From the NCBI GenBank assembly GCA_947495135.1, contig CANLXN010000001.1:310001-374000 (forward strand): 64,000 nucleotides of DNA, given 5' to 3'. This DNA comes from an uncultured Flavobacteriaceae bacterium (GTDB lineage: Bacteria > Bacteroidota > Bacteroidia > Flavobacteriales > Flavobacteriaceae). Made by a program: the position numbers and the translations under genes. Position 1 is the first letter of the stretch; each line of letters opens with the position of its first letter. Under the pieces are notes generated by a model. That model made no database searches. It was not told the DNA's origin and was given only the letters and a program-made list of their open reading frames with translations. Below are positions 1 to 64,000 of the stretch, in pieces.

Positions 1-2132
1 CTAATTCGGTTGAAAGAATCGAGAGTTTTGACATCATTACGGGGAATTTAGAATCCTCGCCTAAATTTGATTTCGAGTGTTATTTGAAAAGCTTCGAGAA
101 TGGATTTTCTATGAATTGTGTCTATGACAACGGTTTGTTTAAAGAAGAAACTATCGCTCTTTGGATGAATGAATATACTTCTATTATTAATCAAGTAGTA
201 AGCAATATCTCTACTCCAATCTATGAAATTGAATTATTGGAAACTTTTGTTTTGGAAGAAGAATATCCAAAGCCTACCAACGATTTTAATTTCTTCGAGG
301 ATGCAGAAGTAGAAAACACCATTGTACAAAGATTTGAAACGCAAGCTGCGAATTACCCGCTTAGAGTTGCAGTTAGGTCTGAGGAAAACGAATTGACGTA
401 TGCCGATTTAAATAATCGAGCAAATGATTTGGCTGTGAAAATTTCCGAAGTTGTAGGGAATGAGACTCAGCGAATCGCGTTGGTCTTAAATCACGACGAG
501 ACCTCGGTGATAGGAATGTTAGGTACACTTAAAGCAGGACATACTTATGTGCCAATAGATTATGCCAATCCGCTAACTAGGCTCAAGTACATTGTTGAGG
601 ATGCTGCTTGCCAGGTAATTGTATGTACAGCCGCTACTCAATCAAAGGTTATTGAGTTGCAAAAGGAACTACCAAATTTGAAAATTGTGGTACTTCCAGT
701 TGAAGGACCTTTAGAGGACATTCCAAACCTTGAAAATGATATTGATCCATTTCAAGAGGCGTATGTACTATATACTTCAGGATCTACTGGACAGCCGAAA
801 GGAGTAAGACAGAATCATAGAAATGTCCTTCATTTTATTAGAGTTTATACCAACAATATAAATATCAGTACGGAAGACAACCTCAGTGTATTTTCAACCT
901 TTACATTCGATGCTTCTGTAAAAGACATTTACGGAGCGATATTAAATGGAGCGACCGTAAGTTTTTATAGCATTGTAGAAAAGGGATTAGCCGGTTTAGC
1001 AGATTGGATGAATACACAGTCTATTACTATTATTCATATGGTTCCTACTATTTATCGACATTTCATGAATCAACTATCTATGAATGAAGTGATCGAAACA
1101 GTAAGAATTATTGATATGGGAGGAGAAGCGTGTGTTAAAACTGATGTAGATCAATTTAAAAATCACTTTAATAGCGATGCCTTATTTATTAACGATTATG
1201 GGCCTACAGAGTCTACAATAGTTTCGCAACGAATTTTGTCTCACGATTCAGAATTAACAAGACATGCGGTTCCATTAGGAAAGCCAGTATTAAATACGGA
1301 AGTTTTTCTATTGACGAAGGATAATAAGAAAGCTAAGATGTATGAAGAAGGAGAAATTGTATTTAAAAGCGATTATTTGTCTTTGGGGTACTTAAACCTG
1401 GAAGAATTAACGAACAAAATGTTTACCATTGATCCAATAGAAAAGAATGGTAGAGTCTATCGATCTGGGGATATAGGGCGAATGCTTCCAAATGGTGAAA
1501 TTGAATTTGTTCAAAGAAAAGACAGTCAGATAAAACTAAACGGAATGCGAATTGAGCTCTCCGAAATCGAATTCCAATTGGAAAAATTGGAAATGGTAGA
1601 AGAAGCAATTGTAATGCTAAAAATGGTAAATAATAATAACCATTTAGTGGCCTATGTCCGAACAGAATATGAAGTTGATAGCAATACAATTAAGCAATCA
1701 CTAAAAAGTAACTTACCTAAACATATGGTACCAACTATTTTCGTGCCGGTAGATATTTTTCCGTTAACTCGGACAGGTAAAATTGACAGAAAGAAATTGC
1801 CAACTCCTTCGTTATCTCAATTAAATATGGAGGATTTTATCGCTCCTGAAAATGAGATCGAAAAGCAATTGGTGGGAGTTTGGGCTGAAGTACTCAAATT
1901 AGATGACTATGAAATTGGTGTAAAAGATAATTTCTTTGAGCTAGGAGGAAATAGTCTTCAGGCAGTATTGCTTATTAATAAATTAAATAAGGAATTTGAT
2001 ACGGTTTTATCTATTGAAAATTTATACGATACTCAAACTATTCGAGATCTAGGATATTTACTACAGTTTTCTATTACCCAGAATAAAGAAGAAGAACTTG
2101 TAGGAGCCGACCGTGACGAAATACTATTGTAG
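1..2132 (+). CDS. NRPS, 5'-truncated by window edge: (C-)A-PCP
   Basis: This is the C-terminal part of a nonribosomal peptide synthetase. The reading frame is open from base 3, so the true start lies upstream and the in-frame TTG at 84 is not a start. The first residues match the end of a condensation (C) domain. A complete adenylation (A) domain follows: core motif YTSGSTGQPKG near nt 770-800, FDASVKDIYG, NDYGPTEST, YRSGD and the A10 motif TGKIDRKKLP. A carrier domain (PCP) with LGGNS near nt 1941-1958 holds the phosphopantetheine serine. Specificity residues read by eye are D-A-K-H-D-G-D-I-V-K. I know no match; acidic residues at pocket positions 299 and 322 would suit a basic substrate, which is a weak inference. 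There is no thioesterase. The tail ends in DEILL, a likely docking tail for the next gene, which starts 45 bp downstream with a TubC-type docking domain. Confidence 0.95.
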   Translation, partial: NSVERIESFDIITGNLESSPKFDFECYLKSFENGFSMNCVYDNGLFKEETIALWMNEYTSIINQVVSNISTPIYEIELLETFVLEEEYPKPTNDFNFFEDAEVENTIVQRFETQAANYPLRVAVRSEENELTYADLNNRANDLAVKISEVVGNETQRIALVLNHDETSVIGMLGTLKAGHTYVPIDYANPLTRLKYIVEDAACQVIVCTAATQSKVIELQKELPNLKIVVLPVEGPLEDIPNLENDIDPFQEAYVLYTSGSTGQPKGVRQNHRNVLHFIRVYTNNINISTEDNLSVFSTFTFDASVKDIYGAILNGATVSFYSIVEKGLAGLADWMNTQSITIIHMVPTIYRHFMNQLSMNEVIETVRIIDMGGEACVKTDVDQFKNHFNSDALFINDYGPTESTIVSQRILSHDSELTRHAVPLGKPVLNTEVFLLTKDNKKAKMYEEGEIVFKSDYLSLGYLNLEELTNKMFTIDPIEKNGRVYRSGDIGRMLPNGEIEFVQRKDSQIKLNGMRIELSEIEFQLEKLEMVEEAIVMLKMVNNNNHLVAYVRTEYEVDSNTIKQSLKSNLPKHMVPTIFVPVDIFPLTRTGKIDRKKLPTPSLSQLNMEDFIAPENEIEKQLVGVWAEVLKLDDYEIGVKDNFFELGGNSLQAVLLINKLNKEFDTVLSIENLYDTQTIRDLGYLLQFSITQNKEEELVGADRDEILL

Positions 2133-2177
2133 TATAGACACTACTTATTTAGAATTGTTCAATTCACAAATAATTTT

Positions 2178-5100
2178 ATGAAAACAGATTTAATTCAGAA
2201 ACTGTCCTCTTTTGGTGTGCAGTTAACCGTTGTAGATGGTAATTTGAAGGTTAATGCACCGAAAGGAGCATTAACTAGCGATTTAATTGAAGAAATTAAG
2301 ACGAACAAACCTTATTTAATCAATTTAATTTCTTCTGGTTCTCACATATCGAAGGCTCCAATTCAAGATAATTATGCAGTAACACCTTCTCAAAAACGTC
2401 TTTGGGCTTTGAGTAATTTCGAGGGAGGAAATGTAGCCTATAACATGTCCAACGTTATGGAGTTTATTGGGGTTTTTGATCAAGATAAATTTTTAAAAGC
2501 TTTTGAAATTCTTATTCAAAGACATGAGAGTCTGCGCACCTATTTTCAGCAGAATGCGCATGGGGAGTTAAGACAATTCGTCGTAGATTTTGATGCACTC
2601 GAGTTCGATATCAATTATCAGGATATTAGCGAAGAATCCACCACTCGTCAAGAACAGATTATTCAAAAATATAATTCTCATGCTTTTAATCTTTCGAATG
2701 CACCTTTATTAAAAGTAGATATTCTGCAAGTTGAAAAAGACAAGTACATTCTCATCGTGAATGTCCATCACATTGTAAGTGATGGATGGTCCATGGAAGT
2801 TTTGTCCAATGAGTTGGTACAATTATACAATGGTTTATTAAGTGATAGTATACCAACGTTAGTAGATTTACCTATTCAGTATAAAGATTACGCTACTTGG
2901 CTAGCAGGGGATGAACAAATACAGGCCCTAAAACAATCTGAAGATTATTGGTTGAATAAGTTTAGCGGTGAGCTTCCAGTGTTGGATTTACCAACAGTAA
3001 AAAAGCGCCCGCAAATTAAGACTTACAATGGCTCTTCCTTCGAGTTTGAATTTTCTAAAGAACTATACGCTTCTTTGACAAAATTCACCAGAGAACAAGA
3101 TGCTAGTTTGTTTATGGGTGTAATGGCAGGATTAAATGGTCTTTTTTCAAGATATACAGATAAAGAGGATATTGTTTTGGGAACTGCAATAGCCGGAAGA
3201 CAACATCCGAGTCTGGAAGGGCAGATTGGTCTATACCTTAATACATTGGCTGTACGAACGCAATTTCAGAAAGCGAAAGGATTTCAAGCTTTAATGGATG
3301 TTCAAAAAACTACACTTATTGATGCTTATAAGCACCAATCGTACCCATTCGATGCTTTGATCGATCAACTCGATGTAAAAAGGGATATTTCTCGTTCGGT
3401 CTTATTCGATATTATGGTGATTTTTCAGAATCAAAAAGATATCGCCAATACTGGTAAAAGGGAATTTAATGGAATGACTATTTGTCCACATAAAACCACT
3501 AAGACCACCAGCCAATTCGATATGAGTTTCTCTTTCGTAGAAGAAGAAAGTGCTCTTAAGGTTGTGGTAGATTACAATACGGATATTTATGACCAAGCTT
3601 TTATAAAACGTGCGTTGCACCATTTGGAGAACTTTATAATTCAAGGAGTTCAAAAACCAGTCTTGCCTATAGAGTTATTAGATTACTTATCTGTAACCGA
3701 AAAACTGGAATTATGCGAAGAATTTAACGGTTCAACAGTTTCTTATAATGAAGAAATGACCATTGTTGATTTGTTTCAACAGCAGGTTTTTGTTCAATCG
3801 GATGCTATTGCAATTACTTTCGGTGATAAAAAGATAAGCTATAAGGAGCTGGATGAACGTTCCAATCAACTAGCGAATTACTTGCTCATGCACAACGATT
3901 TTGAAAATGAGCACAGAATAGGAATACAACTAGAGCGCAGTGAATGGCTTATAATTTCCATGTTGGCGGCTTTAAAAATAGGAGCGGCTTATGTGCCTTT
4001 GGATCCTAGTTTTCCAGCAGACCGATTAACTTTTATGATAGAAGACAGTGATTGTAAGGTGGTTATTACAGATACGATGTTACTCGATTTTGAGCATCAA
4101 GAAATGTCTAGTGAACTTTCGAAAATCGCAATTCGCCCAGAAGATCTAGCATATGTAATTTATACATCCGGATCTACAGGAAAACCGAAAGGAGTAATGT
4201 TAACGCACAAGAATGCTGTGTCGTTTTTCAATAACTTGGATACAAATTTTGGTCTTAAGAACTACAAGGTAGTTGCCGCTAGTGCCAATACAGTATTTGA
4301 TATTTCTGTTTTTGAAATCTTTGGAAGTTTATGCACGGGCAGGACCATGGTATTGTTTTCTAAAGAGGAAGTGCTTTCGCCTAATTTGTTTGTTGAAAGA
4401 TGTGAACGATCAAAAGTTGAAATTCTTCAATTAACGCCTTCTCGATTTAATCAGATATTAGACAAATTGCTCGCAAGATCATTAAAGCATTTAAAAGTAA
4501 TGCTACTTGGAGGAGAAGCATTTCCGAAATATATTCTTGAAAATTCAGATGTATTTTCTCATATCGAAGTGGTGAATGCATATGGTCCAACTGAAACTAC
4601 GATCTACAGTACCAACTGTAAAATTCATGATGTTAACCAGCAAGGTATTGGTAAGCCACTTGATAATGAGGAAATATATATTCTTTCAGATAAGTTGCAA
4701 TTACAACCAACAATGATAGTAGGTGAAATGTGCATTGCCGGAGATGGGTTGGCGCGTGGATACATAAATAGAGAAAGTCTTACCAGCGAAAAATTTATCG
4801 AGCATCCTTTTAAGAAAGGAAAACGCTTGTACAAAACGGGAGACCTAGCCAGATGGTTACCAGATGGTAATATTGAGTTTGTAGGGAGAAAAGATGATCA
4901 GGTAAAACTAAATGGATATCGGATAGAATTAGGAGAGATTGAGCAGGTCTTACTTCAAAATGATGATATCACAACTGCTGTCGTAAATGTTCTAGAGAAT
5001 TCTAACGGAGAAATGGAGTTGTTTGCTTTCATAATCACAAACAAAAGTCAAGACGTAACTACTTTACGATCTTATTTGCTTAATTATTTACCCAAATATA

Positions 5101-5501
5101 TGGTGCCAACACAATACGTAGAAATTGACGAATTACCCCTAACAACAAATGGTAAACTAGATAAAAAATCGCTTATAGCTTTATCTGGACAAGTGCTTTC
5201 AAGTAATGTAGAATACATTGCTCCTAGAAATGAATTAGAAGAGCAACTTGTACATATTTGGGAAGAAGTTTTAAGAAAAGATCAAATTGGAGTGGAAGAC
5301 GATTTCTTCGATTTGGGGGGGCACAGCCTAAAGGCCGTCACTATGCTCTCAAAAGTGAACAATCTATTTCAATTAAATATCGACTTTACATCAATTTTTA
5401 AATTGAGAAGTGTTTCTCAATTAGCCCAATTAATCACTAATATTCTTTGGGATAAAGAAGAGAAAATTGGAGAACGCATCGTTGAAAAAGTACGAATCTA
5501 A
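2178..5501 (+). CDS. NRPS, TubC_N-C-A-PCP (Gly-like A domain)
   Basis: One complete elongation module of 1107 residues. Residues 1-52 form a TubC-type N-terminal docking domain, expected to bind the C-terminal tail of the upstream synthetase. The C domain (about 65-490) has an intact catalytic HHIVSDG at about 197-203, so it should form a peptide bond. The A domain (about 535-1010) has TSGSTGKPKG near 663, FDISVFEIFG, NAYGPTETT, YKTGD and NGKLDKK. Specificity residues read D-I-F-Q-L-G-A-I-Y-K, closest among codes I know to glycine (DILQLGLIWK, 7 of 10), so Gly or a small residue is suggested but not firm. PCP has LGGHS with Ser1050. The gene ends in a short basic tail (EKVRI) with no thioesterase, so the chain must pass to the next NRPS gene 100 bp downstream. 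Confidence 0.95.
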   Translation: MKTDLIQKLSSFGVQLTVVDGNLKVNAPKGALTSDLIEEIKTNKPYLINLISSGSHISKAPIQDNYAVTPSQKRLWALSNFEGGNVAYNMSNVMEFIGVFDQDKFLKAFEILIQRHESLRTYFQQNAHGELRQFVVDFDALEFDINYQDISEESTTRQEQIIQKYNSHAFNLSNAPLLKVDILQVEKDKYILIVNVHHIVSDGWSMEVLSNELVQLYNGLLSDSIPTLVDLPIQYKDYATWLAGDEQIQALKQSEDYWLNKFSGELPVLDLPTVKKRPQIKTYNGSSFEFEFSKELYASLTKFTREQDASLFMGVMAGLNGLFSRYTDKEDIVLGTAIAGRQHPSLEGQIGLYLNTLAVRTQFQKAKGFQALMDVQKTTLIDAYKHQSYPFDALIDQLDVKRDISRSVLFDIMVIFQNQKDIANTGKREFNGMTICPHKTTKTTSQFDMSFSFVEEESALKVVVDYNTDIYDQAFIKRALHHLENFIIQGVQKPVLPIELLDYLSVTEKLELCEEFNGSTVSYNEEMTIVDLFQQQVFVQSDAIAITFGDKKISYKELDERSNQLANYLLMHNDFENEHRIGIQLERSEWLIISMLAALKIGAAYVPLDPSFPADRLTFMIEDSDCKVVITDTMLLDFEHQEMSSELSKIAIRPEDLAYVIYTSGSTGKPKGVMLTHKNAVSFFNNLDTNFGLKNYKVVAASANTVFDISVFEIFGSLCTGRTMVLFSKEEVLSPNLFVERCERSKVEILQLTPSRFNQILDKLLARSLKHLKVMLLGGEAFPKYILENSDVFSHIEVVNAYGPTETTIYSTNCKIHDVNQQGIGKPLDNEEIYILSDKLQLQPTMIVGEMCIAGDGLARGYINRESLTSEKFIEHPFKKGKRLYKTGDLARWLPDGNIEFVGRKDDQVKLNGYRIELGEIEQVLLQNDDITTAVVNVLENSNGEMELFAFIITNKSQDVTTLRSYLLNYLPKYMVPTQYVEIDELPLTTNGKLDKKSLIALSGQVLSSNVEYIAPRNELEEQLVHIWEEVLRKDQIGVEDDFFDLGGHSLKAVTMLSKVNNLFQLNIDFTSIFKLRSVSQLAQLITNILWDKEEKIGERIVEKVRI

Positions 5502-5601
5502 GCCGTTCAAAACAAATCAGTACTGTAGAAGAATTGTAAAAGTTCTAACACTTTTTTGCATTCTCAACTATTCAAATTATTAATCTAATCGTAGTCTTAA
5601 G

Positions 5602-8600
5602 ATGGAAAAATTACTAAACATACTTGCCGAATTAAGAGAGAACAACATAAAACTTGTACTCACTAACGGAGAACTTGATGTGGTTTCTTATGGAGGGACT
5701 ATCGAACCCCATTTAATTGAAAAAATTAAGACAAATAAGCAAGCGTTTATAGACTATCTTACTTTGTTAGAGAGTTCTAGTAGCTTCGAAGAAGCAATTC
5801 CTGTTCAACCTATTAAATCGCACTATCCTTTATCGAATGCGCAACGCAGGTTATGGTTGTTATGTCAACATGAAGAGGAATCTAGAGCGTATCATATGCC
5901 ATCGCGGGTTGCCTTGAATGGTAATTACAATTTAGAGCACTTTCAAAAAGCGGTTTTAGCGGTTATTGAGCGTCATGAAATAACTCGTACTGTATTTTTA
6001 GAAACGAAAGAGGGAGATGCAATGCAACGTATTCAATCTATAGAAGAATTTGACTTCTCTATTGGATACGAAGACTTTAGATCTGCGTCTAACGCTAAAG
6101 AGGCATGCCAAGCTTTCATTGATAAGGATAACAATGTTTCTTTCGATTTGTTCAATGGACCTCTGCTAAGAGCTTATTTGTTGCACATTTCTAATGAAGA
6201 ATACGTGTTTTATTTCAATATGCATCATATTATTAGTGATGGTTGGTCAATGGATGTAATGTCCAGGGATGTAATGACCTATTATAATAGCTATCAACTA
6301 GGTGTTCAACCCGAACTCCCGGAACTTAAAATTCAATATAAAGATTATGCTGTTTGGCAGCTAAATGAAGCGAAAAGCACCAAGTTTCAAGGCCACAAAA
6401 ATTATTGGTTAGATAAGCTTTCTGGTGAAATACCAGTACTTGATCTTCCAACAAAAAAACAAAGGCCAAGCCTTAAAACATACAATGGCGAGGAGTTTCA
6501 AACCTACCTATCTGAAGAATCCACCACTGCACTTAAAGGATTGGTTCAAGAACAGGGAGGTAGCTTATTTACTGGATTGTTGGCTATCTGGAATGTACTT
6601 ATTCATAAATACACAGGTTTGCAAGACATTCTTATTGGAAGCCCAGTTTCGGGTAGAGATCATTCAGATTTATCGAATCAGATTGGATTTTACGTAAATA
6701 CATTAGCACTCAGAAACAAGATAAATCCAGAAGTAAGTTTTGAATCGTTTTACGAGAGCCTTTGCGCTTCTACAATAACTTCTTTTGAACATCAAAGTTA
6801 TTCTTTTGATCAGTTAGTGGAAGACTTAAACGTAAAGGGAGATCCTTCTAGAAGTGTATTATTTGATGCAATATTTACACTTCAGAATAGCACAAATGAT
6901 ACTAATGTTATTTCAGAAAAAACGAATAGAACCAACGAAATCGTAAGCAAAGGGACTAAAGTTTCAAAGTTCGATCTTCAAATTATTTTCAGGGAAGAAG
7001 GAGATCAATTATCACTTCATATAACGTATAATACAGATGTATATGAAGCCGAAATGATCCAACAGATCATGCGTCATTTCAAACAGTTGTTGGCGAGTAT
7101 TCTGGAGGAACCAACGAAAAGGTTAAGAGATATCGATTATTTATCAATAAACGAGAAAGTGGAACTCTTAGAAAGTTTCAACAATACAAGAACAGATTAC
7201 CCAGAGAATGAAACCATAATTAACATGTTTAGAAATGAGGCCAACAAAACACCTAACGGTGTGGCGTTGGTCTTTAAAGACAAGCAAATTACTTATGGAC
7301 AACTGGAAGCTGTATCGAATCAGTTAGCTCACTTTTTACTTTCGAATTACGAAATCAATAAAGGAGATTTTATTGGAATTATGATCGACCGCAGTGAGTG
7401 GTCAATAATATCATTATTGGCTGTTTTAAAGACTGCCTCGACTTATGTTCCCTTAGATGTTAATTATCCGAAAGAGCGCATTGATTTTATGCAAGCCGAT
7501 ACCAACTGTGAGTTAATTATCACAAGTAATATAATAACTCAGTTTATCGATCATCAAGAGAATTATCCAACAACTATTCCTGAAATCACACTTTCTAATA
7601 AGGATCTAGCTTATGTTATGTACACTTCTGGATCTACTGGAAAGCCAAAAGGAGTGATGGTAGAGCAGAAATCGATCGTTCGTTTAGTGAAATCGACAAA
7701 TTATTTCAATTTTACAACAGAGAACGCCATATTAAGTACAGGGTCCTTCTCTTTTGATGCAACCACCTTTGAGTTTTTCGGAAGCTTATTGAATGGGGCT
7801 AAACTGGTAATGACTTCCACAGATACACTAATGGACTTAGACTTACTGAAGAATGAAATTGTAGGTAACTCGATAGACGTAATGTGGTTTACATCTGGAT
7901 GGTTAAATCAAATTGTAGATACCGATATAACCGTTTTCACAAATCTAAAAACCTTATTGGTGGGCGGAGATAAACTTTCTCCATCCCATATAAAGCAATT
8001 AAGAGATGTATATCCTAGTTTAGAAATTATTAATGGTTATGGTCCTACCGAGAATACTACTTTTTCTCTTACCTATACCATAAACGAAGTAACTGGCGAC
8101 CTACCTATTGGTTTTCCAATTAGTAATAGTCATGTATATATTTTAGATCAATTTCAACAATTGGTTCCAAAAGGAGTTTGCGGAGAATTGTATTTGGGTG
8201 GTGATGGTTTGTCTCGAGGCTATTTAAATCGTCCAAACTTAACTAAGGAAAAGTTTGTTGCAAATCCGTTTAAGTTTGATGAGGTCTTATATAGAACAGG
8301 TGATTTAGGTAGGTGGAACAACAATGGTAGTATAGATTTCCAAGGACGGACAGACAACCAGGTTAAAATTAATGGACATAGAATTGAACTAGGAGAGATT
8401 GAGTCTATAATTGCAACAAATACGGCTGTAAGTGCTATTACTATTTTAGCTGAACAAACTGGAGCCGAAGAGAAACAATTAATAGCGTATTTCACTGCAG
8501 AAGATGGATTTACGGAAAAAGATTTGAGAAGTTTTTTAAAAGAAGTAGTGCCTAGTTATATGATTCCAAATACCTTTCAAAAATTAGAAGTGTTTCCTTT

Positions 8601-10281
8601 GACTTCTAATGGAAAAGTAGACCGCAAGGCATTATCTCTACTTGAAAAAGAAGCAAATTCAACAGAAACAACACTTATAGAACCTGTTACAGATACGGAG
8701 CTTCAATTGGCTGCCATTTTTGCCAGCGTGCTGAAAGTAGATCGGGTAGGAATTAACGAGAGCTTTTTCGAACTTGGAGGAAATAGTTTGAAGGTGTTTA
8801 AGCTTTTATCACTAATACAAAAGGAGTTTCAGCATAAAATAGAAATAAAGAAATTTTATGCCAACCCAACAATTACCGGAGTTATTTCCTTTTTGGAGTC
8901 GCAAAATGAAGTTTTAAACGATACAATCGTTCCTATTGCTCTTTCTGAGAACGGATATACAGTGTCGAATGAACAACTAAGAATATGGATCGCTTCTCAA
9001 ACCGAAGAAGGATCTGTTGCACATCATATGATTTCAGATTATGTTGTAAAAGGAGCATTGGATGTAACGATCTTTAAGAAAGCCATTGAACAAGTGGTAA
9101 ACAGACATGAAGCCTTGAGAACTTTCTTTTCTTTTAACGATAATGGGGAGGTGGTTCAATTTATAAATAATGACCACCAGATAGATTCAATTTTTACATT
9201 TCAAGCCAATAATGATCAATTTGAACATAGTTTAGAACAGTTTAAAAGTATGCCCTTTAATTTGGCCGAAAGTCCTCTTTTTAGAGTAATGTTAATTGAA
9301 ACTGAAAGTGAAGAATTTAGATTAACCTATGTAATGCATCACATTATTGGAGATTTTGGTTCTTTTGAAATTCTTTTCAATGAAATAGCTCAATGTTATG
9401 ATACCATGCGTACTGGAAAATCGTTTGAGTTAACCCCATTAGAGGTTCAAAATAAAGACTACGTTTCTTGGATAAAGAATAAGATCGATAGCGATGAGTT
9501 TAAAAAGCAACGTAATTTTTTCAACAGTCATTTAGAAAGCATACAAGGGAAAAGAAATTGGATTGGAAGAAATGCTTCGGACAATTTCGAAGGTGATGCT
9601 TTTTCTTATGCTTTCGACGATACTTTTTCAAAGAAGATAAACGATTACTCCTTGAGTAGTGGAAGAGGTATGATGAGCTTAATGTCATCTGCCTTGAGTG
9701 TACTCATCCATAAAATTTCTGGACAAAGAGATGTAATTATAGGATTACCAGTGAGTCTTCGAAATCACCCAGACCTTAATAATCAAGTAGGTTTGTACTT
9801 AAATATGTTACCATTGCGAGTAACCATTGACGGTGAAGAAAAGGTTGAAAGATTATTGGATAGTGTTTCGCAATATCAATTGTATTTAATGGAAGCAACC
9901 TTCTTCCCATTTGATATGATTCTCGACAATTTGGAGCAACAAAGCAATATCAATTTGGTAGATAGAATAGATGTGTATCTAAATATAATTCATCAATCAA
10001 ATAAAGAAACTACTGGTGGAGAGTTTAATGAAATAGAGTTTGTTTCTAAACCTTCTAACAAGAGAAAGAGTAAATTTCCTATCTGTTTTTATGTTTACGA
10101 GTTTGATCAGAAAATTTCTTATACCATTGAGTTTCAAACAGACCTATTTAATAAGAAGGAGATTGAGAGAATAAGTAAACGATTTAATCAATGTTTAGAG
10201 CGACTTTTGGAGGATACTAAAACTTCCATCGATAAAATAAATTTAGTCGACACCACATCTATCCCCACCTTTAACTTTTAG
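5602..10281 (+). CDS. NRPS, TubC_N-C-A-PCP-C* (Val A domain; aberrant terminal C domain)
   Basis: 1559 residues. A TubC-type docking domain (1-55) is followed by a C domain with HHIISDG at 208-214, an A domain (TSGSTGKPKG near 675; FDATTFEFFG; NGYGPTENTT; YRTGD; NGKVDRK) and a PCP with LGGNS, Ser1062. Specificity residues D-A-F-W-L-G-G-T-F-K agree with the valine code at 9 of 10 positions, so valine is well supported. A second C-like domain starts at about 1118 and runs to the end. Its motif reads HHIIGDF (H1246-F1252): the second His and the Asp are kept, but the final Gly is Phe. It starts like an amino-acid-accepting C domain, not like an epimerase. No A domain follows; the next gene begins with another C domain, so two C domains stand in tandem across the gene boundary. 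The terminal one may be inactive or structural, or may recruit a partner. Confidence 0.95.
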   Translation: MEKLLNILAELRENNIKLVLTNGELDVVSYGGTIEPHLIEKIKTNKQAFIDYLTLLESSSSFEEAIPVQPIKSHYPLSNAQRRLWLLCQHEEESRAYHMPSRVALNGNYNLEHFQKAVLAVIERHEITRTVFLETKEGDAMQRIQSIEEFDFSIGYEDFRSASNAKEACQAFIDKDNNVSFDLFNGPLLRAYLLHISNEEYVFYFNMHHIISDGWSMDVMSRDVMTYYNSYQLGVQPELPELKIQYKDYAVWQLNEAKSTKFQGHKNYWLDKLSGEIPVLDLPTKKQRPSLKTYNGEEFQTYLSEESTTALKGLVQEQGGSLFTGLLAIWNVLIHKYTGLQDILIGSPVSGRDHSDLSNQIGFYVNTLALRNKINPEVSFESFYESLCASTITSFEHQSYSFDQLVEDLNVKGDPSRSVLFDAIFTLQNSTNDTNVISEKTNRTNEIVSKGTKVSKFDLQIIFREEGDQLSLHITYNTDVYEAEMIQQIMRHFKQLLASILEEPTKRLRDIDYLSINEKVELLESFNNTRTDYPENETIINMFRNEANKTPNGVALVFKDKQITYGQLEAVSNQLAHFLLSNYEINKGDFIGIMIDRSEWSIISLLAVLKTASTYVPLDVNYPKERIDFMQADTNCELIITSNIITQFIDHQENYPTTIPEITLSNKDLAYVMYTSGSTGKPKGVMVEQKSIVRLVKSTNYFNFTTENAILSTGSFSFDATTFEFFGSLLNGAKLVMTSTDTLMDLDLLKNEIVGNSIDVMWFTSGWLNQIVDTDITVFTNLKTLLVGGDKLSPSHIKQLRDVYPSLEIINGYGPTENTTFSLTYTINEVTGDLPIGFPISNSHVYILDQFQQLVPKGVCGELYLGGDGLSRGYLNRPNLTKEKFVANPFKFDEVLYRTGDLGRWNNNGSIDFQGRTDNQVKINGHRIELGEIESIIATNTAVSAITILAEQTGAEEKQLIAYFTAEDGFTEKDLRSFLKEVVPSYMIPNTFQKLEVFPLTSNGKVDRKALSLLEKEANSTETTLIEPVTDTELQLAAIFASVLKVDRVGINESFFELGGNSLKVFKLLSLIQKEFQHKIEIKKFYANPTITGVISFLESQNEVLNDTIVPIALSENGYTVSNEQLRIWIASQTEEGSVAHHMISDYVVKGALDVTIFKKAIEQVVNRHEALRTFFSFNDNGEVVQFINNDHQIDSIFTFQANNDQFEHSLEQFKSMPFNLAESPLFRVMLIETESEEFRLTYVMHHIIGDFGSFEILFNEIAQCYDTMRTGKSFELTPLEVQNKDYVSWIKNKIDSDEFKKQRNFFNSHLESIQGKRNWIGRNASDNFEGDAFSYAFDDTFSKKINDYSLSSGRGMMSLMSSALSVLIHKISGQRDVIIGLPVSLRNHPDLNNQVGLYLNMLPLRVTIDGEEKVERLLDSVSQYQLYLMEATFFPFDMILDNLEQQSNINLVDRIDVYLNIIHQSNKETTGGEFNEIEFVSKPSNKRKSKFPICFYVYEFDQKISYTIEFQTDLFNKKEIERISKRFNQCLERLLEDTKTSIDKINLVDTTSIPTFNF

Positions 10282-10311
10282 AGAGATTTATCTCATCAAC
10301 TTCTAGAATTA

Positions 10312-10333
10312 CCTCATTAAGTAACCTATGAGG
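10312..10333 (+). promoter_or_regulatory. Small intergenic hairpin
   Basis: CCTCAT pairs with ATGAGG across a 10-base loop in the 87-bp gap between two NRPS genes. There is no T-run after it. It could be an mRNA stability or processing element or chance; the stem is short. Confidence 0.25.
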
Positions 10334-10368
10334 CTATATAAAATACAATAAACTTTAATCTATCAAAA

Positions 10369-13300
10369 ATGAAAATTTTAAGTTCATATCATCAGCAGCG
10401 TTTATGGTTCATAGATTATTTTGAAAAAGATTATCTATATGAAGGAAGCCCAATTTATCACAACGTGCCTTTATTTATTAAAATTGATAAGGCCTTTACA
10501 AAAGATGAATTAGGTCAAGCTTTCGAAACCTTGGTGTCTAGGCATGAAGTTTTGAGAACTAGTTTAGTGAACGAGAATGGTAAGATATCTCAAATTATCT
10601 CTCCTGCAACAGCTTTCGACTTTGGAGCTATTAGTAGTATGGAACAAAATGTGGAGAACAATTGTGAAAATCTAAGAAAGCTGCCTTTAGATTTTGATAG
10701 TTTGATGAAGGTGTATTATGAAATGGACGGAGAAAGTACTTCGGTTCTTGTTGTAATCCATCATGCAATTATTGATAGACATAGTATTAAAGTGATTAGA
10801 AAAGAGCTTATAGAATTACTTAGCACAACTATTGAAAGAGAGTATTCACCTATTGCTTATCAAAATTTTTCTAATTGGCAAAACTCACTCACCGAGGATC
10901 AATTAGAATCTTTGAGCTTCTTTTGGAAGTCCAAACTACGGGATTTACAGGTACTTTATCTTCCAACAGATAGAGAACGTGATAAAATTCATGTATACAA
11001 GTCAAAGTCTGAAAAATTTAGATTTCCTAAGGAAGAATTAGCGGTTTTTTGCGAGGCCCATGGTTTAAGCCCTCGTGGTCTATTTCTCTCTGCTTATAAA
11101 ATGGCCTTATCTCGCTATAGTGGTTTGACTGATATCGTTTTAGGTACGTTTATGAATCCGCGCGAATCTCAAAGTGAAAACCTATTGGGACCGTTAGAAA
11201 ATTTAGTAGTGCTGCGTTCTCAGTTGGATGTTGAAAAATCCTTAATAGAAAACGCAACTTCAATAGAAGATACATGGAATGAGGCAGCACAATATAAAAC
11301 AATGCCTTTCGATAAATTAGTGGGAGAAATCAACCCCAAAAAAGATATGAGTCGCACCGCTCTATTTGATGTGCTTTATTCTTTTGAATCTTTCGAGCAG
11401 GGAAACAATCAACCAAAAAGTAATAATGAAGGTTGGGGAAAATATGATTTTAATCTATATGTAAAAGAACAAGAGAGCTATTTTGATCTAATTCTTACTT
11501 ACAACGAATTGTATTTCAATACCCAAACAATTCAATCTGTGAACGGCTTAATAGAACGTATTCTTGAAGCGACCATAGAACAAGGAAACGAACAATTGAA
11601 GAATGTTGAATTGGTTTCTTCAGAAGAAAAGCAACGCTTAATTTCTTTGAATGAAACTAACTTCGTAGCGAACGAAGAAACTATTGTTAGTTGGTTCGCG
11701 GAACAAGTGGCACAAAACGGTGATAAAGCTGGTTTGAGTTGGGATGGTGGTGAATATACCTATCGCGAACTTGATGAAAAGTCAAATAAGCTCGCCAATG
11801 TTTTGGTTCAAAAGTTAGGAGTTCAAATTGAGGACAAAGTGGCGGTTTTATTGAACAGCCAGGAACAAATAGTAATTAGTTTATTAGCTATTTTGAAGGC
11901 TGGAGCTGCTTATGTGCCAATTAATCCTGACTATCCAGAAGATCGTAAATCTTTCATTATGGAAGATGCTAATTGCGAGGTTCGTATAGATGAAGATTTT
12001 TTCGCACAATGGGATGTTTCTTTGGAAGCGGCTAGTATAGAAATGCCTAAGGTCTCTATTGTTGCAGAAAATTTAGCCTACATTATTTATACTTCTGGGA
12101 CAACAGGACAGCCCAAAGGAGTACTAATAGAACATCAAAATGTAATTAGTCTATTGAGGTCTTGCTTCCAACAATTACAGATTACAGCTAAAGACAATTG
12201 GTTGTTTTTTCACTCTTATTGCTTCGATTTCTCGGTATGGGAGATTTTTGGGTGTTTATTGAGTGGAGGAAACCTTTCTATGGTTGATGGGAATGAGGCT
12301 AAGAATGCCAAGGAGTTATCTAATTTAATGAATGTGTTTGGAACAACTGTTTTTAGTCAAACACCTTCCGCATTTTATAACTTCATTGAAGTTGGAGAGG
12401 TTGTTCCATCTTTACGATATGTTGTTTTTGGAGGAGAGGCTTTGAACCCGTCAAAATTGAAATCTTGGTCGGAAGAAAATCCTAATATTGAACTAGTAAA
12501 TATGTACGGAATTACTGAAACCACGGTACATGTTACAATTAAAAAATTAGACCAGACTAACATTCAAACGGACGTTAGCAATATTGGTAAGCCTTTATCT
12601 TTTGCGAAATGCTACATACTTAACAAAGAACAACAATTGTTGCCTTATGGATCTCCAGGTGAGTTATACATCTCTGGGAGTGGGGTAGCGCGTGGTTATT
12701 TGAATCGTCCTCAATTAAACGAAGAGCGATTTTTAAAGACCAATACTTTCGGCCTGAATGAAGTATTATATAGAACAGGTGATCTAGCTCGATTTCTTGA
12801 TAATGGAGATATCGAATATTTAGGACGTGTAGATGATCAAGTTAAAATACGAGGTTATCGTATAGAGCTGGACGAAATTAATAGACAGTTACAAACCCTA
12901 GAAAGTGTAAAACAGAGTACGGTAACAGTATACCAACACGACGATGAGGATAAGAGCATTGTGGCATACGCCGCTGGTGCTAATAAATTAAGTGAGGATG
13001 ATGTTAGGTCGTATTTGGCTTCAAAACTTCCGGCTTATATGGTGCCAACCTTTATTGTTATTTTGGATAGCATTCCTTTAAATTCAAATGGTAAAATTGA
13101 TAAAGCAAGTTTACCATCTCCAATGGAGTCTATTTCTGATACGGAAAATGAAATTGTACCACCTGGCAATGATTTAGAGCAGGCCTTATTTTTAATCTGG
13201 AAGGATATTTTAGGAATAGAAAATTTCGGAATAACACATAACTTTTTTGAAATAGGCGGACACAGTCTTAGAGCAACCAGACTAATGGCTGCCGTTCAAA

Positions 13301-16300
13301 AGCAGTTTGATGTAAAGATTGGTTTAAAAGACATTTTTGAAAACCCATCAATTAAGGAACAAGTCCGATTTATAAAAGGGCAGGAGGAATTGATTTTTAT
13401 CGAAATACCAAAAGTAGAAGAGAAAGATAGTTATCCTATTTCCAGTGCGCAGCGAAGGCTTTGGGTCCTAAGCCAATTGGAAGGTGGGTCTGCGGCATAT
13501 AACATGCCTTCTCAAATGAACTTAGCTGGGGCATATCAAATAGATAATTTTGCAAAAGCGGTGAACGCTGTTGTGGACCGACATGAAATTCTACGTACTG
13601 TATTTTTTACTAATGAGAACGGTGATGTACAACAAAAGGTTCGTACCAAAGAAGAACTTGGTTTTGAAATAGCATGTATTGACTTTAGAGATGAAACGAA
13701 TCCAGCGCTAGCATGCGAATCTTATATTAATAATGATGCTAACGTTCCATTCGATTTGGAAAATGGACCGCTTTTGAGAGCAAGTTTAATACAAGTTGCA
13801 GACGAAAACTTTGTATTTTATTACAACATGCACCATATTATTAGTGATGGTTGGTCTATGGAGGTTTTATCCAGAGATGTAATGACTTTTTACAATGCAT
13901 TCAACAACAACACGGCACCCACTTTACCAGCCTTAAGAATTCAATATAAAGATTACGCTTCGTGGCAGTTAAATGAGACTAAGTCATCCAATTATCAAGC
14001 AGATAAGGATTATTGGTTGGAGGTAATGAATGAAGAAATTGCTTTAATCGATTTGCCTTCAAATAAACAACGACCAAGTGTTAAGACTTATAACGGCGCA
14101 AATGTGCGATCGTATATCAATGCAGAACTCACTCAATCTATTCAAAATTTAATAAAAGAAAATGGAGGAAGTTTATTTACCTCTTTATTCGCTGCATGGA
14201 ATGTAATGATTCATAAATATACGGCTTTAGAGGATTTGGTAATGGGAAGTCCAGTATCTGGAAGGTCTCATTCAGATTTGAATGATCAAATTGGGTTTTA
14301 TGTAAATACATTGGCATTAAGAAACAAAATCGATCCAAACGAAAGTTTTTTAAGCTTTTATGAAAAATTACAGCGTAATACGTTGACATCTTTAGAACAT
14401 CAAGCGTACTCTTTTGATACACTGGTGGAGGATTTGGACGTTCAGGTAGATCCATCTAGAAACCCTTTGTTTGATGTAATATTTACATTGCAAAGTAGAG
14501 GATTAATTTCTACTGAAAGTGCAGAGCAAACAAGAAACACGGATGCTATTGATATTTCAGAAGGGAAAACATCAAAGTTTGATTTACAGGCAATATTTGA
14601 GGAGGAAGGTGATAGTATCACATTTAATTTAGGCTATAATACAGATGTATATGAGGAGGAAATGATAGTGTCTTTAGTTGGACATTTTAAACAATTATTG
14701 GAAGCGATTGTCAATGCACCGAATCGCGCCATAAATGAATTAAATTATTTGACAGACGAAGAAGTTGAACAGTTAACGATTTTGTTCAATGATTCCAAAG
14801 CAAATTATCCAAGTAATAAATCAATTGTTGATTTATTTCAGGAGCAAGTTCAGACGTCTCCAGATGCAATAGCTCTTGAATGTGGAGAAGTAAGTTATAC
14901 ATACCAAGAATTAGATGAAATCTCTAATAGATTGAGCAATTATTTAATCGACAATTACGGTATTATTTCCGAAGATTTAATCGGGATCATGTTATCCAGA
15001 ACCGAATGGCATATTATTTCAATATTAGGAATACTAAAAGCAGGAGGAGCTTATGTTCCATTTGATGCGGATTATCCAGAAGATAGAATCGCCTTTATGA
15101 AAGACGATTGTAATTGTAAAGTAATTATTAGTCAAGATATTTTAAACGACTTTATCGTAAATGAAATAGATTATTCAGACCAAAGCCCTCAAATAACTAT
15201 TGGGCCAGATAATTTAGCATACATCGTTTATACATCGGGATCTACTGGAATCCCAAAGGGTGTAATGATTGAACATAAAAGTGTAGTTAGACTAGTGAAA
15301 TCTTCTAATTATTTCGAATTTGGGCCAAGTGATGCTATTTTGGCATCTGGCTCTTTATCTTTTGATGCGACCACTTTTGAGTTTTTTGGCCCACTATTAA
15401 ATGGTGCCAAATTGGTGATAACTTCCAAAGAGGTGATGATGGACCCCAAATTGTTTAAAGAAGAGTTAGAAACTCGTGGGGTGAATATTATGTGGTTTAT
15501 TTCTGGTTGGTTAAATCAGTTAGTGGACACAAATATTGAACTTTTTGAAACTATCAAATTTATTGTTGTTGGAGGTGATAGGTTGTCACCTATTCATATA
15601 AAAAAATTAATCCGTTCAAATTCAGATTTGACAGTTTATAATGTATACGGACCAACAGAGAATACAACCTTCTCCTCGTATTATCCAATTAATGAAGTGG
15701 AAGCAGATATTCCTATTGGGAAACCTATTAGTAACACAACTGCTTATATTTTTAATAAATCAGAGCAATTGATTCCAGTAGGAGTCACTGGAGAGATTTA
15801 CCTAGGTGGAGATGGGCTTTCTAGAGGATATCTGAAACAACCGGAGCTAACCGCAGAAAAATTTGTACCGCATCCATTTGTGGAAGGGGAACGACTTTAT
15901 AAAACAGGAGATTTAGGTTCTTGGTTACCAGACGGTAATATCAAGTTTGTAGGCCGCGTAGATGGTCAAGTGAAAATTAACGGACATAGAATTGAATTAG
16001 GGGAAATTGAATATCAGCTACAGAATAAGGAGCATGTGAACGAAGTAGTAGTTCTAATCAATGAAGTAGAGGGGCAAGAGAAACAGATTACTGCTTATTT
16101 GGTTTCTGAAGTAGCAGAAAATCACACAGAAATGAGAAGTTTTCTATCTAATGAGCTACCAGATTATATGTTGCCTAACACATTTGTGCAACTAGATGAA
16201 ATGCCTTTAAATTCTAACGGTAAGGTGGATAAAAAGGCATTGCTAACTATGACTCAAGGTACTGAGCTAGTCGCAAATAATTACGAAGCTCCAACCAACG

Positions 16301-17952
16301 AGATGGAAGAACAACTAGCGGCTGTTTGGGGAACTATTCTAAATCGTGAGTTAATTGGAATTAGTGACGATTTTTTCGATCTGGGAGGAAACAGCCTAAA
16401 ACTGTTGACACTTATAAATGAGCTTCATAAGAAGTTCGATTATAAGATCACTATGAAGGAAATATTTTCTTACCGAACTATTAAAGAACAGGCAATCCTT
16501 ATTGAAAACTCAAAGAAGAGTACATATTTGGAAATAGAGAAAGCTGAAGAAAGCGAAAGCTATCCGGTATCGGTTACTCAGAAACGCCTGCTCCTGCTTA
16601 GTCATACAGAGGAAAGTTCTGTAGCTTATAATATGCCCACTTCTATGGTGCTGAAGGACTTAAAGGACATAAACAAGTTTATAGAGGCTATTTATTTGTC
16701 GATTGATAGACATGAGATTTTAAGAACGGTTTTTAAGGAAGATGAAGATGGTGATTATCGACAATGGGTTTTGCTAAGAAAAGATTTAGATTTTACAATC
16801 GATATTCAGGATTTTAGAAATCACAGCGAAAAGAACCAAGAGGTTAATGATTATATAGCCAAGGATTCGGTAAAAAAATTCGATTTACAGAATGGTCCTT
16901 TATTAAGGGCAAGTCTGCTACAAGTTGGAGATAACGACTATATCTTTTATTACAACATGCATCACATTGTTGGTGATGGATGGTCAATCGAAGTTCTTTC
17001 TAAAGATGTGATGGCATTTTACAATGCTTTAATAGAAGGAATTCAACCAGAGTTACCCGAATTGAGAATCCAATACAAGGATTTCGCGATCTGGCAATTA
17101 AATAGGTTTAAGAATAATGAAGTAGATATTAGTAAGTTGTATTGGTTTAATCAATTTACGGGAGATGTTCCAAAACTGGACTTAACATTTTCAAAGGCTA
17201 GACCTAAGTTCAAGACCTTTAATGGAAACTTATTGACACAGAAGATAGACGGGGAAATATTAAATGGATTGAACAATCTTTGCACTAAAACAGAGAGCAC
17301 CTTGTTCATGAATCTCATGTGTATGTTTGGAATGGTTCTCAAACGGTACTCGTATCAAGATGACTTTATTGTGGGAAGTCCGATGGTAGCTCGTGTAAAT
17401 GCAGAGTTGAAAAACCAAATAGGATTTTACGTTAATACCCTCATTTATAAATTGAATACGAATGGGTCACAGAGTTACCTCGAAATGCTTAGTAGTTTTA
17501 AGGATAGGGTCCTAGAAAACTTCGAGTATAGAGAATATCCTTTCGATCTATTGGTTGAAGACCTAAATCAAGGAAAAGATTTTTCTAGAAATCCACTCTT
17601 CGATGCCATGCTGGTCATTAACGAAAACGATCAGGCTGGTCAACTTTCTGCCGAATCATCTACTGGGGTTAAAATGAAGAACCAAAGCATTAAAAGTAAG
17701 TTCGATATAACGTTCACTTTTAACGTATACCGAGATGAGATTAATTGTAATGTAATTTATAATACCGATTTATTCGAGCAGACCAACATTGAAGAAATGT
17801 TAGCAGATTATATGAGTCTTCTAAATCATGTAGTCTCAGATAATTCCTTATCTGTAAACGAATATGTCAATTCGATGAGCAAAGAAGAAGAGCTGCAGGA
17901 GCATGATACATTCTTTAGTGAGATGCTTAAAACAATGGAAAGCGATTTCTAA
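10369..17952 (+). CDS. NRPS, C*-A-PCP-C-A-PCP-C (Thr-like and Val-like modules)
   Basis: 2527 residues, no docking domain: it opens directly with a C domain. That first C domain reads HHAIIDR (H131-R137), so the last Gly of HHxxxDG is Arg. A1 (TSGTTGQPKG near 575; FDFSVWEIFG; NMYGITETT) reads D-F-W-S-V-G-M-V-H-K, threonine-like (8 of 10 to DFWNIGMVHK). PCP1 has Ser966. C2 has HHIISDG near 1155. A2 (FDATTFEFFG, NVYGPTENTT) reads D-A-F-W-V-G-V-T-F-K, Val/Ile-like. PCP2 has LGGNS with Ser2009. The terminal C domain has intact HHIVGDG (2198-2204) but no A domain after it. The missing A-PCP is probably the A-PCP that opens the NRPS at 20599, so one module appears split over two genes with two small enzyme genes between them. 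Confidence 0.95.
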   Translation: MKILSSYHQQRLWFIDYFEKDYLYEGSPIYHNVPLFIKIDKAFTKDELGQAFETLVSRHEVLRTSLVNENGKISQIISPATAFDFGAISSMEQNVENNCENLRKLPLDFDSLMKVYYEMDGESTSVLVVIHHAIIDRHSIKVIRKELIELLSTTIEREYSPIAYQNFSNWQNSLTEDQLESLSFFWKSKLRDLQVLYLPTDRERDKIHVYKSKSEKFRFPKEELAVFCEAHGLSPRGLFLSAYKMALSRYSGLTDIVLGTFMNPRESQSENLLGPLENLVVLRSQLDVEKSLIENATSIEDTWNEAAQYKTMPFDKLVGEINPKKDMSRTALFDVLYSFESFEQGNNQPKSNNEGWGKYDFNLYVKEQESYFDLILTYNELYFNTQTIQSVNGLIERILEATIEQGNEQLKNVELVSSEEKQRLISLNETNFVANEETIVSWFAEQVAQNGDKAGLSWDGGEYTYRELDEKSNKLANVLVQKLGVQIEDKVAVLLNSQEQIVISLLAILKAGAAYVPINPDYPEDRKSFIMEDANCEVRIDEDFFAQWDVSLEAASIEMPKVSIVAENLAYIIYTSGTTGQPKGVLIEHQNVISLLRSCFQQLQITAKDNWLFFHSYCFDFSVWEIFGCLLSGGNLSMVDGNEAKNAKELSNLMNVFGTTVFSQTPSAFYNFIEVGEVVPSLRYVVFGGEALNPSKLKSWSEENPNIELVNMYGITETTVHVTIKKLDQTNIQTDVSNIGKPLSFAKCYILNKEQQLLPYGSPGELYISGSGVARGYLNRPQLNEERFLKTNTFGLNEVLYRTGDLARFLDNGDIEYLGRVDDQVKIRGYRIELDEINRQLQTLESVKQSTVTVYQHDDEDKSIVAYAAGANKLSEDDVRSYLASKLPAYMVPTFIVILDSIPLNSNGKIDKASLPSPMESISDTENEIVPPGNDLEQALFLIWKDILGIENFGITHNFFEIGGHSLRATRLMAAVQKQFDVKIGLKDIFENPSIKEQVRFIKGQEELIFIEIPKVEEKDSYPISSAQRRLWVLSQLEGGSAAYNMPSQMNLAGAYQIDNFAKAVNAVVDRHEILRTVFFTNENGDVQQKVRTKEELGFEIACIDFRDETNPALACESYINNDANVPFDLENGPLLRASLIQVADENFVFYYNMHHIISDGWSMEVLSRDVMTFYNAFNNNTAPTLPALRIQYKDYASWQLNETKSSNYQADKDYWLEVMNEEIALIDLPSNKQRPSVKTYNGANVRSYINAELTQSIQNLIKENGGSLFTSLFAAWNVMIHKYTALEDLVMGSPVSGRSHSDLNDQIGFYVNTLALRNKIDPNESFLSFYEKLQRNTLTSLEHQAYSFDTLVEDLDVQVDPSRNPLFDVIFTLQSRGLISTESAEQTRNTDAIDISEGKTSKFDLQAIFEEEGDSITFNLGYNTDVYEEEMIVSLVGHFKQLLEAIVNAPNRAINELNYLTDEEVEQLTILFNDSKANYPSNKSIVDLFQEQVQTSPDAIALECGEVSYTYQELDEISNRLSNYLIDNYGIISEDLIGIMLSRTEWHIISILGILKAGGAYVPFDADYPEDRIAFMKDDCNCKVIISQDILNDFIVNEIDYSDQSPQITIGPDNLAYIVYTSGSTGIPKGVMIEHKSVVRLVKSSNYFEFGPSDAILASGSLSFDATTFEFFGPLLNGAKLVITSKEVMMDPKLFKEELETRGVNIMWFISGWLNQLVDTNIELFETIKFIVVGGDRLSPIHIKKLIRSNSDLTVYNVYGPTENTTFSSYYPINEVEADIPIGKPISNTTAYIFNKSEQLIPVGVTGEIYLGGDGLSRGYLKQPELTAEKFVPHPFVEGERLYKTGDLGSWLPDGNIKFVGRVDGQVKINGHRIELGEIEYQLQNKEHVNEVVVLINEVEGQEKQITAYLVSEVAENHTEMRSFLSNELPDYMLPNTFVQLDEMPLNSNGKVDKKALLTMTQGTELVANNYEAPTNEMEEQLAAVWGTILNRELIGISDDFFDLGGNSLKLLTLINELHKKFDYKITMKEIFSYRTIKEQAILIENSKKSTYLEIEKAEESESYPVSVTQKRLLLLSHTEESSVAYNMPTSMVLKDLKDINKFIEAIYLSIDRHEILRTVFKEDEDGDYRQWVLLRKDLDFTIDIQDFRNHSEKNQEVNDYIAKDSVKKFDLQNGPLLRASLLQVGDNDYIFYYNMHHIVGDGWSIEVLSKDVMAFYNALIEGIQPELPELRIQYKDFAIWQLNRFKNNEVDISKLYWFNQFTGDVPKLDLTFSKARPKFKTFNGNLLTQKIDGEILNGLNNLCTKTESTLFMNLMCMFGMVLKRYSYQDDFIVGSPMVARVNAELKNQIGFYVNTLIYKLNTNGSQSYLEMLSSFKDRVLENFEYREYPFDLLVEDLNQGKDFSRNPLFDAMLVINENDQAGQLSAESSTGVKMKNQSIKSKFDITFTFNVYRDEINCNVIYNTDLFEQTNIEEMLADYMSLLNHVVSDNSLSVNEYVNSMSKEEELQEHDTFFSEMLKTMESDF

Positions 17953-18020
17953 AAACTAGAAAGACGATTAGTATCTATATCTCAGGTTTTTAATTATTGA
18001 GGGTATAAAATACATATTAA

Positions 18021-18057
18021 ACTGAAGCAGAGTCTGCCTAGGCTAAACGACTTCAGT
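18021..18057 (+). promoter_or_regulatory. Structured leader before the radical SAM gene
   Basis: In the 144-bp gap, ACTGAAG (18021-18027) pairs with CTTCAGT (18051-18057). Inside it GCAG and CTGC form a second possible stem, followed by the palindrome CCTAGG. It lies about 40 bases before the ATG at 18097. It may be an internal attenuator or processing site; no terminator T-run is seen. Confidence 0.3.
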
Positions 18058-18096
18058 ATTTAAACTAACAACATCGATTTAAAAATTCAGGAAACA

Positions 18097-19389
18097 ATGA
18101 TTGCAATAGATAAAAAGTACAAAGTTATTACTCTGAGAAATTTCAGGGAGGTTGATCAAATTAAGACATACCTGTCTGAGGAACAAAAAAAGAGCATTGA
18201 AGTAGTTGGGAATGTGTTACCCTTTAAAATTAATAACTATGTAATCGATGAATTGATCGATTGGTCAAACGTTCCAGAAGATCCTATTTTTCAATTAACG
18301 TTTCCGCAAAAAGGGATGCTTTCAGACTTTTTCTATAAAACAATGGAAGACGCACTTTCCTTGGATTTAAGTAGATCCGATTTAAAGAAAATTGCAGATG
18401 GTATTCGCTATCAGTTAAACCCAAATCCCTCAGGACAGGACAAGAATATTGCAAAAATTGATGATAAAGATTTGCGCGGTATTCAGCACAAGTATCAGGA
18501 GACAGCTTTGTTTTTTCCAAGTAGTGGTCAAACATGTCATGCATATTGTACTTTTTGTTTTCGTTGGTCACAATTTGTTGGAATGGAGGATTTAAAATTC
18601 GCTATGAAGGAATCTGAATTGATGATCGAATACTTTGACAAGAATCCGTCAATTACAGATGTCATCTTTACAGGTGGTGATCCAATGGTAATGTCCACAC
18701 AAAAGTTGGCAAGCTATATTGATCCTTTACTGGAAAAGCGTCCAGGGAATTTACAAAACATAAGACTTGGAACAAAAGCGCTGAGTTATTGGCCGTACAA
18801 ATTCTTAACAGATAAAGATGCAGACGATACTCTTAGGCTTTTTGAAAGAGTGATTGAAAGCGGTTTTCATTTAACCCTTATGGCTCATTTCAATCATCCT
18901 AATGAACTAGCTACCGATGCTGTTCAACACGCAATTAAGCGCATACTGAGCACAGGAGTTCAGATAAGAACACAATCACCTATTCTCAATAACATAAATA
19001 ACGACACAAATGCTTGGGCCAACATGTGGAGAGAGCAAGTTAGACTCGGGCTTATACCTTACTATATGTTTGTTGCTCGCGATACAGGGGCACAAGATTA
19101 TTTTGCGATTCCATTGGAAAAGGCTTTGTCGATTTACAACAAAGCGTACCAAGGAGTGAGCGGATTAGCAAGAACAGTAAAGGGGCCTAGTATGTCTACA
19201 GATTATGGTAAAATTGAACTGCTCGGGATAAATGAAATTAATAATGAAAAGGTTTTCACCCTCCGATTTATTCAAGCCCGAAATCCAGAATGGGTAAAAG
19301 AACCATTCTTTGCTAAATACGATCCTAAGGCCGTTTGGATTAGTGATTTAAAACCTGCCTTTGGAGAAGAAAAATTCTTTTTTCAATAA
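18097..19389 (+). CDS. KamA-family radical SAM protein (lysine 2,3-aminomutase-like, non-canonical)
   Basis: 430 residues. The radical SAM cluster motif CxxxCxxC is present as C147-H-A-Y-C151-T-F-C154, and the SAM-binding GGDP motif follows (FTGGDPM). Fold and length match the KamA (lysine 2,3-aminomutase) family, whose classical members move the alpha-amino group of lysine to the beta carbon using SAM, a 4Fe-4S cluster and PLP. By eye, though, the hallmarks of true lysine aminomutase are absent: the region matching YYIYQCDLS reads YYMFVARDT, and the PLP-lysine loop (DAPGGGGK in the Clostridium enzyme) is replaced by VKGPSMSTDYGK. So beta-lysine formation should not be assumed. It is 12 bp from a TauD-like oxygenase and lies directly before an NRPS that opens with an unusual A domain, so making or modifying that monomer is the best contextual guess. 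Confidence 0.9.
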   Translation: MIAIDKKYKVITLRNFREVDQIKTYLSEEQKKSIEVVGNVLPFKINNYVIDELIDWSNVPEDPIFQLTFPQKGMLSDFFYKTMEDALSLDLSRSDLKKIADGIRYQLNPNPSGQDKNIAKIDDKDLRGIQHKYQETALFFPSSGQTCHAYCTFCFRWSQFVGMEDLKFAMKESELMIEYFDKNPSITDVIFTGGDPMVMSTQKLASYIDPLLEKRPGNLQNIRLGTKALSYWPYKFLTDKDADDTLRLFERVIESGFHLTLMAHFNHPNELATDAVQHAIKRILSTGVQIRTQSPILNNINNDTNAWANMWREQVRLGLIPYYMFVARDTGAQDYFAIPLEKALSIYNKAYQGVSGLARTVKGPSMSTDYGKIELLGINEINNEKVFTLRFIQARNPEWVKEPFFAKYDPKAVWISDLKPAFGEEKFFFQ

Positions 19390-19401
19390 AAACGAACAAT
19401 T

Positions 19402-20439
19402 ATGAAAACGTGTACAAAATGTTCTAAATGTAAGTCGAAATCGCTTACGGGAGAAACTTGTATTTCGATATTCGACAAAAAACAAAAAGTAGAACAACAA
19501 AAAAATAACATTATGAATTTACCATTTGAGATTAAACTGGACGATAAAACACCAGACGAATTCATTGCGTATTTTAAAGCCAATGAAGAAGAGATCGAAA
19601 AAGAGCTCACTAAATACGGAGCGATAAAGTTTCAAAATGTTCCGATTAATTCTGCAGAAGATTTTCAACATATTGTTGGTTCATTATCGACAAAATTTTT
19701 GAGTTACGTAAATGGGAATTCACCAAGGAAAAAAGTTGCTAGTCATGTATATACATCTACCGAGTACGACAAATCTCAAGTGATAACTATGCATAATGAA
19801 ATGTCTTATTCAGCTTCTTGGCCGAAAAAGCTATTTCTAAGTTGTTTGCAAGTTTCAGAAACAGGTGGAGAAACACTCTTAGCAGATAGTAGAGAAATTC
19901 TTAAAAAAATGAACCCTTCTATTGTAGAGAACATTAAGAATAAAGGGATTCGTTATATCAGAAATCTTCATGGTGGTGATGGCTTTTTTGGAAATTCTTG
20001 GCAGGATACTTACGAAACCAACGATAAAACGGAAGTTGAAGAGTATTTAAAAGCGTCTGAGATTGATTTTGAATGGAGAGATGATAATTCGCTTCAAATT
20101 ATTCAGTCACGAGGGGGATTAAATGCACATAGAGACACCAACGAATTGGTTTGGTTTAATCAAGTGGAGCATTTTCATCCTGTACATCTAGGAGAGGAAA
20201 TTTATGAAGTAATTCAATCTGTTTATGACTCACCTCTAAAATATCCGATGTATGTGCAATACGGAGATGGATCCACAATTGAAGTTGAAGCCATCAAGGA
20301 GATTGTCGAAACGATCGATTCACTAACATTAGCTCCAAAATGGAACAAAAACGAACTTCTCATTTTGGATAATGAGATTGTTTGTCACGGTAGAAATTCG
20401 TTCACAGGAGACCGTCTTGTATTGGTGTCAATGTCTTAA
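19402..20439 (+). CDS. TauD/SyrP-like Fe(II)/2-oxoglutarate-dependent oxygenase
   Basis: 345 residues, non-heme iron oxygenase of the TauD/clavaminate-synthase-like superfamily. The facial triad can be read as H131-x-E133 (in MHNEMSYS) and H329 (VCHGRNSF), with R338 (TGDR) as the likely 2-oxoglutarate-binding arginine. HxE rather than HxD is normal for the AsnO/VioC/clavaminate synthase branch, whose members hydroxylate amino acids or carrier-bound aminoacyl groups (SyrP hydroxylates Asp). It probably beta-hydroxylates an NRPS building block; which one is unknown. The first 37 residues are odd: Cys at 4, 7, 10 and 20 and many Lys, then an internal Met (ATG at 19513) where the normal family N-terminus begins. 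The true start may be 19513, or the Cys-rich extension may be real. It overlaps nothing and follows the radical SAM gene by 12 bp, so the two are probably co-translated. Confidence 0.9.
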   Translation: MKTCTKCSKCKSKSLTGETCISIFDKKQKVEQQKNNIMNLPFEIKLDDKTPDEFIAYFKANEEEIEKELTKYGAIKFQNVPINSAEDFQHIVGSLSTKFLSYVNGNSPRKKVASHVYTSTEYDKSQVITMHNEMSYSASWPKKLFLSCLQVSETGGETLLADSREILKKMNPSIVENIKNKGIRYIRNLHGGDGFFGNSWQDTYETNDKTEVEEYLKASEIDFEWRDDNSLQIIQSRGGLNAHRDTNELVWFNQVEHFHPVHLGEEIYEVIQSVYDSPLKYPMYVQYGDGSTIEVEAIKEIVETIDSLTLAPKWNKNELLILDNEIVCHGRNSFTGDRLVLVSMS

Positions 20440-20464
20440 TTCTACAAATTATAAATCGAGCAAA

Positions 20465-20484
20465 ATTGAAGTAATCACTTCAAT
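20465..20484 (+). terminator. Hairpin after the oxygenase gene
   Basis: ATTGAAGT and ACTTCAAT form a perfect 8-bp stem with a 4-base loop, 25 bases past the stop codon of the TauD-like gene. There is no clear T-run, so it may be a weak terminator or an RNA-stabilising 3' hairpin. Confidence 0.35.
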
Positions 20485-20530
20485 AAATATATAGAACCAC
20501 AGTTCTTTGAAATTTTAGCAATGTCTTCTT

Positions 20531-20575
20531 AGACAGTTAACACAGCCTTTTAAGTATTTAAAAGGAGTGTTGTCT
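20531..20575 (+). promoter_or_regulatory. Long imperfect hairpin in the leader of the next NRPS gene
   Basis: AGAC, AACAC and CCTTTTAA on the left (20531-20553) pair in order with TTAAAAGG, GTGTT and GTCT on the right (20558-20575), around a GTAT loop. The inner 8 bp and outer 4+5 bp are perfect with small bulges between. It ends 24 bases before the ATG at 20599. It is the strongest leader structure seen in the window and could control read-through or translation. Confidence 0.4.
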
Positions 20576-20598
20576 ACATCCCATTAAAAACAATTCCA

Positions 20599-23500
20599 AT
20601 GAGTAAAAAAGTAATCCACTATGCCTTTGAGCATATGGCAAGCCTTAAAAAGGATAGCATAGCAGTACAAACAGAATCGGCTAACATCTCTTATGAAGCA
20701 TTAAATGCTCAGGCCAATAGATTAGCAGATCTGTTATCTAAGATTCCCCTTCAAAAAGGCGAAATCGCAGCTGCATTTTTAAGTGATTCTATTGTTCAAT
20801 TAGTATCACTGTTGGGCATTTTTAAAGCAGGGTGTATTTATTTACCTCTCGATAAGAAATACAATCAGAATCATTGGGAATCCTTATTTATGGATATAAA
20901 GCCTAAAGCATTAATTATATCAGAAGATAATTTTGATCTACTTAATGGGTACGATGAGATGTTTCAATATACAATTCCCCAGGTGATTACGGCTACATTG
21001 CAAGACGATGGTGCGATAGCATTTACAACTTACGTCCACAATGGAAATACCTATGTAAATGAGGAGATCGATCAAGAACTATCTGGTGAAAATCCAACGA
21101 TCGAGATTGATGAAGACGATTCAAATTATATATTCTTTACATCTGGTTCGACTGGAAAACCAAAGGCAGTATTAGGCAAGCATAAAAGTTTATGTCACTT
21201 TATCTCATGGGTAACTAAAGAATTTGAAATTACCGATACAGACAGAATTGGTTTGCTAGCGTCATTTTCTTTTGATGCTTCATTACATGATATCTTCGCG
21301 GCGCTTTCAGTAGGATCGACTCTTTTTATACCATCTAATGAAACCAAAGAGAATATTGGAGAATTACAAAATTGGATTCAGCAGCAAAACATCGGAATTC
21401 TACACATGGTTCCAACCCTATTCAGATTGCTCACAATGAGTGTGATAGGTAACACTAAAGAGAATGTAGATTTCTCCAGATTGAAATATGTATTGTTAGC
21501 TGGTGAAAAATTATATAGAAAAGATGTACTAGCCTGGCGAGACCGTTTTGGAGACGATACAGAAATAGTTAATCTATATGGAACTACCGAAACAACTTGT
21601 TTAAGCACTATTAATAGAATAGGAGATGAAATGGAAGGTGACCCAGCCGAAGTTTTTGGAGTTGGGCAGCCTATTTCAAATACTATGATTCTGATTCTTA
21701 ATTCCAACAATCAGTTGTGCAGAGTAAACGAGGTAGGAAGTGTATATATCCGCACACCATACACTACTAAAGGATACTATAAGGATGAAGAATTAACGAA
21801 TAAAAAGTTTGTTCAGAATCCGTTAACAGATAAAAAAGATATCATCTATAAGACCGGAGATTACGGCAGATACGATGAGCAAAGAAATATAACTATTCTT
21901 GGAAGAGAGGACGGAATTGTAAAAGTAAGCGGAGTGCGAGTTGATGTAAACTCTATTGAAAAGACTATTCTGGAATTGGAGCCGGTTGAAATGGTAAAAT
22001 GCATTCTACGTCAGGATCAAGACAAAAATTATTCAATAGCTTGCTTCTTTAAGTCGGATGTATTAGATATCGAAGATATTAGAAGACATTGCACTCAGTT
22101 TTTATCTCAATATGAAGTACCGTCTTTTATTATAAAGTTGGATGAGTTTCCCATCAATGCCAACGGAAAAATAGATAGAAATGCACTGGAACAACACCTC
22201 AATAATTTTGAGATGAGTAGCGGTGAAATAATGGGAGCGACTAATGAAGTTGAACAACAGCTAATTGATATTTGGCAAGGAATTTTAGAAGTAGATGGCG
22301 TTGGAATTGGGGACGATTTTTTATTAAGAGGAGGGAATAGCATCCGTCTTATTAAATTGAAAGTTAAGCTGCATCAAATATTTGATGTGTCCCTTAGTAT
22401 TAATGATTTATTCTCGAACAGTAAACTACAAGATCAAGCCAATCTTATTATAAACGCGAAGGCAGAAACTTTTGAAAGCATTCCAAATGTGAGTGCACAA
22501 GAAAATTACCCGCTTTCATCTTCTCAACATAGACTTTGGATTTTAAGTCAGTTTGAGGGAAGCTCGGAGTCTTATAATATGCCATCTTCTATCAAATTGA
22601 ATATAAATGAAATAGGGAATTTTGAAAGAGCAATAGAGGCGGTTATTGGAAGACATGAAATTTTAAGAACTGTTTTTGCCGAAAACGAAGATGGAGAAAT
22701 TAGACAATGGATTAGACCCGTTGAAGAATTTGATTTTACAATTGACAAGGTTGATTACAGAACGTCAAAAGACCCTGAGGCTAGTGCTGAAAATTACATT
22801 CAGAAAGACTCTTATAAATCGTTCGATTTAGCCAATGGGCCTTTAGTAAGAATTGCACTTCTTCAAACAACAGATACAGATTATGTATTCTATTATAACA
22901 TGCATCATATAATTAGTGATGCCAGATCGATGGAGCTGCTGGCTCAAGATGTGCAGACATATTACGACGCGTTGGAGGAAGGAACAACTCCTAAATTAGC
23001 TGAACTATCTATTCAGTATAAAGATTTTGCCGCATGGCAATTAGAAAAGTTGTCTGGAGACTCTTTTAAAGCGGATCAACAATATTGGTCTAATTATTTA
23101 TCTGGAACACTACCAATATTAGAGCTACCTAGCTCCAAGATGAGACCAAAGGTTTTTACGCACCAAGGAAATCGTTTGACTACGCTTGTTGATGCAAGAA
23201 GAACCAGCTTACTCAAAGAGTACTGCCAAGAACAAGGTGGAACATTGTTTATGGGTATTTTATCCATTTTAAATGTGTTGTTTCATAAATATAGTAACCA
23301 GAAGGATATTATTATCGGTTCTCCTATTGAGGGACGTGATCATATAGATTTGGCAAATCAGATAGGTTTCTATATCAATACGTTGGTACACAGGAACCAA
23401 GTAGACGTAACTCGAAGCTTTAATGAGTTTTTCAGTTCGGTCAAAAAGAATGTGATAGCATCTTTTGATCATCAGCAATATCCATTTGATGAGGTATTAG

Positions 23501-25662
23501 AAGACCTATCTCTCATTAGAGATGTAGGTAGAAATGCGCTCTTTGATGTGCTATTGACGCTTCAGAATACTGGGAAAGTTTCAGAAAATGAAGAATTGGT
23601 TGCGGGCATGAAAGAAGGCGAGGTCACCAATAAAGGCAAGGCCTTATCTCAAATGGATTTGGCGATCGACTTTCTAGAGGTTGGGGATCGTATGTATTTT
23701 CAAGTGATTTACAATAGCGATATCTATGAAGAAAATATGATTTCGGGATTGATGCTTCATTTTCAGGAATTGTTGGATAGTTTACTAAGCAATCCAAACG
23801 CTTTGTTAGGAAGTGCAAACTACCTTATTGAAAGTGAAAAAGAGGAACTGCTTCATACGTTTAATAGTACTGAGGTCCCTTTTCCATATGAGCAGTCTTT
23901 TATTGATCTATTCCAAAAGTATGCGACCGAAACACCAAACAAGATAGCGGTTAAGACTGCAAATAGATCTTTAAGTTATGAAGAGCTAGATATGCGGAGC
24001 AATCAGTTAGCAAACTTTTTGCAGGATAAATATGCACTCAATAAAGGCGATTTTGTTGTCATTAACATTGAACGGGATGAGTTACTACTAGTAAGTATCT
24101 TAGCCATCCTAAAAAGCGGATGTGCTTATATTCCTGTAGATCCATCCTATCCTGAAGACCGCAAACAGTATATATTAGACGATAGCAATTGTGGCAATGT
24201 AATTGACGAGCGATTTATAAGTGCTTTTAACGAACAAATAGGGACGATTTCAACAGATTTTACCGCTCGAGTTAATGAGCCAACAGATTTAGCTTATGTC
24301 ATTTATACATCTGGCTCAACTGGACACCCTAAGGGAGTGATGATAGAACATCAAGGAATGATGAATCACTTATATGCGATGGAAAGAAAACTTTCATTAA
24401 ATAGCGATAGTATCATTGTACAAAACGCACCGTATACTTTTGATATTTCAGTTTGGCAATTGTTAAACAGTTTAATGGTTGGAGGAACAACCAGTATATA
24501 CGATCAACAAACAGTACTGAATACCAATGTATTTCTTGAGCGTATTCAAAATGAAAAAATTACCCTACTTCAAGTAGTACCTAGTTATTTAAAAGTACTA
24601 CTTGATACCGATGAAAGATTAGGAAATAAAGCTTTAGAAGAGTTAGAGTTTTTATTGGTCACTGGCGAGGCCGTAAGTAAAGAATTAGTAAACCGTTGGT
24701 TCGAGGCGTTCCCACAGGTTCAGCTAGTGAATGCTTATGGTCCTGCAGAGGCTTCAGACGATGTAACTCTTTGCTTTCTAGATAAGGCTCCAAACTCCAA
24801 TATAGTACCTATTGGATCTCCTATAGACAATATGTCCTTATACATTATGGACGAACAACTTAATTTATGTGGTAAAGGAATTATTGGTGAAATATGCGTT
24901 TCGGGCATTGGCCTATCTCCAGGATATCTTAACAGGGATGAGCTTACCAGAGAAAAATTTGTAACGCATCCATTTAAAGAAGGAGAGCGACTTTATAAAA
25001 CAGGTGACTTAGGTAGGATTCTAGAGAATGGAAATATTGAATTTGTTGGACGAAAGGATCACCAAGTAAAAGTAAGTGGTCATCGAATTGAGTTAGGAGA
25101 GATCGAGCACCTCTTTTTGGCAAATGACAAAATCAAGGATGTAGTCGTTATTGCAAAAAAGAACGCAGACGAGTTTACAGAACTTGTAATGTATTTCGAA
25201 GGAAAAGAGACGCTAGACATTCAAGAATTACGAACCTATGCAACCACTAGAATGCCTGTATTTATGGTGCCTAGTTACTTCGTTCAAATGGATAAATTGC
25301 CATTGACACCAAATGGAAAAGTCGATAGAAAAGCGTTGCCAGATTCTGAACATTATGATTCGTCTGGGTCGGTTGCTTATGTGGCTCCAAGAAACGAAAT
25401 AGAGGAGCAAATGGTTACTATTTGGAAAGAGGTCTTAAAAAGAAATGAAATCGGAATCAACCACGATTTCTTCGAATTAGGAGGAAACAGTATCAAGACT
25501 ATATTCATTGTGAATGAAATAGAAAAAGTATTTGGGATACGTCTCAATGTAACACAAGTATTCCTAAACTCAACAATAGAAGGACTATCTCTGCTCATTT
25601 CAGCAATGCAGACCAGTACAGAAGATGTTCTAACTACAAGCGGACAAGAATTGATCTTGTAA
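20599..25662 (+). CDS. NRPS, A-PCP-C-A-PCP (unusual first A domain; Dab-like second)
   Basis: 1687 residues, starting almost directly with an A domain and lacking a C or docking domain. A1 has FFTSGSTGKPKA near 180, GKHKSLCHF and FDASLHDIF, features that recall Lys2-type aminoadipate-activating domains; its pocket reads D-A-H-H-L-A-L-C-L-K, with no match I know. PCP1 is LRGGNS (Ser581; usual LGGxS). The C domain motif is HHIISDA (769-775), with Gly changed to Ala, so its activity is uncertain. A2 (TSGSTGHPKG near 1237; FDISVWQLL; NAYGPAEASDD) reads D-I-W-Q-L-T-A-D-D-K. The two acidic pocket residues and the EctB-like gene nearby suggest 2,4-diaminobutyrate. PCP2 has Ser1631. The tail ends in QELIL, resembling the DEILL tail of the first gene. 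Its A1-PCP1 probably completes the module begun by the terminal C domain ending at 17952. Confidence 0.95.
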   Translation: MSKKVIHYAFEHMASLKKDSIAVQTESANISYEALNAQANRLADLLSKIPLQKGEIAAAFLSDSIVQLVSLLGIFKAGCIYLPLDKKYNQNHWESLFMDIKPKALIISEDNFDLLNGYDEMFQYTIPQVITATLQDDGAIAFTTYVHNGNTYVNEEIDQELSGENPTIEIDEDDSNYIFFTSGSTGKPKAVLGKHKSLCHFISWVTKEFEITDTDRIGLLASFSFDASLHDIFAALSVGSTLFIPSNETKENIGELQNWIQQQNIGILHMVPTLFRLLTMSVIGNTKENVDFSRLKYVLLAGEKLYRKDVLAWRDRFGDDTEIVNLYGTTETTCLSTINRIGDEMEGDPAEVFGVGQPISNTMILILNSNNQLCRVNEVGSVYIRTPYTTKGYYKDEELTNKKFVQNPLTDKKDIIYKTGDYGRYDEQRNITILGREDGIVKVSGVRVDVNSIEKTILELEPVEMVKCILRQDQDKNYSIACFFKSDVLDIEDIRRHCTQFLSQYEVPSFIIKLDEFPINANGKIDRNALEQHLNNFEMSSGEIMGATNEVEQQLIDIWQGILEVDGVGIGDDFLLRGGNSIRLIKLKVKLHQIFDVSLSINDLFSNSKLQDQANLIINAKAETFESIPNVSAQENYPLSSSQHRLWILSQFEGSSESYNMPSSIKLNINEIGNFERAIEAVIGRHEILRTVFAENEDGEIRQWIRPVEEFDFTIDKVDYRTSKDPEASAENYIQKDSYKSFDLANGPLVRIALLQTTDTDYVFYYNMHHIISDARSMELLAQDVQTYYDALEEGTTPKLAELSIQYKDFAAWQLEKLSGDSFKADQQYWSNYLSGTLPILELPSSKMRPKVFTHQGNRLTTLVDARRTSLLKEYCQEQGGTLFMGILSILNVLFHKYSNQKDIIIGSPIEGRDHIDLANQIGFYINTLVHRNQVDVTRSFNEFFSSVKKNVIASFDHQQYPFDEVLEDLSLIRDVGRNALFDVLLTLQNTGKVSENEELVAGMKEGEVTNKGKALSQMDLAIDFLEVGDRMYFQVIYNSDIYEENMISGLMLHFQELLDSLLSNPNALLGSANYLIESEKEELLHTFNSTEVPFPYEQSFIDLFQKYATETPNKIAVKTANRSLSYEELDMRSNQLANFLQDKYALNKGDFVVINIERDELLLVSILAILKSGCAYIPVDPSYPEDRKQYILDDSNCGNVIDERFISAFNEQIGTISTDFTARVNEPTDLAYVIYTSGSTGHPKGVMIEHQGMMNHLYAMERKLSLNSDSIIVQNAPYTFDISVWQLLNSLMVGGTTSIYDQQTVLNTNVFLERIQNEKITLLQVVPSYLKVLLDTDERLGNKALEELEFLLVTGEAVSKELVNRWFEAFPQVQLVNAYGPAEASDDVTLCFLDKAPNSNIVPIGSPIDNMSLYIMDEQLNLCGKGIIGEICVSGIGLSPGYLNRDELTREKFVTHPFKEGERLYKTGDLGRILENGNIEFVGRKDHQVKVSGHRIELGEIEHLFLANDKIKDVVVIAKKNADEFTELVMYFEGKETLDIQELRTYATTRMPVFMVPSYFVQMDKLPLTPNGKVDRKALPDSEHYDSSGSVAYVAPRNEIEEQMVTIWKEVLKRNEIGINHDFFELGGNSIKTIFIVNEIEKVFGIRLNVTQVFLNSTIEGLSLLISAMQTSTEDVLTTSGQELIL

Positions 25663-25730
25663 TATTTCGCAAAAGGACACTTAAAGAAAAACAATTAAAT
25701 CACTAGCGAAAGCTACTATTTTAAGAAGAA

Positions 25731-25750
25731 GGTGGGCTTATAGCCACACC
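25731..25750 (+). promoter_or_regulatory. Bulged hairpin upstream of NRPS start
   Basis: GGTGGGCT pairs with AGCC-A-CACC (8 bp, one bulged A, TAT loop). A tiny GAAA-tetraloop hairpin (TAGC/GCTA, 25704-25715) precedes it. Both sit in the 118-bp gap before the ATG at 25781. Confidence 0.3.
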
Positions 25751-25780
25751 GTAAACACACCTACATTTATTCTAAATAAG

Positions 25781-28700
25781 ATGCAAGAAGTATATAGATT
25801 AATAGTTCAGCTTAAGAGTAAAGGCATAACGATCGAGTTATTCGATAATAACCTGAAACTTAAAGGTGTTGTTTCTCAACTTACAAAAGAGGAGAAACAA
25901 TTAATTATCGCGTTTAAGCCTGAAATTATTGAGTTTTTGAAAGAAGTTAATTCTGAAAGTGAGGTAATCTCTATTCACAAATTACCTGTTCAAGAGTGTT
26001 ATGACCTATCTCCTTCTCAATATCGATTATGGGTATTGAGTCAATTAGACGATGGTTCGGCGGCTTATAATATGCCTTCTAGTGTAGTATTGGATCATAC
26101 ATTCGACATACCTAAATTTAAGGAAGCCGTGTGCAGTGTGGTGGATCGACATGAAATTTTAAGAACCGTTTTTAGAAAGGATAAGGATGGACAGGTAAAG
26201 CAGTGGATTAAAACCAGGAAAGAATTAAATTTTCAAATAACACATATAGATTATACAGAATATGATAATGCTCAAGAGCGAGCCCAAGATTTTATCAATC
26301 AAGATTTTTATAATGCATTCGATTTAGAGAATGGACCTTTGTTAAAAGTAGTATTGTTCCAACTTAGAGAGAGCTATATTTTCTATACAAATATGCATCA
26401 TATTATAAGTGATGGTTGGTCCAATAATGTCCTATATCAGGATACATTGAGCTCTTATAAATCTCTTTTAAAGAATAAGCCTAGCAATCTTCCAGAGCTA
26501 AGAATACAGTATAAGGAGTATGCAGCTTGGAAATTGAAGCATTTAGACAGCGAGGATTCCTTAAAAAGTAAATCATTTTGGCTGGATACATTATCGGCAA
26601 ATCTACCCGTATTAGATTTACCAAGTGATAAGAAGCGCCCTAAACTATTTAATTATAAAGGACACAGTCTAAGCACTTATATTTCTACAGAAGATACCGC
26701 CGCTCTTAATACATTTTGTAAAGAGCAAAAAGGAAGCTTGTTTATGGGGTTATTAGCCATTTGGAATGTCCTAAGCTATAGATACACTAATCAAACAAGT
26801 TCTGTTATTGGAACACCTGTTTCTGGTAGAAATCACAGCGAATTAAATAATCAAATTGGGTTTTACGTAAATAGCCTTGCGCTGCGAAATGACATCAATC
26901 CAAGGGATAGTTTTTTAGAGGTTTTTGAGTCGGTTAAGGTAAGCACCTTGAATTCGTTTAAGCATCAAGATTATCCAATGGATGCCTTATTAGACGAACT
27001 AGAAGCTACCAGAGATGTAAGTCGGAATGCTATTTTTGATGCGATGCTAGTGCTACAGGATAACGGTCTTGATAGTCAAGAAAACGCGACAATAACTAAG
27101 TTCGATTCTATTTCAATTAAGAATGATGGAGCGTGTTTATCAAAATTGGATATTGTATTAAATTTTGAAGAGGTGGATGGTCAACTAAAATTTCAGACCA
27201 TTTATTATTCGGAAGTATATGAGTTGGAAATGATTTCTAGGTTAATGAATCATTTTAAGCAATTACTCAAAGTTCTCATCGCAAATAACAGTCAACCTAT
27301 AAAATCGGTAAATTTCCTTACTAAGGACGAAGAAGAGAACCTGCTTGTAAATTTTAACACCAATAAACTTGATCTACCTAAGGAGGAAACACTGGTTTCT
27401 TTATTTACTTCCCAAGTAGAACAAACACCTAATAATATTGCAGTTTTCTGCAAGGGTAAAACATTTAGTTATGCTGAATTGGACCGACTGTCGAATTTAT
27501 TTGCGGCTCAATTACAACAAGACTTTGATGTTGCAAATGGAGATATAGTTGGAGTTCACCTAAGCCGAAGTGAATGGGTGGTAATTTCAATACTAGGAAT
27601 TCTGAAAACAGGAGCTGCGTATGTTCCTATCGACTTAGAACTTCCTATCACGCGAAAAGAGAATATAATTGAAGACGCTGATATTAAACTCCTTATTTCT
27701 GAAGAAATCCCCTCTTTTAAGGTAGAAAGCACCTTTCAGCTTCATACCACCAAATCACTTTCAGAACTGGAAGAATTTGTTCAGGTAGACGTGCTACCTA
27801 GCGATCCTGCTTATATCATTTATACATCTGGATCCACAGGAAAGCCTAAAGGAGTGTTGGTGGAACATACAGGGATTGTAAATACGGCATTATCCCAGAT
27901 TCACGAATTTCAAATGGACAGCCATAAACGTAAATTACAGTTTGCCTCATTTTCTTTTGATGCATCTGTTTGGGAGACGTTTATTACCCTTCTGTCTGGT
28001 TCTACTCTATATGTAGTGGAAGATGAAGTACGTAAAGATGCCAAGTTATTAGAAGCTTATATTAAAAATAATAAGATTGAAATAGCAACCCTTCCGCCTT
28101 CATATCTTCAGTTAATGGATGTGGCAGAATTAAAAGGGTTGGAAATCTTAATTACCGCTGGAGAGGCGCCTGTCATAGAAAAAGTCTCTGCTTACTTAGA
28201 ATATGGAACATTTTACAATGCTTACGGGCCAACAGAAACCAGCGTATGCGGAACAAGTTTTAAAATTGAAAAAGGTAGTAAAATTGACAACGGAGGGATA
28301 CCAATTGGAGGCCCTATCGCGAACGCAGAAATATTTATTCTGAATGAAGAAAATGGGCTGCAGCCTATTGGTATTTCTGGTGAAATTTGTATTGGAGGGG
28401 CCGGATTAGCTCGTGGCTATATGAATCTTCCACAATTAACTAGTGAAAAGTTCATTGACCACCCATTTAAACAAGGAGAAAGACTTTATAAAACAGGAGA
28501 TATTGGAAAATGGCTGGAAACGGGTGACGTTGTTTTCTTAGGTAGAAAGGACGAGCAGCTAAAAGTAAATGGTCACAGAATTGAATTAGATGAAATTACC
28601 TATTGGTTAACCGAAAACGAAGCAATTAAAGACGCTGCAGTTATTGGAGTGAAAACCGATAACGATAAAAACGAATTAGCCGCCTATATTGTTTCCGATG

Positions 28701-31700
28701 CTCCCTTAAAGAGCGCGAGCTTACGAAACTATCTGCTGGAGAATTTACCAGCTTACATGCTTCCGAAGTTTTATTTTCAGGTAGAAGATATTCCGCTAAC
28801 CATTAATGGGAAAGTGGATAAAAAAGCATTATTGGAAGTAGATGATTCTAAATTGGTAAATACGAGCAATTTTGTGGCTCCAATCACTAAATTAGAAAAA
28901 AGAATTGCAGCTATTTGGCAGAGCGTTCTTGGTCATACAGAGATTGGATTAGCAGATGATTTTTTTCAACTAGGAGGACACAGCATTAATGCAACTGAGT
29001 TAATTAATGAATATGCGAAAGAATTTGATGTGAAAGTTAAATTGGCAGATTTGTTTACACATACCACAGTTCAGTCACATGTCGTATTGCTTGACGTCGT
29101 TGAGAAAAACAGCTATCAAAAGATTGCTGTGGTCGAAGAGGCAGATAACTACAGTTTGTCATCCTCTCAATACCGCCTTTGGATTTTAAGTCAGTTTGAA
29201 GGGAGTTCGGCATCTTATAATATGCCTTCTTCCAATATGTTGGAAATTGAAGACGTAAACAAGTTTAAAAAAGCGATTCAGGCTGTTGTGAGCCGACACG
29301 AGATTCTAAGAACTGTTTTTAGAAAAAACAAAGAAGGAGAGGTAAAACAATGGGTTAGAGAACAGGAAGATTTGAATTTGGAGATTCTTGAAAAAGATTT
29401 TCGAGACAGTGAAGAAGGAGAAGCTGAAGCGCTTGCATATGTAAATGAAGATTCTTTTAGAGCCTTCGATTTAGAAAAAGGACCATTATTGAGGGTAGCA
29501 TTATTGCAACTAAGCAATAAAAAGTTCTTGTTTTATTACAATATGCATCACATTATTAGTGACGGTAAATCGATGGAGGTCTTGTCTAGAGATGTTCAGG
29601 CCTTTTATGAGTCATTTTTAAATGAGACACCTTTAGAGTTGCCAAAACTTCCTATTCAATATAAAGATTATGCTTTTTGGCAATCTCAACAGCTATTAGA
29701 CGGAACATTGGAATTAGCTAAGGAGTATTGGACCAATTACCTATCAGGAACATTACCAATTTTAAATTTACCGTCTAATAATATTCGTCCCAAAGTATTT
29801 AGTTATCAGGGAAGAAGGTTGAGTACGCTCGTAAGTGCTAAGCGAACTATAGCATTGAAAGAATACTGTAAGAAACAGGAAGGAACCCTGTTCATGGGGC
29901 TTTTATCTTTATGGAATGTATTGTTCTATAAATACACAAATCAAAAAGACATTATTATTGGCTCACCTGTTGCGGGAAGAGGTCATGCAGATTTAATTGA
30001 TCAGATCGGTTTTTATATCAATACACTGGCTCATAGAAATCAATTAGAGAGTCAACTTAGTTTTAATGAGCTCTTTTCAAATGTGAAGAAAAATGCCATT
30101 CAGTCTTACGAATATCAACAATATCCGTTTGATGAACTTTTAGAAGAATTGCAATTGATGAGAGATCTAGGTCGCAGTCCAGTATTTGATATTTTATTAA
30201 CACTTCAAAACACAGGTGAAGCTCAGATGGAATCTGAACTTACTTTAAATGGTCATTCTGAAGGACAAATAAAGGATGAAGGTTCTGCTTTATCTCAAAT
30301 GGACATTTCTATCGATTTTGTGGAGGTAGGAGATCGCATGTACTTTCAGGTAGTCTATAATAATGATGTTTATGAGGAATCTATGGTTCAATCAATGATG
30401 CTTCATTTTCAAGAATTACTGGATAGTGTGTTGAGCAATCCAGAAGAGGCCATTGGTAACGCAAACTATTTGATAACGTCTGAACAAGAGGAGTTACTGC
30501 ATACTTTTAATAATAGTGCTTTACCCATCGATGAAAATATTTCATTTATAGAATTGTTTCAAAAAAATGTTGCATTAACTCCGAACAAGATAGCTGTTCA
30601 GGGAACAGACATTGCAACGAGTTATAGAGAGTTAGACGAATTATCTAACAAGTTTGCTAGTTATCTCAAACAACAATTTAAATTAGAGAAAGCAGATTTT
30701 GTAGTAATCAATACCGAGCGAGATACATCGTTGTTGTTGAGTATTTTGGCCATATTTAAGCTAGGTTGTACCTACATTCCAGTAGATCCATCCTATCCTG
30801 AAGATCGCAAACAATATATTTTGAACGATAGTAAGTGCAACCACATCATCGATGACAGTGTTTTAAAAGCATTTAGAGAAAAGGAATCAATTATTTCGCC
30901 ACAATTTACCGCTGAAATAGTAGGCCCAAAAGACTTAGCTTATGTAATTTATACTTCTGGGTCTACAGGTCATCCAAAGGGAGTGATGATAGAACATATT
31001 GGGATGATGAATCACCTCTACGCAATGCAGAGAGAACTTTCTTTGAACGCCGATAGTGTTATTGTTCAAAATGCGCCATATACTTTTGATATCTCAGTAT
31101 GGCAACTTTTAAATAGTTTGATTGTTGGAGGCACGACAAGTATATACAACCAGGAAACAGTCCTCAATACAAGACTTTTCTTGGAGCGTCTAGAAGGAGA
31201 AAACACAACTATTCTGCAGGCAGTTCCTAGCTATTTAAAAGAGCTTTTGGATACTGAAAAAGAACTAGGGAAACAATCGTTAATAGATTTACAATATTTA
31301 TTAGTTACTGGGGAAGCAGTGAGCAAGGAGTTGGTTTCAAGATGGTTTAATGAGTATCCAGATATTACATTGGTTAATGCATATGGACCGGCAGAAGCAT
31401 CAGACGATGTGACCTTGTTTAAAATGCAGACCGAACCAAAAGGAGTAACGGTACCAGTAGGCACAACAATCGATAATATGAGTTTGTACATCTTGGATGA
31501 TCAACTCAATTTATGTGCAAAAGGAGTTGTGGGCGAAATATGTGTATCTGGAATTGGATTGTCCCCAGGGTACCTAAATAGACCAGAGCTTACCAAAGAA
31601 AAATTTGTTCCACATCCATATAAGGAGGGTGAACGTTTATATAGGACAGGAGATCTTGGAAAGATAAATGGCGAAAACATCGTAGAATTTATCGATAGAA

Positions 31701-32344
31701 AAGACAATCAGGTTAAAGTAAACGGACATCGAATTGAACTTGGAGAGATTGAACATTACTTTCTAGATAAAGCTGCAATAGAAGATACCGTAGTCTTGGC
31801 ACATAAAAATGACGACGGACTTATGGAATTAGCAGTTTATTTTGAATCGAATGAAAAATTGGATACAGGTGAATTGCGAGAGTATGCAAATTCAAGAATG
31901 CCATTTTATATGGTGCCACGGTACTACATTCAACTCGAAAAATTACCGTTAACTCCAAATGGAAAAATTGATAGAAAAGGACTGCCACATCCTAAATCAT
32001 TGGATTTAGTTAGCGCCGAAGAATACATTACGGCTAGAAACGATTCTGAAGTAAAAATGACCGAAATTCTTGCCAAGGTTTTGAAAAGGGATGTAAGTAC
32101 CATAGGTGTTTTCAATAACTTTTTTGATCTAGGAATGAATTCCTTAAAATTATTTAAGCTAGGTACTTTGGTAAATATGGAGTTCGAAACAGAGGTGAAA
32201 ATCACTTCCTTTTTTGAGTTTCCAAGTATCAACGAATTTGTAACAAATGTACTGGACAACAATTCCATTTCGGTAGAAGAAATTTTGGAAGACTTAAATA
32301 TTTCAGAAGAAATAGATGACTTCCTAGATTGCATTGAAAATTAA
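25781..32344 (+). CDS. NRPS, TubC_N-C-A-PCP-C-A-PCP (Phe and Dab-like modules)
   Basis: 2187 residues. Residues 1-58 are a TubC-type docking domain. C1 has HHIISDG at 206-212. A1 (TSGSTGKPKG near 682; FDASVWETF; NAYGPTETSVC) reads D-A-W-T-I-A-A-V-C-K, identical to the bacterial phenylalanine code, so Phe is the firmest substrate call here. PCP1 has LGGHS, Ser1068. C2 has HHIISDG near 1256. A2 reads D-I-W-Q-L-T-A-D-D-K, the same as the second A domain of the preceding NRPS and the first of the gene at 59020: a recently copied module, inferred to use 2,4-diaminobutyrate. The last PCP reads LGMNS (Ser2121), with Met for the second Gly of LGGxS; the serine is kept. The acidic tail (DDFLDCIEN) differs from the other tails and may serve transfer to the PKS encoded 441 bp downstream. 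No thioesterase. Confidence 0.95.
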   Translation: MQEVYRLIVQLKSKGITIELFDNNLKLKGVVSQLTKEEKQLIIAFKPEIIEFLKEVNSESEVISIHKLPVQECYDLSPSQYRLWVLSQLDDGSAAYNMPSSVVLDHTFDIPKFKEAVCSVVDRHEILRTVFRKDKDGQVKQWIKTRKELNFQITHIDYTEYDNAQERAQDFINQDFYNAFDLENGPLLKVVLFQLRESYIFYTNMHHIISDGWSNNVLYQDTLSSYKSLLKNKPSNLPELRIQYKEYAAWKLKHLDSEDSLKSKSFWLDTLSANLPVLDLPSDKKRPKLFNYKGHSLSTYISTEDTAALNTFCKEQKGSLFMGLLAIWNVLSYRYTNQTSSVIGTPVSGRNHSELNNQIGFYVNSLALRNDINPRDSFLEVFESVKVSTLNSFKHQDYPMDALLDELEATRDVSRNAIFDAMLVLQDNGLDSQENATITKFDSISIKNDGACLSKLDIVLNFEEVDGQLKFQTIYYSEVYELEMISRLMNHFKQLLKVLIANNSQPIKSVNFLTKDEEENLLVNFNTNKLDLPKEETLVSLFTSQVEQTPNNIAVFCKGKTFSYAELDRLSNLFAAQLQQDFDVANGDIVGVHLSRSEWVVISILGILKTGAAYVPIDLELPITRKENIIEDADIKLLISEEIPSFKVESTFQLHTTKSLSELEEFVQVDVLPSDPAYIIYTSGSTGKPKGVLVEHTGIVNTALSQIHEFQMDSHKRKLQFASFSFDASVWETFITLLSGSTLYVVEDEVRKDAKLLEAYIKNNKIEIATLPPSYLQLMDVAELKGLEILITAGEAPVIEKVSAYLEYGTFYNAYGPTETSVCGTSFKIEKGSKIDNGGIPIGGPIANAEIFILNEENGLQPIGISGEICIGGAGLARGYMNLPQLTSEKFIDHPFKQGERLYKTGDIGKWLETGDVVFLGRKDEQLKVNGHRIELDEITYWLTENEAIKDAAVIGVKTDNDKNELAAYIVSDAPLKSASLRNYLLENLPAYMLPKFYFQVEDIPLTINGKVDKKALLEVDDSKLVNTSNFVAPITKLEKRIAAIWQSVLGHTEIGLADDFFQLGGHSINATELINEYAKEFDVKVKLADLFTHTTVQSHVVLLDVVEKNSYQKIAVVEEADNYSLSSSQYRLWILSQFEGSSASYNMPSSNMLEIEDVNKFKKAIQAVVSRHEILRTVFRKNKEGEVKQWVREQEDLNLEILEKDFRDSEEGEAEALAYVNEDSFRAFDLEKGPLLRVALLQLSNKKFLFYYNMHHIISDGKSMEVLSRDVQAFYESFLNETPLELPKLPIQYKDYAFWQSQQLLDGTLELAKEYWTNYLSGTLPILNLPSNNIRPKVFSYQGRRLSTLVSAKRTIALKEYCKKQEGTLFMGLLSLWNVLFYKYTNQKDIIIGSPVAGRGHADLIDQIGFYINTLAHRNQLESQLSFNELFSNVKKNAIQSYEYQQYPFDELLEELQLMRDLGRSPVFDILLTLQNTGEAQMESELTLNGHSEGQIKDEGSALSQMDISIDFVEVGDRMYFQVVYNNDVYEESMVQSMMLHFQELLDSVLSNPEEAIGNANYLITSEQEELLHTFNNSALPIDENISFIELFQKNVALTPNKIAVQGTDIATSYRELDELSNKFASYLKQQFKLEKADFVVINTERDTSLLLSILAIFKLGCTYIPVDPSYPEDRKQYILNDSKCNHIIDDSVLKAFREKESIISPQFTAEIVGPKDLAYVIYTSGSTGHPKGVMIEHIGMMNHLYAMQRELSLNADSVIVQNAPYTFDISVWQLLNSLIVGGTTSIYNQETVLNTRLFLERLEGENTTILQAVPSYLKELLDTEKELGKQSLIDLQYLLVTGEAVSKELVSRWFNEYPDITLVNAYGPAEASDDVTLFKMQTEPKGVTVPVGTTIDNMSLYILDDQLNLCAKGVVGEICVSGIGLSPGYLNRPELTKEKFVPHPYKEGERLYRTGDLGKINGENIVEFIDRKDNQVKVNGHRIELGEIEHYFLDKAAIEDTVVLAHKNDDGLMELAVYFESNEKLDTGELREYANSRMPFYMVPRYYIQLEKLPLTPNGKIDRKGLPHPKSLDLVSAEEYITARNDSEVKMTEILAKVLKRDVSTIGVFNNFFDLGMNSLKLFKLGTLVNMEFETEVKITSFFEFPSINEFVTNVLDNNSISVEEILEDLNISEEIDDFLDCIEN

Positions 32345-32517
32345 TACCGCGCCTATTCCTAAAGCATTTTTTATGATAGTATCGCTCCATTTAAGGATGA
32401 AGCGGGAGTTTCAGAAGTAGCCTTCAAAAAAACCATAGCATACTCTTGCAAGAGCAGACAGAAGTTGTCAGTGTCTTTAATTGTTGATGACAAAGTTCAA
32501 TTTTAAATTTTAATAAT

Positions 32518-32664
32518 ATGTTGAAGCAAATATTAAATATTCCAGGTGTGAATGTCCTTACAAAGGATCAGCAGAAAACTGTTAAAGGAGGAGCTGGATG
32601 TAAAAAATGGATGGTCAATCCGCTTGGTGAACGAATGGAATGTTTAGACCCTTTCTATGAATAA
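32518..32664 (+). CDS. Small double-glycine-leader peptide (bacteriocin-like)
   Basis: A 48-residue ORF in the 441-bp gap between an NRPS and the PKS gene. The first 25 residues look like a Bacteroidota double-glycine leader: hydrophobic residues spaced through the start, then VLTKDQQKTVKGG. After GG (G24-G25) comes a 23-residue core, beginning AGCKKWM, with two cysteines (C28, C42) that could form a disulfide. In flavobacteria such KxxxGG peptides are secreted by peptidase-containing ABC transporters and annotated as bacteriocin-like or ComC-like. No such transporter, modifying enzyme or immunity gene is visible here. It is followed 27 bases later by a strong hairpin. The start ATG has only AT-rich sequence before it, usual for this phylum. 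It is too short for certainty, but the leader pattern and the lack of any other gene in the gap support it. Confidence 0.7.
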   Translation: MLKQILNIPGVNVLTKDQQKTVKGGAGCKKWMVNPLGERMECLDPFYE

Positions 32665-32690
32665 TGTGATAGGATGGTTATAAATCTATG

Positions 32691-32723
32691 ATATTGAAGG
32701 GAGGCTTTACCTCCCTTTAATAT
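32691..32723 (+). terminator. Strong hairpin after the KGG peptide gene
   Basis: A 14-bp stem (left arm 32691-32704, right arm 32710-32723, one G-T wobble) with the loop CTTTA lies 26 bases past the peptide stop codon and 62 bases before the PKS start. No T-run follows, but it is the longest simple stem in the window. It could terminate or stabilise the peptide transcript, letting it be expressed apart from the PKS. Confidence 0.6.
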
Positions 32724-32785
32724 AGCACAACTTCTAACTTACTGCTGCAACACGTTTAAATGACAGTTTATAAAACTATAGAACA

Positions 32786-35700
32786 ATGAAAAATAATTCA
32801 ACAAAAAAAGATATCGCCGTTATCGGTATTTCTTGCAAATTTTCGAACTCTAATTCACCAAAGGAGTTTTGGAATAACCTAAAAGAAGGTACTAATTTAC
32901 TGGAATTATATACCGATGAGGAGTTACTTCAAATGGGTGTTGAGCAAAGCACTATTGAAGATCCAAATTACATCAAGCTAAATTCACATGTAAATGGTAC
33001 AGATTCTTTCGATTATGCATTTTTCGGATACACAAAAGAGGAAGCTAATTTAATGGATCCTCAAATTAGATTACTTCACGAGCAAACATGGTTGGCATTA
33101 GAAGATGCTGGTTGTGATCCATTGTCTTATAAGAAGAAAATTGGTTTGTATTTGGCGGCTTCAGAAAATCTGAACTGGATGGCACATGGTATGATGAATC
33201 CTAACCCAAATGTAGATTCGTTTTACGCATCTCATATTATGAATAGAAGCAATATTAGCACGCTCATTTCGTATAAATTGAATCTGCAAGGACCAAGTGC
33301 AATTGTGGACACTGCTTGTTCTAGCTCCTTGTTTGCTGTCCATATGGCCTGTAGAAGCTTATTGATGAGAGAATGCACAGTGGCAATGGCTGGTGGCGTA
33401 AAATTGAATACAGAAAAGAATACTTCTTACTTTTTTCAGGAAGGAATGATTGGTTCCAAAGATGGACGTTGTAGAACCTTCGACGAAGATTGCTCTGGGA
33501 CTTTTGAAGGTCAGGGTGGAGGAATGGTTGTACTAAAAAGGTTGGAAGACGCTATAAATGATAGAGATCATATTTATGGAGTAATTAAGGCATCTGCAGC
33601 TAACAACGACGGACAAAGAAAAGTAGGTTACACGGCGCCAAGTGTTGCAGGTCAATACGATTGTATTAAGCAAGCACTGAATTTCTCGAAAATACCTACA
33701 GAAAGTATTTCTTACGTTGAAGCACATGGTACCGGAACGAGATTGGGAGATCCTATTGAGGTGAATACGTTGAACAAAGTTTTTGACCATAACACAGAAC
33801 ATAAATGCGCAATTGGTTCGGTTAAAACGAACCTTGGACACTTAGATACGGCAGCTGGAGTGGCAGGACTCATTAAAACGTCTTTGGCACTGGAACATAA
33901 AATGATTCCTCCAACCTTACATTTTGAGACACCAAACCCAGAAATTAATTTCGATAAAGGACCGTTTTATGTAAACAGCGAAGTTCAAAGATGGTCGGCA
34001 GGAGATGAATACCCTCTTCGAGCAGGGATTAATAGTTTAGGAATAGGAGGGACGAACGTCCATGTTATTATGGAAGAAGCACCAGCAGTTGAAAAAGGGA
34101 GTGATTCCAGATTGTATCAGCTTTTGCCATATTCTGGAAAAACCGCTAATGCTGTTAAAAATTACAATGATAAACTAACTCAATTTATCGAACAAAGTAC
34201 GGATGAACTGAGTGACATAGCCTATACCTTAAAAACAGGAAGAAGAACTTTTAAATACCGTGATTTTGTAGTTGCTAGTAGTAGCGAAGATGCAAGTGGG
34301 ACGTTGATTGAAAGAAAAGAACAGGAGGGCAATCGTTTAAAGGAAGATTTAAACGCGAGTGTAGTATTTATGTTTCCAGGACAAGGAAGTCAATATTTCG
34401 AAATGGCCAGAGATATATATAATCAGGAGCCATTTTTTAAAGAAATTATGGATCGTGGGTTAGAGAGTCTTAACAAGTTAACTGGTGAAGATTACGCGGC
34501 TGTTTTGGGTTATTCGGTAGATGACCAGGTGGATCCAAATCGAATTAATAATACGTTATATACCCAACCTTTATTGTTTTTAGTAGAATACGCACTGGCT
34601 AAGATGATGATGCAATGGGGTGTTCAACCAAGTGCGATGATTGGTCATAGCTTGGGCGAATATACCGCAGCTTGTGTTGCAGGAGTGTTTACACTGGAAG
34701 AAGGACTCAAACTACTTTCAAAACGGGCTCAATTAATGAGTGACCTTGAAAAAGGTTCTATGTTAGCGGTTGGTATATCGGCAGAAGAAGTAACAGCAAT
34801 ACTTCCGGATGGATTGTCTATCGCAGGAATTAATACCGCCAGCTCTTGTGTCGTTTCTGGAAGGGACGAACTAATTGAACGTTTTGTACGCTTACTAGAA
34901 TCTAAGGAAATCGCTTTTTCTAAACTAAAAACATCACATGCCTTTCATTCGGAAATGATGGATGAGATGTTGGAGGAATATACTAAGGAGTTAGAACAGA
35001 TACATCTTTTGGCACCTAGAATTCCATTTATATCGAATATATCCGGGAAGGAAATTTCAGAAGAAAATGCAACCTCACCGGCATATTGGACAAAGCACCT
35101 GCGAGAGACAGTGAAGTTTCAAGCAGGAATAGGTTCATTGCTAACAAGAGGAAACACTGTCTTTATAGAAATAGGACCAGGAACTGTTCTGTCAACTTTC
35201 TGCAAGCAACATCAAGCGTATTCTAAGTTTAATAATACTATTAATTTATTAAGACATCCAAGAGAAAGTGATAACGACAATAAAAAATTAACCACAGCCT
35301 TAGGAGAACTATGGGCTACAGGTGTTGATATTAATTGGGAATCCTACTATGCAGATGAAGTTAGAAACACGATTAGTATACCTACCTATTGTTTTGATAG
35401 CTACCCATTGAATTTTAAGGTAGAACCATTTCAGGAATTAGCAAATAGTTCTATGACGAAAGATGGAGTAAAGCCTTTCGATCAATGGTTTTATATTCCA
35501 AACTGGAAGAAATCGGTAGTTCAGAAAACAGAGATTAATAGTGATGAACCTCTTACATATTTGGTTTTTTCTGAAAACACTAAAATTAGTACACCGCTAA
35601 TAAACCAATTAAAGGCCAATGGGAATACCGTAATTACGGTGGATAAAAACGCAAGTTACAAAGTAGAAAACCAAACTAATTATAAGATTAATCCTAAGAA

Positions 35701-37261
35701 CAAAGAAGACTTTTTTAGCTTGTTTTCGAATTTGGAAGCAAATGGAATAGTGGTTGATCAAGTTATATATAACTGGAACTTTGAAGGAAGTGAACAAGAA
35801 GAAATGGTCTCAGCCTTTATGGTCTTGCAGGCTTTATGCGAAAGTTTATTAAAACATTACCCAGACAATAAGAAAAAAATAACGGTCTTAAACGAATGTA
35901 ATGAAGCAATTCTTGGATACGAAAAGATGAATGTGGGAATGCTTACTACCGTTAAAATTTTAGATATCTGTGCACAGGAAAATCCAATAATTTTCTCAAG
36001 CACTATAGACATAAGTGAAGAAAATAACTTTGAGAGTACTTCATTCTTATCTGCAATTATTGACGAACTAAAGTTCAATTTTCAGGATCGTAAGGTGGCA
36101 TACCGACATGGTTCCAGATGGACAGAGTTTTTCGAAAATCTTGCCGTCGATTTATCTGAAGAATTACAAGCCGATTACCTAAAACAGGATAAGGTCTATA
36201 TAATTACTGGTGGAATGGGAGTTGTAGGAAAAGTGTTGGCAAAACACTTGTGCAGCAAATATAACGCGACAGTTATTTTGATGGGACGAAGTGAAATTCC
36301 TATGGAAGTAGACTGGAATTTCTATCTCAATGATGAGGATACAAATGAAGGTATGGTTAATAGAATAAACCAGCTAAAGGAGTTACGAAATTCTAATCCG
36401 AATATCTTTTATGCGAGCGCAGATGTGTCGGACTACGACGCTTTTTCAAAAGCGATTCAACAGATTGAAGAGACCTATGGTTCAATTGCGGGAGTTATTC
36501 ATGCTGCCGGTAATATTCAAGGAGAAACTTACAAGCCAGTAGAAAATCTAACATCAGAAATTGCTGTTCAACAATTTGATCCAAAGATTAATGGAACCAT
36601 TAATGTTTATGAAGTTTTTAAGAATCACAATCTTGATTTTGTGTGGATTACATCTAGTTTGTCAACCATCCTTGGTGGATTAACCTATGGAGCCTATGTA
36701 GTAGCTAATAGTTTTGTCGATAAGTTTGTTACCGATAAAAGAGACGAACTAAAGAATTGGTTCGTGGTTAACCTCGATGGAATTGCTAAACAACGAGTGA
36801 GTCATGATAAGTTGATCACTGTACTCGAAAACTCTTTTAAAATTGGTGATTTACCTCAGGTTATCGTTTCGGCAAAGGATCCCAATGAAATGTTGAAGAT
36901 ACAATTAGCACCTCAAGTTGAAGAAGAGATCACCGAGGCAGAAGCGATTGAAAGACCTACCGTAAAATCTAATTATGTTCCGGCGAAATCCCAATATGAA
37001 ATAGAAATTACTGAAATCTGGAAAGCTTTCTTTGGTTATAGTGAAATTGGAATTACTGATAATTTTTTCGAATTAGGAGGAGATTCATTAAAAGCGATGA
37101 CCTTATTAAAACAAATGCACAAGTCGCATGGTTTTGAAATGAGCATTGAGGATTTCTTTAAAAACCCGAATATCAAGGCCCTATCCGATAAAATTGAAAT
37201 AATGCTCAATCTGAAAAGCCTACAGAATAAGAAGCAGAAAAGTACTTCAATCACTATTTAA
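32786..37261 (+). CDS. Type I PKS module, KS-AT-KR-ACP
   Basis: 1491 residues. The ketosynthase has the full triad: C178 (DTACSSSL), H314 (EAHGTGT) and H352 (NLGHLDTAAG). The acyltransferase has GHSLGEY with Ser622 and HAFH at 718-721, the pattern of malonyl-CoA-specific ATs. A ketoreductase near 1140-1320 has the NADPH loop TGGMGVVG, Ser1291, Tyr1304 and Asn1308, so it should be active; I cannot assign its stereochemistry, since no LDD motif is seen. There is no DH or ER. The carrier has LGGDS, Ser1434. The module should add one C2 unit to the aminoacyl chain received from the NRPS upstream and reduce it to a hydroxyl, giving a statine-like beta-hydroxy-gamma-amino unit. The tail STSITI then faces the TubC docking domain of the NRPS at 39534. 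It is the only PKS module in the window. Confidence 0.95.
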   Translation: MKNNSTKKDIAVIGISCKFSNSNSPKEFWNNLKEGTNLLELYTDEELLQMGVEQSTIEDPNYIKLNSHVNGTDSFDYAFFGYTKEEANLMDPQIRLLHEQTWLALEDAGCDPLSYKKKIGLYLAASENLNWMAHGMMNPNPNVDSFYASHIMNRSNISTLISYKLNLQGPSAIVDTACSSSLFAVHMACRSLLMRECTVAMAGGVKLNTEKNTSYFFQEGMIGSKDGRCRTFDEDCSGTFEGQGGGMVVLKRLEDAINDRDHIYGVIKASAANNDGQRKVGYTAPSVAGQYDCIKQALNFSKIPTESISYVEAHGTGTRLGDPIEVNTLNKVFDHNTEHKCAIGSVKTNLGHLDTAAGVAGLIKTSLALEHKMIPPTLHFETPNPEINFDKGPFYVNSEVQRWSAGDEYPLRAGINSLGIGGTNVHVIMEEAPAVEKGSDSRLYQLLPYSGKTANAVKNYNDKLTQFIEQSTDELSDIAYTLKTGRRTFKYRDFVVASSSEDASGTLIERKEQEGNRLKEDLNASVVFMFPGQGSQYFEMARDIYNQEPFFKEIMDRGLESLNKLTGEDYAAVLGYSVDDQVDPNRINNTLYTQPLLFLVEYALAKMMMQWGVQPSAMIGHSLGEYTAACVAGVFTLEEGLKLLSKRAQLMSDLEKGSMLAVGISAEEVTAILPDGLSIAGINTASSCVVSGRDELIERFVRLLESKEIAFSKLKTSHAFHSEMMDEMLEEYTKELEQIHLLAPRIPFISNISGKEISEENATSPAYWTKHLRETVKFQAGIGSLLTRGNTVFIEIGPGTVLSTFCKQHQAYSKFNNTINLLRHPRESDNDNKKLTTALGELWATGVDINWESYYADEVRNTISIPTYCFDSYPLNFKVEPFQELANSSMTKDGVKPFDQWFYIPNWKKSVVQKTEINSDEPLTYLVFSENTKISTPLINQLKANGNTVITVDKNASYKVENQTNYKINPKNKEDFFSLFSNLEANGIVVDQVIYNWNFEGSEQEEMVSAFMVLQALCESLLKHYPDNKKKITVLNECNEAILGYEKMNVGMLTTVKILDICAQENPIIFSSTIDISEENNFESTSFLSAIIDELKFNFQDRKVAYRHGSRWTEFFENLAVDLSEELQADYLKQDKVYIITGGMGVVGKVLAKHLCSKYNATVILMGRSEIPMEVDWNFYLNDEDTNEGMVNRINQLKELRNSNPNIFYASADVSDYDAFSKAIQQIEETYGSIAGVIHAAGNIQGETYKPVENLTSEIAVQQFDPKINGTINVYEVFKNHNLDFVWITSSLSTILGGLTYGAYVVANSFVDKFVTDKRDELKNWFVVNLDGIAKQRVSHDKLITVLENSFKIGDLPQVIVSAKDPNEMLKIQLAPQVEEEITEAEAIERPTVKSNYVPAKSQYEIEITEIWKAFFGYSEIGITDNFFELGGDSLKAMTLLKQMHKSHGFEMSIEDFFKNPNIKALSDKIEIMLNLKSLQNKKQKSTSITI

Positions 37262-37334
37262 TGCTCTTCTTATAGACATAATCAAATAAGTATAACAGTT
37301 CATGTTTTATTGAACTCATCAAGCCGTTAGCGAA

Positions 37335-37355
37335 TGCTCAAATACTTTTTGAGCA
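37335..37355 (+). terminator. Hairpin downstream of the PKS gene
   Basis: TGCTCAAA pairs with TTTGAGCA (8 bp, TACTT loop). A second, weaker hairpin (AGTTCA/TGAACT, 37297-37316) precedes it. Both lie in the 148-bp gap between the PKS and the aminotransferase gene. Confidence 0.35.
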
Positions 37356-37409
37356 ATTTCCTTGCGGATGCAAATCAGTAAAGCAGTCAGAAAATTAAAA
37401 GTATAAATT

Positions 37410-38666
37410 ATGAAAACAGCGAACAATGAATCTAACGTAAGTGGATATTCAAAATCTTTTCCAACCGTATTTAACTATGCAAAAAACAGCACATTAAGAG
37501 ACCATAAAGGTATTGAATATATCGATTTTTTTAGCGGTGCTGGAGCGCTCAATTACGGTCATAATAATGAGCATCTTAAAAGCGGAATTATGGAATTTTT
37601 AGAATCGGATGCTCCGTTACATTGTCTGGATATGGATACGGAGGTAAAATTGAAATTTTTAAATAAGTTCAATAATACCATTTTAAAACCTCGAAATCTT
37701 GACTATAAAATACAGTTTTCTGGACCCACAGGCACCAACGCGGTAGAAGCTGCAATTAAATTGGCACGTAAAGTAACGAAGAGATCGCGAATACTTTCTT
37801 TTTCTAATTCCTTTCACGGTATGACGGCTTCTTCTTTAGCATTATCAGGGAGTCAGGAAAAGAAGCACAACGATATTCCATCTCAAGACATTTTATTCTT
37901 TCCATTCGATGGATACTTAGGGCCTAATGTGGATACCATGGAATATTTATCGAAAATGATTGCCACCAAAGGATCTGGGAATCCACTTCCTGCAGCAATT
38001 ATTCTAGAAACGATTCAGGCCGAAGGAGGAATTCGTATCGCCGGCGAAAAGTGGTTGGTTCAATTACAAGAATTTGCGAATAAACATGGGATATTATTGA
38101 TTGTAGATGATATTCAAGTTGGGTGTGGTAGAACTGGAAACTTCTTTAGTTTCGAAAGAGCTGGAATTACTCCAGATATTGTATTGCTTTCAAAGTCTAT
38201 TAGCGGATTTGGAATTCCCTTAGCGCTAGTTCTCATCAAACCAGAGTTGGATATATGGCAACCTGGCGAACACAATGGAACTTTTAGAGCTAATAACTTA
38301 GCGCTTTGTGGTGCTACGAAAGCCTTGGAGTATTGGGATGATCAAAACTTCATAGACAATATCAAAAACAAAGGTCAGATTATTGAAGAACGACTTTCTG
38401 AGTTAAATGTCTATTCCACAGCAGTTAAGGCTATTAGAGGATTGGGTATGGTATGGGGACTTGAGTTCGAATCGGGAGAAATTGCAAGTGGTATTTCGAG
38501 AAAACTTTTCGAGCGCGGAATGATTGTAGAAACCTGTGGAAACTTTGGTCATGTGATTAAACTACTTCCAGCACTCACTATTAACGAGCAAGAGTTAATC
38601 AATGGTTTAAACAAATTGGAACAAGCCATTTACGAATTGGAGCCAGCCGCGGTTCTAACCAATTAA
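37410..38666 (+). CDS. EctB-like diaminobutyrate--2-oxoglutarate aminotransferase
   Basis: 418 residues, class III PLP-dependent aminotransferase. The start (SKSFPTVFNYAKNSTLRD, then IDFFSGAGALNYGHNN) is the hallmark of the EctB/DABA aminotransferase family, which makes L-2,4-diaminobutyrate from aspartate semialdehyde and glutamate. The PLP-binding lysine is K262 in LSKSISGFG; VDDIQVGCGRTG and GTFRANNLA are also typical. No ectA or ectC follows, so ectoine synthesis is not indicated. In an NRPS locus such genes usually supply Dab as a monomer. That fits three A domains in this window sharing the pocket D-I-W-Q-L-T-A-D-D-K and one related pocket. It lies between the PKS and DUF2807 genes in the same direction, so it is probably co-transcribed. 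Substrate is inferred from family and context. Confidence 0.9.
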   Translation: MKTANNESNVSGYSKSFPTVFNYAKNSTLRDHKGIEYIDFFSGAGALNYGHNNEHLKSGIMEFLESDAPLHCLDMDTEVKLKFLNKFNNTILKPRNLDYKIQFSGPTGTNAVEAAIKLARKVTKRSRILSFSNSFHGMTASSLALSGSQEKKHNDIPSQDILFFPFDGYLGPNVDTMEYLSKMIATKGSGNPLPAAIILETIQAEGGIRIAGEKWLVQLQEFANKHGILLIVDDIQVGCGRTGNFFSFERAGITPDIVLLSKSISGFGIPLALVLIKPELDIWQPGEHNGTFRANNLALCGATKALEYWDDQNFIDNIKNKGQIIEERLSELNVYSTAVKAIRGLGMVWGLEFESGEIASGISRKLFERGMIVETCGNFGHVIKLLPALTINEQELINGLNKLEQAIYELEPAAVLTN

Positions 38667-38686
38667 GTCGATAAACTCATATCGAC
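38667..38686 (+). terminator. Hairpin directly after the aminotransferase stop codon
   Basis: GTCGATA pairs with TATCGAC (7 bp, AACTCA loop), starting at the base after the TAA. It is probably a 3' stabilising hairpin or weak terminator. Confidence 0.35.
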
Positions 38687-38744
38687 AGCGTTTCCTCAGC
38701 GAAGGGAACATTATTCAACAGTTATTAATTTAAAACTAAACGTC

Positions 38745-39407
38745 ATGTCCTTTAATAATATAAAACTAAATTCAAAAATCACAAGACAACAACGCGACCA
38801 TCAAGCTTTTTCTAAGCTGAAAGTGTCGGATGATTTTAATCTCTTTATCTATTTTTCTGATACAAATTCGGAAATATCTATTGAGGCCAACCGCAACCTA
38901 CACGATCATATTAAGCTTAAATATGTTGATAATACGTTGGTAATAGAAAAAACTAAGAATTTAATGCTTAGAGGAAAGGAAGTTTCAAATATCTACATCA
39001 CTACTCCGTCATTTTCAGAATTTGAGATTAAAAGTGATTCCAATGTCAAACTATATTCTGAGCTAAACACAGAATATTTTAGAGTTCAACTTAAGGGAGA
39101 CAGTTCTTTCATTGGATCGGTAAATAGTATTCTGGGTGAAGTCATTGTTAAAGACGATTCAGTGATCGATTTGAGTGGAAAAATCCATTCGTTGAAGTTA
39201 AGAGTTTCTGGCGATAGTAAGTTTGAAAGCTACGATCTAGTGGCCAACGATTTAGAGGCTGAGCTTTCAGGGGATAGCAGCGCCCGTATTACTGCAAATA
39301 ATAAAATAGAGCTCAAAGTAAAAGGTGACAGTGATTTCCGCTTTAAAGGAACGGCATCTGTCAACTTTATCGAAAAAAATAAAGCAGAAAAAACAATGGC
39401 TTACTAA
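38745..39407 (+). CDS. DUF2807 / GIN-domain protein without signal peptide
   Basis: 220 residues rich in beta-strand repeats with recurring SGDS, KGDS and KSDS turns (for example VSGDSKF, LSGDSSA, VKGDSDF), the pattern of the GIN/DUF2807 'putative auto-transporter adhesin' family common in Bacteroidota and predicted to form a beta-solenoid. Typical members have a signal peptide or lipobox; this one starts MSFNNIKLNSKITRQQRDHQ with no hydrophobic segment, so it is probably cytoplasmic. Its role in the locus is unknown. A scaffold or chaperone for the megasynthases, or a factor binding the product, are guesses only. It is flanked closely by the aminotransferase and an NRPS gene on the same strand, so it is likely a real member of the operon. 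Confidence 0.8.
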   Translation: MSFNNIKLNSKITRQQRDHQAFSKLKVSDDFNLFIYFSDTNSEISIEANRNLHDHIKLKYVDNTLVIEKTKNLMLRGKEVSNIYITTPSFSEFEIKSDSNVKLYSELNTEYFRVQLKGDSSFIGSVNSILGEVIVKDDSVIDLSGKIHSLKLRVSGDSKFESYDLVANDLEAELSGDSSARITANNKIELKVKGDSDFRFKGTASVNFIEKNKAEKTMAY

Positions 39408-39533
39408 GGCACACTTACCTAGAGTAGCACAACCATTCCCTATAATTAAGTAAACCAAATGTGAAGCCAGTGGCTTTTCATTCGCACCAACGATCCTATC
39501 AATTAGATTTTAGATTCTATAAATTTTTAAGAC

Positions 39534-42500
39534 ATGATTAAAGAAATAAATAATATTTTCAAGATGCTTCGTGAGAACCAGGTGGAGCTTTCTCTAAATG
39601 GAAACAACCTCGAAATTGTTTCTTTCCAAGAGAAAATTCCTGCGGAGCTTATAGACGTAATCAAGCAGAACAAAGAACTTTTAATTGAGTTTCTTAAAAG
39701 TGAAGAATCGCAAAAGGAAATAGGATCCGTTACTTCGGATAACGGTTATGTACTTTCACCTGGACAGTTGCGATTATGGAGCATAAGTCAATCTCAGGAG
39801 GCTTCTGTTGCTTACAATATGCCAGCAACTATTCATTTAGAACTTGAGGGAGAGGTAGAAAGGTTTAAAGATGCTATTTCAGGTGTAATCAATAGACATG
39901 AAATTCTTAGAACGGTCTTTAGAGAAAATGAAACGGGAGAAGTGATGCAATGGGTATTGCCCATTGAGGATTTCGAATTACCATTCTCTTATGTAGATGT
40001 CACAGAGGCAGATGATAAGCAAGGGTTTATCACAGAACTTTTAGAGAAGGATGCGAGCACTGCTTTTGATCTTGCCAAAGGTCCATTATTGCGTTTTAGT
40101 CTTTTCAAAGTATCGAATAATGAATTCCTGTTGTACTATAATATGCATCACATCATAAGTGATGGTTGGTCGATGGATCTTATACAGAAGGAAGTTTTAG
40201 AGATTTATACGGCCGAAAAATTAGGAAAAGAACCACAATTGCCAGAATTGAAAATTCAATACAAGGATTTTGCCCAATGGCAATGTAACGAAATAGAATT
40301 GGGTAATTATGGGGAGCATAAAGAATTCTGGACCACTAGATTAAGTGGAGATTTACCAGTTGTAGATTTACCCACCTCTTTAAAAAGACCTAAGGTAATG
40401 AGCTTTGCTGGTAAGAATCTTAAGACGTACTTATCTCCAGAGACAACAGCAGCACTTAAAGATTTTTGCCAGAAGGAAAAAGGCAGTCTCTTTATGGGAA
40501 TCTTAGCACTTTGGAATGTATTGTTGTACAAGTATTCTGGACAGAAGCAGATAATACTAGGCTCACCTGTTTCAGGGAGAGAGCATACAGATCTTAAAGA
40601 TCAATTAGGTTTTTACGTAAATACCTTGCCTATTTTAAATGAAATAGATGGAGGACAAACCTTTTTAGAATTTTTTAGAAGTGTAAAAGATTCGACGCTT
40701 TCTGCTTATAAATATCAAGAATATCCTTTCGATAAATTGGTAAGCGACCTCGATATTTCTAAGGACACGAGTAGAAACCCTTTATTTGATATTTTTCTTG
40801 TACTACAGAACATTGGAGAGAATGGTGCTAGTTCAAATAGAAATGATATTGATTATACAAGCATTCAAGATCTAGGGGACTGTATTTCTAAGTTCGATTT
40901 ATTACTGAATGTGGAAGAGGATAATGGGGGACTGAGCGTGGATGTGAAATTCAACACTTCTGTATATGAAACTGAAATGATTGAAGGTTTAATCACCCAT
41001 TTCAAGCAGTTGACTAGTGCACTTCTCTTAGAATCTGATAGACCAATTGGAGCGGTAGATTTCTTAACTGAAAATGAAAAACAGGAACTAATTGTTGGAT
41101 TTAATGATACAAAGACTTCGCACACTACAGATCAGACCATGATCGATGTGTTTATGAGTCAAGTAAAATTAGTACCTAATAACGAGGCAATTGTCTTTGG
41201 GAATACGTCATTAACATATAGTGAATTAGATGTATTGTCGAATCGTTTGGCAAATTATCTTCGAGAAGAGTACCAAGTAGGTGCTAATAAATTGGTAGGG
41301 GTAAACTTTCCAAATTGTGAATGGACTATGGTAGCAATGCTAGCTGTTTTAAAGACGGGTGGCGCATTTATTCCAATTGATATAGATAACCCTAAAGATA
41401 GAATTGCCTATATCAAAGAAGATAGCCAGTGCAATGTTAACATTGATAGTGCTGAATTGGAAAAAATTAAGAGCTGTGTTTTAAATTATTCACCAGCTTC
41501 CTTACAAACTAAAACAATATCCAGTGATTTGGCGTATGTTATTTATACTTCAGGATCTACTGGAAAACCAAAAGGAGTTCAAATTAATCACGTCTCCTTT
41601 GTTAATTATAATAATTGGCTAAAAGAAGCCAACCAGATTACGGCAAAGGACAGTAGCGTTCTAAACTCAAGTATCTCCTTTGATGGGACGCTAACTTGTT
41701 TGTTTGGACCTATACTTAATGGAGGAACACTGCATGTTTTAAGTAACGATTTGATTAAAATACCGAGCGAGGTAGTGACATATATTACCGAAAATAATAT
41801 AACATTCTTCAAAGGAACTCCGGCTTATTTGAATTTACTCTTTAATACAGATGAAGCCACTCAACTACTTAAAGGTAACGCCCTACGTTTTATTTTGACG
41901 GGAGGTGAGAAACCAGATTTGAGTCATATTGAACGAATTGTTAAAGAATCTGATGTTTATGTAATTAATGAATACGGCCCAACCGAGAGTACTGTTGGTA
42001 TTTGCGTATATAATGTAGATCAAAATAATTATGATTTCTTCGCGGAAAACTTACCCATTGGGCGTCCAATTTACAACGCAGATCTTTTCATTTTAGATGA
42101 AAACCAAGCCCTTCAGCCAAAAGGTGTTGTGGGCGAATTGTATATTGGAGGAAGAGGTTTATCTAGAGGATATCTGAACAGACCCGAACTTACGGAAGAA
42201 AAATTTATTTCTCACCCCTTCAAAGAAGGAGCTACTTTATACCGAACAGGGGATTTATGTAAGCAGCTGGAAGATGGCAATATCGTTTTTCTTGGAAGAA
42301 TAGATCACCAAGTAAAAATTAACGGACACCGAATCGAATTAGAAGAAATTGAAAAAGTTATTCTAAAACAAGAGGTAATTGACCAAGCTGTTGTAACAGC
42401 TAAAAAAGAAAAAGAAAATCAGTTTTTAACGGCTTATTTATTGGGGAATGGTCCAATAGATAAGAGAGAAGTTAGAAATACTATTAGCAAGGAATTACCG

Positions 42501-45500
42501 AGCTATATGGTACCAAGCTACTATGTAGAAATTGACTCTATTCCTATTAATAATAATGGAAAAGTTGATAGAGATCAATTGCCGGCAGTAACGGCATTAG
42601 ATCTAATTGTTGAAGAATATATTGCACCGCAAACGAAAGAGGAGAAAGTTTTAATTGAAGTTTTGGAGACTGTATTGAATCGATCCCAGATAGGAGTAAA
42701 AGATAGCTTCTATAATTTAGGTGGAGATTCAATTAAGTCTATACAATTAGTCTCTCGACTTAGACAGCAAGGGTATAAACTTAAAATCGAACAGATTCTA
42801 AATACTCCCGTATTGGAAGAACTAGCGCAACTGTTAGAACTGGAGATGCGGATAATTGATCAGGCTCCAGTAGAAGGAAATGTCTTGTTAACACCGATTC
42901 AGAATTGGTTTTTCGAAGAGGTACCTGTAAAGGAACATTATAACCAGTCTATTTTGCTTCAAAGCGAGCAACCATTGGATTCGCAAATATTATCTCAAGT
43001 AATTACTCATTTAGTAAATCATCACGATGCTTTGCGTATGGTGTATGCAGAAGAGAACGGAGTATGGACACAATACAATGAAGGACAGATTGAAGTAAAT
43101 AATATCGTCGAATTTTATGATCTAAGTTCATCAAAGGATGGGCTTTTAGAAATGGAACAAATTGGAGGCGAACTACAGGCGAGCTGCAATTTGGAGAATG
43201 GTCCTATTTTTAGAGTAGCACATTTTCGTTTAGCAGATGGAGATCGATTGGCATTAATTGCACATCACTTAGTGATTGATGGTGTTTCTTGGAGAATATT
43301 ATTGGAAGATTTAGCCCTGCTTTTTGATGGTTATACCAAAGGAGAAAAACCAACATTACCACTTAAAACAGATTCTTTTCAGCTGTGGAGCGAAAAGCAA
43401 CATAACTATGCTCAAAACCTTCAGAATTCAAATGAAGGAGCGTATTGGCTAGAGGTCTGCAATAGATCGGTGGCTAGTTTCCCAGGTGAAGAGGAAAGTG
43501 ACAATGGAGGGTATAATTTAAATGCTGAAGTGTCATTTACTTTGGACCAAGAGACTACAGAATTACTACAAACCAAGGTTCCAAAAGTATACAAAACGGA
43601 AATCAACGATGTCTTACTGTCTTGTTTAGGATTAGCAATTAGAGACGCTTTCGGGATTGAAGAAACGGTGCTTAAAATGGAAGGCCATGGTCGAGAAGAT
43701 ATAATTGAAGGACTGGATATTAGCAGAACCGTAGGCTGGTTTACGTCTACGTATCCTTTTGTATTAAAGGTTACAAATGCAGATCACAGAACGGCATTGA
43801 TTGAAACAAAGGATGCCCTTAGAAAAATACCTACAAAGGGAATTGGATATGGCATTATTAAGTATTTAAGTACTAATGAGCTAAATGAAATTAATCCTAC
43901 AATTACGTTTAATTATTTAGGAGATTTTGGCGATGACGCCAACCAATCTGAGTCTGTTGCGTTGCGTCATTCTTCAGATTCTATTGGCGCAATGGTGGCT
44001 ACAGAAAATAATAGTGACACGCTGTTTAGTATTAACGGGATGTTAGTTTCTAATCAACTAACCCTATCAATTTCGTACAATTCTGAATTAAATTCAACGA
44101 AGACCATCCACCAATTAATGGAAGCTTACCAGAGCAATTTGGAACTTCTAATTGCAGATTTATCTGTAGATAGAAATGAATATTTAACTTCTTCGGAACT
44201 CACATTTAAAGGTCTTAGCACTGAAGAGCTTGAAGAAATAAATGCAGAGAAAAATGTAGAAGATGTATACGAATTGTCGCCGCTTCAATACGGTTTGTAT
44301 TATCATTGGCTAGCAAATCCAGCATCTTCAAGCTATTTCGAGCAAATGTCTTACAACATAGAAATTCCAAATTTAAATATGGAGTTTGTAAAGGAAGCAT
44401 TTAGTAAATTGATTAATCGACACGCTATTCTGCGAACTGGTTTTACGAACAGTTACGCCGGAACTTTACTTCAAGTAGTGTATAAAAATGTTGAAAGCAA
44501 TTTTCAATATGTGAAACTTTCAGAAAAAGAAAATAATACTACAAACATTGAAAGCATTAAGGAAAATGACAGGAGTACTGGCTTTAATTTAGACAGTAAA
44601 TCTCAAATGAGACTTACCGTCCTAGATACAGGTAACGATAATTTTGAATTTATTTGGAGTCATCACCACATTCTTACAGATGGATGGTGCTTAAATTTAT
44701 TAATCAATGAATTTTATCAGATTTTAAACGCAGTTTCAAAAGGACTTCAGATCCAATTGCCTACTCCAAAACCATATTCCAATTACATTAAATGGATAAA
44801 GGGGCTTGATATTAACGAGTCTGTGGACTATTGGAAAAGTTATTTGGAAAATTACAATACGGCAACCCAGGTTCCTTCTAAAATCAAGGATGCAGATATT
44901 GGTTTGCAGCATGCGGTAATTCAAAAATCTACATTGGAGATATCTCAAGAGACTTGTAAAGGTATTAATGAACTATGTGCGAGCGCGGGTATTACTCATA
45001 ACACGTTTATGCAAACGATGTGGGGATATCTACTGTCTAAATACAACAATACAAACGATGTTGTATTTGGTTTAGTGGTTTCAGGAAGACCACCAGAAGT
45101 AGATGGTATTGAGGATATGATCGGACTTTTTATTAATACAATTCCTGTTCGTATTTCGTATGATAATCTAATGACGCCAATGACCTTACTCAGAAATGTG
45201 CACAACAATGCGGTTGCGAGTACAGCGAATCATTATTTGAGCTTATCTGAAATTCAGTCTCAAAGTGAAATGGGGATGGATTTAATTAATCACATTATGA
45301 TTTTTGGAACACAGTCTTCAAAAACTTCTACAAGCGAAGATTTAACTGAAGATGTTGGAAGTCAAACTGAAATGAGAATTAAAGACATTAATGTTTTTGA
45401 ACAAACCAATTACGATTTAAATCTTTCGGTATCGGCACAACCTAATTCTATGTCGGTTACGTTTGAGTTCAATAATAAAGTACACGATGGGCAGGCGATA

Positions 45501-48500
45501 GAAGGAATGAAAAGTCATCTAAACAACTTAATCGAACAATTTTGTGCGTATCCTAATGAGGACTTAGTTGAGTTTAGTCATCTGCCAATGGCAGAGCAAG
45601 AAGAACTAGTGATTTCTTTGAATAACACAAATGTTCCTTTTGATTTGGACGAAACCTTCGTGAATTTGTTCGAAACTCAGGTGCAAAATACACCGCATCA
45701 AGTTGCTGTAATTTACGGAGATGAAACATACACCTATGAAGAGTTAAATAGATACTCAGACGCTCTTGCATTTTATTTGGAGTCCTTAGGTCTTGAAAGA
45801 GAGGAAATTGTAGGGGTAAACGTTGCTCGCGACCCTTGGTTATTGATTAGTATGATTGCTATTTTTAAAATTGGTGGAGCTTACTTACCAATAGATCCAA
45901 GCTATCCTCAAGGCAGAATCGATTACTTACTCGAAAATAGCCAGTGTAATCATGTAATAGAGCAGGATTTTATCAATAATTTCAAAGAAGAGTTAGACGA
46001 GAATCAGCCTCCGTTTTCTCGCGTAGCGATGACGGGATCAGATTTGGCTTATGTTTTATATACTTCGGGATCTACAGGAAAACCGAAAGGAGTAATGATA
46101 GAACATTCGGCCCTGCTAAATCATTTATATGCGGGTGTAGAAAAGTTTGATTTAAATGAAAAGAGTGTGATCGTTCAGAATGCGCCAAGCACTTTTGATG
46201 TATCGGTTTGGCAGATGCTAAACGCGCTAATTGTTGGAGGAACAACTACTATATTTAGTAAAGACGTAGTGCTTAATCCAGAGCAATTTTTGAAGCGATT
46301 GGCTAAAGACAGGGTAACAGTTTTACAGACGGTGCCTAGTTATTTAAAAACCTTGTTAGAAGAGGATGAGTTGCAAGAAGAAAATTATTTTGAGCAGCTT
46401 TCATATTTAGCCAACACCGGAGAAGCAGCAAATAAAAAACTAATAGAAATTTGGTTTGAAAGATATCCACACATAAAGTTTGTTAATTGTTATGGCCCGG
46501 CTGAAGTGGCCGATGATGCTAGTTTGCACGTATTAGAGACTGCACCTTCTGGCCTCATTCCTATCGGAAAGCCTATTAGAAATATGTCCGTCTATATTTT
46601 GAATCAAGATTTAGAATTAGTCGGAAAAAACGTAGAAGGAGAAATTTGTGTGGCTGGAATAGGAGTAGGTAGAGGATACTATAACAATCCAGATTTGACC
46701 AGTCAAAAGTTTATCGAGAATCCATTTATTGAAGGAGAGCGAATGTATAGAACTGGTGACGTAGGTAAAATAGATCGGGACGGCGTACTTCATTATGTAG
46801 GAAGAAACGATCATCAAGTTAAGATTCGGGGGCACCGCATTGAGTTGGGTGAGATCGAATATCAATTACAAAAGAAAGAAGGAGTAAAGGAAGCGGTAGT
46901 AATAGCAAGAGATGATATTACAGGTGTTAATGAGTTGGTTGCATATATGGCACCAAATCTAAATGAAAGTCTGAATAACCTGCGAACTTATTTGGCAAGT
47001 AGTTTACCAGATTATATGATTCCGAGTTATTTCATGCAATTGGATGTTTTGCCACTTACTCCCAACAGTAAGGTGGATAAAAATGCTCTTCTTTCATTAC
47101 CAATAGAGCATAATGGAGCACAAGCTCAATGTGTACTTCCAAGAAATGAAAATGAAGAAGTTCTTGTGGAGATATGTAAAAGTATTTTGAAGCGAGATGA
47201 AGTAAGTATGACTGATAATTTCTTCAGTTTAGGTGGAGATTCGATCAAAATAATACAAGTAATTTCTCAGCTTAAGCAACAGGGCTATCAGTTAAAGGTA
47301 AACGATATTTTACGCAATCTGGTTATTGAAGATATAGCTAAAAAGATTACGAATTTCGAATCAAAATCTGATAAGGCTGGTGGTTTTGCAACGCAATTGT
47401 CAAAAACAACGGGTCTTAAGTCCACTGCCAATTTAATGGAAGTGTCTAAAAATCAGTTGTTAGAAATGCAAAATGTTTACAGTCATGGACGCATTAGCCC
47501 TATCACTATATCTAATTTTTCGGAAGACACTTTTGAAAAGCAATTTAGATCTTTTCTTGAACACTATCCAGTTCTTAGACTTGGGTTCGAATTGAATGAA
47601 GGTGTTACTTGGCAACGTTTATTCGCGGCCTCCGATGTGAAATTGGATATACAGATACAAGAAAGTTATGACCCTAGTCTGCTTTCAAAGCTAGAGGAAA
47701 ACATGTCATCATTTTTTGATGCACCCTTCTCCTTATTAGACGGTGGTGCATTAATTAGACTATACCTTTTAAAAGATCAGAATAATGCCAATACTGCTTA
47801 TTTATTCACGGCTATTAGTCATGCAATAACAGACGATTACAGCAATACAGTGATCGCTAAAAACATGGAAAGATTCTTTACTAATACGACTCTGAATACC
47901 AACTATGTTTCCAATTTTGATTATACAAGTTGGCAGCAACAGTTTCTGAGTTCAGAGGAGGGCATTCAGCAAAGAGAATTTTGGATGGACAGTTTGGAAC
48001 GGATCAATTGGGAACAGAGTTTCAATCTAGAATCTAATGCAACTAATGAGTGTGTTATTCAGAAAAGGATAATCGCAGGAGATGATTTCATACAATTAAA
48101 GGAGCAAGCGCAAGAATTGGAAGTTCCAATGTCTGTCTTGTTTGCCGGAATTCATCAATCCATTCTTTCAAAACTAAGTAACGGTAAGGAAGGTGTTTTA
48201 AACATCCTGGTGAATGGGAGAGAAGAATCGAACGAAACTATTGAAATAGCTAATGTTTTAGGTGTTGTAAATAATCTAATACCTCTGCCAGTCTCTTCCG
48301 TTATGAATGATATTTCAAAGGAAGACATTCATAAAATATATGAAGAATATCTAACGGCTCGTCTTCATCAGAAGATTCCGTTTGAGGTGATCAAGGAAGA
48401 TTTTAAGAACAAGCATAACATTGATATCAGCGACAGTATTCTTGGAAAATTAAATGTTCAACTTAAAATAGGTGAGCAGTTTAACCTCGAGAATTTCACG

Positions 48501-48695
48501 AGTGAAACGATGGTACATGTAAAAGAGGCGGTTGGAAGGCAAACATCCAATTTAACGTGTGTTGTTTTTGAGAACGCCGTTGAAATCGAATTAGCCACCA
48601 CTAAGCAAATTTACAATGATCATTTCTCTACGGTAGACCTAAACAGGTTTACAAGTAGTGAACTATTGATAAAACCAATTGAAAGCATTCTTTAA
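39534..48695 (+). CDS. NRPS, TubC_N-C-A-PCP-E-C-A-PCP-C* (D-Asn module; degenerate terminal C-like domain)
   Basis: 3053 residues, the largest gene here. TubC docking domain 1-57. C1: HHIISDG at 205-211. A1 (TSGSTGKPKG near 672; FDGTLTCLFG; NEYGPTESTVG) reads D-G-T-K-L-G-E-V-G-K, the asparagine code at 9 of 10 positions. PCP1 is LGGDS (Ser1066), the form usual before epimerases. The epimerization domain starts LTPIQNWFFE and has HHLVIDG at 1244-1250, so D-Asn is expected. The next C domain is of the kind following epimerases (LSPLQYGLYYHWL; HHILTDG at 1711-1717). A2 (FDVSVWQML; NCYGPAEVADD) reads D-V-W-Q-A-T-C-D-D-K, related to the Dab-like pockets. PCP2: LGGDS, Ser2570. The last ~430 residues are C-like, but the motif is S-H-A-I-T-D-D (2762-2768): first His and Gly are lost. 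It may be non-catalytic. Tail: KPIESIL. Confidence 0.95.
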   Translation: MIKEINNIFKMLRENQVELSLNGNNLEIVSFQEKIPAELIDVIKQNKELLIEFLKSEESQKEIGSVTSDNGYVLSPGQLRLWSISQSQEASVAYNMPATIHLELEGEVERFKDAISGVINRHEILRTVFRENETGEVMQWVLPIEDFELPFSYVDVTEADDKQGFITELLEKDASTAFDLAKGPLLRFSLFKVSNNEFLLYYNMHHIISDGWSMDLIQKEVLEIYTAEKLGKEPQLPELKIQYKDFAQWQCNEIELGNYGEHKEFWTTRLSGDLPVVDLPTSLKRPKVMSFAGKNLKTYLSPETTAALKDFCQKEKGSLFMGILALWNVLLYKYSGQKQIILGSPVSGREHTDLKDQLGFYVNTLPILNEIDGGQTFLEFFRSVKDSTLSAYKYQEYPFDKLVSDLDISKDTSRNPLFDIFLVLQNIGENGASSNRNDIDYTSIQDLGDCISKFDLLLNVEEDNGGLSVDVKFNTSVYETEMIEGLITHFKQLTSALLLESDRPIGAVDFLTENEKQELIVGFNDTKTSHTTDQTMIDVFMSQVKLVPNNEAIVFGNTSLTYSELDVLSNRLANYLREEYQVGANKLVGVNFPNCEWTMVAMLAVLKTGGAFIPIDIDNPKDRIAYIKEDSQCNVNIDSAELEKIKSCVLNYSPASLQTKTISSDLAYVIYTSGSTGKPKGVQINHVSFVNYNNWLKEANQITAKDSSVLNSSISFDGTLTCLFGPILNGGTLHVLSNDLIKIPSEVVTYITENNITFFKGTPAYLNLLFNTDEATQLLKGNALRFILTGGEKPDLSHIERIVKESDVYVINEYGPTESTVGICVYNVDQNNYDFFAENLPIGRPIYNADLFILDENQALQPKGVVGELYIGGRGLSRGYLNRPELTEEKFISHPFKEGATLYRTGDLCKQLEDGNIVFLGRIDHQVKINGHRIELEEIEKVILKQEVIDQAVVTAKKEKENQFLTAYLLGNGPIDKREVRNTISKELPSYMVPSYYVEIDSIPINNNGKVDRDQLPAVTALDLIVEEYIAPQTKEEKVLIEVLETVLNRSQIGVKDSFYNLGGDSIKSIQLVSRLRQQGYKLKIEQILNTPVLEELAQLLELEMRIIDQAPVEGNVLLTPIQNWFFEEVPVKEHYNQSILLQSEQPLDSQILSQVITHLVNHHDALRMVYAEENGVWTQYNEGQIEVNNIVEFYDLSSSKDGLLEMEQIGGELQASCNLENGPIFRVAHFRLADGDRLALIAHHLVIDGVSWRILLEDLALLFDGYTKGEKPTLPLKTDSFQLWSEKQHNYAQNLQNSNEGAYWLEVCNRSVASFPGEEESDNGGYNLNAEVSFTLDQETTELLQTKVPKVYKTEINDVLLSCLGLAIRDAFGIEETVLKMEGHGREDIIEGLDISRTVGWFTSTYPFVLKVTNADHRTALIETKDALRKIPTKGIGYGIIKYLSTNELNEINPTITFNYLGDFGDDANQSESVALRHSSDSIGAMVATENNSDTLFSINGMLVSNQLTLSISYNSELNSTKTIHQLMEAYQSNLELLIADLSVDRNEYLTSSELTFKGLSTEELEEINAEKNVEDVYELSPLQYGLYYHWLANPASSSYFEQMSYNIEIPNLNMEFVKEAFSKLINRHAILRTGFTNSYAGTLLQVVYKNVESNFQYVKLSEKENNTTNIESIKENDRSTGFNLDSKSQMRLTVLDTGNDNFEFIWSHHHILTDGWCLNLLINEFYQILNAVSKGLQIQLPTPKPYSNYIKWIKGLDINESVDYWKSYLENYNTATQVPSKIKDADIGLQHAVIQKSTLEISQETCKGINELCASAGITHNTFMQTMWGYLLSKYNNTNDVVFGLVVSGRPPEVDGIEDMIGLFINTIPVRISYDNLMTPMTLLRNVHNNAVASTANHYLSLSEIQSQSEMGMDLINHIMIFGTQSSKTSTSEDLTEDVGSQTEMRIKDINVFEQTNYDLNLSVSAQPNSMSVTFEFNNKVHDGQAIEGMKSHLNNLIEQFCAYPNEDLVEFSHLPMAEQEELVISLNNTNVPFDLDETFVNLFETQVQNTPHQVAVIYGDETYTYEELNRYSDALAFYLESLGLEREEIVGVNVARDPWLLISMIAIFKIGGAYLPIDPSYPQGRIDYLLENSQCNHVIEQDFINNFKEELDENQPPFSRVAMTGSDLAYVLYTSGSTGKPKGVMIEHSALLNHLYAGVEKFDLNEKSVIVQNAPSTFDVSVWQMLNALIVGGTTTIFSKDVVLNPEQFLKRLAKDRVTVLQTVPSYLKTLLEEDELQEENYFEQLSYLANTGEAANKKLIEIWFERYPHIKFVNCYGPAEVADDASLHVLETAPSGLIPIGKPIRNMSVYILNQDLELVGKNVEGEICVAGIGVGRGYYNNPDLTSQKFIENPFIEGERMYRTGDVGKIDRDGVLHYVGRNDHQVKIRGHRIELGEIEYQLQKKEGVKEAVVIARDDITGVNELVAYMAPNLNESLNNLRTYLASSLPDYMIPSYFMQLDVLPLTPNSKVDKNALLSLPIEHNGAQAQCVLPRNENEEVLVEICKSILKRDEVSMTDNFFSLGGDSIKIIQVISQLKQQGYQLKVNDILRNLVIEDIAKKITNFESKSDKAGGFATQLSKTTGLKSTANLMEVSKNQLLEMQNVYSHGRISPITISNFSEDTFEKQFRSFLEHYPVLRLGFELNEGVTWQRLFAASDVKLDIQIQESYDPSLLSKLEENMSSFFDAPFSLLDGGALIRLYLLKDQNNANTAYLFTAISHAITDDYSNTVIAKNMERFFTNTTLNTNYVSNFDYTSWQQQFLSSEEGIQQREFWMDSLERINWEQSFNLESNATNECVIQKRIIAGDDFIQLKEQAQELEVPMSVLFAGIHQSILSKLSNGKEGVLNILVNGREESNETIEIANVLGVVNNLIPLPVSSVMNDISKEDIHKIYEEYLTARLHQKIPFEVIKEDFKNKHNIDISDSILGKLNVQLKIGEQFNLENFTSETMVHVKEAVGRQTSNLTCVVFENAVEIELATTKQIYNDHFSTVDLNRFTSSELLIKPIESIL

Positions 48696-48744
48696 ATAAA
48701 GAAATATGAACCAGTACGTAAAAATGAATATAACAAACAAAACA

Positions 48745-51129
48745 ATGAAAAATTTAAAGATTTTAGTATTACTTCTGATGCCTTTTATAGGCTTTTCACA
48801 AGGATCCATTACGGGGACCGTAGTGGATAACTACGGACCAGTTCCTTTTGCTAACGTTTTATTAATGGATGCAGAAGGACAATTTCTCAAAGGATCAATT
48901 ACAAGTGAAACTGGAGAATTTGAACTGAACGAAGATTCAGGCACCTACAATTTGACAATATCGTATGTGGGTTATGTTGACTTCAAAAAAGAAATCGTTG
49001 TAGACGGTGATTTAGCTTTGGGCAACATAACACTTCAGGAGGATTTAGTTTCCTTAGGAGAAGTTACAATTACCGCAGCAAAAAAGTTGATTACTAGAAA
49101 GGTGGATCGTTTGGTGTTTAACATAGAAGAGAATCCAATGACTTCTGGTGGTGATGCAATGGACGCGCTTAAGGTAGCTCCGGGGCTGGTAACAGAACAA
49201 GGACAAATTACCATGATAGGTAAAAGTAAAATGAGAGTAATGGTAGACGGTAGGATTTTGCAACTATCCGGAGATGATCTAGCCTCGTTTTTAGCTTCTA
49301 TTCCTGCAGATGATATCAAGGAAATTGAAATCATCACTAATCCCCCTGCAAGGTATGAAGCTGAAGGAAATAGCGGTATCGTAAACATTGTCTATAAGAA
49401 AGGTAGAAACAATTCCTGGAAGAATAGAACTGCTTTTGTCTATACACAAGCTACCTATGCTAATTATAAATTGAATAATAGTTTTAATTACCGAAAGGAT
49501 CGATTAAACATGGCATTTAGCGTAAATGCAATAACTGGACGAACTCGAGACAATCAGTTGTCCAAAGTTTTCTTCGAGGAAGGTACTTGGTCACAAGACC
49601 TAGAACAAAAGTATAGCGATGAGAACCTCTCTGGACGTTTAATGTTAGATTATAATTTAACAGATAACACCAAAATTGGAGTACAATACCTAGGTACATT
49701 TGGTTTGCCAGATGAGATTGATAGAGGTACTGTTGAGGTTAATGCGGGAGCAGTATTGGATTCAATTCTTCGCAGTAATGGAGCAATTGATAATGAAAAG
49801 TATAGTCATTCAATAAACGGTCATTTCGAATCTAAGCTAGATACAATTGGAAGACTTATTTCGGTAGATCTCGATTACTTTGAGTTTGACACTGATGACA
49901 AACGTGATATTAGAACCAGAAGTGTAACACCCGATGATGAATTTTTGAATTTGATCTTTGCGAACAATATCAATACAGACCGAAACGTGAAGAATTTAAG
50001 TGCGCGACTTGATATAGAGCACCCTATTGAATTTATGGGATTGTCTTATGGAGGTAAATTAAGTTTTACCGAATCTAATTATAATACAGCGAACTTCAAT
50101 ACCATCACTGGAACTCCTGTTTTTGATCCATTGCAGTCCAATATTTTCGCATACGATGAAAATAGTCAAGCTTTATATGTAAATGCATCTAAGGAGTTTA
50201 ATGAAAAATGGAATATACAACTTGGGGTGAGAATGGAATCTACCCAAACAACAGGGTTTTCCGAGACCGTGAATCAAACCACCGAAATAGATTACACCGA
50301 GTTTTTCCCTACTTTTTACACCACTTTTGAGCCCAACAGTAATAATAATTTGTTCTTTAGTTATGGAAGAAGGATTGAGCGACCAGATTTTTCGGTATTA
50401 AACCCTGCGCGTTATTATGCAAATAGTAACAGTTATTCTGAAGGAAATCCATTTTTACAGCCTTCTTTTAGTAATAATTTTGAAATTGGACATACCTATA
50501 AAGGAAAGTTATCGACTACCATATTTGTGAATTCAATAACAGATGGTTTCGACATTATTCCAGGAATTAATCCAGATACGAACGAAACAATTGTAACCTA
50601 TGAAAACTATTATTCTACACTTATTTATGGTTTTTCTGAGTTTTACGGATTCAAACCCGTTTCGTGGTGGAATAGTAACAATCTGTTGTACGTACTAGGA
50701 TCAGAATCTTCTATTGAGAATGATGCTGTAACAGCGGTTATTCAAAATGGGTTGAGGTTATACGCTTCCACAAACAATACCTTTACTTTCAACAAGGAAA
50801 AAGGGATTAAAGGACAAGTACATTTATGGTACGATTCTGCTAATAAAAAGCGTCTTTTTGATAAGTCACAAACCTATGGTCTTGATATGGCGATCCGTTT
50901 TGATCAATTGGTCAAAAACTGCTCAATGAGCTTGGGAGTTGACGATGTTTTTAATTCAAGTCGAGGTGTTTATACCTCTATTATTAGTGGGGTTCAACAA
51001 GAATTTCAGAGTTTTCCGAGCAATCGATATGTTAGACTAGCAATATCGTATAACTTTGGGAATGATGATATTTCATCAAATGAGAGAGACTTCGGTAACG
51101 AAGACGAAAAAGATCGTACAGACAATTAA
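48745..51129 (+). CDS. Outer-membrane beta-barrel protein (CarboxypepD_reg-like + plug, TonB-receptor-like)
   Basis: About 794 residues from the chosen start. An in-frame ATG 39 bp earlier (48706) exists, but the signal peptide begins at 48745 (MKNLKILVLLLMPFIGFSQ), so the later start is preferred. A carboxypeptidase-like regulatory domain follows (GSITGTVVDNYGPVPFANVLL, then SYVGY), then a plug-like region (GDAMDALKVAPGL, MVDGR, IKEIEIITNPPARYEAEG) and a beta-barrel with many aromatic-ended strands. This is the Bacteroidota 'outer membrane beta-barrel family' type, related to TonB-dependent receptors but often lacking a clear TonB box. It starts 49 bp after a large NRPS and is followed by two more, so it may import or export the product or be a self-protection factor. 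None of these roles is shown by sequence alone. Confidence 0.9.
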   Translation: MKNLKILVLLLMPFIGFSQGSITGTVVDNYGPVPFANVLLMDAEGQFLKGSITSETGEFELNEDSGTYNLTISYVGYVDFKKEIVVDGDLALGNITLQEDLVSLGEVTITAAKKLITRKVDRLVFNIEENPMTSGGDAMDALKVAPGLVTEQGQITMIGKSKMRVMVDGRILQLSGDDLASFLASIPADDIKEIEIITNPPARYEAEGNSGIVNIVYKKGRNNSWKNRTAFVYTQATYANYKLNNSFNYRKDRLNMAFSVNAITGRTRDNQLSKVFFEEGTWSQDLEQKYSDENLSGRLMLDYNLTDNTKIGVQYLGTFGLPDEIDRGTVEVNAGAVLDSILRSNGAIDNEKYSHSINGHFESKLDTIGRLISVDLDYFEFDTDDKRDIRTRSVTPDDEFLNLIFANNINTDRNVKNLSARLDIEHPIEFMGLSYGGKLSFTESNYNTANFNTITGTPVFDPLQSNIFAYDENSQALYVNASKEFNEKWNIQLGVRMESTQTTGFSETVNQTTEIDYTEFFPTFYTTFEPNSNNNLFFSYGRRIERPDFSVLNPARYYANSNSYSEGNPFLQPSFSNNFEIGHTYKGKLSTTIFVNSITDGFDIIPGINPDTNETIVTYENYYSTLIYGFSEFYGFKPVSWWNSNNLLYVLGSESSIENDAVTAVIQNGLRLYASTNNTFTFNKEKGIKGQVHLWYDSANKKRLFDKSQTYGLDMAIRFDQLVKNCSMSLGVDDVFNSSRGVYTSIISGVQQEFQSFPSNRYVRLAISYNFGNDDISSNERDFGNEDEKDRTDN

Positions 51130-51153
51130 AACGTAGCATTTTTAAAATCTCTA

Positions 51154-51369
51154 AAAATGGTAAACCCTGACAATAATGGTGTTTTTATGATAAATTATGG
51201 ATGCATAATTTATTTAACCCCAATGTTTCTCTTCTATATTAGTTAGTATAATTATTTGGTTTATAGTTTAATAACCTTCCATGCTTTGGTCTTAGGTTGG
51301 TTTGATGCGTCATGTTTTGAGATTTAGAAGATCACTACATTACGTTGAAGAGAAGAGGTTTACCATTTT
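51154..51369 (+). repeat. Inverted-repeat-bounded ~216-bp element, copy 1
   Basis: It lies in the 319-bp gap before the NRPS at 51449. It is bounded by the perfect 13-bp inverted repeats AAAATGGTAAACC (51154-51166) and GGTTTACCATTTT (51357-51369). Inside is a core (51241-51281) containing ATAATTATTTGGTTT and then TAGTTTAAT, shared with copy 2 at nearly the same distance from the left repeat. It carries no ORF. It may be a small MITE-like element, or a duplicated regulatory or leader region copied along with the start of the following gene. Nothing else is seen in the gap. Confidence 0.65.
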
Positions 51370-51448
51370 AAAACACAGCCAGGTAATTTTCAGCATTAGA
51401 TATTGAGTACCATAAAAGGATATCCTAACAATAGTTAAAAACACATAC

Positions 51449-54400
51449 ATGAAAGATCTTATTGCAGAATTGAAGGAGAATAATGTGGCTATTAACTTAA
51501 AGGGAGAGCACCTAGAGATTAAGTTCGATGGAGTATTGGAAACCGATTTATTGATCAAGTTAAAGAATAATAAGCAAGATTTGATCTCTCTTCTTAAGAG
51601 TCATTCGATAGAAAATCAATTTTCGGACATTCCTGCTTTGGAGAAAGCAGACCATTACGCCATTTCGAACGCGCAAAAACGACTGTGGATTCTTGGGCAA
51701 TATGAAGGAGGTTCGGTAGCATATAATCTGCCTAACACAGCCGAATTATTTGGCGATTATGATAAAAAAATATTTGATAAGGCCATAGGCAAAGTTATTG
51801 ACAGACATGAAATTCTAAGAACCGTTTTTAAGGAAGATGAATCTGGGGAAATACGGCAATGGATAGTATCTGCTGAAAATTTTAATTTCGAAATCGATTT
51901 TTTTGATTTGAGAAATCAAGAAAATAAAAAGGCAAAGTTATCCAATTATATCTCTGAAGACGCTTATAAAGCATTCGATCTTGAGAGTGGTCCTTTATTA
52001 AGAATAAGTCTACTTCAGTTGGAGGACCGTCATTTTGTTTTGTATTACAATGTACACCATATAATTAGCGATGGATGGTCTATGGATGTATTGATCAATG
52101 ACGTTAAAACGTATTATGAGTCATTAAAAATGGGGGTTCCTGTAGCTCTTCCAAAATTACAGATTCATTATAAGGATTATGCTGCTTGGCAGCAAGAGCG
52201 GCTTATAAATGGAACATTAGAAGAGAGCAAGGCGTATTGGTTAGAATACTTATCGGGTACTCTTCCTTTGCTTAATTTGCCTATATCGAAACCAAGACCA
52301 AAAGTTTTTTCTTATCAAGGTAAGGCGTTTTCTACCTTATTAGATAGAGATCTAACGGCTAAACTTAAGGCATACTGCCAAAATAATGGTGGTACACTGT
52401 TCATGGGATTACTTTCTGTCTGGAATGTGTTGTTGTACAGATATACTAATGAAAACGATTTTATTGTAGGCTCACCGGTATCTGGACGGGACCATTCAGA
52501 TTTAAGTAACCAAATTGGTTTTTATGTAAATACAATTGTTCATAGAAATAAATTAAAAGGTTCGGACACCTTCGAATCATTTTTTCAGACAGTAAAGACG
52601 AACACTTTGGCGTCTTTAAATCATCAAGAATATCCATTCGACGAATTGGTAAATGATTTAGATTTTATAAGAGATACTAGCAGGAATGTGGTTTTTGATA
52701 CTATGTTGACAGTGCAAAACACTTCAAAAAGAAATGATGATGCCCTCAATAAAAAAGAAGATTTTTCAGAAATAAGTGAAGGCCAACTATGCAGGGAAAT
52801 GTTCGATATTTCATTAGATTTTGAAGAGATAGCAGATTATTTATCATTCAGATTGAGCTGTAATACTGCAATTTATGAGGATCAACTGGTAACAGGAATG
52901 ATGAATCATTTCAAAGAACTACTTAAAAACTTACTCACATTCCCAACACAAAAAATTGACACAGTGAATATGCTTTCTAGCCAAGAGAAGTATAAGTTAC
53001 AAGTCGATTTTAATGATACAAAAATAGATTACCCTAAAAAAACGATATTAGATGCCTTTCGAGAAAATGTAGATCAAGACCCGAATGCTGTGGCTCTCAT
53101 ATATGGAGGAGATAAGATTAGTTTTGGTCAGTTAAACTCAATATCTAATCAAGTTGGTAATTACTTGATATCCCAAGGGGTTACTTCTGGAGAATTAATA
53201 CCAATTTGTATGGATAGATCTTTTGAAATGCTTTTTGGGATTATTGGCATTTTAAAGGCGGGAGGCGCGTATGTGCCTATTGTTCCCGAATATCCTCAGT
53301 CAAGGATCGATTATATTTTAGAAGATACAGCGGCTAGAATAGCAGTGGTATCTGAAAAACATAGCCATAAAATTGATACTAAAAAGGTAATTTGCTTAGA
53401 CACATTTCCTTACAATTCGTATTCATCTGAAAATTTGAATGTTAGTATTGACAAAGAGCAAACGGCCTATTGTATTTATACATCGGGGACCACTGGTAAT
53501 CCAAAGGGTGTCCTCAATTCTTATGAAGGTTTATGGAATAAATTAATGTGGACTAAAGACTATTTAAAAATAACTTCTGAGTCTGTTTTATTTCAAAAGA
53601 CTCCTTGTGTTTTTGATGTATCTGTGTGGGAGTTTACCATGCCATTACTTACTGGCTGCAAATTAGTTATCGCTAAACCAGATGGACATTTTGATCTGGA
53701 ATATATGCAGGAGGTAATTATTGAAGAAGGCGTTTCGCATATTGAATTTGTCCCGTCTTTGATAGATATGTTATTAGAATCGTTAGATGAAAAAAAATTG
53801 AAAAGTTTAAAACATGTTTTTAGCGGTGGCGACGTAATTTTTCCATCTACTTTAAGCAAGTTTCAAAAATTACTCCCAAGAGTTAAAATTCACAATACAT
53901 ATGGCCCTACGGAGGCTGCAATTGATGTTACTGCAATAGATATAACTTCTCTCAATTCAGATCTAGAAGTAATATCTATTGGTAAACCCATCGCAAATAA
54001 CGAGTTATATATTGTAAATGAATCACTAGAGTTACAACCTATTGGAGTTAGTGGAGAATTAATAATAGGTGGAATTCAGGTAGCAAAGGGGTATTTGAAT
54101 AAACCGGAACTCACCAAAGAGAAATTTGTAAAAAACATTTTTACAGGAGAAGGTAATCTATACAAAACTGGGGATTTATGCAAGTGGCGTCTTGATGGGA
54201 CGATTGAATTCTTAGGACGAATTGACAATCAGGTAAAGGTAAATGGTCACCGTATAGAACTAGAAGAAATAGAAAGTTCGTTGTCAACTCTCGATTTTAT
54301 AAAGTCTAATGTGGTCGTTTTAATAGAACAAGATTCAGGGGAGAAGGCACTGGTGGCATATATAACTTCCGATAAGGATGTGTCTAATGAAAAGGTCCGT

Positions 54401-57400
54401 GAAAAATTAAGTGAAAACTTGCCAAGCTACATGTTGCCATCCTATTTTGTGCAATTGAAAGAATTACCATTAACTGTAAATGGAAAAATTGATAGAAAGG
54501 CCCTTCCAATACCGGATGCCATGAACTCGTTTTCTTCCATAAAATATGTAGCTCCAAGAAATAAGGTAGAGGTAAAACTTGTATCCATATGGGAGGAGGT
54601 TTTACAAAGAGAAAATATCGGAATCGAGGATGTATTTTTTGATTTGGGAGGACATAGTTTAAAAGCGATGCGACTCATTAATGAATATTATAAGAGCTTT
54701 GAAGTCAAGATTTCTTTGAACACTATTTTTTCTCACGATACAATCGCCGCACAAAGTAAAATTATAATAGACAGTCAGAATGAGTGTTTTATTGAAATTC
54801 CTAAGGTACCTATAAAGGAAGATTACCCAATTTCCAATGCACAGAGAAGACTTTGGATTTTAAGTCAGTTTAAAGGAGGTTCTTCTGTTTATAATATGCC
54901 AACGGCGGTAGTTTTAAATGGTGACTACAATTTGCAGAGCTTTGAAAAAGCTGTTTGTTCGGTTATAGAACGCCATGAAATTTTGAGAACTGTCTTCAAA
55001 GAGAATTCAGAAGGCGAAATAAGACAATCCATTATAGATGTTGATGCCATGAATTTTAAAATGGTGTACAAAGATTTCAGAAAAAGTGCGTCCCTAGCTA
55101 GTTCATATATGGAAGAGGATGCCATGGTTGATTTTGATTTAGAGAAGGGGCCGCTAATAAGAGCAGCAATACTGCAAACATCGGATCAAGAATATGTTTT
55201 CTATTACAACATGCATCATATTATAAGTGATGGCTGGTCCATGGAGGTATTGTCTCAAGATGTATTGCATTATTATGAAGCCTATGCCAACAATTTAGAA
55301 CCTAAATTAGAGCAGTTAAGAATTCAATACAAAGATTATTCTTCTTGGCAGTTATCACAGTTGGACACAGATATCAGTAAAGAATCTCGTGATTATTGGT
55401 TGGAAAAATTATCGGTAGAATTACCGGATGTCCTTTTGCCAGGTGCAAAACAGAGACCTGCAGTAAGAACGCACAAAGGAGGAGGTTTAACAACCTACTT
55501 AGATAAAGAACTCACCGCCTTGCTTAGCGATTTTTCAAGAGCTAATGGTGGAAGTCTTTTTATAAGTTTACTTTCTACGTTTTCGATTCTACTATACCGC
55601 TATACTCAAGAGAAGAATATTGTACTGGGAAGCCCAGTTGCAGGAAGAGATCATATAGATCTAAAGGATCAGATCGGTTTTTATGTAAATACATTAGCCT
55701 TTTTAAACCAAATACATCCTGCTGAAGATTTTACAAGTTTTTATCATCGAGTTAAGCAAAATACACTGGAGGCGTATGATCATCAGATGTATCCATTCGA
55801 TAGGTTAGTAGAAGAATTAAACGTAATTAAAGATACTAGTAGAAATGCGATTTTTGACATTATGCTAGTTCTTCAGAATAATGCGGGAAATAAGGGAGAC
55901 ATTAATTTCGGTAAAACCAAATTAGACCATATTGAGGAATACAGTAACGTGGCTTCAAAATTTGACCTACAGGTTACGTTTGAAGAAGTAGGAGACTATT
56001 TATCGTTTAACTTGGTCTACAACAAAGATGTTTATAGTGCGTCCATGTTGAAAAATTTAATAGGCCATTATAAACAATTATTATCTTCATTATTGACCAA
56101 TCCTAGCATAGCTATTGACCAAATAGATTATTTGGCAGAAGAGGAGAAGAAAGAATTGCTAGGTGATTTTAATGATGTTGATTATCCAAAAGACAAGACC
56201 ATTGTAGATTTTTTCGAAGATCAGGTTAGAAGAAGGCCAGATGCAATAGCTGTAAGTTTTCAAAAGTGTTCATTCACATATCAGGAAATAGAATGTTTAT
56301 CCAATCAATTTGCCCATTTTCTTGTAGACGACCATGCAATTACTCCTGGTGATTTTGTGAGTCTAACTTTGGAAAGGAGCGAATGGTTAATAGTTTCAAT
56401 ACTTGGAATATTAAAGATAGGAGCCACTTATGTGCCAATTGATCCGGATTCCCCAGTAGATCGAATTTCATTTATAAAAAAGGATTGCAACAGTAAGAAA
56501 CATATTAATCAAGATTCAATTGAGTCTTTTAGAAATAAAATGTTCTCTTCGGAAAAGCGGACCGTTTCAATAAGACCAGAAGATTTAGCTTATGTTATTT
56601 ATACCTCTGGTTCCACGGGAAAACCGAAGGGAGTAATGGTTAGTCATTTAAACGTAGTTCGATTATTTTTTAATGAAGAAAGTTTATTCGATTTTAATAA
56701 TGAAGATGTTTGGTGCTTGTTTCATTCGTATGCCTTCGACTTTTCAATTTGGGAGATTTTTGGAGCTCTATTAAATGGAGGGCAGATTGTTATACCAACA
56801 AAATTAGATGTCAAAGATCCTATACTGCTTTCAAATTTGTTGTGCGATCATAGAGTAACTGTTTTTAATCAAACACCATCATCATTTCAATCGATCCATA
56901 AACTACTCATAGACTCTAGGTTAGATTTTGCATTTAGGTATATTATTTTTGGGGGTGAAGCATTATATCCATTTTATTTAAAAGAGTGGAGCGATTTATA
57001 CCCAGATTGCAAGTTGATTAACATGTATGGCATAACAGAAATAACCGTTCATACCACTTACAAAGAGATTAGTAGTAAGGACATAGGTCTAAACATTAGT
57101 ACTATTGGAAAATCTCTTCCAACGTCAAAGTCGTATATCTTGGATGCTAATTACAATCTTGTTCCTTTTGGAGTTGTAGGAGAAATTCATATAGGCGGAG
57201 CAGGATTGGCTTCAGGTTATTTGAATCGCCCCGAATTGACCAACGATAGATTTATATCTAATCCTTTTACCCAAGGAGAAAAATTGTATCGAACCGGAGA
57301 TTTAGGAAGATGGTTGCAGGATGGAAATATAGAGTACATAGGCAGAAAAGATGATCAAGTAAAGGTGAGAGGTTACCGAATAGAGTTAGGAGAGATATCG

Positions 57401-58684
57401 TACGCATTATCTCAAATAGCCAATATTGACGCAAATGTAGTTCTTGCTAAAGATGGAGAATCTGGGAAAGTTATCATAGCCTATGTAACAAGTAAAGACA
57501 TTTTAAATGTTAATTATCTGAGAGAGGAATTGCGAAAGAGTTTACCAGATTATATGTTACCATCTTATTTTGTCCAGTTGCAAGAATTACCATTGACCGT
57601 AAATGGTAAGGTGGATCGTAAAAACTTACCCGCTCCACAAACAACGGAGATGTCTAGCGGAATCGAATATGTAGCTCCGCGAACCGATCTAGAGAAGAGC
57701 ATGGTTGCTCATTGGGAGAATATCTTAGATAAAACTGGTATCGGAATTGATGATGATTTTTTCAACTTAGGAGGAAATTCTCTTAAAGCTATAAGGGCAT
57801 CGAAATTTGTTAATACCGTTATAAATTTACGGTCAATTTACGAACATAGGACAGTTAGAGAGATATTGAAGCATGTAGACGAAACTAATTTTAAGAATAA
57901 TGATGGTCTAATTCATGAATATTATCAAAATTCAAATAAGACTAAAAATATCATCCTCTTTCCATATGCTGGAGCAATTAATACAATGTTTTTTCCTCTT
58001 GCAAATGAGCTGTCTAGCGATTTCAATGTTTACATAGTTTCCATGCCATGGAATGATTGGCAAAACGATAGTGAACCTAGGTCTTTGGATTGGATAAAGG
58101 AGACTTTGGTAAACGAAGTAGTTGAGAAGATAAAAGGCGACACCTTCTTATTTGGCCATTGCGCAGGAAGTAGTTTAGCTGTCTATTTATCTCACGAATT
58201 GAAAAAATTAATGATTCCTTTAAAAGGTTTATTTATTGGAGGAACTTTTTATGAGCGGGCGAAGAAACATTTACGGTTTACTGGGAACTTATGGGCTAAA
58301 ACTTCTAATGAAGAAATTTACAATTGGCTCTTAGGTTTAGGTATGAAAAATGATGATCTAGAAGAAGATATGAGAGACAAAATGCTCCGAAGTTTCAAGC
58401 TTGATTCAGAAATTTCGACGGTATTTGGTTCTATAAATGAAACAAATCGTCAAAAATTGAACGTTCCTATTCATTGTATCTACGGTACCGATGACCCCAT
58501 AACGTCTAATTACGGTAAACACTATAAAAAATGGCGAAAGCATTCAAGAGATGTCTCTTATTCAGAAATACAAAACGCCAAACATTATTTTGTTAACTAC
58601 AACTATTCTGAAACTTCTAAAATTATTTTAGAAGAAGTAAACAGGCTATACGATACAGAAAAACAACAATGGTCGTTGCAGTAA
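51449..58684 (+). CDS. NRPS, TubC_N-C-A-PCP-C-A-PCP-TE (Thr-ending, Cys-type thioesterase)
   Basis: 2411 residues. TubC docking domain 1-52; C1 HHIISDG at 203-209. A1 (TSGTTGNPKG near 681; FDVSVWEFT; NTYGPTEAAID) reads D-V-W-E-F-G-T-I-D-K, between known Orn and Ser codes. PCP1: LGGHS, Ser1070. C2: HHIISDG near 1256. A2 (FDFSIWEIFG; NMYGITEIT) reads D-F-W-N-I-G-M-V-H-K, the exact threonine code. PCP2: LGGNS, Ser2111. The C-terminal thioesterase begins LFPYAGAINTMFFPL, like stand-alone type II editing TEs, and its nucleophile elbow is GHCAG with Cys2238 in place of Ser; likely partners are Asp2348 (YGTDDP) and His2379 (NAKHYF). Their spacing also matches type II TEs. It is the only release domain in the window, probably freeing the product as an acid, macrolactone or beta-lactone. 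The gene start is paralogous to that of the next NRPS. Confidence 0.95.
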   Translation: MKDLIAELKENNVAINLKGEHLEIKFDGVLETDLLIKLKNNKQDLISLLKSHSIENQFSDIPALEKADHYAISNAQKRLWILGQYEGGSVAYNLPNTAELFGDYDKKIFDKAIGKVIDRHEILRTVFKEDESGEIRQWIVSAENFNFEIDFFDLRNQENKKAKLSNYISEDAYKAFDLESGPLLRISLLQLEDRHFVLYYNVHHIISDGWSMDVLINDVKTYYESLKMGVPVALPKLQIHYKDYAAWQQERLINGTLEESKAYWLEYLSGTLPLLNLPISKPRPKVFSYQGKAFSTLLDRDLTAKLKAYCQNNGGTLFMGLLSVWNVLLYRYTNENDFIVGSPVSGRDHSDLSNQIGFYVNTIVHRNKLKGSDTFESFFQTVKTNTLASLNHQEYPFDELVNDLDFIRDTSRNVVFDTMLTVQNTSKRNDDALNKKEDFSEISEGQLCREMFDISLDFEEIADYLSFRLSCNTAIYEDQLVTGMMNHFKELLKNLLTFPTQKIDTVNMLSSQEKYKLQVDFNDTKIDYPKKTILDAFRENVDQDPNAVALIYGGDKISFGQLNSISNQVGNYLISQGVTSGELIPICMDRSFEMLFGIIGILKAGGAYVPIVPEYPQSRIDYILEDTAARIAVVSEKHSHKIDTKKVICLDTFPYNSYSSENLNVSIDKEQTAYCIYTSGTTGNPKGVLNSYEGLWNKLMWTKDYLKITSESVLFQKTPCVFDVSVWEFTMPLLTGCKLVIAKPDGHFDLEYMQEVIIEEGVSHIEFVPSLIDMLLESLDEKKLKSLKHVFSGGDVIFPSTLSKFQKLLPRVKIHNTYGPTEAAIDVTAIDITSLNSDLEVISIGKPIANNELYIVNESLELQPIGVSGELIIGGIQVAKGYLNKPELTKEKFVKNIFTGEGNLYKTGDLCKWRLDGTIEFLGRIDNQVKVNGHRIELEEIESSLSTLDFIKSNVVVLIEQDSGEKALVAYITSDKDVSNEKVREKLSENLPSYMLPSYFVQLKELPLTVNGKIDRKALPIPDAMNSFSSIKYVAPRNKVEVKLVSIWEEVLQRENIGIEDVFFDLGGHSLKAMRLINEYYKSFEVKISLNTIFSHDTIAAQSKIIIDSQNECFIEIPKVPIKEDYPISNAQRRLWILSQFKGGSSVYNMPTAVVLNGDYNLQSFEKAVCSVIERHEILRTVFKENSEGEIRQSIIDVDAMNFKMVYKDFRKSASLASSYMEEDAMVDFDLEKGPLIRAAILQTSDQEYVFYYNMHHIISDGWSMEVLSQDVLHYYEAYANNLEPKLEQLRIQYKDYSSWQLSQLDTDISKESRDYWLEKLSVELPDVLLPGAKQRPAVRTHKGGGLTTYLDKELTALLSDFSRANGGSLFISLLSTFSILLYRYTQEKNIVLGSPVAGRDHIDLKDQIGFYVNTLAFLNQIHPAEDFTSFYHRVKQNTLEAYDHQMYPFDRLVEELNVIKDTSRNAIFDIMLVLQNNAGNKGDINFGKTKLDHIEEYSNVASKFDLQVTFEEVGDYLSFNLVYNKDVYSASMLKNLIGHYKQLLSSLLTNPSIAIDQIDYLAEEEKKELLGDFNDVDYPKDKTIVDFFEDQVRRRPDAIAVSFQKCSFTYQEIECLSNQFAHFLVDDHAITPGDFVSLTLERSEWLIVSILGILKIGATYVPIDPDSPVDRISFIKKDCNSKKHINQDSIESFRNKMFSSEKRTVSIRPEDLAYVIYTSGSTGKPKGVMVSHLNVVRLFFNEESLFDFNNEDVWCLFHSYAFDFSIWEIFGALLNGGQIVIPTKLDVKDPILLSNLLCDHRVTVFNQTPSSFQSIHKLLIDSRLDFAFRYIIFGGEALYPFYLKEWSDLYPDCKLINMYGITEITVHTTYKEISSKDIGLNISTIGKSLPTSKSYILDANYNLVPFGVVGEIHIGGAGLASGYLNRPELTNDRFISNPFTQGEKLYRTGDLGRWLQDGNIEYIGRKDDQVKVRGYRIELGEISYALSQIANIDANVVLAKDGESGKVIIAYVTSKDILNVNYLREELRKSLPDYMLPSYFVQLQELPLTVNGKVDRKNLPAPQTTEMSSGIEYVAPRTDLEKSMVAHWENILDKTGIGIDDDFFNLGGNSLKAIRASKFVNTVINLRSIYEHRTVREILKHVDETNFKNNDGLIHEYYQNSNKTKNIILFPYAGAINTMFFPLANELSSDFNVYIVSMPWNDWQNDSEPRSLDWIKETLVNEVVEKIKGDTFLFGHCAGSSLAVYLSHELKKLMIPLKGLFIGGTFYERAKKHLRFTGNLWAKTSNEEIYNWLLGLGMKNDDLEEDMRDKMLRSFKLDSEISTVFGSINETNRQKLNVPIHCIYGTDDPITSNYGKHYKKWRKHSRDVSYSEIQNAKHYFVNYNYSETSKIILEEVNRLYDTEKQQWSLQ

Positions 58685-58726
58685 TTTAGCAGAGATCGCT
58701 ATCACATCTAATTTGTAAAATCCATT

Positions 58727-58941
58727 AAAATGGCAAACCTCATGCAACAGTGGTGCTTAAATAAGAAATTATGTAGCCATAATTAATCACCATTATTTCT
58801 CACCCTAATTAGTTAATATAATTATTTGGTTTTTAGTTTAATGACCTTCCATTCTTTAAGTGTTAGGTAGGTTTTTGTGTCCTGTTTTAATGCCTGAAAG
58901 CGTAAAAACAGAATACTCAAGAGGTTGAGGTTTGTCATTTT
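58727..58941 (+). repeat. Inverted-repeat-bounded ~215-bp element, copy 2
   Basis: It lies in the 335-bp gap before the NRPS at 59020. Arms AAAATGGCAAACCTCA (58727-58742) and TGAGGTTTGTCATTTT (58926-58941) pair over 16 positions with one G-T wobble. The core (58811-58851) differs from that of copy 1 by few bases, while the flanks between core and arms have diverged more. Total length differs from copy 1 by one base. It carries no ORF, and nothing else is recognised in the gap. Confidence 0.65.
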
Positions 58942-59019
58942 TTAAAATACATCTAGTACATCATAAGTAATAGGTGATTATAATATTAATAGAGTAACAA
59001 TTGGTTAAAAAAAATACCC

Positions 59020-62000
59020 ATGAAAAATCTGATTGAAGAGTTAAAAGAGAATAATGTGGCTATTGCTTTGAATGGAGACCATTTAGAAATTAATTTCGAT
59101 GGCCAACTGGACGCAGAGTTGTTGACCAAGCTCAAAAGCAATAAACAGGAATTAATTGCTCTTTTAAAAAGTTATTCTATCGAAAATCAATTTTCGGATA
59201 TACTCCCTTTACAAGAGGCAGACCACTATGCCATTTCAAATGCCCAAAGAAGACTTTGGATTCTTGGACAGTATGAGGACGGGTCAGTAGCATATAACCT
59301 TCCTAATACGGTAGAACTATTTGGGGAATACGATAAAGACATATTCGATGAAGCAATAAACAAAGTCGTTAAAAGGCATGAAATTCTAAGAACCATTTTT
59401 AAAGAAGATGAATATGGTGAAATACGGCAATGGGTAATTGCTTCGGAGAAGTTTAAATTTAATATGGATTTCGTGGATTTACGAAATCAAGAAAATGGCA
59501 AAGAAGAGTTATTCAAATATATATCTCAAGATTCGTACAAAGCGTTCGACTTAGAGAACGGACCCTTACTAAGAGTTAGCTTGCTTCAGTTAGAAGATCA
59601 ACATTATGTTTTCTATTACAACATGCACCACATTATTAGCGATGGCTGGTCAATGGATGTATTAATTAATGACACCAAGTCTTTTTATGAGTCATTGAAA
59701 CAGGGGGTGCCTGAAACACTTCCCAAATTACAGATTCATTATAAAGATTTTGCTGGATGGCAGCTGGAGCAATTGAAGAATGATTCTTTTAACAATGACA
59801 AGAAATACTGGGGAAATTATTTGTCAGGTACTTTACCCATTCTCAATTTGCCAAGCGATAAATTGCGTCCACCTGTTTTTAGTTATAGTGGGAGGCAGCT
59901 TAGCACCTTAATTGATGCAAAAAAGACCGCCCTTTTACTGGATTATTGTAAATCCAATGGAGGTACATTATTTATGGGGCTTTTATCGCTATGGAGCATA
60001 TTATTTCACAAATATACTAGTCAAAAAGACATTGTAATAGGATCCCCAGTAGCTGGTCGTGAACATGCAGATTTAGTAGATCAAATAGGATTTTACATTA
60101 ATACTTTGGTGCATAGAAACGAGGTGGACCCAAAAGCTAGTTTTGATGCTTTTTTTGAAACTGTAAAGAAGAATGTTTTATCATCTTTCGATCATCAACA
60201 ATATCCTTTTGATGTGCTCTTGGATGATCTCGGCCTAGAAAGAGATATGAGTCGAAACGCATTATTCGATGTCCTTCTTACCTTGCAAAACACAGGAAAA
60301 GGTTCTAGCGATAATGGTTTTATGCAGGGTGAGGAAGTAGGAGTTATTAAGGATCATGGCCCCACTTTTTCTCAGATGGATTTGGTGATTGATTTTCAAG
60401 AAATTGGGGATGAACTTTATTTTCAGCTTATCTATAACGATGATATTTATGAAGATGAAATGATCCGTAACATGATGCTTCATTTCACCCAAATTATCGA
60501 GGGTTTGCTTGAAGCGCCTTCTCAGCAAATAAGTAGAGCGAACTATTTGCCAACTAGCGAGAGAACTCAACTTTTAGAAGTTTTCAATGCATCCGAAGTC
60601 GAATTGTGTAGCACTACATCTTTCTTGGATCTATTTCAAAAATATGTTGATGAAACTCCTAATAAGACGGCTTTACGGAGCGATGAACGTTCACTAATAT
60701 ATCAAGAATTAGATAATCTTTCCAGCCAATTGGCAAATTATCTAAGCACTGTATATCCATTGTCTAAAGGAGATTTAGTGGTCATAAATACAGAACGAAG
60801 TCAATGGTTGCTAACCAGTATTTTAGCCATTTTCAAATTGGGATGTGCCTATATTCCAATCGATCCTTCGTATCCGGAAGATAGAAAACAATATATTTTA
60901 GACGACTCAAATAGCGACTATGTAATTGATCAATCCCTGTTAAACTCATTCAATGCAGTAAGTCATGATATTTCGACCGAATTTACTTCTGAAATTTTAG
61001 AGCCTGAAGATTTAGCGTATGTTATATACACATCTGGATCCACGGGTAAACCAAAGGGAGTAATGATCGAACATCGAGGAATGATGAATCATTTATACGC
61101 GATGGAACGAGAGTTGTCTTTAAACGAGCAGAGTATAATTGTTCAGAATGCCCCCTATACATTCGATATTTCGGTTTGGCAATTACTAAACGCTCTCATT
61201 GTAGGTGGAACCACAAGTATCTTTTCACAGGATACGGTTCTAAACTCTAAGCAGTTTCTTGAAAAATTAGAAAGTGAACATATTACAATCTTACAGGTTG
61301 TACCAAGCTATTTGAAAGTTTTATTGGATACAGATGTTGATTTTAACCAACGTAGTTTCCAAAATCTAAACTATTTATTAGTGACAGGAGAAGCCGTATC
61401 TATGGATGTAGTATCAAGATGGTTCGATTTGTATCCAGAAATTCAACTAGTCAATGCATATGGACCAGCAGAGGCATCAGATGACGTCACCTTACATATT
61501 ATGAGCGCTGTTCCCGAAGGAATTACTGTTCCCGTAGGAAAGGTAATCGATAATATGAGTTTGTATATTTTAGATGAAGGCTTAGAGCTCTGCGGAAAAG
61601 GAATTGTTGGAGAAATATGTGTTTCTGGTATCGGATTAGCTAAAGGATATTTAAATAGGCCAGAACTAACAGAACAGAAATTTATTAATCATCCTTTTAA
61701 GAAAGGTGAACGACTATATCGAACTGGTGACCTTGGTCGTATTCAAAAAGATGGAATTGTTGAATTTGTTGGTAGAAAAGATAATCAGGTAAAAGTAAAT
61801 GGTCACCGAATTGAACTTGGAGAAATAGAACACTATTTCTTAGCTATTCAAGATATAAAAGGAGCGGTTGTGCTACCCACAGAGAACGAAGGAGGGCGAG
61901 TTCAATTGGCGCTTTATTTTGAAGCTATTAGCGAATTAAACATAACAGAGCTGCGCGAGTATACTGCTACTAAGATGCCATTTTTTATGGTGCCTAGTTA

Positions 62001-64000
62001 TTTCATTCAGCTAGAACGTTTACCATTAACACCTAATGGTAAAATAGATAGAAAGGCATTGCCAAGTCCACTTTCTTTAGATTTGGTTAGTGGCCTAGAA
62101 TATGTAGCACCGAAGACAGCGAATGAAATTGCTTTGATTTCGGTATGTCAAGATGTGCTGAACAGAGAACAAATTGGTGTTAAGGACAACTTCTTTAACT
62201 TGGGGGGAGACTCTATTAAGTCTATTCAAGTTGTTTCAAGACTAAGACAGAATGGTTACACACTTAAAGTGGATCAAATTCTACAGCATCCTATCCTTGA
62301 GCGTTTAGCAGGTCTTATGTCTATTGAGACTAGGACCATTGATCAGTCCACGGTAGAAGGAATCGTTCCATTAACGCCAATTCAATGTGGATTTTTTAAG
62401 GACGAAAAAATTAAAAATCGCCAATATTACAATCAATCAGTAGTCTTAAAGACCTCTGAAAGATTGGATTTAGAAGTTGTAGAGTCTTGTCTAAAAGAAT
62501 TAGTATGCCATCATGATGCATTGAGAATGGTTTTCAAGAGTTCTGAAGATAAGTGGACCCAGTATAATTTGGGAGATTCTTCTAACAATTTCGGCTATGT
62601 ATTTCATGACCTGAGTAATTTAGATCATCCAAAAGAAGAAATGCTTTCCATAGGGACTTCACTACAATCTTCGATTAATTTGGAGGAGGGGCCTTTAATG
62701 AAAGTTGGACATTTCCGATTGGAAGATGGCGACTATTTGGCTCTTATTATTCATCATTTAGTAGTAGACGGTGTTTCTTGGAGAATTTTGATGGAAGATT
62801 TATCGACCCTGTTCATTCAAGCACAAAAGGGAATAGAATTTAGTCTACCTCTTAAAACCGATTCTTTTCAAACCTGGTCTGTTTCTTTGAACGAATATGC
62901 ACATAGCATAAAATTTCAGAAAGAACACCAATACTGGGAGGCCTTATCAGACATAGAAGTTCCAGAATTGCCGAGGGATAAGATAAGTGGGAAGAGACGT
63001 GTACAAAATACAGATGTTTCTTTCACTATAAATGAAGCTACGACTGCGTTAATTCAGTCTAAAATTCATTCAACTTATAATACGGAGATGAACGATTTAT
63101 TACTGGCTTCATTGGGCTTGGCTATAAAAGACACATTGGGAGTAAATAAGAGTGTGCTTAGAATGGAAGGTCATGGTCGTGAAGAGTTTATAAAAGATAT
63201 AGATGTAACACGTACGTTGGGTTGGTTCACTTCAGAGTTTCCATTTTTACTCGATGTAAGTTCAGAAGAAGGAGTGATCGATGCATTGATAGACGTAAAA
63301 GAATCTTTGCGAAAAATCCCGAACAAAGGCTTAGGGTTTGGCTTGTACCAACATCTATTAGATACGCCTTCCAAGAGCTTGACTCCTCATATAGAGTTTA
63401 ATTATCTCGGTGATTTTGGTGCTGGGGTGGGGGCTAATGACAATGATTCAATGCTATTTGAATACACCTCTGAGCAAATAGGTTCTAATTCGGACATTGC
63501 AAACAATGAAAGTGATGTTTTGTTTTTAATTTCTGGGATGATCGTGAGTAATAAACTCGAGATATTTATGTCCTATTCAGATGAAGATTATGAAAGTGAG
63601 ACTATCGAAAAACTAAGCGATGCTTTTAAAGGTCATTTAGAATCGTATGTAAAATTGCTTTCAACTGCTGAAGATTCTTATCTAACTCCATCAGACTTAA
63701 GTTACTCTTTGGTATCGAAAGAAAGTCTAAAAGAGTTGAACAAGGATTTAAATATATTAGACGTTTACAGGTTGTCACCATTACAACATGGGTTTTATTA
63801 CCACTGGCTTTCAGACAAAACCAATAAGTTGTATTCAGAACAAATGTCTTATGGATTGAGTGGAGGTGAAATAAACGTGGAAGCGGTTAAAAAAGCGTTT
63901 GACGATCTAATTGCTCGTCATAATATTCTAAGGACCAGTTTTACAAATCAGCTTTCTGATGAAACCTTGCAAGTAGTTCATAGAAAAGTGCCGAGTAATT
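59020..64000 (+). CDS. NRPS, 3'-truncated by window edge: TubC_N-C-A-PCP-E-C... (D-Dab-like module)
   Basis: The frame opens at ATG 59020 and stays open to the window end (about 1660 residues seen). TubC docking domain 1-52 (starting MKNLIEELKENNVAI) is very close to that of the previous NRPS. C1: HHIISDG at 203-209. A (TSGSTGKPKG near 671; FDISVWQLL; NAYGPAEASDD) reads D-I-W-Q-L-T-A-D-D-K, the Dab-like pocket. PCP: LGGDS, Ser1065. The epimerization domain starts LTPIQCGFF and has HHLVVDG at 1245-1251 and EGHGRE, so a D-configured residue, probably D-Dab, is expected. A new C domain of the post-epimerase type begins near 1570 (LSPLQHGFYYHWL) and is cut by the edge. The first ~235 residues resemble the NRPS at 51449, the rest of C1 and the A domain the Dab modules of the genes at 20599 and 25781, so the gene looks like a recombination mosaic. 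Confidence 0.95.
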   Translation, partial: MKNLIEELKENNVAIALNGDHLEINFDGQLDAELLTKLKSNKQELIALLKSYSIENQFSDILPLQEADHYAISNAQRRLWILGQYEDGSVAYNLPNTVELFGEYDKDIFDEAINKVVKRHEILRTIFKEDEYGEIRQWVIASEKFKFNMDFVDLRNQENGKEELFKYISQDSYKAFDLENGPLLRVSLLQLEDQHYVFYYNMHHIISDGWSMDVLINDTKSFYESLKQGVPETLPKLQIHYKDFAGWQLEQLKNDSFNNDKKYWGNYLSGTLPILNLPSDKLRPPVFSYSGRQLSTLIDAKKTALLLDYCKSNGGTLFMGLLSLWSILFHKYTSQKDIVIGSPVAGREHADLVDQIGFYINTLVHRNEVDPKASFDAFFETVKKNVLSSFDHQQYPFDVLLDDLGLERDMSRNALFDVLLTLQNTGKGSSDNGFMQGEEVGVIKDHGPTFSQMDLVIDFQEIGDELYFQLIYNDDIYEDEMIRNMMLHFTQIIEGLLEAPSQQISRANYLPTSERTQLLEVFNASEVELCSTTSFLDLFQKYVDETPNKTALRSDERSLIYQELDNLSSQLANYLSTVYPLSKGDLVVINTERSQWLLTSILAIFKLGCAYIPIDPSYPEDRKQYILDDSNSDYVIDQSLLNSFNAVSHDISTEFTSEILEPEDLAYVIYTSGSTGKPKGVMIEHRGMMNHLYAMERELSLNEQSIIVQNAPYTFDISVWQLLNALIVGGTTSIFSQDTVLNSKQFLEKLESEHITILQVVPSYLKVLLDTDVDFNQRSFQNLNYLLVTGEAVSMDVVSRWFDLYPEIQLVNAYGPAEASDDVTLHIMSAVPEGITVPVGKVIDNMSLYILDEGLELCGKGIVGEICVSGIGLAKGYLNRPELTEQKFINHPFKKGERLYRTGDLGRIQKDGIVEFVGRKDNQVKVNGHRIELGEIEHYFLAIQDIKGAVVLPTENEGGRVQLALYFEAISELNITELREYTATKMPFFMVPSYFIQLERLPLTPNGKIDRKALPSPLSLDLVSGLEYVAPKTANEIALISVCQDVLNREQIGVKDNFFNLGGDSIKSIQVVSRLRQNGYTLKVDQILQHPILERLAGLMSIETRTIDQSTVEGIVPLTPIQCGFFKDEKIKNRQYYNQSVVLKTSERLDLEVVESCLKELVCHHDALRMVFKSSEDKWTQYNLGDSSNNFGYVFHDLSNLDHPKEEMLSIGTSLQSSINLEEGPLMKVGHFRLEDGDYLALIIHHLVVDGVSWRILMEDLSTLFIQAQKGIEFSLPLKTDSFQTWSVSLNEYAHSIKFQKEHQYWEALSDIEVPELPRDKISGKRRVQNTDVSFTINEATTALIQSKIHSTYNTEMNDLLLASLGLAIKDTLGVNKSVLRMEGHGREEFIKDIDVTRTLGWFTSEFPFLLDVSSEEGVIDALIDVKESLRKIPNKGLGFGLYQHLLDTPSKSLTPHIEFNYLGDFGAGVGANDNDSMLFEYTSEQIGSNSDIANNESDVLFLISGMIVSNKLEIFMSYSDEDYESETIEKLSDAFKGHLESYVKLLSTAEDSYLTPSDLSYSLVSKESLKELNKDLNILDVYRLSPLQHGFYYHWLSDKTNKLYSEQMSYGLSGGEINVEAVKKAFDDLIARHNILRTSFTNQLSDETLQVVHRKVPSN

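What the first reader, a model, noticed from the sequence alone, without database searches (positions are those of the whole stretch)
57890..58684. NRPS release domain with Cys nucleophile and type-II-thioesterase architecture
Seen: the only thioesterase in the window has GHCAG (Cys2238) where Ser is usual. It starts like a stand-alone type II TE (LFPYAG), and its Asp and His lie about 110 and 141 residues after the Cys, as in type II rather than classical type I TEs. Known: Cys-nucleophile NRPS TEs such as obafluorin ObiF form strained rings (beta-lactone), and SulM-type enzymes form beta-lactams. Inference: the module before it has an exact Thr code, so the C-terminal residue could carry a beta-hydroxyl, and beta-lactone or unusual lactone release is possible.
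Basis: partly seen in the sequence, partly recalled or inferred. Interest (0 to 1): 0.7.

Follow-up and report, generated by a model that had tools for sequence, protein, structure and literature searches.

The report
Cysteine thioesterase, likely beta-lactone former
A bacterial peptide-building enzyme ends in an unusual release domain that groups with the two known domains that close strained four-membered rings, so its product may carry a reactive beta-lactone.

Summary
Confirmed: gene 51449-58684 (2411 aa) is C-A-T-C-A-T-TE; the TE has GHCAG with Cys2238, Asp2349 and His2379, Gly2264 at the usual Asp site, and the last adenylation code is DFWNIGMVH (Thr).

The nearest solved structures by sequence and fold are ObiF1 (beta-lactone), then SulM (beta-lactam). 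In a 45-row tree with the nucleophile removed, the window, ObiF1, SulM and 35 chosen NRPS-embedded TEs form one side of a branch (100/99.9); six stand-alone type II TEs and a fused Ser-TE fall outside. Of 87 surveyed embedded TEs, 86 have Cys (scan partly biased to Cys). Terminal codes of relatives include Thr, Ser and ObiF-type; 11 of 11 loci with an Asn-like code have a TauD dioxygenase nearby.

Best reading: attack of the Thr beta-hydroxyl on the Cys2238 thioester releases a C-terminal Thr beta-lactone (0.5). Rivals: macrocyclisation, hydrolysis; chain shuttling is disfavoured (19 A for 19 NRPS T domains). Weak points: 44 of 83 coded relatives have Asp-like codes with no such dioxygenase found, identity is at most 30%, one Ser member exists, no chemistry was tested. 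The line has 19 NRPS modules plus a PKS module.

The parts
51449..58684 (+). NRPS gene N8 (2411 aa): TubC_N-like docking domain, C-A-T-C-A-T-TE
   Evidence: TubC_N scores 25.1 bits, just under its cut-off of 26
56540..57400 (+). core of the terminal A domain, code DFWNIGMVH (Thr)
   Evidence: code by alignment; solved A domains matched include ObiF1 and Thr1; limits approximate
57686..57896 (+). terminal T (carrier) domain, GGNSL motif, limits approximate
57890..58684 (+). C-terminal thioesterase domain, Cys nucleophile, ObiF/SulM-like
58160..58162 (+). Cys2238 codon, nucleophile of GHCAG, between strand 104-110 and helix 112-126 of the model (nucleophile elbow)
58238..58240 (+). Gly2264, the position-I site (Gly1173 in ObiF1)
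   Evidence: ObiF1 residue from a passage of PMC6668435
58493..58495 (+). Asp2349, position-II catalytic Asp after model strand 214-219
58583..58585 (+). His2379, catalytic His after model strand 242-247, in HYF

Best explanation
The domain is the release domain of a line of 19 NRPS modules and one PKS module and works like ObiF1. The finished peptidyl chain, ending in L-Thr on the last carrier domain, moves to Cys2238 as a thioester, helped by the His2379-Asp2349 (position II) dyad. The Thr beta-hydroxyl then attacks this still activated thioester in a 4-exo-trig closure and frees a peptide with a C-terminal Thr-derived beta-lactone. Shown here: domain order, triad residues, Thr code, grouping with the Cys-TEs, fold. 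Inferred: that N8 acts last, that all modules serve one product, the transfer to Cys, and the ring closure.
For: ObiF1 is the best solved-structure match by sequence (1.9e-19), then SulM (1.4e-9 and 2.5e-9). By fold ObiF1 is rank 1 and SulM ranks 2-5 of the 50 listed, ahead of the listed type II TEs and the other NRPS TEs, on a model of mean pLDDT 88.4. GHCAG is identical to ObiF1's, with Gly at position I and Asp at position II. In a 45-row tree with the nucleophile residue removed, 38 NRPS-embedded rows, the window among them, stand against 7 others at 100/99.9. The terminal code is Thr. Among 83 coded relatives (window not counted) the last code is Thr in 2, Ser in 10, ObiF-type in 4, and 11 of 11 loci with the Asn-like code DLPKVAEVG hold a TauD-family gene. 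L110, a fused TE from a genome of the same family, with Ser nucleophile and a code read by eye as DLFNNALTY (Ala, recalled), falls with the stand-alone TEIIs. In ObiF1, C1146S gave only the hydroxy acid (passage of PMC6668435), a reason for Cys to be kept.
Against: No product is known and no activity was tested. The window TE is at most 29-30% identical to any row of the trees, sits on a long branch, and has Trp at the nearly invariant Gly74 site of the 27-row alignment. 44 of 83 coded relatives have Asp-like codes (DLTK 28, DFTK..MI 12, DFTK.GHVG 2, DLLK 2; 'Asp-like' is recalled), and a search with the window's two TauD proteins (E 1e-6, frames of 120 aa or more) found no such gene in their held flanks. 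L090, the one Ser member, groups inside the clade and has a TauD gene next to it, so Ser can occur there too. ObiF and SulM products are small (passage of PMC11298585). Two TauD genes in the cluster could supply internal hydroxyls for macrolactonisation. No second ThrRS, the immunity recalled for obafluorin, was found (1 of 5 matches over the cut-off).
Confidence: 0.5

Rival explanations
1. Macrolactonisation or macrolactamisation: the same Cys thioester is attacked by an internal hydroxyl (hydroxylated Asn-type residue, Thr) or amine (diaminobutyrate-type side chain), giving a cyclic peptide.
For: Two TauD genes, two Asn-type codes, three DIWQLTADD codes and one DVWQATCDD (assignments recalled), and a diaminobutyrate transaminase gene suggest internal nucleophiles; long peptides are often cyclised (recalled).
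Against: Among structurally characterised NRPS TEs, Cys together with position-II Asp is reported only for ObiF1 and SulM (passages of PMC11298585); the fold search lists the valinomycin Vlm2 TE only from rank 15.
Confidence: 0.27
2. Plain hydrolysis to a linear peptide acid.
For: Type II TEs mostly hydrolyse (recalled); ObiF1 mutants fall back to hydrolysis (passage).
Against: A Ser would serve and is what L110 and the cluster's own stand-alone TEII have; 86 of 87 surveyed embedded TEs, window included, have Cys, though one of the two scan patterns required it.
Confidence: 0.18
3. Aminoacyl or peptidyl shuttle between carrier domains, as for LgnA (Thr) or the recalled Cys enzymes SyrC and CmaE.
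For: A Cys enzyme of this fold attached to a Thr-loading module, with NRPS genes downstream.
Against: Counts match: 19 A and 19 T domains in 11 NRPS genes, so no NRPS carrier lacks an A domain. LgnA is stand-alone and its S77A mutant was the control (passages of PMC8748450). SyrC and CmaE sequences were not compared.
Confidence: 0.05

Closest known systems
ObiF/ObiF1 TE (obafluorin, beta-lactone)
   Same: Cys in GHCAG, Gly at position I, Asp at position II, C-terminal to a module for a beta-hydroxy amino acid; best sequence and fold match
   Different: 28% identity; Thr code instead of the ObiF type; protein ends with the TE; many modules; PWND where ObiF1 has PGHD
SulM TE (sulfazecin, beta-lactam)
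   Same: Cys, position-II Asp, Gly at position I; second-best sequence and fold match
   Different: GHCAG instead of the QCN motif; Thr code instead of a diaminopropionate code; 18% identity
Stand-alone type II thioesterases (BorB, SrfA-D and others)
   Same: alpha/beta-hydrolase; similar LFPYAG-type start; Asp or Glu at position II (4 and 3 of 7 rows)
   Different: Ser nucleophile in 7 of 7, followed by Met or Leu, Ser/Thr at position I, Phe or Met after the His; separate side of the trees
Cys-TEs of Caballeronia sp. NK8 (L021, Thr code) and Tahibacter soli (L101, Ser code)
   Same: C-terminal TE of multimodular NRPSs ending in Thr or Ser; join the window at 99/81 in one tree
   Different: the join is not among starred sets in the second tree; products unknown

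Membership tests
ObiF/SulM-type Cys thioesterase clade | Cys nucleophile at the elbow | tested here: met
   GHCAG, Cys between model strand 104-110 and helix 112-126; distances not measured
ObiF/SulM-type Cys thioesterase clade | catalytic Asp at position II and small residue at position I | tested here: met
   D222 of the domain aligns with the ObiF1 and SulM Asp, G137 with their Gly
ObiF/SulM-type Cys thioesterase clade | groups with ObiF1 and SulM rather than TEII when the nucleophile is left out | tested here: met
   38 rows against 7, 100/99.9; rows thinned by me and long branches present
beta-lactone-forming TE | terminal residue carries a beta-hydroxyl | tested here: met
   code DFWNIGMVH; a prediction, not an assay
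beta-lactone-forming TE | product is a beta-lactone | not testable with these tools
   needs enzyme assay or isolated product
obafluorin synthetase (ObiF) | ObiF-type A code and MbtH-like tail after the TE | tested here: not met
   Thr code; protein ends with the TE
SulM-type beta-lactam TE | QCN motif and diaminopropionate code | tested here: not met
   GHCAG and DFWNIGMVH
SulM-type beta-lactam cluster | sulfotransferase gene | tested here: inconclusive
   none among the genes scanned, but not every gene was scanned
stand-alone type II TE | separate protein with Ser nucleophile | tested here: not met
   fused, Cys
LgnA-like chain translocator | acceptor T domain without its own A domain | tested here: not met
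   19 A for 19 NRPS T domains
SyrC/CmaE Cys aminoacyl shuttles (recalled) | sequence clade | not tested
   sequences not fetched

The most novel reading that the evidence does not exclude
A line of 19 NRPS modules and one PKS module makes a long peptide whose C-terminal Thr is closed to a beta-lactone, and the wider group of NRPS-embedded Cys-TEs with position-II Asp, found here in Actinomycetota, Bacillota, Chloroflexota, Pseudomonadota and this probably bacteroidotal genome, is a broad family of release domains that close small rings from the side chain of the last residue, many of them with an exporter-like domain fused behind.
Probability: 0.35. Interest if true: 0.8.

Novelty: new variant of a known kind. 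Interest (0 to 1): 0.55.

Why it matters
Enzymatic beta-lactone release by an NRPS TE is known to me only from obafluorin, a two-unit product. A Thr-ended long line would put a covalent warhead on a large peptide and would test whether Cys plus position-II Asp predicts strained-ring release in general. The survey gives other loci, with Thr, Ser, Asn-like and Asp-like ends, on which to test this.

Tried and rejected
Close relatives: in 60 genomes searched only the window's own matched at 1e-8. In 395 phylum genomes 3 matched at 1e-5, own included; the other matches are two short proteins with GHS and one domain with GYSAGG in a long frame, taken by eye for TEIIs and a type I TE. In 397 family genomes 3 matched the 27-row profile at 1e-20, own included; the other two have GHS. 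In the viral contigs 9 stretches matched a pattern and none was a relative.

Immunity by a second ThrRS: only 1 of 5 matches is over the cut-off. Azaserine cluster as a source of a characterised relative: its releasing TE is the separate AzsB (passages). The KamA-like gene as something special to this cluster: rejected, 46 of 395 phylum genomes, own included, have a match at 1e-40. Conserved neighbours of the Asp-code groups: inconclusive, swamped by spurious high-GC frames.

In print: six of the eight paper searches bear on the question. In the titles and abstract openings listed, some lists being capped, I saw no long NRPS peptide with a Thr beta-lactone and no report of this cluster; apart from the four papers named next I opened none of them, and the library lacks most subscription papers. 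Seen further: PMC11298585 (passages, section 10), PMC6668435 (passages), PMC10445470 (passages), PMC8748450 (abstract, outline, passages).

Full report
What is there. The gene at 51449-58684 encodes 2411 residues with two C, two A, two T domains and a C-terminal thioesterase. The thioesterase begins with LFPYAG and has GHCAG with Cys2238; Asp2349 and His2379 follow 111 and 141 residues later. The meaning of this and all other codes is recalled; the A domain's solved relatives include ObiF1 and 5n9w/5n9x, the latter described as the Thr-activating Thr1 (passage of PMC6668435).

Setting. The window is bases 310001-374000 of contig 1 of a 4.29 Mb genome. No tool named it; I take it for Bacteroidota from its gene types. 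Adjoining stretches show what I read as a cluster of about 95 kb: a NusG-like gene (by eye), eleven NRPS genes, a KS-AT-KR-T PKS gene, a KamA-like radical SAM gene, two TauD dioxygenases, a diaminobutyrate transaminase, an ABC transporter, a stand-alone TEII and a PPTase, and an aspartokinase-like gene (by eye). The eleven NRPS genes hold 19 A and 19 T domains, and Pfam finds a Thioesterase domain only in N8. N10 ends in a T domain with a hydrophobic tail like those of N1, N2 and N5 (by eye), and N8 starts with a TubC-like domain 74% identical to that of N9. I infer that N8 acts last although three NRPS genes follow it on the DNA; neither this order nor a single product is proven.

Relatives. 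The best solved-structure match is ObiF1 (1.9e-19), then SulM (1.4e-9, 2.5e-9), then type II TEs. A genome-wide scan found 329 relatives among 496 pattern matches and kept the best 80; one of its two patterns required GHC, so the count of Cys is biased. With six plasmid relatives (L016-L021) and the window I surveyed 87: 86 have Cys and one (L090) Ser. Of 86 relatives 83 have a readable last A code: 2 Thr, 10 Ser, 4 ObiF-type, 11 Asn-like, 9 DMPQVGLVW, 44 Asp-like, 3 other. In L017, one of the Ser rows, the coded A domain is not next to the TE; the same holds for five Amycolatopsis rows of the Asp-like set. A search with the window's TauD proteins found such a gene in 20 of 86 loci: all 11 Asn-like loci, 7 of 9 DMPQ loci, L069 (no code) and L090. 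No such gene was found at the 44 Asp-like loci, whose held flanks are at most 12 kb. So the link between this TE and a beta-hydroxyl holds for some groups and is open for the largest one. The substrate of these TauD proteins is unknown; the only PDB matches at 1e-5 of the window's two and of one relative (L063) are 1y0z and 9yut.

Trees and fold. In a 97-row tree 7 stand-alone TEIIs stand against 90 rows at 100/100; the 90 include one type I TE (L015) on a very long branch, so this tree does not test type I against the rest. There the window joins Tahibacter L101 (Ser) and Caballeronia L021 (Thr) at 99/81, and the Ser member L090 lies inside. A second tree of 45 rows uses 35 of the 86 relatives, chosen by me for spread, with L015 and L023 dropped and the nucleophile residue removed before realignment (L110 was added with its own nucleophile in place). 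In it 38 embedded rows are one side of a branch at 100/99.9. L110, a fused Ser-TE from a genome of the same family, falls with the stand-alone TEIIs. The window's place inside the group is then unsure. The AlphaFold model, built from the window and 26 of the 80 scan loci (mean pLDDT 88.4), puts Cys111 at the elbow and Asp222 and His252 after the strands expected for position II. Foldseek ranks ObiF1 first and SulM next. Coordinates were not at hand, so distances were not measured.

Residue test. In 89 embedded rows against 7 TEII rows: nucleophile Cys 88 and Ser 1 against Ser 7; next residue Val 80, Ala 6, Ile, Gly and Asn 1 each against Met 6 and Leu 1; position I Gly 76 and Ala 13 against Ser 6 and Thr 1; after the His, Tyr 81, Phe 7 and one gap against Phe 6 and Met 1. 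The window follows the embedded pattern at each.

Mechanism. In ObiF1 the chain is thought to move to the Cys, and the beta-hydroxyl closes the ring; C1146S gave only the hydroxy acid, and the double mutant with Asp moved to position I was less active than the single D1254A mutant (passages of PMC6668435). SulM shares Cys and position-II Asp, and its authors propose longer beta-lactam peptides for clusters of Flavobacterium and Chryseobacterium (section 10 of PMC11298585). The window TE meets the same structural conditions and receives a predicted Thr. I therefore hold Thr beta-lactone release most likely at 0.5, macrocyclisation 0.27, hydrolysis 0.18, shuttling 0.05.

Limits. No chemistry was tested, identity to characterised TEs is low (28% to ObiF1, 18% to SulM), and the window has Trp at a nearly invariant Gly site. 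SyrC and CmaE, Cys shuttles known to me from memory, were not compared. The eight paper searches are not exhaustive.

Noticed in passing
L040:6806-12253 and many of L024-L103: 79 of 87 surveyed rows have more than 650 residues from the start of the TE match to the end of the frame. In L040 this tail is an MFS transporter by Pfam, in L016, L019 and L020 by eye; the other tails were not scanned, and the four ObiF-type rows are expected to carry other domains. One text search for such a fusion found nothing.
   Followed up: partly
L040:3592-12253, L030:3561-12352: An A-T protein, a glycosyltransferase-like protein and a C-A-T-TE-MFS protein stand together in Herpetosiphon (Pfam) and, by sequence likeness, Paenibacillus; relatives of the first two occur in 4 of 10 Asp-code loci compared. 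Product unknown.
   Followed up: partly
18097-19389: KamA-like radical SAM protein, below the cut-offs of all NCBIfam families it matches; close relatives lie beside Cys-TE genes in two Chloroflexota loci, L025 and L031, but matches occur in 46 of 395 phylum genomes, own included.
   Followed up: partly
66244-67700 on the window's scale (beyond its end): N10 begins with a C-like domain without a readable HHxxxDG motif, next to TauD gene 65144-66142 and before an Asn-type A domain: possibly an interface domain for a hydroxylase.
   Followed up: no
81886-86111 on the window's scale (beyond its end): Three tandem look-alike proteins of about 460 aa; the third has a weak, below-cut-off ATP-grasp match and the first none in Pfam; these two gave no NCBIfam match; the second was not scanned.
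   Followed up: no
L090:5606-6364: The one Ser-nucleophile member among the surveyed TEs, with a DIWQSTADD code and a TauD gene next to it.
   Followed up: partly
38745-39407: A DUF2807 (putative auto-transporter adhesin, head GIN domain) protein lies among the NRPS genes.
   Followed up: no
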